From: Chromera velia
Taxonomy: Eukaryota; Sar; Chromeraceae
Assembly (NCBI GenBank): GCA_018398765.1
Contig: JAHBMJ010001201.1
Location: 1 to 34,097, forward strand
Direction of reading: 5' to 3'
DNA length: 34,097 bases
The notes beneath the pieces are model-generated. The model ran no database searches. It saw only the letters and a program-made list of their open reading frames with translations, and was not told the origin of the DNA. A program made the translations under genes and the position numbers. Below are positions 1 to 34,097 of the stretch, one piece after another (within the stretch, counting starts at the first letter, position 1; every line of letters begins with the position of its first letter).

Positions 1-447
1 TATTCGGATGCCTCTAGGAAGCCGAAGACGAAAGAGGTCAGGAAGGGGACTGTAGGGTTTTGGGGGGACGAAACGTGGAGCCACGAAAAGGGGGACGAAT
101 GGAACCCAGTGCTGTTCAAGACAGCAAGGTCAACAAAACTCCATGACCACCCGTACTCAGCAGAGATGGAAGCCCTCAAACAGACAGTGAGGGAAGCGTG
201 GCGACCATGCTACCTCATAGACGAATTGACGGGCAAATTCCCAAGGGTCCGTTTCTATCTGGACTCGAAAGGTGTCTATGACAGCCTGCGGTCCGGCAAG
301 TGCACAGCCGAGCCAGAGCTGCAGAAAGAGCTCGACTATGTGATCCAGGGCATAAGAAGGATGGGGGTGGACATGCTGAGGGACGTCGTGTGGACACCTC
401 GTGAGTTAAACCGAGCCGACTGGCTGACCAAACCAATTTGGTGGTAA
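1..447 (+). mobile_element. Ty1/copia-type retrotransposon, RNase H end of pol (partial)
   Basis: The frame is open from the first base to a TAA at 445-447 (148 residues). It begins at YSDAS, which looks like the first catalytic Asp of a retroelement RNase H. It continues with SAEMEAL (the Glu), LDSKGVYDSL (second Asp) and ends NRADWLTKP, close to the ADxLTKP terminus typical of Ty1/copia polyproteins. The four acidic positions appear present and the frame has no break, so this fragment could derive from a fairly young copy. Reverse transcriptase and integrase would lie left of the window. A purine-rich stretch (448-485) follows the stop and could include the polypurine tract before a 3' LTR, but I cannot define an LTR because its partner lies outside. 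A Gypsy or host origin is less likely because of the ADxLTKP ending. Confidence 0.62.
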
Positions 448-843
448 GGAGGAGGAATGGGAAAGAAGGGAGAAAAGAATGGAGATGAAGGATACTGCGC
501 ATTAAGAAAGGAATTTGAACAAATGGAGGCAACATGCAGCTGCTGCTGAACACTGGACTACTGTCCTAACTCTCCTCTGTACATCTCTCCTCCGACATGT
601 ACGGAAGTGACGGCATGCATCTCGACTCCACCTAAACGTGCAACTGCGTCTCACTCAAAATCCATCTCTCTCCCTCCTCTGAACCCTTTTTTCGTCCATT
701 CTCTTATCTCTTCCAATCTCTATCCCATCTCAGTCTGCGCGTGAACAGAAAAGATTGATGAATCAAACGGTATCCATGCTCAGAGTCAAGTGGAAGTCAC
801 TTGATCCCCTTCTTGTTTGTTGCTGAACAACACGCCTGAATGA
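448..843. other. No gene seen; possible 3' part of the copia-type element
   Basis: Purine-rich DNA at 448-500 is followed by C/T-rich DNA at about 640-740. I see no credible coding frame. If the upstream RNase H belongs to an intact element, its 3' LTR should start here, but no TG...CA boundary can be proven from one end alone. Confidence 0.4.
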
Positions 844-1862
844 ATGTTTCTGCTCTGCAAACTGGGAAATCGAGAGACAGGGAAGCGGGAGATAAGGGGA
901 ACAGGATGGGGAATGAATTTGAGAAGAGCGACAGGCAGCTCCGAAAGGCAAGGGAAGGAAGGGATAAGGCAACGAAAGAAGGAAAGTCAGACTAGTCAAT
1001 CAACAAGAGGAAGTGCCTCAAATATCTGCAGATGCAAAATGGAAAAAAAAAAAAGAAAGGGATTAGTCAGACAACCAGAGGGAAAGCCTCAGACATCGGA
1101 AGATGTTAACGAAAAAAAAAAAAAAAAAGAAGAAGAAGAACAAGAAGAGGGATGAAAAGAAAAAGATGAAGGAAGAAAACAACAAAACAAATGAAAAGAA
1201 GACACAAATAAGCAAGGAGGAAGAAATGAAAAAAAAAAGAGGAAAGAGCGAAATCCGAAGGCGAAAACACACACTCATAGACAGGATAAGAAAGGCAATC
1301 ACACGGGGAAAGAAAAGAGCCAGGAAGTAAATGCGACAAGAACGAAAGAGGGGAAAGAGATAAAAAGGAAAAACAAGTACAACCAGACGTACACAGGTAG
1401 GCAATCTCGCACACAAAGTAGATATGGAGAGACAGCAACCCCGAGAAGAAGTGAATGTGAGCAGGACCCGGAGGGGGAGTGATGGCAACGCCAACCTGAC
1501 GGGGGCAGGTTGAACAGTCACTGCAAAGCCACAGTCAAGCTCCGTAACCCGATGAGTTCTGAATCACGGACACGGGAAGCGATGGGGAGAACTGAATCTC
1601 TGAACATGAAAAAAAAAAAAAAAAAGAGGTCAAAAGAGACTGAAAAAGAAAAAAAAAGAAAACAGAGCTGGAAGAAAAAAAAAAGAGGGAAAAACAAAGG
1701 AGTGGATGTCACCTACTCGAGTAAGGGGGAACGAGAACGCTGGCAGCTACTCGGTGCTCTCGCAGGCGACAAAGAGACAGAAGTGAGAAAAGAAAGAAAG
1801 AAAGAAAGGAAAAAAGAAAGAAAGACAGAAAGATAGACAGAAAGAAAGAAAGAAAGAAAGAA

Positions 1863-1899
<37 letters not shown>

Positions 1900-2040
1900 G
1901 AAAAAAAGAAGAGAACGAAAGATATGCTAAGAGAAAATCAAGCAAATGGATAGAACTAAACTGGAAGAGGGGGCCCACTTGGAAAGTGGAAGTCTTGAAA
2001 GGAAGCTTGAAGAGATAAGAAAGAAAAAAGGAAGATCAAC
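844..2040. repeat. Polypurine (A/G-rich) low-complexity region with AAAG and GA microsatellites
   Basis: The plus strand is overwhelmingly A and G for about 1.2 kb. It has A-runs at about 1040, 1113, 1610 and 1675, (AAAG)n at about 1790-1865 and (GA)n at about 1866-1896. Open frames here encode only Lys/Glu/Arg (or Phe/Ser/Leu on the other strand) and are by-products of composition. Confidence 0.8.
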
Positions 2041-2412
2041 TGACTGAACAACTGACTGACTGACTGACCATATGAAGGAAAGAATAGAAGGAAGAAAACC
2101 AATTGAAGGACTGACAGAGTGAAGGAATGAAGTAAGTGAAGGAATGAAGTGAGTGAAAGACAGAATAACTGAAGTAAGTGAAGGAATGAAGTGAATGAAG
2201 AAATGAAGTGAGTGAAAGACCGAAAACGACTGACAAAGTGAAAAATTGAAGGACTGACTGACTGACTGACTGACTGACTGACTGACTGACTGACTGACTG
2301 ACCGAGTGACTGATTGACTGACTAAAGAATTGACTAACTGAAGGATTGACTGACCGGCAAGCAAACGAGTGGAATAGCCGACTGACTGACCGACCGACCG
2401 AACCACTGACTG
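2041..2412. repeat. (TGAC)n microsatellite and degenerate GAAGTGA-type repeats
   Basis: A pure GACT/TGAC run lies at about 2255-2312, with degenerate TGAC and TGAAGGAATGAAG-like words on both sides. The Ser-Gln-Ser-Val open frame on the minus strand is simply the translated tetranucleotide and is not called as a gene. Confidence 0.85.
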
Positions 2413-3548
2413 ACAGAAGTAAAATCCCGATCGATTGATTGAGAAACAGTCTGGAAGAAAAATGAAATTTAACGCGAGTTGACGAGATAGGGGGAATATC
2501 CGAAGTTCGGCCCTTGCGGCGCCGATCTTGGAATATCCTGCCGCCGCGCGCAGTAAAGTCAGACCCGGTCAGGAAGTGCGTGACCGTGCGCGAATGCGAG
2601 CGACTGAGAGCAAAATGCAAAACGTGCAATTGAGCTCAAAAAGTAATTCTTCACATACATGCAGAAAAATAAATGAAAGAGACTTGGATCGGAAAGAAAC
2701 ATTCAGAAGTACCAGGAGTGGGAATGGTGGACTGTCAGACTTTCTCTCCTGTAGGTACTGGACTGAAGTACCGACTGACTGAACTTATTGTCTCACCTAG
2801 CAGTAATATATTGCAATAGACCGTACAGGACGGAAGGGAGCCAGTAAACCAAACTAGACTGGACGGGACACAAACTTCGATCTATGGGCCCTCTAGCTAC
2901 GAGGGAAGGAGCTAGGTAAGAGAGCTCTGCTATACTGTTCTACTCTTCTTTAAGTGTGGGCGTGCCCACTGGCACCCGCAGCCTACTGGCGGGTACTGGC
3001 GGGCCGGGTTGGGCTGAGCGGCGGTGAGCGTATCTAAATGAGGAAGCTCTAGCTTAAATATATGTGGTCGGGCGAAACTTGGCAATTTGTCGCTGAAGAC
3101 CGACATAAGCCTACCTAACCCTCACAATGCCTCACAATAAGGGCCGGGTCGGCTCGATTGTTAAGAGATTTGAGGCCCTAGTACCCTGTCACTCAGTTAC
3201 ACTCAGTCAGTGTGACTGCTATGGTATGACTGTATAAATGTTTCTCGTACAATCTCTCGTACAAGAATTTGAATCAATTAGAATCCATACAACATTATTA
3301 ATGAGTTATCATCATTTTTAAGATTAGAATAATCATTAGTTTTATAAGTAAAAAATAATCTATAAAAAGTAATCTATAAAATATATCCCTCTCCTCTCTG
3401 ATTCGGATAGATTCAGACTATGAAAGTGTAGTCTAAAAGCGTCTGCTAAACTATATACATTAAAAACTAATGTACGATCGAATCATCCTGTATTGTTCAA
3501 GTTGAAGGTATTTTTTAAATGTTAAACTCATACAATATGCACTAAACA
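2413..3548. other. Intergenic DNA, nothing recognised
   Basis: A moderately GC-rich part (about 2480-3240) is followed by an AT-rich part. I found no credible open frame, tRNA fold or repeat partner inside the window. Short inverted words such as CTAGCT/AGCTAG occur near 2893-2915 but do not define an element. Confidence 0.4.
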
Positions 3549-3567
3549 GAAAGACAGACAGACAGAC

Positions 3568-4033
3568 CCATGTTGTTAAATTAACTTAACTAACTAACTA
3601 TAACTAACCAGCACCCCCCATAACTAGTTATAAGCAAATAACCAGTTATAACTACTTATGAACTAAGTCTCCTCTGGATGCTAAATTGAGATAGATTTAG
3701 TATAAAACTATGGTCATATGACAACATAAGTTAGTGAATGGTATAGTTTGTAATGGAAAATGATATAGTTGATAAAAAAAAACTATTTTCAACACTTTCT
3801 GATGTACCAATCAAATGTGTTTTATATATTGTAATAAAGAGTATCAGTCTGTACTATAACCTACCGGCATACCAACATTTTTCATACCTGTAAAAATCAC
3901 CTTCTCTATAACTGAAAAGTTTGCATTTCAGCATTGATTTACCACTCATTAATAACTAGTTATAACTAGTTAAGTATAACCACTTTCTTCCAAAAAGTAG
4001 TTAGTTAGTTAGTTAGTTAATTTAACAACATGG
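3568..4033. mobile_element. MITE-like element with long terminal inverted repeats, inserted in a GACA array
   Basis: The left end reads CCATGTTGTTAAATTAACTT and the right end is its near-perfect reverse complement, ending in TTAATTTAACAACATGG. Inversion continues inward over TTAGTTAGTTAG/CTAACTAACTAA and the TAACTAGTTATAA words (about 3620-3655 against 3950-3985). Both outer flanks are GACA repeats (3552-3567 and 4034 onward), so the 466-bp element seems to have landed in a pre-existing GACA microsatellite. That also hides the exact target duplication. It has no coding capacity and would be non-autonomous. The interior is AT-rich. Confidence 0.7.
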
Positions 4034-4063
4034 AGACAGACAGACAGACAGACAGACAGTCTG

Positions 4064-4094
<31 letters not shown>

Positions 4095-4680
4095 TAGACA
4101 GACAGATAGACAGACAGACAGACAGACTATATGTTTCTTCTTCTCCTTTCTTTTCTTCATGAACATGATAAACAAAAAGAAAGAAAACAACAAAGAAAAA
4201 GAGCATTACGACAACTCAGACAAAGTGGGCAGGGGGCCCGAAACTTGAGAGTTAAGCGCCCATTGCCTCTCCACTTCCCGAAAGACTTTCACGTGATCAC
4301 TGGTTTCACACGCTACTCTTATGCTGCTTCCACTCAAGACAAGAAAGAGAAGAAAAGAAAATAAGATAACAGACAGACAGACAGACAGACAGGCAGACAG
4401 ACAGACAGATAGACAGATAGACAGACAGACAGACAGACTATATGTTTCTTCTTCTCCCTTCTTTTCTTCATGAACACAATAAACAAAAAGAAAGAAAGCA
4501 ACAAAGACAAAAGAACATTACGACAACTCAGACAAAGTGGGCAGGGGGCCCGAAACTTGAGAGTTAAGCGCCCTTTGCCTCTCCACTTCCCGACAGACTT
4601 TCACGTGATCACTGGTTTCACATGCTACTCCTCTGCTGCTTCCACTCAAGACAAGAAAGAGAAGAAAAGAAGATAAGATA

Positions 4681-4719
<39 letters not shown>

Positions 4720-4982
4720 GGCAGACAGACAGACAGACAGACTGTATGACTTCTTTTTTCTGGTTTTTGTTCAGACTGTATTACTTCTTTCTTGTTAGCA
4801 CATGTAAAAAAACACAAATGCAAGAAAGAACGACAGACAAACAGACAGACAGATCAACAGACTGTATGGTTTCTTTCCTTCCTTCTCTTTATGAACACAA
4901 CAGACACCAACAACAAGGCAACAAAGACAAAAGCACGACACTGTTACTCAGGCAGACAGACAGAGACGGGCAGGCAGGCAGG
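4034..4982. repeat. GACA/CAGA arrays with a 311-bp tandem duplicated unit
   Basis: (GACA)n blocks (about 4034-4126, 4370-4437, 4681-4741, 4843-4860) alternate with a ~245-bp unique block. Block 1 starts at 4127 (CTATATGTTTCTTCTTCTCC) and block 2 at 4438, a period of 311 bp. They are near-identical with only scattered differences. A degenerate third block starts near 4860 (CTGTATGGTTTC) and shares the ATGAACACAA and CAACAAAGACAAAAG words. A short open frame is kept in both full blocks, but I do not consider it a gene. Confidence 0.8.
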
Positions 4983-5125
4983 TGGTAGGCATACACACAT
5001 TCTCGCTTGAATGTTCTGGTCAGAGTCCGATTGAGGCGCTGACCTGTTTAAATTCTTTATTTCCGCGAAGCTCTGCTATGCCGGTCTAGCTCAGGGCAGA
5101 TTCTTTGTGTTTGTGCTGTCAGGCT

Positions 5126-5650
5126 TTATTCAGACCATCTGCATGTTTTCTTCTCAGGCCAAACGAGTGCCACAGAACCAACGTGAGGAAAGTTCTGATG
5201 CTTGCATGACAGACGCAGGACCACCGGAGAACCGCGAAAGATCTCAACTGCTCCATACTCAAACTTCTGCGCTTTCGTCCATGATCCCGTCGTCTCTACA
5301 CAACAACGCCCAACAAAGTGACCATTGACGTGCACGTCCAAAGAACGGGGGTCATTGGCGGCAAATTCCACCAGCAGTTGGAGCTGGACGGTATCCCTGC
5401 CCGAAGGTCCTTTGAGGCCGTTAGGGAACGCATTCGTTTCCTCGTGGCCTATGGCGAACTCAAGGAAGTGGTCCCCCTTCCCGTCGAACCAGGCCAGCGG
5501 AGCGCCGTTGTAATTGAACCTGTACTGGTGTCCAGACCACCCACTGCATTGTGAGGCACTCTTAGTCCAGAGTTGCTGTCCGGGGACCGGTAGAGGGGTT
5601 GATGGAGCGCCGCCAGGAGGCAACGGAACAGAGGAAGCAACACAGCCCAT
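5126..5650 (-). CDS. Predicted N-acylated protein with a CBM6/35-like beta-sandwich
   Basis: A single-exon frame of 174 codons starts at the ATG read from 5650 and ends at TAA 5128-5126. An in-frame TAG directly precedes the ATG, so this is the first possible start. Residues 1-7 are MGCVASS, which fits N-myristoylation (Gly2, Ser6) with a possible palmitoylated Cys3. A Pro-rich linker covers residues 8-25. The rest resembles a carbohydrate-binding-module sandwich of the CBM6/35 type: an SLDVHVNG strand (103-110), TTGSWTKAQ (120-128), GAVEIFRGSPVVLRLS (133-148) and a final NFPHVGSVALV (153-163), similar to the family pattern vnG...tgsW...v.l..G.n.irl...pn.d.i.l. Lipidation would place it on the inner face of a membrane, which is odd for a sugar-binding domain. 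The fold call rests on pattern only. The local base composition looks genic, unlike its surroundings. Confidence 0.6.
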   Translation of the reverse strand: MGCVASSVPLPPGGAPSTPLPVPGQQLWTKSASQCSGWSGHQYRFNYNGAPLAWFDGKGDHFLEFAIGHEETNAFPNGLKGPSGRDTVQLQLLVEFAANDPRSLDVHVNGHFVGRCCVETTGSWTKAQKFEYGAVEIFRGSPVVLRLSCKHQNFPHVGSVALVWPEKKTCRWSE

Positions 5651-6419
5651 CTACCTGGTCCAACACTGCAGAGGGAGTCTTGGGAGTCTCTGAATCTGAT
5701 AGAGACGTGCGGTCTTTGAGCTAGTGCGGGAACTGTGTGTTACTATGTGTTACAGTCTGGCGGGAACTGGTGGAGCTTCTCTGACACGTACACGTTCCCT
5801 CGAAGGTGACAAGTGAGACAGTGATTCAGGCTTCACGATTTGAAGGACAGTTATTAGAAGCTGGCAAGCGTAGACACCGCGGCCTGCAGACCCACGGGGA
5901 GACCCAGTTTGATTCCAGACTGAGAGAATGCGCACTAGGGGCGGGTGGTGTATCGGTGAGAATTGAAACTGCGGTACAAGATACAACAGGAATCTTGAGT
6001 GGTCAGAAAAGGTCTTCAGGCAACTTCTGACAGGCACTCAGAGTCTCACTCTGACTTGGGACTCAGTCGGGACTCGGGAAAACAATTAAAGGTCAGACAA
6101 ACTTGCATGCATGTTGATCGAAGGTATACCTACCGCGCGGGCGCGGCGCGCCGCGGGCACCGCCACCACGCGCGGCTCGCACTCGGCGATCGAACTGCAT
6201 GACCCCGGAAAGCGTAGCGTGGGGTATTTACAAAACACTCTACACCCGAGAGCAGCCCCCTTGCACGTCGCTTTCACACCCCTGGGGAAGCCAATCCTTC
6301 GGATCTAAATCCTAATCCCAACACTTACCCTGACATATTTTTCTATCATATTGTACACTCTTATAAGATATAGGTTATCAATTAATGCATTAAAATGTAT
6401 TACTCAATACAAAAACCTA
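5651..6419. other. Upstream/intergenic region with a short CpG-dense patch
   Basis: No convincing coding frame. At 6134-6185 there is a CG-rich stretch (CGCGCGGGCGCGGCGCGCC and neighbours), preceded by a TGCATGCATG word at 6102-6111. It lies about 500 bp upstream of the minus-strand gene starting at 5650 and could be its promoter. From about 6300 the DNA is AT-rich up to the LTR element. Confidence 0.35.
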
Positions 6420-6424
6420 CAAAA

Positions 6425-6740
6425 TTTGATGTGTATGCCCATCGTGGTGCGAGCGTTAGCGAGCGCCCCGCCTTCGCGTGTCGATTGTGATCATGGAACC
6501 GGCCCGTGTATGTGCACGTCGTTCCGGGGCCGCGATCAAAGTAAGCGCGCGCATCATTGCATACGATTTAGCCACATGAATCAACAGTCCTTTTTCTGTT
6601 GTATGAGAGTCAGACTGACAGAAACAGAATGAACGAGCGAATAACAACAAACGTCTAGCATGATAGACCTTCCGTCTGACTAACTGTCTCTGTCTCGATG
6701 AGCCCTCGTCTGCTAACGTATAGCTAGCCACTACACTACA
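6425..6740 (+). repeat. 5' LTR
   Basis: 316 bp, about 94% identical to the copy at 8821-9136. It includes the shared words GCGAGCGTTAGCGAGCGCCC near the start and GTATAGCTAGCCACTAC near the end. The start is fixed by alignment to the 3' LTR and by the CAAAA duplication. Confidence 0.88.
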
Positions 6741-6784
6741 CGTGATAGCAGGAGCCTCGTTACGACTAAATTTGCTCTGTTACG

Positions 6785-8197
6785 ATGGAAGGTTTCACCA
6801 GAGAATTTGAAGAGTTGAAAGCCCTGTACCAAGCTCAGGCTGCAGAGATTGCTGAGTTGAGAGCGATCCTTGGCCACTTGCATTCCACTTTTTCCAGTGC
6901 TTTTGCGAAAGCGATCAAACCAATCTACGATTATGCTGGAACAGTTGAGGAATTCGAAGATTGGATCCGGGTGTGCGAGAAGTACCGCGACTTCCATGGT
7001 ATAACCGATGCGCAGCTGCTCAGTGCAGCCGACAGCCACCTCAAAGGCGATGCAGTCAAGGCTGTGAAGCTCGCAAAAAAGAATGGGCACATGCCTGCAA
7101 CGTGGTTGGAACTCCAGACTGTCCTGCTGACATATTTTCAGGACAGACGGACTCGTGATGATCACCGAGATGAACTGGACAGGATAAAGTGTGTGGGAGT
7201 GTCGGGCACAGATCTCAAAACATACATGAGCAACTTCATCTCTAAGATGCTCTTCATCCCTGATATGAGCATGAGTGACAAAGTATATCAGTACGAGAAG
7301 GGTCTTCCCAAAGATGTCTAGAAGGAGGTAAAGAGAAAGAAACCCGCAAACTTCGAGGCAGCAGTAGGAGCAGCATTTGAAGCACTCTCGATCGTTTCTC
7401 ACCGATCTGTTTTGTTTGCTGCAGCAGCAACCCATCTCAGAACACTTTTCTCAATAGAAGCACCCCCTGTAACCGGTGGTGGAGGTCATATGTCATATGA
7501 TCCCACTAGTCCAGCACCCATGGATATCAGTGCACTGGGGCAGACAAACAGAAGCAGAGAACACAATATCCGAAAGCTGCCACCCCTGACTAACAAAGAA
7601 AAAGAGATCCTCAGGGAGTTCTACGGGTGTTTCCTCTGCAGGACATTGCACGCAGGTCATGGTGCAAAAGACTGTTCTGACCGCGATATCATCATCATTC
7701 AGAAGCCGAAAGAGAGGACAGATGGCAGAGGGCCGAAACACCTGTCGTTTGGTCATGAGTCCGAGAAGACCAGCGACATCTACAGGCCAGAGGGGTAGCC
7801 AAAGATGGTCTATGCTACAGGAGAGAGGTCTGATGACGAGTGGGTGCACCGCCCCTCAGGCATGTATCACATCGAAGGGTGTGAGTGCAGTGAGGGACAG
7901 GACGGAGACGGCGAAGAGGAAGATGAGTTTGCCAATTCCTCTAACCGCCGTCAAACAGAAAGACCGATCCAGACAGGAGTCAAAAGCCATATGCCAGGCC
8001 CCAGAAGAGTAGAGAGGGAGAAGGAATTGACAGAGCAGCAGATCGTAGAAATCGAAAGCACATTCGCTGCCAGACAGGCAGAGAAGGAGGAGGAGATGGA
8101 GAGTAAGAAAGAGGAGACAGAGGAGACAACCTGTGGTGCCCTCCTGCATAAGCTGCGGGAAGTGGAAGCAGACCCCACCCTAGGTCAATCTCGTTAG
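6785..8197 (+). pseudogene. Retrotransposon gag with two in-frame TAG codons
   Basis: One continuous frame of 471 codons from ATG 6785 to TAG 8195-8197 is interrupted by TAG at codon 179 (7319-7321) and TAG at codon 338 (7796-7798); the frame is otherwise intact. The N-terminus is a short helix (EELKALYQAQAAEIAELRAI). It is followed by a capsid-like alpha-helical region with FEDWIRVCEKY and TWLELQTVLLTYFQD, the layout of the Retrotrans_gag family. Residues 282-297 form a zinc knuckle of the spacing C-x2-C-x6-H-x4-C (CFLCRTLHAGHGAKDC), longer than the classic CCHC. The C-terminal third is acidic and Lys/Glu-rich. Either the element is dead, or the TAG codons are read through; the old LTRs favour decay. 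Confidence 0.8.
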
Positions 8198-8805
8198 AGT
8201 TTGTACACTGAGTGAAATAAAGGGAAGGGGAGGAAGCAAGAGTGTGTCAAATTGCGTCTGACAGAAGAAAGGAGAAGGCTGACAATTCTTCTGACCAGCA
8301 GCTATAAAGAAACACAAAAAGACCAGCTTGCAGTGTGTTTGTGCAGCAGTACTCAAAGTGTGGACGATTGATTGAGCACCATCAGTTATTCATGTTGACA
8401 GTGCACAGATGCATTGCCACCAAGAAGAGGAGAGAGGGAGGCTACAGGGTTGGCGAGTCTGACCCTACAGAGACTGGCATGGTTGCCACTAGAAGTCATG
8501 CGCGCATGCACAAAGCGAGTAAGCTCATGCAGGTCCAGTTGTGACCACAGCTTTCATGTCATATATTTATGAGCCAGACGATTGATCGAAGCGTGTGTGT
8601 GGATGTGAAACGAAATTTTTTATCCTCATGCAGATGCAATTGATTTCTTGATTCCGCGATGTCAGTCTTATGAGGATCGATGTGCATCCGTTCGCTTCTC
8701 ATTTCATTATGTGATTTCATTCAAGTATAGGCAGGAATAAATAAAGTATGATCGAGGATGAACGATGCTTGCATGAAAGAAAGGAAATGATCGAGGACGA
8801 TCATT
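8198..8805. other. Element interior without pol
   Basis: Between the gag stop and the polypurine tract there are about 600 bp with no RT, IN or RNase H motif in any frame. This is what makes the element a gag-only derivative. Confidence 0.6.
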
Positions 8806-8820
8806 CTGGGGAGGGGCATG
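8806..8820 (+). promoter_or_regulatory. Candidate polypurine tract
   Basis: CTGGGGAGGGGCATG directly precedes the 3' LTR. A G-rich purine run at this position is the expected plus-strand primer site of an LTR element. The last four bases (CATG) break the purine run, so the LTR edge may be off by two bases. Confidence 0.5.
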
Positions 8821-9136
8821 TGTGACGTGTATGCCCGTCGTAGTGCGAGCGTTAGCGAGCGCCCCGCCTTCGCGTGTCGATTGTGATTATGGAACCGGCC
8901 CGTGTGTGTGCACGTCGTTCCGGGGCCGTGATCGAAGTAAGCGCGCGCGTCATTGCATACGATTTAGCCACATGAATCAACAGTTGTATTTCTGTTGCAT
9001 GAGAGTCAGACTGACAGAAACAGAATGAGCGAGCGAATAACAATAAACGTCTAGCATGACAGACCTTCCGTCTGACTAACTGTGTCTGTCTCGATGAGCC
9101 CTCGTCCGCTAACGTATAGCTAGCCACTACGCTACA
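8821..9136 (+). repeat. 3' LTR
   Basis: 316 bp, begins TGTGACGTG and ends GCTACA, followed at once by the CAAAA target duplication (9137-9141). It is the better-preserved LTR at the 5' edge. Confidence 0.88.
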
Positions 9137-9141
9137 CAAAA

Positions 9142-9492
9142 ACTTTAATCAAGTCAAAATTAAATTGACTTAAAATCTTAATGCTATAGTTTCAATTAAT
9201 CCTAGTAAGTGTTCCTTCAAAAAATGTATCTTTTCTGACATGCAGTGGCACCAAAAGCTACACATTTCATACAAGCCGATAACAAGTTAACGGTGCATCT
9301 AACGGTGCATAATAATAATAATGATTATAATCATGTACTAGACAGTCTAGACTCGGCCGTAATAATGACAACATAACACATACTACGTAAAACTTTTAAT
9401 TCAAACGACGGTTTTAACCTAGGTTTTGACATTCATTTAAGCAAATATTTGTTTGAAACCCTGCATCATGATCAGAGTGTTCATGCAAAAGG
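9142..9492. other. AT-rich 3' flank of the mucin gene
   Basis: No gene seen. This stretch lies between the LTR element and the stop codon of the minus-strand WSC/mucin gene and should hold that gene's 3' UTR and polyadenylation site. Confidence 0.4.
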
Positions 9493-12400
9493 CTATCGCG
9501 AGACAGAGGGAGGCGTGTAGTCTCCTGCTGCCAGGACTGAAGGCTCTTCTGGTTCTGACAAAGACGTCGTGGTTGTTGTGGTCGGCTCCGGGGTTGTCGT
9601 TTCTGTGGTAGTGGTGATGGTGGTGGTTGTAGTGGTTGTTGCGACAGTGGTGGTGGTTGTGGTGGTGGATGCAGCCTCAAAAACAGTTTTAGGGGGCTCG
9701 AAGGCCGGAACGACTTCGACTGTCGTTGTTGTCGTGGTGGTAGTGGTAGTTGTGGTGGTGGTAGTTGTGGTGGTGGTGGCAGTTGTGGTGGTGGTGGTAG
9801 TAGTGGTGGTAGTGGTAGTTGTGGTGGTGGTAGTTGTGGTGCTGGTGGTAGTTGTGGTGGTGGTGGTAGTTGTGGTGGTAGTGGTATTGGTAGTTGTGGT
9901 GGTAGTGGTTGTCGCTTCAGTGGTTGTCGACGTCTGTACACGCTTGGGTGGCTCAAATGCAGGAATGGGCTCGGTCGTGGTTGTGACTGTGGTGGTGGTG
10001 GTGGTGGTGGTAGTGGTTGAAACTGTGGTGGCCGCAGAAGTGGAAGTCGTGGTGGTTGTGGGAGTGGTGGTCGTCGTGGTTGTGGTGGTTGCAGTGGTTG
10101 TTGTGGTGGGAACTGCAGTAGTGTGTGTAGTAGTGGTGGTAGTGGTAGAAGTCTCAACGTGTTTTGGAGGAACAAACGCGGGTGGAGTTGTGGTGGTGGT
10201 TGTATGCGGGACGGTTGTCGGTGGAGCAGTGGCAGGCATAGTGGTCGTGGTCGTGGTGGTGCTGATTGTTGTGGTGGTAGTCGTGGTTGTCGTGGTGGTC
10301 GTATTAGTTGTGGTGGTGGTGGTGGACTTAGTGGAGGTTGTGGTTGTGGGAGTGCGCACGCTCTTCGGAGGTTCGAATGCTGGCGCTTCCATGAGGGTGG
10401 TTGTTGTCGTGGTAGTCGTCGTTGTCGTTGGGGGCCTGACTTCTTGGGGAGGCTCGAAGGGAGGCGAGGCGGTGGTGGTGGGTGGAAGAAATTTGGTCCC
10501 CTCTGAGACATTTTTCAGACATTCGAAGAAAGGGAAGAAAGAGTCAGCAATGAGGAAGATTGCAAGAGGGACCCTCAGCAGGCCTTGAAAAATACCACAG
10601 ACAGACGGGGATTGCTGGAAGAAAAAAAGAAAACGGAAAAACCCTTCAGAAAAAAGGCAAACGAGCAGAAAAACAGAGAGCTCATCTTTCTTGATTCGTG
10701 ACGATAATGGGACGATTGCAAAGACGGAGCATTCCTCTGAAAAAGAAACGGAAGGCTTTTGTTTTCCAGGCATGTACAAAAAGGGACAGGCACATCTCCA
10801 CGTGCACAGTTTGAGCAGTTACGACTGAACACCTCTCCTCTGAAACAATTCATGAAGCGACGACTTGGACCTGTCCTCGGAGGGGAAAAATGAAAAGGAG
10901 AAAGCAGAAGTTAGGAACAAAGGAAGGAAGGAATGGTTGAAGGAAGGAAAGACAGAGAGAAGAAAAGAAAGTAATGCAGGTAGATGGACAGACAAGCAGA
11001 CCACTGCACAAAAAAAATGACTGACTGCATTGCGTCACCGTCACAGAGACTGCGTTCTCCCCCCCGCACATTTCCGGTCTCCTCTCCCCCCAGAGAAGGG
11101 ACACGACCCCGAATCCCCAAAACCCTCCACCGCTGCCAGACTCCCTCATTTCCAGAGCGCACGGCACCGAACACTCTGCCTCATCCACCTCTGGAGGCAG
11201 GGGTCCGTCTGTACAGAAACAGTTCGAACCATCGAATGTGGCAGAGAGACGGCCCCACCCTTTCTTGTCGCGACACAACCACGCGCACCTATCTCGCGTC
11301 ATCTCGTTATCGCTAGAGGACACCCGACTGAATCGGAGACGGTCATTCAAGGACAGATCAAAGCGGAAGCACCCCACATATTCGCCTGCAGGAAGGAAGG
11401 AAGGAAGCAGGAGCAGTCAACAAGGCATCAGGGAAGGACAGACGGAAGATTTGAGGTTCCACATCCTTCCGAGCAGAAAGAAAGAAGGAAAGAAAGAAAG
11501 AAAGAAAGAAAGAAAGAAGGAAGGAAAGAAAGAAAGAAAGAAAGAAAGGAAGGAAGGAAGGAAGGAAGGAAGGGAAGGAAGGAAGGAAGGAAGGAAGGAG
11601 AGAAAAGAAAGGAAGAAGTGAGAAGAGCCCTTTTTGTTTGCGACAAATACAGCAGCCAGACAAAAAGGCGGAGGAGGGATTACAGGAGGCAAGGAAGGTG
11701 CGAGGACCAAACGTAGTTCAGAGCGGTCGGAGGAGACAAACGAGGAATCAAAAACACGACCGAAACACTCCGCAAAAAAAGTTTGCACCCCTCCTTCCCC
11801 TCAGACAATACTGCTTCACTCACCACACTTGAGCAGGTCCAGATCTGCAGTTTTGGTCTCTCCCTCTTCCCCCTCCCTCTCCTCTGATGCCCAATCTATC
11901 TTCCCCGGTCTCTCATAAGTGACTGGGGGGGGGGACGGGGACGGGGCACGGGTCGTGGTGGTGGTTGTGGTTGTCGTAGTAGTGGTTGTGGTGCTGGTAG
12001 AGGTGGTGGTGGTTGTGGTGTGCACAGCGGGAGCTTCGTATTTCGGGATGGTCGTCGTTGTCGTGACTTTGAAGGTGTGTGGTCGTGGGGGGGCGGTAGT
12101 TGTAGTGCTGGTGGTGGTGGTGGTGGTTTTGCTTGATGTGGTGGTACTTGTTGTAGTAGTGGTAGTAGTAGTAGTGGTGGTAGTGGCAGTAGTGGTAGTC
12201 TTTGTGGTGGTTGTAGTCGTGGTGGTTGTCGGAGGGGGGGTGCGCACAGACGGGGCTTCGTAGCTCGGAATGGTGGTGGTAGTGGTGGTTCTTGGTGTGT
12301 GGACTTGCGTGGTGGTAGACACCTGAGTGGTGGTGGTGGTAGTCGTAGTTGTAGTGATTACTTCTTGGGGTGGCTGCGTCTCTACGTGATGGGATTCACT

Positions 12401-14483
12401 GTAGGTTGCAGGGGGGGCAGACCAGGAAGGTGAGGGGTGGGGAGTTCCCCTTGTAAGGTTGCCTGAAGAGGGGAGGGCTGTGGGGAGTGGCGAAGGGGGG
12501 GCAGTGGAGCCGTTGAAATTTTGGAATATTGTTGAGGGTGTCTCGTACTGTCCCCCTGCCTCTGGGGGCGGAGGGAGAGTGGGGACGAGGGGGGATCCTC
12601 CTGGGGGGAGGGGCGTTGAGGTCTTTGCTCGTTGGCCCTCTCTGTCATACACTGCACATGCAGAGAGAGGCGACACAACAGAATCGCAGATCAGCAAACC
12701 AGGGAAAGAGACCCGCACGCATGCACACACACATACAGAGAGAGAGAGGGTATCCGGTAAGATGAAACACACTGTAAGGAGCTAATTGGAGAGTAGGGAA
12801 AAAAGAATTCGTCGGCGGAACAAAGAGAGAAGAGAGGGACACTCACGGCCGAGACAAAAACAAGAGCCGAAGTGCAACAGTTGGAAGGAACAAAAAGAGC
12901 GACAGGCACCTAGGTGAAATGGTTCCGTAACTTCATTTCATTTCATCTTTTCCCCTCCTGAAGTTTCCAGCCTGTGCCCCTCTCTGTTTGTTTGGGGAAG
13001 TACAAAACAACTCACCGTGTTCAGAGATCCGGTATCCCTCCTCCCCCATTGTTGTGTTGTCAGATCCCGGAGGGCCCGTGAGGTTCCCCCCTGGAGACGC
13101 CATCGCCATCGAAGTCCCGTTCCCTGTCGCCACCGTCGCGTTGCCTTCAGTCACATTCGCTGTTGCGTTGGCGGGTGCGTGGTGAGGTGCGGGGCAGCGT
13201 GGGGGTTTGGGACAGTGTCTCTCCTCCGGGGGCGGGTATGGGAATGGAGGGGGAGGCAGAGGGTAGGGGTAGACTGGAGGAGGAGCGAGTCCGGGGGGAG
13301 GTGGAAGAATCGGGTGAGTGCTTTGCGGGGGCAGACCCGGAGGTCCGGGCGGAAAGGGAGGGGGGACTCCGGGAGGCCCAGGGGGGTAGGGCGGTGGTGG
13401 TCCTCCAGGGGGGAAGGGCATTCCAGGTGGGGGGCAGGGGGGCAGACCGCCGTAGGGTGACGGGGGGGGTCCCGGAGGCGTGGGTGGGGGGGTTCCGTTG
13501 ACGGGGGGTGGGGGGGGAATTGAATGTCCGGGCATTGGAGGTGGAGGAGGAGGTGGTAGAGTAGGCGGGAAAGGAGACGGATGGGTTTTGTTGCCTGTGG
13601 GGTGTGTGGATGGCTCCTTGGGGGCTTTGGTCCCTCCGGAAGGGGGGGCTCCAGTCGTACTGGTGGGGGACAGGGTGCTCGGCATCGGAGTTGGGGCCCC
13701 TGGAGGCGGCGCGCCGTAAGGTGGAGGCATGCCGGGAGCCCCTATAGGGATACACGGATAGGAAGTTCCTCCTGGATATGCAGCGGGTGGGAAGGGACCG
13801 GCTGGGAAGGGGCCAGGGGGCATGGGTGGTTTATAGCCGGGAGTGCCTGGAATGTCGATGGGAGGCTTGCCTCCTGGCTTGGGCAGTTCTGGTTTCTCTG
13901 TGGCTCCTGGGGGCGGAGGGAGGCCCCCTGGTGGTAAGGGAGGAGGAGGGGGGTATCCCATACCAGAGGGTGGAGCGGGGGGACCAGGAACAGGAGGAGG
14001 GACAGCAGGCGGAGGTGCCATAGGGGGTGGCAGAGGGTTCTTCGGTGGCGGAAGGGGTGGGGGAGGTGGAGGGGAGGGTGGTGTTGGTGCCTGCAGCACA
14101 AAAGGAACAGCCAAACATCCACTACAGGCGGCACAGAGCCCCTAGGACTGGTTTGAGACAGGGAAAGCTTCTGGTCGAGAGCTCAAGAGAGAAAGAGGGA
14201 GAGAGGTAGACCGTTGCAACATCCAAACTATTCACTGCCGTCTCGTTCGTCCATCTGACTTACTGACCATGTGGCTATCCATCTGGATCTCTGCCTTGTC
14301 CTCCTTCACATCTGATTCTTCACTCAGAAGGCGTGCATCAACAAAACCGCTTTCTTGCGCTCCCTTCAAACCCTCTCCGAGCGCAGATCTCGACAACACA
14401 GAAGACGCCCTGACCTCATTCCACCTTACAACACAAAATAGAAATGCGAGAAACAAGGTGGAAAAGGGGGCTGAAAACAACAT
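9493..14483 (-). CDS. Secreted Pro-/Thr-rich mucin-like protein with a WSC domain (5 exons)
   Basis: Predicted exons, read on the minus strand: 14483-14268, 14090-13016, 12651-11824, 11385-11026 and 10502-9493. Junction phases are 0,1,1,1; the total is 3489 nt (1162 residues). Exon 1 gives a signal peptide (MLFSAPFSTLFLAFLFCVV) and an acidic propeptide-like stretch. Exon 2 (residues 73-430) is polyproline-rich with GxPP repeats, then a cluster of N-glycosylation sequons (ANATANVTEGNAT, GNGTS, GGNLTG, DNTT). Exon 3 and exon 5 are poly-Thr blocks, likely O-glycosylated, broken by spacers of the form P-x-F/Y-E-x-P-x-x-V. Exon 4 carries the WSC domain. No transmembrane or GPI signal is evident at the C-terminus (TPPSVSR), so I infer a secreted wall, mucilage or surface matrix component. 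The 11026/10502 junction is the least certain; small exons could be missed between them. Exon 1's donor could instead be GTAAGT at 14263, but that breaks the frame. Confidence 0.72.
11026..11385 (-). other. WSC domain exon of the mucin-like gene
   Basis: The exon opens right after an acceptor (CTGCAG at 11391-11386) with GEYVGCFRFDL, the usual YxGC start of WSC domains. It continues with MTRDRCAWLC, SNCFCTDG, AECSVPC and finally PEMCGGENAVSVTV, matching the family order of cysteines (GCY, C...C, CyC, C..pC, CGG..lsvY). About 30 extra Gly/Arg-rich residues sit between the PC and CGG motifs. WSC domains bind wall polysaccharides in fungal sensors and appear in other extracellular proteins. The exon is symmetric (phase 1-1). 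Confidence 0.75.
11475..11613. repeat. (AAAG)n/(AAGG)n microsatellite in a mucin-gene intron
   Basis: Pure AAAG then AAGG tetranucleotides lie in the intron between the second Thr-rich/WSC junction (11386-11823). Open frames through it are translated repeats. Confidence 0.9.
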
Positions 14484-14868
14484 TGCCGCTCAACAAAAGT
14501 CCAAAAACCAATTCCACCAATGCTATGCAATCACGTGACAAAAGAGACAACCACGTAGAATCTGCCAGCTGAGGGCTGTCCCTTTCCTCTGCTTCTCACG
14601 ATCCGTTGCTCAAGCACAAGTAGGATACGCCACCGCTTTCACAGTCTTATTAAATTAGCCCCAACCATCGTCTGTGCCAAAATAAGACGTTCCCGTCATT
14701 CATCAAGGAAAAGCTTTTGGGGCTGCACGTACTCAATCATCAGTTCGGAATCTAGACTTAATTTGCGCCACTGCCGCTACAAAGCAGCCCAGCGAAGGAG
14801 CCAACGTCGAAGATCTTTGAAGTGATCATGCAACCATGATCGATCAGTCTGCATATGATCTGCATATG
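14484..14868. other. Upstream region of the mucin gene up to the inverted element
   Basis: No coding frame supported. It should contain the 5' UTR and promoter of the minus-strand mucin gene. The last 50 bases contain repeated CATG and TCTGCATATG words next to the element border. Confidence 0.4.
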
Positions 14869-17800
14869 TGCCGTGGCCCCCGGCCATGGTATCTGTTAAG
14901 GCCCTTAGCCGCACCTATGGAAAAAAAAAAGTCGAATTACCAATAAATCGGGTTACATTTGCCTTTCGGGACCCGCGCTTTCCGGCAACTCTACAGCGCG
15001 TGCATGGCGAACATGCGTCTGACCTTGATGTATCGGTACATATATATGCAAAAACACACATGGAGGGGAATTGTACGTAGATTCGATCATCTGTGTAGTT
15101 TTCAAGGAAGGCGATAAAGCATACCGTCTAAGTGAAGCTGTTCTGAATTGCTCCGTTGTTTGACTATGCTACTAAACTTAGTGGTAAGTTAAGACATGCC
15201 GCCTTACAGAGTCAGGAGTAAGCCGCACCACAACTGAGTACGCTTGACAAAGAGGAAAAACGGATAATTTGATCTGCAGGAACCTCTTTTTGCCCATCTT
15301 CTTTCTCTCTACTTGGCCCTTCTTATCGTTCTTTAGCACCTGGTTTCTCGACTTCCTTTTACCTCCACTTGAGGATTTGGGACACAAAATACTGTCTATA
15401 TATAGTGTGTGTCACTGTGGATGCTGTAGTATTCGCTTTGAAATCTTGTGGAAAGGCTCACCACATATGGGTCCAGCGCTTAGTGAGTTCAAGAGGGAGA
15501 GATGTGAACAGAAGCCGTTTGGGCCTGTGGATAAAGCTAGGTAAGCAAGTGTGTAAACAGAAGCCGTTTGGGCGTGTGGGTAAATGTTTAGGCGTGCAGA
15601 TACATGGAGAAAAAGGGACATGGAAAAGAAGTGTGTGCAGTAACAGAATCCGCTTAGGCCTGCAGGTGGATGAATGAAGAGAGACGGAGAGAGCGAGTAT
15701 GTTTATGAGTATGTATGAGTTTGTGAACAGAAGCTGTTTGAACGTGACGGAGAGAGCGAGCGTGTTTCTGAGTATGTATGAGTCTGTGAACAGAAGCCGT
15801 TTGGGCGTGCGGGCGAGACAAGGAGAACAAGTGTGTAAACAGAAGCCGCTTAAGCCCATGGATGAATGAAGAGAGATCAATTGTGTGTCATTAAAGAAAA
15901 GCCGCTTGGGCCGCTGGTTAGGCCTGTGGATGAATGAAGAGAGATCAAGTGTATGAACAGAAACATACAGAAGCCGCTTGGGCCTATGGATGAGTGAAGA
16001 GAGACAAGGAGAACGAGTGTGTGAACAGAAGCCGTTTGGGTGTGTGGGTGAATGAAGGATAATGAAGGGAGACAAAGAGATACAAGGAGAGCGAGTGTAT
16101 GAACAGAAGCCGCTTGGGCGTGTAGGTGAATGAAGGGAGACAAGGAGATACAAGGAGAGTGTGTGAACAGAAGCCGCTTGGACATGTGGGTGAATGAAGG
16201 GAGATAAGGAGATACAAGGAGAACGAGTGTATGAACAGAAGCCGGTTGGGCGTGCGGGCGAAGAAAAAGAGACAAGGAGAACGAGTGTATGAACAGAAGC
16301 TAGGAACAGGAGTCGTTTGGGCCTGTGGACTAGCCCGTGGATGAATGAAGAGGGATCAATTGTGTGTCATTAAACAAAAGCCGCTCGGGCCTATGGCTAG
16401 GCCTGTGGATGAATGAAGAGATATCAAGTGCGTGAACAGAAGCCGCTTAGGCTTGCTGATAAATTAAGAGAGACAGGGAGAGTGGGTGTGTAAACAGAAG
16501 CTGTTTGGGCATGTGGGTGAATGAAAAGAGACAAAGAGATACAAGGAGAGCGAATGTGACACTGTGAACAGAAGCCGCTTGGGTCTCATGCAGTAATTTA
16601 ATAAAATCAATGAAGAATAATGAAGAGAGACATGGAGAGTGAGTGTGTAAACAGAAGCCGTTTGGGGCGTTACGACAGTGTGGGTGCATGAACACAGACA
16701 GGGAAAGCAAGTATCTGAACCGGTGTGAACAAGCTAGGCAAACAGGAGCCGGTTGGGCGTGTGGGTGAATGAAGAGGGACAAGGACTCGCACAAGCATGT
16801 CAGCAGAAGATATTTGCATGGACGTATGGGTACTTGAATGAATAGAGACAGCTTATCACTAAGAGAGAATGAGACTCAGTGTGAAAAGAACTTCAAGCCG
16901 CTAGGGCCTGTGGGTAAATAGAAATAAATGAAGAGAGACAGCGAGAGCAAGTGTGTGAATAAAAGCCGTTCGGGCATGTGGATGTGAGAGTGTTAATGGA
17001 AGCCGTTAACTTTGGGTATGTGGATGAGTGATCGAAGAGAAACAGGGAAAATGAAGGAGTAAGTGAGTAAGCAAGTGAGACAGTGAGTGAGTGAATTAGT
17101 GAGGAAAGCAAGAATGACTCAGTGAGTCAGTGACTAAGTGTGTTGGTGAGTGAGTAAGTGAGCACAATCAACTACAGCAACTAATATAACAAGCGCAGCA
17201 AGCGTACAGTTTGGGACTTGTCTAATGTTGTGTTCAAACATTTTATAGACTAGCTCATAGTCTCAGTCACAGCTAGATGATTTAAAAGAGTAAGTTGATA
17301 CTAGTATTAGTAATAGAAGGCGTATATAATGTTTAGCTACTACATATGCTACTATGCTACTTCTAGAATGGCGAAAATATAAATAAAAGTAAATGAAAGA
17401 AACATGTGTGTCTGTATGTAAAAGACTTACATATTGACTCCGTAAATAAAAAATAAAAATGTAAGTAGATTTAAGTGGGGAGCATTGTGATTTTTTTTTT
17501 TATAAGCAAAAATAAGTTGTTAAAGATTTATCAGTAATGTATTGCTACGGTTACAATTTCATTTTCTCTTTCATGTTTATTCACGTTAACACCATGTGTT
17601 AGCAAAGTCCTTGTACGTCATTAATTTTCTTATGAGCAAACGTATTTAATAGTAGAGCTCTTCTTATTTCTTCTTCTCAACGGTCTTGAAGCCCGTCCAG
17701 CCGTCTCCGGCCCTCTATGGCATTTACAGATACCGCGGCTACGTTTTTGTGTAGCCAACAACCGTGATTGAGGGTTTTGTCATGCACTATATATTAATAT

Positions 17801-17912
17801 GGGAAGGGGAACCTGTTGCATGCATGTACTACGATCATGGACACACCTCTCAGTGCTCTCACCCTATATCTCACCCCTGGGGGCCACGGCATGTCCCGTA
17901 GGGACATTGTAA
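14869..17912 (-). mobile_element. Unclassified ~3.04-kb element, copy 1 (inverted)
   Basis: Its left border TGCCGTGGCCCCC and its right inner end GGGGGCCACGGCATGTCCC are inverted copies of the same 13-bp word, so each copy carries short terminal inverted repeats. The inner end has in addition the palindrome GTCCCTACGGGAC and TTGTAA/TTACAA. The 10-bp word TCTGCATATG stands immediately outside both ends (14859-14868 and 17913-17922), a good candidate target duplication and a length like that of Mutator-type elements. The whole copy is matched in reverse complement by 17941-20977, with several percent divergence in the stretches I compared. It encodes no recognisable transposase; a non-autonomous element is the simplest reading. 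Confidence 0.78.
15480..17130. repeat. About 22 degenerate GAACAGAAGCCGCTTGGGC repeats in copy 1
   Basis: The core GAACAGAAGCCGYTTGGGC plus a GTGTGGGTGAATGAAG tail recurs every ~55-100 bp (for example near 15512, 15560, 15790, 15970, 16027, 16105, 16168, 16240, 16438, 16655, 16745, 16960). Spacers are purine-rich (GAGAGACAAGGAGA). The outer end changes to GTGA repeats (about 17060-17160). Long open frames across the array come from the absence of stops in the unit, not from a gene. Confidence 0.85.
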
Positions 17913-18729
17913 TCTGCATATGTCTGCATGCATGCATGAATTGTAATGTCCCTACGGGACATGCCGTGGCCCCCAGGGGTGAGATAGGGTGAGAGCACTG
18001 AGAGGTACATCCATGATTGTGGTACATGCATGCAACAGGTTCCCCTTCCCATATTAATATATGGTGCATGACAAAACCCTCAATCACGGTTGTTGGCTGC
18101 GCAAAGGCATAGCCGCGGTATCTGTAAATGCCGTAGAGGGCCGGAGACGGCTGGACGGGCTTCAAGACGGTTGAGAAAAAGAAATAAGAAGAGCTCTGCT
18201 ATTAGATACATTTGCTAATAAGAAAATTAATGACGTACAAGGACTTCGCTAACACGTGGTGTTAACGTGAATAAACATGAAAGAAAAAATGAAATTGTAA
18301 CCGCAGCAATACATTACTGATAAATCTTTAACAACTTATTTTTGCTTATTAAAAAAAAAATCACAGTGCTCCCCACTTAAATCTACTTACATTTTTATTT
18401 TTTATTTACGAAGTCAATATATAAGTCTTTTATATACAAACACACATGCTGTAATGTTTCTTTCATTTACTTTCATTTATATTTTGGCCATTCTAGTAGT
18501 AGCATAGTAGCATATGTAGTAGCCAAACATTATATACGCCTTCTATTATCAACTTGCTCTTTTAAATCATCTACCTGTGACTAAGACTGTGAGTTAGTCT
18601 ATAAAATGTTTGAACACAACGTTATACAAGTCCCAAACTATACGCTTGCTACGCTTGTTGTATTAGTTGTTGTGGTTGGTTGTGCTTATTTACTCACTCA
18701 CCAACACACTTAGTCACTGACTCACTGAG

Positions 18730-20360
18730 TTATTCTTGCTTTCCTCACTAATTCACTCACTCACTGTCTCACTTGCTCACTCACTTACTCCCTCATTTTC
18801 CCTGTCTCTCTTCGATCACTCACCCATATGCCCACAGTTAACGGCTTTCATTAACACTCTCACATCCACACACCCGAACGGCTTTTGTTCACACACTTGC
18901 TCTCTCTGTTTCTCTTCGTTTATTTTTATTTCAGGCCCTAGCGGCTTAAAGTTTTGTTTACACACTGAGTCTCATTCTCCCTTAGTAACAGGCTGTCTCT
19001 ATTCATTCAGGCACCCACACGCCCATATAAATATCTTCTGCTGACATGCTGGTGTGAGTCCTTGTCCCTCTTCATTCACCCATACACCCAACCGGCTCTT
19101 CTTTACCTAGCTTGTTCACACCGGTTCACACACTTACTTTCCCTGTCTATGATGATTTAGGTTTTTGTTATGCATGCCGCATCCCCATATATGAGGGGCG
19201 GACTAGGGGGCGGATCTAGCCTAGTCTGTTAAAAGGTTCCGGTTCATCCCATCTGTTCTGAATTCAGGAACACTGCTCATTGATCACTTTTACTGTGATT
19301 TATTTCTTAAGCGGCCTTGTCTGTGTTTATGCACCTACACCGTCATGATGTCCTAAACGGCTTCTGTTTACATATTTGCTCTCCATGTCTCTCTTTATTA
19401 TTCTTCATTGATTCACTGCATGAGGCCTAAGCGGCTTCTGTTCACACATTCGCTCTCCTTGTATCTCTTTGTCTCTCTTCATTTACCCACACGTTCAAAC
19501 GGCTTCTGTTCACATACTTACTCTCCCTGTCTTTCTTAATTCATCAGCAGGCCTAAGTGGCTTCTGTTTACGCACTTGATATCTGTTCATTCATCCATAG
19601 GCCTAGCGAAGCCTAACCATAGGCCCGAGCGGCTTTTATTCAATGACACACAATTGATCCCTCTTCATTCATCCACGGGCCCAAACGGCTCCTGTTCCTA
19701 GCTTCTGTTCACATACTCATTCTCTTTGTCTCTCTTTCTTCGCCCGCATACCCAACCGGCTTCTATTCACACACTCCCTTCATTCACCCACACGCCCAAG
19801 CAGCTTCTGTTCACACACTCGCTCTCTTTGTATCTCCTTGTCCCCCTTCATTCACTCACACGCCCAAGCGGCTTCTGTTCATACACTCGTTCTCCCTGTC
19901 TCCCTTCACTCATCCATAGGCCCAAGCGGCTTCTGTATGTTTCTGTTTACATACTTGATCTCTTTTCATTCATCCACAGGCCTAATCAGCGGCCCAAGCG
20001 GCTTTTCTTCAATGATACACAATTGATCTCTCTTCATTTATCTATGGGCCTAAGCAGCTTCTGTTGTGTGACTCGTTCTCCTTATCTCACCCGCACGCCC
20101 AAACGGCTTCTATTTACAAACTTATACATACTCATAAACACGCTCATTTTCTCCGTCTCTCTTCATTCATCCAGTTGCAGGCCTAAGCGGATTCTGTTAC
20201 TGCACATACTTCCTTTCCATGCTTCTCTTTCTCCATGCACCTGCACGCCCAAACATTTACTCACACGCCCAAACGGCTTCTGTTCATACACTTGCTTACC
20301 TAGCTTTATCTACAGGCCTAAACAGCTTTTGTTCACATCTCTCCCTCTTGAACTCACCAA
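18730..20360. repeat. Repeat array in copy 2 (GCCCAAGCGGCTTCTGTTC units)
   Basis: This is the reverse-complement form of the copy 1 array, with cores such as GGCCCAAGCGGCTTCTGT near 19918, 19860 and 19435 and C/T-rich spacers. Unit order broadly mirrors copy 1. Confidence 0.85.
19149..19322. mobile_element. ~174-bp insertion in copy 2, absent from copy 1
   Basis: In copy 1 the sequence runs CCCTGTCTGTGTTCATGCACC (reverse complement). In copy 2 it is split after CCCTGTCT (19141-19148) and resumes after CCTTGTCT (19315-19322), giving an 8-bp duplication with one mismatch around ~166 bp of unique DNA. The insert contains TAGCCTAGTCTG and GGTTCATCCC, weakly like pol III box A and box B but too close together. 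Its class is unknown. Confidence 0.5.
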
Positions 20361-20977
20361 GCGCTAGACCCATATACGGTAAGCCTCTCTACAATATTTC
20401 AAAGCGAATACTACAGCGACACACACTATATATAGACAGTATTTTGCATCCCAAATCCGTAAGTGGGGGTAGAAGGAAGTCGAGAAACCAGGTGCTGATC
20501 GAAGAACGGCAAGAGGGGCCAAGTAGAGAGAAAGAAGACGGGCAAAAAGAGGTTCCTGCAGATTAAATTAACCGTTTTTCCTCTTTGTTAAGCGCACTCA
20601 GTCGTAGTGTGGCTTACTTCTGACTCTGTAAAGCAGCATGTCTTAACTTGCCAGTGAGCTTAGTAGTATAGTCAAACAACGGAGCAATTCAGAACAGCTT
20701 CACTTAGATGGTGTGCTTTATCACCTTCCTTGAAAACTATACAGATGATCGAATCTACGTACAATTCGCCTCCATGTGTGTTTTTGCATATGTATATATG
20801 TACCGATACATCAAGGTTAGATAAAAGGTGCATGTTCGCCATGCACGCGCTGTAGAGTTGCCGGAAAGCGCGGGTCCCGAAAGGTAAATGTAACCCGATT
20901 TATTGGTAATTCGACTTTTTTTTTTCCATAGGTGCGGCTGAGGGCCTTAACAGATACCATGGCCGGGGGCCACGGCA

Positions 20978-21050
20978 TCATGCATGCAATATCATGCATG
21001 CATGCATGCACGACTGCATGAAACCATGCATGCGTGCAGTGCATGCATGT
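20978..21050. promoter_or_regulatory. Cluster of six GCATGC motifs upstream of the FtsH gene
   Basis: Six GCATGC words, several inside TGCATGCA, occur within about 70 bp, then a GCGCGCGCGCC stretch at 21056-21066. The FtsH start codon is about 380 bp downstream. TGCATGCA is a known binding motif class for apicomplexan ApiAP2 factors, so in an alveolate this is a plausible promoter element. It also abuts the end of element copy 2 and may in part be the preferred insertion target. Confidence 0.4.
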
Positions 21051-21430
21051 GAGACGGCGCGCGCGCCTTCAAAGATTCCTGTGCACGATCGACAGTCGGT
21101 TGGTGCGCGACGCGCAAACTCGGGCTTCATCCCATCTGTTCTCTCTCTCTTCCATCAGATCTCCTCCAGATATCGACACTGCGCGAATGGTGGTGAGTAG
21201 CAAAGGACTCTCGAGATCTGCTTCTTATTCGAGAACCTTTTCTGTGATCTTGAGGGGCCATCCGCAGCTTCGATCGCTGCAGTTGCTTTTCTGATTTTGT
21301 GTGTGCACAGAGACGGATCGACGTACGAGTAGACAAAGAGACGATGCGCGTGTGAGTCGATCTCGAGTAGGAAAACCGTGCTTGGTGTCTGGCGCTGAAA
21401 AGAATTTAAGAGAGGGGCGCAGCTTTCCGT

Positions 21431-23595
21431 ATGTCAGGCTCAATGCAGTGCACAGTCTCTTTTTGTGTGGCCCTCGTGCTGCTTCTCCAGTTGTTTCATT
21501 GTCCAGAGGGAAGCGCAACCGTCACTCTCACTGGGCGAGGGTTGCGACGGAGCGGAAAACCGAATAGCGGCTGTTCAATGGGAAGATTTGGGGTCGTGGG
21601 CGCAAATCGCTTCCAAGGTGAGATGACATATAAGTGGGGCAGCGTTGGTGTTTGAGACGGCAGCGTTGTCTAGATGTTGTCCGGAAGTCGCCTCCTCTGT
21701 TTCCCTCGTCTCTCTTTGCAGGTGTGTGGACTCCATGTGCTGGGGACAGGAAGGAAGAACAGGAAGATGAAGGATGGGAGTGGTTGTTGAAGAGTTTGAG
21801 AGAAAAAATGGGAGAGTTGGTCAGAAGGGCAGTGTCAGACAGTGGGGGTTCGAGAGGGGAAGGAGAGAAGGGGGGCAAACAGGCACCAAGACCGAGCGAG
21901 GAAAGTCGCCAACCCAAAATGGAGACGCCACCGAGTCAGGATCAAACATCTCAAGTTGATCCTGGCCGGAGAGGAAGAAGACTGGCGCCAGAGCAGCAGA
22001 ATCTCTTGAAGAAAGCGGAAATTGAACTTAAGAAAAAGTTTACGGCAGAGGAGCAAATACGAAAAAATCATATGCGGAACCAGAACTTGACTTCGATGAA
22101 GATTATGGTTGATATTTTGTCTACTGTCTCTGGGCTCATTCCCCTTTTGTTTCTGCTGGCGAACTTTTCTGGCCGGTTGGTAGCAGCATTGAAGTCTTTG
22201 CTGGTCAAAAAGAAAGACCGAGTTCTGACGTTTGATGACGTGATTGGTCTTGAGGAGGCAAAAGAGGAATTGAAGGAAGTGGCCGATTTCCTGCAACACC
22301 CCAAACAATACAGAGATCTCGGGGTGCGTATACCGGCAGGGGTGATCCTTGAAGGACCACCGGGGTCGGGCAAGACTCTGCTTGCAAAAGCCCTGGCGGC
22401 AGAGGCCAAGGCATCGTTCATTGCCACGTCGGGCTCGTCCTTCGGGGGGGTTCTCATGGGTCTTGCAGCGATGAGGATTCGATCTTTGTTCCAACGCGCA
22501 CGTGCATGTGCCCCGTGCATTGTGTTTATTGATGAATTTGACTCTCTCGCGAAAAAGCGTTTCAGCGAGAGTGTCAACAAAGGCGCAGAGATGGACAACG
22601 ACCTCACTGTCAACCAACTGTTGACGGAGTTGGACGGCTTCGTCTCCCGGAAGACGAACAAACCCGTTATTTTGATAGCTGCCACCAACAGAGCAGAGTC
22701 CCTCGACCCCGCCGTTATGCGGCCCGGCAGATTTGATCGGAAGATCTTTGTAGGGTATCCGGATGTCAAGGCGCGTGAGGGGATTTTGAGGCATTACATG
22801 AAGGGAAAGCCTACGGGGGAGGATGTGGAGGATCACTTGAGTAAGGTTGCCAAGCGAACGATTGGGTGGAGTGGCGCGCATTTAGAGAATTTGATCAATG
22901 AGGCCGCGCTGTTTGCAGGGAGAAGAAACGCCTCAGAGGTAGGGGCGATGGATTTAGAGGCTGCGTTTGAGCGGCACATGCTGGGGCCTCGCAAGAAGGG
23001 GGACACTTGGAAGTCGAAAGATGCGGAGAGAGTGCTTCGAGTGACTGCAATTCACGAAGCAGGGCACGCACTCGTCTCTACTCTCCATCCTGATGGAGCA
23101 GAGGTGCAGAGCGTGACTATAGTCCCGAGGACTGGGGCTGCGGGTGTGGGGGGGTTTACGAGTTTCATTCCGTCGTCGGACGATTTGCAGTCGTTGCGGA
23201 GATTGGAGGGACAGTTGGCAATGGCGATGGGGGGGAGGGCGGCAGAAGAGGTTGCATTGGGAGAACGGAATGTGACAACAGGGGCGACAGGCGATATTGC
23301 CCATGCGACTCAGTTAGCTCGGTTGATGGTGGAAGAGTTTGGTTTTGCGCCTGAGGTTGGTCTTGTGAAGGTCGGGGAGGGAGGTTTCTTTCGTCGGTCT
23401 CCGGGAGATCAGGAGAAATCAGATTCAGCAGTGCGGAGGCTGACTCAACAAGCATTTGATACAGCGAAGGGAATTCTAGAAAAGAACAGGAATCTTCTCT
23501 TCCGAATAGCCGATTTGCTGGCTGAAAAAGAGACCATTTCTGGAGATGAACTGAGAAAAACGATCGAAAAACACACAAAAGGCGACACTTTCTAA
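21431..23595 (+). CDS. ftsH: FtsH/Yme1-type membrane AAA+ zinc metalloprotease
   Basis: Exons 21431-21617 and 21722-23595 (donor CAAG|GTGAGA, acceptor TTTGCAG|GTGTG, phase 1) give 686 residues. Residues about 5-22 form a signal-peptide-like hydrophobic stretch, followed by a basic, hydroxylated region, which fits a bipartite presequence to a secondary plastid; ATG 21443 is an alternative start. A single membrane segment spans about 196-217 (SGLIPLLFLLANFSGRLVAA). Then come the AAA module with Walker A GPPGSGKT (274-281), Walker B CIVFIDEFD (328-336), the second region of homology AATNRAESLDPAVMRPGRFD, and the M41 protease domain with HEAGH (507-511) and a third zinc ligand probably Asp587 in TTGATGDIAHAT. 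These residues indicate an active ATP-dependent protease that degrades membrane proteins. One membrane segment instead of two recalls the i-AAA (Yme1) layout. The usual pore-loop aromatic is missing (VLMGLA where FVGVG is usual). Thylakoid or other organelle membrane is inferred. Confidence 0.9.
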
Positions 23596-24771
23596 GCTTA
23601 CCGTCGCAGTCAAGAGTTTTTTCCAAAAGATTCTTTTTCTTTAAATATATGGTGACCATGCTACTGGCGTGTGTTCCTAGGTATGTTCTCTCCTAGGTTC
23701 TCTCTATATAATTGAAGTGCCCGCCGGAATGTCGAAATACGAGCTAGTTAGTACGTGCTAGTAATGCATATAGCCAGTCTAGTAGCCAGTACAGTAGTTT
23801 CTTAATATTTCCTAAAAGAATCAACAAGTGAACACACCAGCCTGGGAGTGTGATTCTGTAGGCGACGCACAGTGGTAAAAAAAAAAAAGAATAGACGTTA
23901 ACAGATTTTTTTTTTTCTTTTTTTTTTTTGTTCCTCCTCCTGGACTCCTCCAAGGCCACCCTAAAGCATAAACCATAAGTAACTCATCAAGTTTTTGCTT
24001 GTTTGAGCTTTATAACATGCTTTAACGATCATCTTCAATAATAAAAAAAAAAAAATATAGATCGACCTTTCCAAATTTTTTTTTTTTTTTTACCATTGTA
24101 CGTCGCCTAGGTGTGATTAGAACACACAAAACAAAAAAAAAACTACATACACACCCACAAAGCAAAGTATTATATAAAAAACATAAAGAGAAAGTGTATA
24201 TGATACTACGTATATGCATAAATGTTGCGACCTCTATAAGTGAACTTGTCACCTTATAAGACGTCTCCTTGACAGTCTTAGTCTGGACTAGGCTCTGCAC
24301 TCTATAAATTAAAAAAAAAAAGAAAAAAAAAAGAAAGTTTCTCATCTTTTATTTTTTTTTTTTTTATCAACTGAAAAGCATCTATGGTTTTCAATGTAAC
24401 ACCCCGTGCAACACTCTTGCAACACTTGAACAACAGTTGTTTGCCTATTGAATGCCATGATAAAAAAAAAAAATCCGTAAAAAAAAAACTTTTCCTCATC
24501 TTTTTTTTTTTAATGTAGTGCAGAGCCTAGCTACTGGAATACGTATAGATACATATGTTCAGCTAGATGTTGAGACACCCAGCCATACAACTTTATTAAT
24601 AAATTATTATACTAGAACAAATCTTTTTTACATTCACTCTCTGTGCTGTTTTTTCCCCGTAGTTTCCTCTGAAGGCTCTTTCACTTCGCATCCCGTTGAA
24701 ACTGTTGAACCTGACTTTGAAAGCTTGATGCAGAAAGAGTCCCCGTTTCAAGACCCGGCTCTGCCACCTAG
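23596..24771. other. AT-rich region between two convergent genes
   Basis: It holds the 3' ends of the FtsH gene (+) and the coiled-coil gene (-). Many A and T homopolymers of 9-14 bp (for example near 23880, 23907, 24040, 24075, 24310, 24350, 24465) make short Phe/Lys-rich frames that are not genes. Confidence 0.6.
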
Positions 24772-27607
24772 TTATGTTTTCTTCTTCAGCGACATTCCCG
24801 AAAAGAGCCCACCGGAGGCTTTCGGTGCAGGCTTTGGAACTAAAGGGGGTCTGGATTCTGCCTCCGTCTCCTCTCTTCCCTTCTCTACTTGAGTGCCGTC
24901 TCCCTCTTGCATGGTCCCAGCAGGAGTAGCAGGAGGCCCCGATGGCATTGCCCTCCCATCCTCAGCATGATGCAGGCTGCTGTTCGAGATAGCGGGGGGG
25001 TGCGAATCTTGAGGAAATTCTGCTGCTGGGTCGGTCAGCTCTTTCTGTGTATTCAGAGTCTCTGGCTGGGCGGCTTCGCAATCGTCCTCCCCCTCCGCTC
25101 CTGCAAGCGGAGGGGGAGACGGAGACGTAGGAGCTTGACTGGCAGGGTCGACCGGCTCTCTGCCCCCCACCGGACTGTCTGACGTCGCCATGATATCCGG
25201 ACCCCCCTTTTCTCTCTCTCCTTCCGTGTCTACCTCTGCCTCTGCCTCTGTTTGGGGTGGGAGGGTGACAAGGGCAGGTGGTGCAGATTCTTCTTCATCC
25301 TCTTCTTCGGAACGGGGGGCGTGGTGATTTTCCTTTTCTTCTCCCGTCTCGGCATCACCTGTCACAGCCACTTCGCCGTTCTCTTTCACTTTTCCTGCTG
25401 ACTCTCCCGCCAGCCCCCCCTCTTCCATCATTGAAGTGATGCCTGCAGTCACTCCGTCGTCTCTTCCTCCTGCCTCTCCATTTGCGTCTACAGGTCCGGA
25501 ATCCGACGGGAGAGCTTCCTCAGGAGGAGAGGAACGAGGCCGCTCTGAAGGTGTCTCTGCTGAGGCTGCAGGCACGCTCTGCTCTTTTTGCTTTTCCCTC
25601 CCTGCCCTCTTTTGTTTCAGCGCTCTCCGCTCCTCCTGCTCCTTCGCGATCTTCGAGAGGCCCTCCATTCGCCTCTCCAAAGCCCCCAGCTCTGCAAAGG
25701 ACGTTCGGCAGAATGCATGCATGAGTCAATCCAGAAAAAGAACGTTTCGCATGTCAATATGTAGCTCATTAAAGTGGATTAAAAATGCATGTGCACGTGC
25801 AGTGCTGGCGTGTGTCAACCTTCAAAGTCTTGACGCAAACAGGCCGGTCGAAAAAACGGCGGCTTATCAGCAGTGGTTGACGCTCTTGTGCAGTCTAGCT
25901 CTCTCTCTCAGAAGACAAAGAGAAAAGACACGACGACACGGAAAGCCAGGCTCACAAACATAAAGAGACTGGCTTGAACGGGTTCTGGGCACCGTATGCT
26001 TGAGCGCATGTGAGGGCGCCGCCGCAGCTCGAGTCTGAAAGCTCAGGAGATAAGCTTCTACCATGCATCTACCCACCCACCCACCCTTCTTTTTGTCCTC
26101 CAGCTTGTCATTCAAGTCAGAGGCGAGACCAAAGTCCTCAGCAGCAGCGGCAGCATCGACCTCGGCTTCCAGCGCGTCTATCTGCTGACGATCGTGCTCT
26201 GCACACACTCAAACAAACCAAGGAAACGCAACACAAAAGATGTGCAAGGACAGCGCCAATGATTGAAATCACCGTGTAGGGAGAGAGAAGCTTCATATGT
26301 CAAACGGCGGGTCAAACAAAGCATGGATCGAGAAAGACGCGGACGCTGTGAAAGAGACAAAGGGAGCCAGCCATTTCTTCTCTGGATCAAAAGACGATGC
26401 GGTAACATGACATTGTCTTTGGCGTGTGCATCTGCTGCAGGGAGTTCGGTCCTTTGTGGCTGCATTGCTCTGCAATGAAATGACGCACGCGCCGACTATC
26501 CGTCAAAAACAAAAAACCCTAAATGACCGACCGACTGACCGATCAACCCGCGTAACATCTCGACTTCCCCCGACACATCGGCCTCTTCCTCTTCTCCGTC
26601 TTCTTCTTCGCTTTCCTTCCCCGTCTCTTCAGCCCTTTCCCCTCTTTCCCCTCCCTCTTTCTCACTTGCTCGCGCAAAAGATGTTCCCTCCTTCTCCCCG
26701 TCTCTCTCTCCCTCATTTCCCATTTGCGTCTCTGCTGAGAGTCCAACTGCCTCCCCACCTCTTTGGTCTGAAGGACCTGCTTCTGTGCGCTTCCCCCCCG
26801 TTTGAATTTGTGAAACTTCACCCGCCTCTCCCTTCCCCGCCTCAGACTCCTCTTCGTGCTCTTCCTCGCTCTCCGAAATCTCCTCTCCCCCCTCTTTATC
26901 AGCAGAACTTGACCATGAGTCCAACCACACACCAAATTCTGCCCCCCACTCTAGGACCTCCCCCTCCCCTCCCCGACCTCTTGTGGCAGAAGGACAGGGA
27001 AGACCCCTCTCTTCAAAAAGCTTCTCACAATCCTCCCCCATGTTCTTCAAGGACAACCAGGACACCTCAAGCAACACCTCAGCCTCACGAATCAAAAGAG
27101 AAATCTCACGACCCGACGACCCTTCTCCCTTTACATTCGCCTTCTCCCCCTTCTTCGACACTCTCTGCCATCTCCGAATCAGCCCAGCCACTGCCCTCAG
27201 CTTCTCAGGCAGAGCGTCCAGGCTCTGTCGGTCCCGAGTGGCGCGCGCCTCCACCCCGGCTGCCCTCGCTTGTTCCTCTCCTCTTTCTGCCTCCGCTAAC
27301 CTCTGCATAACGACACAAAAAAGAAAGAGAAATCGACGACAGGGAAGAAAACAGTTGAAAAAAAGACAGGCGCAAGTCTTGGAAAGCGAAAAAGAACACG
27401 CATGCGGGGAGAAAAAGGGGTAAGTGACTCAGCCAGAAGTTGGAGTGGAAATACTTCTCGATCGACATGTTGATGAATTCGTTAAATCAATCAAAGCGAA
27501 CAGATTCTAGTAGGGCACCTCAACGGGGAAATAAAGCGGAGAGCATCTCTGCCTGTCGGTCTACTTCTTTGTCTCTCTTTCGATGCGTGCGTGTGTCTTG
27601 TCTTTTT

Positions 27608-27674
<67 letters not shown>

Positions 27675-29317
27675 GACCTCTGTGAGGGTCTTGACCTCCC
27701 CCAGCTGCTCTTCTGCCTTTGCTTCGAGAGCCGCCTTTTCTTCTTGCAATGCCTGCAGATGATGGAAAAGAGGAAAAGAGAAGAAGAACAAGGGGACGGG
27801 ATAGGAACACAAAAAGAGAAACAATTATTGACAAGACGGATGATTGGAGGGAGTGGGGGTTCTCTCTTCTCACATTTCCACTTCTCTTTCTTTGTCCGCT
27901 ACGTGTGTATCTGTTTTTTTGGTCTGTTTGCATCCGGATGTGCTCCCCGTCGATCAGACTGCTTCTCATAAACAGGTGACAGACACCATCGATGAGAGAG
28001 GGAGGGAAGCGTCAAGGAGAGGTCAAGAGAAAGCAACCAACTGTAGTCTGTCTCATCGAAGGCCCCTCACTCTTGACAGACAGGCCGCGTGAGAGAGAGA
28101 TAAGTCTAATCTCCTCTCCTCTCCGCAGATCTATCTGCATTAATACCTCTATGTCGTGCTTCAACCCACCTTGATCTTGGCAGAGACCGCTGCGGCCTCC
28201 TTGAACGCCCTCGCCTGTGCTGCCGTCTTCTTCTCCGCCTCCAGGGGCACGATCCGATTCTCAGTCCTTGCGATGGCGTCCCTGCATGCTCCCGTACGTT
28301 GCCAGGGATCACGCACAGCAAGGGAAGTGAACGGATAAGAAAGGCACGAGAACGAGATCCGTGAAAACAAAAAAGAAGAAACGGTATCAGAGAGATGTGG
28401 GGCTTATAGGCAAAACAAGATATATCAATCGATTGAACAGACAGAGAAAATCACAAAAGAAACAAAAATCATAGAACCCCCCGCTGAGTCCTTCCACCTA
28501 CCGACCGTGTCTCTTCTAGAGCCGAGGTCGCTCTCTGGAGTATCCGCGCTGCCTCATTTCGCTCCTCCGACTTCCTCTCTGCCTCCTCCCGCACGCTTTC
28601 CAGTGCAGCCTCTGCAGCACCTGCCTCCTCGTTCCACTTTTCTCTCACTTTTTCGCTCTCCTCCAAAACCCTCTGGGCTCCTCTCAGCATTCTCAGGCTT
28701 CTGTTGGCCTTTCTTTGCGTGGCCCTGTGGGTTTTCCTTCTCATCTTTGCGGTCTCTTCCTCCTGCCCGACTGCGCTTTTCAACGCTACCATCTGCAACA
28801 ATCAAAGCACATGCAGGAGGACCCCAGATACTTATAGAATCGCTTGAGAATTCATCAAACACAAAGAGCAGTCAGGGCATCAGAGTATCTGAGCAGATCG
28901 CTCACACGCCGATCAAATGAGGATCTACGGCCACGAAATTCAGAAATCGAAGCAGACGACGTCACTGTTTCCGGACAATTCTTCGTCCCTTAGAACGAGT
29001 CCTGATGCCCTTCTCTGGTCGCCCTCCCTAACGACTTCAAAAGAAAAGTACGAAAGTAGCGCTGCTGTGGCGAACAGTCCACTCATCAGATAAAATGCCG
29101 ACCTGTTCCTCGTCGCTTTCCACCTCCGCACATGTCTCTGCAAGTCTCCTTTCCGTCTCCTCCAACCTCGCCAGCTGGCGATCAAATTTCCGTCGAATGG
29201 CTGACACACGAATGTCGCACTCGCTCAAAGACTCAACCAGATTCTGCTTTTCCCGTCTCCTCTCCTCAAGCTTTTGTTCGAGCTCTGCAATCTCGGCCTC
29301 CACATTCCTGCACGCAC

Positions 29318-29352
<35 letters not shown>

Positions 29353-32300
29353 GGTATAGAACGCCCACACCACCCTACACATGCATGAATTCGCAAACAC
29401 GCCAGCGGAGTGCGACTTCCCCACCACCCCCCACCTCCCTCTCACACACACCACTTGGAGTTGCTGGTCGAACGCTCAAAGAAACAACAAAGCAAGCGTC
29501 CACACACCTTTACTCAGTCGTTATCAATGTCGAACCGTGAAATCGTAGCACGCTGAGGTCCATGCACGCATATGCAACTGCAGCTCCCCCACCCACCCAC
29601 CCCTTCCTATCTTCCTGCCCTTCCATTTTGGAAGAGTCGGGAGATTATGCAAAAACATGTTGGACTGCCTTGTCGCAATTTTCCGTTTCTTCCTCCTCCC
29701 TTGCTTGCAGTCCACACACCGGGCTCACTGGTCAGACGTGTATCTGTACATACATACGTACGCACATCAATATGCCGATTCCTGAGACTGACTCTAAGTT
29801 TGCGGCGACCCTGTCTCTCTCTTCCCGATGTTCTGCGGTGTGGGCTTCGATAGTTCCCCGCAGCTGCAGATCCTCATGAGGTCAGATGGTAAAAAAAAAA
29901 AAAGAGAGATAAAAGAGGAAAGCACATTGAAGAGAGAAGAAAGACAAAGCAGAGGGGCGACTATGGAAGCAAACACAAAGAAAAAAAAAAGGGAGGGAAG
30001 GCATGAGAAAGGGAGCTCTGCATACTGTCTCTCTTTCTCCCTTTGTCACTTCTTTGACCGACACACATGCAGACAGACAGACCTGGTCCCCCTCCTCCTT
30101 GACTCTTTTCTCATCACTCTCCAGATGTCGTCTCGAGAGCTCTAGTCTCTCCTCCTCCCTCACCAGACGCGCACGTTCTGCCTCCAACCTCCTTGCAGTC
30201 TCCCTGTCCTGCGTCTCCCCCTGCTTCCTCTCGTCAGATGCCAGAGCCTCTAGCCGCTTCAGAGCACGACTCAAAGCCTGCAGAAACGCCCACCCCAGCA
30301 GCCAACACATAAGAGAAGAAAAGAAGAAAAAAAACAAAGGACCAAAGTAGAAAGGAAGAAACACATTCAGTTTCCTTCGTGTTCACTGTCCCTTCTTTTT
30401 TCTGTCGCCAAATCGAACAAGGGTGAAGGAGACAATCAGAACCAGAGAAAGAGGAAACAGTCAAGCTGGACTGCGACAATGAAAAAGAGGGAGAAAGAGA
30501 AGCAGGAAAAGGATCAAAAAGAGGCTCCTGACCTGTCTTCTGTGGACAGTCAGTGCCCCCACTGCCGCCTGTGCCTCCTCCCTCTGCTTCCACGCGTCGT
30601 GCAGTTGGGTTTCGGCTTCTCCTTCCTGATCGAGAGGTTCGTTCGAGGGGATGGGCAGAAGTGAAAAACAAGTGAGTAGGGCTGCGGAAAGGTTAAAGAG
30701 AACCACTGTACGTGTGCGTACGAAAATACTGACACAACCATTTCGTAAGGAAAGGAACGGAAGAGAAAAAATAAAACGGAGGGAGAGAGGCAAATTGAAG
30801 GGAAGAAGAAAGGCCTGCTCGCACACAGAAACACCGAAATTGGAAGGGAGGAAGGGAGGAAGGAAGGAAGGAAGGAAGGAAGGAAGGCAGGAAGGAAGGA
30901 AGGAAGGGAGGAAGGAAGGAAAGAAGGCAGAAAGAAGGGAAGGGAGGAAGGAAGGAAGGCAGGAAGGAAGGAAGGAAGGAAGGGAGGAAGGAAGGAAGGA
31001 AGGCAGAAAGAAGGGAAGGGAGGAAGGAAGGAAGGCAGGAAGGAAGAGCCCTCACACCGACCTCCCCATGCCCACCCCCACACTCCCCAACTGTATTTTT
31101 GTTCATTCCTTTCCTCCCTTCCTCCCTCCCCTGTCCAACCTTCCTTCGGAGTTCCCCAATTGTTCCCTCCAGTTCCTCTGCTTCCTCGAACTTCTCCTCC
31201 TCTGCCAGGACGGCCTGACGGGCCTCTGCCTCCTCACGTCGTGAGCGGGTCTTCGCCAGAATCTGCTTGCATGTATGGAGAAGTACAGAGAGACACGCGC
31301 GAAAATTCTGATGACGGTGAATTCAGAGGACCTGAAGGTCACGCGGAAGGGAACCGGGAAGAGAAAGAGGAACAGACCAAAGAAAAGGACATTCTTTTCT
31401 GTGAGGACGGGACCTGGCTCAAGGCAGAAAGCGAATCGACAAAAATGAGAATTTTTTATTTGCTTAAAAAAACAGAGAATTCACCATGCATTTGTGGACG
31501 TTCAAAAGCTTTTTTGACTGACCTCGGCATGATGCCTGGCTGCTTTTGACAAACTGGCAGCTTGAGCGAGCAAGGTCGTCTGCTCCTCCGCAAGGGAGCC
31601 GACTTCATCCCCCACAGAACCGAGAACGGAGTCAAAGGAAGGGGGGGTGTCTCTACGCCGCAGAGAGACAGAGGAGGCGCCTCGAGGCGCTACCTTGCTG
31701 TCAGTACTGGGCTGTCTCGGTGGGGGGAGAGGGGGGGGCTTCGGCTTGACCTTTTCAGGAGAGGCTGAGGACGATGAAGCCAAAAACTTCCGCATGACAC
31801 CGCTGCTGTCCGTTCTGTCCTCCGATCGCAGAGCAGCCACCGAATTTGGTTCGGAGACCGGAGCACACTCTCCTTCAGGATGTGGGCTTTCAAGAGTGGA
31901 GGGGGAAGTAACTGTTGGTGGCGGGGGGGGGGGGGGGGGGGGGGGTTTCGGTCGAGCTTGACTCGCGGATAGAGACGCAGCAGGGGAGGAGACGACACTC
32001 GGTGGGGCGTGAGCCGAGACCTCGACTTCTGCGTGGCCGTCTCCTGTTGGTCCCGAAAGGCGGCGCGTAACTCCGCTCTCTGGCAGAGAAGGGGAAGGCG
32101 GCAGGCCGCCAGTGGTGGAAGGCGGTGGAGCCGCGGCTGCTGCTGCGAATTGCGGCAAATGGGCCCTCCGAGTTTTCTTTACGGGACCACTGGGAACGAG
32201 TGAATGGCCCACCCCGGCGCTTCCACTTCTTCCGCCCATTCCCGTTGGCACCGTCGGTCTGTCAGACGGAGGAACAGGCACAGAGACGGAGGGAGACGGT

Positions 32301-33143
32301 TGCCATGAAAGATCGGGACCGAGACCCATCAGCTCACCCAGATTGTCCTCAACCCGCCCTGCACTATCAAAAGATGTGGAAGGACGGAAAGCATCGGCTT
32401 GCGAGGGGGGGGATGCGTGTCCAGGTCTGTTTACGTCTGAGGCTCCGACTGACATGGGCGTTCCACTGCCGTCTCCGTCTCCGGGCGCTGATGAAGGGGC
32501 TGTGTGGGGGGCCGAGCTGTAGGGCGCTCCCGCGTGACCACTATCCCCCCCTGCAGTCTTGGCAGGCACAAGGCCGATACCCCCACCCCCCCCTCCAAGG
32601 AAGCCAAAAGCCGATGAGGAAGCAGGGGCAGGTCCCGAGGCCTGTTTGGGTGACTGTGCAGATGGTATAGGCACGGATTCTCGGTGGGAGGTTTCTGAAG
32701 AGTGTCCGAGGGAGGAGGGACCTGCAGGCAAACACACAAAGCAGAGGATAAGGAAAGCATAGCTGTGGATGCGCTGTCTGCACAGCAGTCTCTCCGGTCG
32801 GCTCATTACGAGAGTCTTCGAGCGGCCGGCTCATTGATTCTGCAGTCTCATTCGTATTGATCAAGGACGGCCACGAAGATGCAAATCCAATTGGCCCGAT
32901 TATTCGAGCAGAGGAAGGCAAGAACCGTTGCTGTACTCACTTACCGTCTCCAGCCCTTTTCTTCATGGACATCCCGGAAAACATGGTGGACCCTCCCTGA
33001 GCTTGTGGTCCGGGCTGTGCTCGCTTGGGAGCAGGTGCTTCTTTCTCTTTTGGCTGTTGCTGGGGTGCCGGTTGCTGCGGTTGCGGGGGCGGCTGCTGCG
33101 GCTGCTGACCTCCACCAGAGCTGCCGGAAAGAAACGACCACAT
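24772..33143 (-). CDS. Large coiled-coil protein with terminal FSGMSxKK motifs (13 exons)
   Basis: Predicted exons on the minus strand: 33143-32945, 32721-31523, 31262-31140, 30625-30533, 30277-30083, 29872-29793, 29307-29103, 28792-28506, 28281-28170, 27752-27678, 27302-26540, 26198-26085 and 25691-24772. All junction phases agree and the sum is 4365 nt, 1454 residues. Exon 6 may instead begin at 29863 (same frame). Residues 1-67 are Gln/Pro-rich and contain MFSGMSMKK (54-62). Residues 68-440 are Pro/Ser-rich and disordered, with a poly-Pro run and KPKPPPLPPPRQP, an SH3-type ligand. Residues about 445-930 are a Glu/Arg/Ala-rich coiled-coil rod. Exon 11 ends in an acidic tail. Exon 12 has a UVR-like helix pair (AAAAAEDFGLASDLNDKLED). 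The last exon is acidic and disordered and ends GGLFSGMSLKKKT. No signal peptide or membrane segment is seen, so it is likely cytoplasmic or cytoskeletal/trafficking-related; I do not recognise a named family. Confidence 0.78.
27609..27671. repeat. (CTGT)n microsatellite next to the exon 10 donor
   Basis: The GACA family repeat starts 7 bp inside the intron after exon 10 of the coiled-coil gene (minus-strand donor GTCAGAGAGACAGACAGACA). Confidence 0.9.
29311..29352. repeat. (CA)n microsatellite just upstream of the exon 7 acceptor
   Basis: On the minus strand the intron ends in a GTGT run followed by GCGTGCAG, so a GT repeat takes the place of the usual polypyrimidine tract of exon 7 in the coiled-coil gene. 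Confidence 0.85.
30842..31047. repeat. (GGAA)n microsatellite in the intron after exon 3
   Basis: About 205 bp of AAGG/GGAA units with occasional AGGC and AAAG variants lie between exons 4 and 3 of the coiled-coil gene. The Phe-Leu-Pro-Ser frames here are translated repeat. Confidence 0.9.
31923..31945. repeat. 23-bp poly-G run inside a coding exon
   Basis: An uninterrupted run of 23 G on the plus strand lies in exon 2 of the coiled-coil gene, read as CCC codons within a KPPPPPP stretch. A single-base slip would shift the frame of the remaining ~1100 residues. The true length may be uncertain because sequencing also slips on such runs. Confidence 0.85.
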
Positions 33144-33379
33144 ATCGTGACAGTCCCCTGTGAATGAGCTGCTTTTCTTTTTCTGCGTGCGTGCACAGGC
33201 AACGGAACTGGACCTTTCAAAACCCCTCACAAGCGCCCTTGACACTCCTGCTGATAAGATTTCACAAATTAAGCAAAAGCAATGTCACAGAGGGAGGACC
33301 CCATGCAAATGCCATGCGCTGGTCAGTCAACCTTTAAGTTACGCAGCTAGGATCACGTACATGCAATTATATATATAAA
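33144..33379. promoter_or_regulatory. Putative promoter/5' UTR of the coiled-coil gene
   Basis: 236 bp separate the start codon of the minus-strand coiled-coil gene from element copy 3. There is no ATG in the in-frame upstream stretch. No specific core element can be named. Confidence 0.35.
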
Positions 33380-34097
33380 TTGTAATATCCCTACGGGACA
33401 TGCCGTGGCCCCCAGGGGTGAAATAGGGTGAGAGCACTGAGAGGTGCGTCTATGATCGTGGTACATGCATGCAACAGGTTCCCCTTCCCATATGATGATT
33501 AAGGGTTCCCATATTAATATATGGTGCATGACAAAACCCTCAATCACGGTTGTTGGCTGTGCAAAGGCGTAGCCGCGGTATCTGTAAATGCTGTAGAGGG
33601 CCGGAGACGGCTGAACGGGCTTCAAGATGGTTGAGAAGAAGAAATAAGAAGAGCTCTACTATTAGATACGTTTGCTAATAAGAAAATTAATAACATACAA
33701 GGACTTCGCTAACACATGGTGTTAACGTGAATAAACATGAAAGAAAAAATGAAATTGTAACCGCAGCAATACATTACTGATAAATCTTTAACAACTTATT
33801 TTTGCTTATTAAAAAAAAAATCACAGTGCTCCCCACTTAAATCTACTTACATTTTTATTTTTTATTTACGAAGTCAATATATAAGTCTTTTATATACAAA
33901 CACACATGCTGTAATGTTTCTTTCATTTACTTTCATTTATATTTTGGCCATTCTAGTAGTAGCATAGTAGCATATGTAGTAGCCAAACATTATATACGCC
34001 TTCTATTATCAACTTGCTCTTTTAAATCATCTACCTGTGACTAAGACTGTGAGTTAGTCTATAAAATGTTTGAACACAACGTTATACAAGTCTAAAA
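33380..34097 (+). mobile_element. Unclassified ~3-kb element, copy 3 (truncated by window end)
   Basis: It starts TTGTAATATCCCTACGGGAC, then ATGCCGTGGCCCCC, and follows copy 2 (17941 onward) to the window end. It has a 19-bp extra piece at about 33493-33511 (a partial duplication of TTCCCATAT). About 33380-33720 carries about 17 differences from copy 2, all transitions. From about 33721 to 34091 I see no difference at all. It lies 236 bp upstream of the coiled-coil gene start. Confidence 0.85.

Follow-up and report, generated by a model that had tools for sequence, protein, structure and literature searches.

A 6.1-kb imperfect palindrome in Chromera velia formed by two facing copies of a probable non-autonomous Helitron2-type transposon

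Introduction

What kind of DNA makes up a 6.1-kb imperfect palindrome in the genome of Chromera velia, and how did its two arms come to face each other? The palindrome lies in the window analysed here, the whole 34,097-nucleotide stretch of contig JAHBMJ010001201.1 (assembly GCA_018398765.1). A preliminary description, made from the letters of this window, had recognised a head-to-head pair of a 3-kb element but could name no family for it. We asked whether the element has relatives in the genome, what its ends and insertion sites say about how it moves, and whether the arms share a local origin.

Results

The arms belong to a dispersed family

Aligned against the reverse complement of copy 2, copy 1 is 91.8% identical over 2828 alignment columns, with ungapped stretches between the two arms at 88-99% identity, which bears out the arms of about 3 kb, 28 bp apart, that had been described (Table 1). 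The 3' end of copy 2 faces the 3' end of copy 1, and the inverted termini reported earlier are real, with TGCCGTGGCCCCC at the outer ends and TTGTAA at the inner ends.

Table 1. Features of the palindrome and its surroundings, in window coordinates (ATIR, asymmetric terminal inverted repeat)
Feature	Position	Strand	Size or content	Basis
Tandem repeat TCTGCATATG(A), mimicking a target duplication with 17913-17922	14848..14868	+		sequence, flank comparison
Copy 1, full-length, non-autonomous, Helitron2-like (probable)	14869..17912	+	3044 bp	ends and alignment with copy 2
5' ATIR, copy 1	14869..14881	+		left-end pattern search
Predicted 5' hairpin holding the ATIR, copy 1	14870..14890	+		folding
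Central array, copy 1	15506..16982	+	diverged units around AACAGAAGCCGYTTGGGC	repeat family D3: 21 units
3' ATIR, copy 1	17879..17891	+	GGGGGCCACGGCA	right-end pattern search
3' terminal hairpin, copy 1	17891..17907	+	ATGTCCC-GTA-GGGACAT, then TGTAA, the element end	
Spacer, 3' flank of both copies	17913..17940	.	28 bp, TCTGCATATGTCTGCATGCATGCATGAA	sequence
Copy 2, full-length, other subfamily	17941..20977	-	3037 bp	ends, tree, alignment
3' terminal hairpin, copy 2	17946..17962	-		sequence and right-end search
3' ATIR, copy 2	17963..17974	-		sequence and right-end search
Central array, copy 2	18859..20345	-		repeat family D5: 12 units
163-bp segment, missing from copy 1	19152..19314	-		alignment
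5' ATIR, copy 2	20965..20977	-		left-end pattern search
Third copy, 3' end and ~0.7 kb, rest cut off by the contig end	33380..34097	-	88.5% over 723 columns	

Pattern searches of the 178-Mb assembly returned 126 left-end and 101 right-end sites, and the reversed-pattern controls returned 0. Comparison was based on 100 of the left ends and 100 of the right ends. Of the 100 left ends listed, 70 have a listed right-end partner on the same strand of the same contig, a few of them with a right end in common; the two ends lie 2.8-3.4 kb apart in 36 of these 70 pairs and 3.8-12 kb apart in 20. By the terms of the preliminary description, its reading would have been refuted by copies with different ends, or by a lack of further copies, which would have meant a local segmental inversion; instead, many copies share both ends, and the arms are members of a family of dispersed, apparently non-coding mobile elements with fixed ends. 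Right-end copies truncated at the 5' side also exist, and on one contig (C2080) a single right end is followed 24 bp farther on by a 5' ATIR.

Two pattern searches for the 13-14-mer of the left end, away from full left ends, gave 224 and 374 sites. Right ends of the family are part of the smaller set; among the matches listed from the larger one, at least two (on C27 and C442) belong to the family and others to a different repeat. Three sites combining a right-end half with a different interior were rejected as elements because the fetched loci share only a 19-mer and the second hairpin half is missing (L091-L093), and one exact pattern, for the left-end hairpin followed by a different interior, found 0.

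The interior agrees with the preliminary description on two counts. The large internal repeat array is found in both copies, that of copy 1 having a start-to-start unit spacing of 49-149 bp and TRF periods of 63-68 bp. Nor is a transposase visible: a Pfam scan of six ORFs of the element returned 0 matches at E 0.01, and an Rfam search gave none at the gathering threshold.

The termini point to Helitron2

The 5' ATIR is 13 bp long and begins 0 bp from the 5' end, a left boundary that is confirmed by empty relatives at one insertion (L012, below). The predicted 5' hairpin has a 9-bp stem, including two G.T pairs, a 3-nt loop and an energy of -7.2 kcal/mol, equalled by 14 of 1000 shuffles. At the other end, the 3' ATIR stands 21-22 bp before the 3' end and directly upstream of a potential hairpin whose 7-bp stem is perfect and whose energy is unexceptional (shuffling the 35-nt end gave energies as low in 122 of 1000 cases); the tail reads TTRYAA, and the next base is T in most copies.

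Helitron2 elements, in the extracts of PMC3627910 used here, have an 8-15 bp 5'-ATIR lying 0-2 bp from the 5' end within a 5' hairpin, and a 3'-ATIR ~20-30 bp from the 3' end, directly upstream of a 3' hairpin; most members have no target-site duplication (TSD) and insert at a T. The family shows the same 5'-ATIR position, a predicted 5' hairpin, and the 3'-ATIR with its hairpin. It likewise has the sequence features of HINEs, namely repeats in the centre, a lack of coding capacity, inverted repeats close to each end and a 3' palindrome; a further mark of HINEs is a partner protein that has an endonuclease at its C-terminus. The 5'-TC and CTRR-3' ends of Helitron1 (same extracts) are not found, the family beginning TG and ending RYAA. 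Taken together, the ATIRs, the hairpins at the 5' and 3' ends and the central repeats make up the pattern published for Helitron2/HINE elements (PMC3627910, PMC4067079 and PMC5148889, all in extract), for which the preliminary description had no name; given its Helitron2-like rolling-circle appearance, the family would therefore be a new one of a known kind.

The genome contains Helitron Rep and helicase genes. Rep (PF14214) was found above the cut-off at 13 places in the assembly; PIF1 helicase matched 14 times, on 13 contigs in all, and Rep is also present on 10 of these. As a lineage, the Helitron2 group is further characterised by a RepHel protein of its own clade in an element that shares the termini. 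An autonomous relative with the same termini, the search for which had been recommended, was found neither by comparing the 13 Rep contigs with the 100 left and 100 right ends listed, which do not overlap, nor in the one long copy, out of 20 pairs, that was read whole. That 7.0-kb copy (L081, on C442) gave no sign of a partner: ~4.1 kb of unrelated DNA, partly low-complexity, lies between family segments, the longest frame encodes 225 aa, and four of its ORFs have no Pfam match. Downstream of a Helitron gene on C3673 (L082), where a helicase C-terminus has Pfam matches below the cut-off and a PIF1 match lies just upstream, no family terminus occurs within 3.5 kb. C34, which combines two sites of the 374-site set with a helicase match, may be a candidate partner of the family.

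These results also bear on whether some other single-strand or site-specific system could mobilise the family, either an HUH transposase (IS200/605-like, or a Replitron, another HUH transposase) or a tyrosine recombinase. Such a system would account for the lack of a RepHel with the family's ends among the ends listed, and IS200/605 elements also have terminal hairpins (PMC3627910, in extract). At the same time, the asymmetric inverted repeat and the 5' and 3' hairpins match Helitron2 in position and size (same extracts), and the genome does have Rep and PIF1-type helicase genes; we consider a different system unlikely.

Insertion leaves no consistent target duplication

A 10-bp target duplication had been proposed for copy 1, and its length taken as a hint of Mutator-like mobilisation. 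However, TCTGCATATG is present as two tandem units to the left of copy 1 (14848-14857 and 14859-14868) and once more on its right side, at 17913-17922, where TCTGCATGC follows. A pre-existing tandem repeat therefore accounts for the apparent duplication, which is best read as that older repeat. Among the other flank pairs, the majority have no TSD. At the L012 insertion, whose tail is TTACA, one A shorter than usual, all 8 of 8 unoccupied relatives of the target read TAT-TA through the site, indicating insertion at TT with nothing duplicated. Base-precise empty sites come from this one insertion: among nine sites whose joined flanks were searched, L012 alone had matches that clearly crossed the junction. 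At C228, the joined flanks aligned with flanking repeats across the junction at 81%, but the junction itself sits within AT sequence that varies and has an 8-nt gap, so the match is not base-precise.

Across 24 flank pairs, the mean match was 3.3 nt, against 2.3 nt in mismatched pairs; 18 pairs share at most 3 nt, and 5 have a direct match of at least 6 nt, an excess over the 1.3% of mismatched pairs that do so. One of these five is L012, which has no duplication according to its empty relatives, and another two are the copies of the palindrome, which sit in repeats; some copies may still have a TSD of variable length. Immediately to the right of the tail, at a base that the search pattern did not cover, T is found in 39 of 42 distinct right flanks, and the -1 base is not fixed across 39 left flanks. 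For the Helitron2 habit of inserting at T without a TSD, the empty relatives of one insertion and the right flanks thus count in favour, and the five longer flank matches against.

A non-autonomous Mutator-like element (MULE), mobilised by a DDE transposase, would be expected to carry constant 8-11 bp target duplications. The apparent 10-11 bp direct repeat around copy 1, the excess of longer flank matches and the inverted motifs at the element's two ends all lean that way, but the repeat is tandem, the L012 relatives contain no duplication, most flank pairs share at most 3 nt, the inverted repeat is just 13 bp and asymmetric, and a six-frame, intron-blind search of the assembly found no match to the MULE domain (PF10551) at E 0.001. 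We judge a MULE very improbable.

The surroundings of the insertions have a composition of their own: TGCATG occurs at 8.77 per kb within 100 bp of insertions vs 0.88 per kb beyond 600 bp, an enrichment of about tenfold.

The two copies arrived independently

Over the 3' 1.1 kb, copies 1 and 2 are 96.0% and 94.7% identical to other genomic copies, vs 93.0% to each other. In a tree of 23 copies they fall into separate supported clades (96/93 and 100/99), and the AU test on these copies rejects a clade joining them (p = 5.23e-12). The copies belong to different subfamilies and therefore represent two insertions with no inverted duplication; the arms of the palindrome are independently inserted copies. 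As the preliminary description had stated, the palindrome is not an assembly mirror image. The segment described there as an insertion of copy 2's own is, by contrast, not private: it recurs at full length, with 80-87% identity, at ten further fetched loci (L002-L010, L071), and parts of it are found at L016/L040, L073 and L078. Origin of the second arm by local inverted duplication, whether a segmental event or an assembly artefact, would suit arms that adjoin 28 bp apart and the one such close facing right-end pair among 100 listed (0.006 expected if uniform), but it has almost no credibility given that each copy is nearer to copies elsewhere than to its neighbour, that the sister grouping is rejected, and that copy 1 lacks a segment of copy 2 common to other copies.

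Discussion

Overall, we believe, with a probability of roughly 0.85 and on the strength of sequence features, that both arms are members of a single non-autonomous family of rolling-circle transposons of the Helitron2 type (HINE-like) and arrived separately. A RepHel protein supplied in trans would nick the element, which would be copied as a single strand through rolling-circle replication; the end of replication would be set by the two ATIRs pairing with each other, as proposed in the extracts of PMC3627910, and the strand would be joined to host DNA beside a T. Separate arrivals in opposite orientation within one TGCATG-rich, self-complementary stretch would then produce the 6.1-kb imperfect palindrome, and the facing arrangement may reflect the self-complementarity of the TGCATG target. 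The palindrome needs no special function of its own.

A more speculative idea, which we regard as possible but doubtful, is that the family, perhaps along with several hundred TGCCGTGGCCCCCG-end sites, is guided by sequence when it integrates into TGCATG(CA) clusters, thereby seeding promoters with mobile copies; facing pairs and large palindromes would be favoured because the target is approximately its own reverse complement. In apicomplexan relatives, TGCATG(CA) sequences are transcription-factor (ApiAP2) motifs.

An unnamed palindrome can thus be assigned, probably, to a named class of mobile DNA. The apparent preference for landing near TGCATG is the family's most interesting trait. The strong TGCATG context together with base-precise empty relatives allows a direct test of where a rolling-circle transposon prefers to integrate, and the family itself provides a marker set for tracing its enzyme. 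Among the papers listed in our literature searches, none describes a Helitron in Chromera velia; we do not claim absence from print.

Among known systems, and as far as extracts of the three papers cited describe them, Helitron-1N1_CRe (Helitron2; Bao and Jurka 2013, PMC3627910) resembles the family in its ATIR and hairpin positions, its 5' T, its lack of a TSD and its insertion at T. The family differs in its TTRYAA tail, its TGCATG-rich surroundings, its 3-kb length with a large central array (vs 657 bp), and in that no autonomous partner was found for it. CRe-1, 2 and 3 of the Helitron2 group, unlike the family, have 7-19 bp TSDs (PMC3627910). The FoHeli Helitrons of Fusarium (PMC5148889) share ATIRs and hairpins, and one FoHeli group begins TGCCT, but their 3' ends are ATTTT or CTCCTGT, autonomous copies are known, and joined ends are reported, whereas one exact-pattern search for circle junctions found no directly joined ends here. 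HINE/DINE-1 elements, which are non-autonomous Helentrons (PMC4067079), differ from the family in sequence, in that the family's 5' repeat begins at the first base, and in the distance from the 3' repeat to the end, ~22 bp in the family vs 38-60 bp in mite HINEs; they are like it in having inverted repeats of 12-15 bp close to either end, a 3' palindrome and repeats in the centre, in lacking coding capacity and in inserting adjacent to T.

Two insertions of a dispersed family

Both arms of the 6.1-kb palindrome are copies of a dispersed family. In the 177.8-Mb assembly (4040 contigs, the window being contig C1200), a search allowing up to three mismatches gives 126 matches to the 25-base left end and 101 to the right end, and reversed-pattern controls for either end gave none. 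The 100 ends listed for each side include 70 left ends that have a right-end partner, in a few cases a shared one; the span is 2.8-3.4 kb in 36 of these 70, with others at 1.58 kb (four), 135 bp (one) and more than 12 kb (four, probably mispaired). As the preliminary description had reported, the inverted arms agree extensively (2595 of 2828 aligned positions), lie 28 bp apart and show no visible transposase: the list of open frames holds none that is transposase-like, and a Pfam search with six element ORFs (134-301 aa) at E 0.01 returned zero matches. At the centre of copies 1 and 2 alike is an array of diverged repeats built around the core AACAGAAGCCGYTTGGGC.

Features of the window and of other assembly loci (L, fetched loci; G000:C34, a contig of the assembly)
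Feature	Locus	Position	Strand	Remark
Copy 1	window	14869-17912	+	
Copy 2	window	17941-20977	-	
Third copy, truncated	window	33380-34097		at window end
FtsH-type open frame	window	21634-23595	+	AAA and Peptidase_M41 matches
Weak Retrotrans_gag match	window	6770-7321	+	E 0.00013, below curated cut-off
TGCCGTGGCCCCCG site in other repeat	L044	1552	+	
TGCCGTGGCCCCCG site in other repeat	L031	1628	-	
TGCCGTGGCCCCCG sites, 1-2 mismatches	L002	931 and 1351	-	
TGCCGTGGCCCCCG sites, 1-2 mismatches	L032	966 and 1421	+	
TGCCGTGGCCCCCG then non-G base, two sites	G000:C34	32220, 33698	-	12-14 kb upstream of PIF1 match
PIF1 helicase match	G000:C34	19400-19897	-	

Over the 3' 1.1 kb, copies 1 and 2 are 93.0% identical; copy 1 is 96.0% identical to the copy at L060, copy 2 is 94.7% identical to those at L018 and L004, and 150 of the 903 pairs among 43 copies are closer than copies 1 and 2 are to each other. 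The tree (23 of the 43 copies, after removal of 20 whose 3' regions are truncated or variant) places them in distinct supported clades, and a clade uniting them is rejected (AU p = 5.23e-12). The 163-bp segment previously taken for copy 2's own insertion is common to L002-L008, of its clade, to L009 and L010, and to L071, which lies outside the tree. Because of these separate clades, the AU rejection and the segment's presence in other copies, copies 1 and 2 are two insertions. The FtsH-type frame starts about 0.65 kb past copy 2, and the pair may lie near its promoter. The Retrotrans_gag region is possibly an LTR-retrotransposon remnant; by eye, an open frame downstream of it contains a zinc-knuckle-like stretch.

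Termini and insertion sites

The element starts with TGCCGTGGCCCCC, which with the bases after it forms a predicted 5' hairpin (14 of 1000 shuffles equally low in energy). About 22 bp before the 3' end stands the inverted partner of this start, GGGGGCCACGGCA, directly followed by the hairpin ATGTCCC-GTA-GGGACAT and the tail TTRYAA; since shuffling the 35-nt end gives an energy as low in 122 of 1000 cases, the 3' hairpin is unremarkable on energy alone. A T, a base outside the search pattern, directly follows the tail in 39 of 42 distinct right flanks of the fetched loci, and the base preceding the left end is variable (A 17, G 10, T 9 and C 3 in 39 left flanks). In three of 39 distinct left flanks (L013, L021, L042) the element's opening 12-15 nt recur without mismatch immediately before its start, as do 5 nt in L041 and, by eye, L081; replication slippage at the 5' end may have produced these repeats. 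The left-end region of L025 is in tandem (3.0 copies of a 370-bp unit), and gaps occur at a similar place in five contigs (C613, C649, C2759, C897 and C1152).

The copy at L012 is inserted in a dispersed repeat, and its tail is one A shorter than usual. All eight unoccupied relatives (L083-L090) read TAT-TA across the site and the filled site reads TAT[TGCCG...TTACA]TA; there is therefore no duplication at L012. Of 24 flank pairs, 18 share at most 3 nt and five share at least 6 nt, against 1.3% of mismatched pairs, an excess that counts against a strict absence of duplication. L012 is itself among these five, however, and its empty relatives show that a flank match can pre-exist insertion. Copies 1 and 2 sit in tandem TCTGCATATG and TGCATG repeats, and the 10-bp target duplication proposed for copy 1 is best explained by a 10-mer present twice on the left and once, plus a partial unit, on the right.

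TGCATG reaches 8.77/kb within 100 bp of insertions, against 0.88/kb beyond 600 bp, and peaks at 25.4/kb in the nearest 15 bp of the right flank. Of 39 flanks on each side, 13 left and 19 right ones contain it; random windows farther out, drawn 2000 times, gave means of 2.2 (left, maximum 7) and 2.8 (right, maximum 9). More than half of single flanks lack the motif and the far windows used as baseline include genes, so this enrichment may reflect true target choice or a general intergenic bias. TGCATG motifs are known in apicomplexan kin. Because the motif is nearly self-complementary, a single patch can accept both orientations; among the right ends listed, one pair lies within 100 bp, against 0.006 expected if uniform. 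In our view, both this preference for targets and the larger set of sites with the same end are worth pursuing.

Another repeat with the same end motif

In the assembly, 374 sites show TGCCGTGGCCCCCG with a next base other than G (reversed control, none); at least two of these sites, on C27 and C442, belong to the present family. At L044 the motif adjoins a TCGA repeat and resembles a 5' terminus; at L031, L002 and L032 it lies inside repeated units of about 400 bp. Another repeat therefore bears this end motif. The PIF1 match and the two such sites on contig C34 may mark an autonomous relative. An exact 19-mer, GGGGGCCACGGCATGTCCC, lies inside long open frames at L091-L093, loci with no further match to the other fetched loci; we think a chance origin of the three occurrences unlikely.

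Comparison with known transposons

The suggested Mutator-like mobilization fails on the absence of target duplication in the eight empty L012 relatives and of any MULE domain match at E 0.001 in the intron-blind assembly search, and Helitron1 is ruled out by the element termini. Rep matches exceed the cut-off at 13 places and PIF1 gives 14 matches on 13 contigs, none of these contigs carrying family ends among the ends listed; we propose a RepHel as the enzyme with moderate confidence. The word "helitron" is absent from the available text of the Chromera velia genome paper (PMC4501334), its TE tables aside. Helitron2 is defined by a 5' T, hairpins at both ends, and ATIRs placed 0-2 bp from the 5' terminus and about 20-30 bp from the 3' terminus (PMC3627910); HINEs have central repeats and a 3' palindrome (PMC4067079), and one group of the Fusarium relatives begins TGCCT (PMC5148889). 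Every Helitron2 terminal feature so described that is testable here is found in the family. It is a new family of a known kind, and we assign it to the Helitron2-type class with high confidence.
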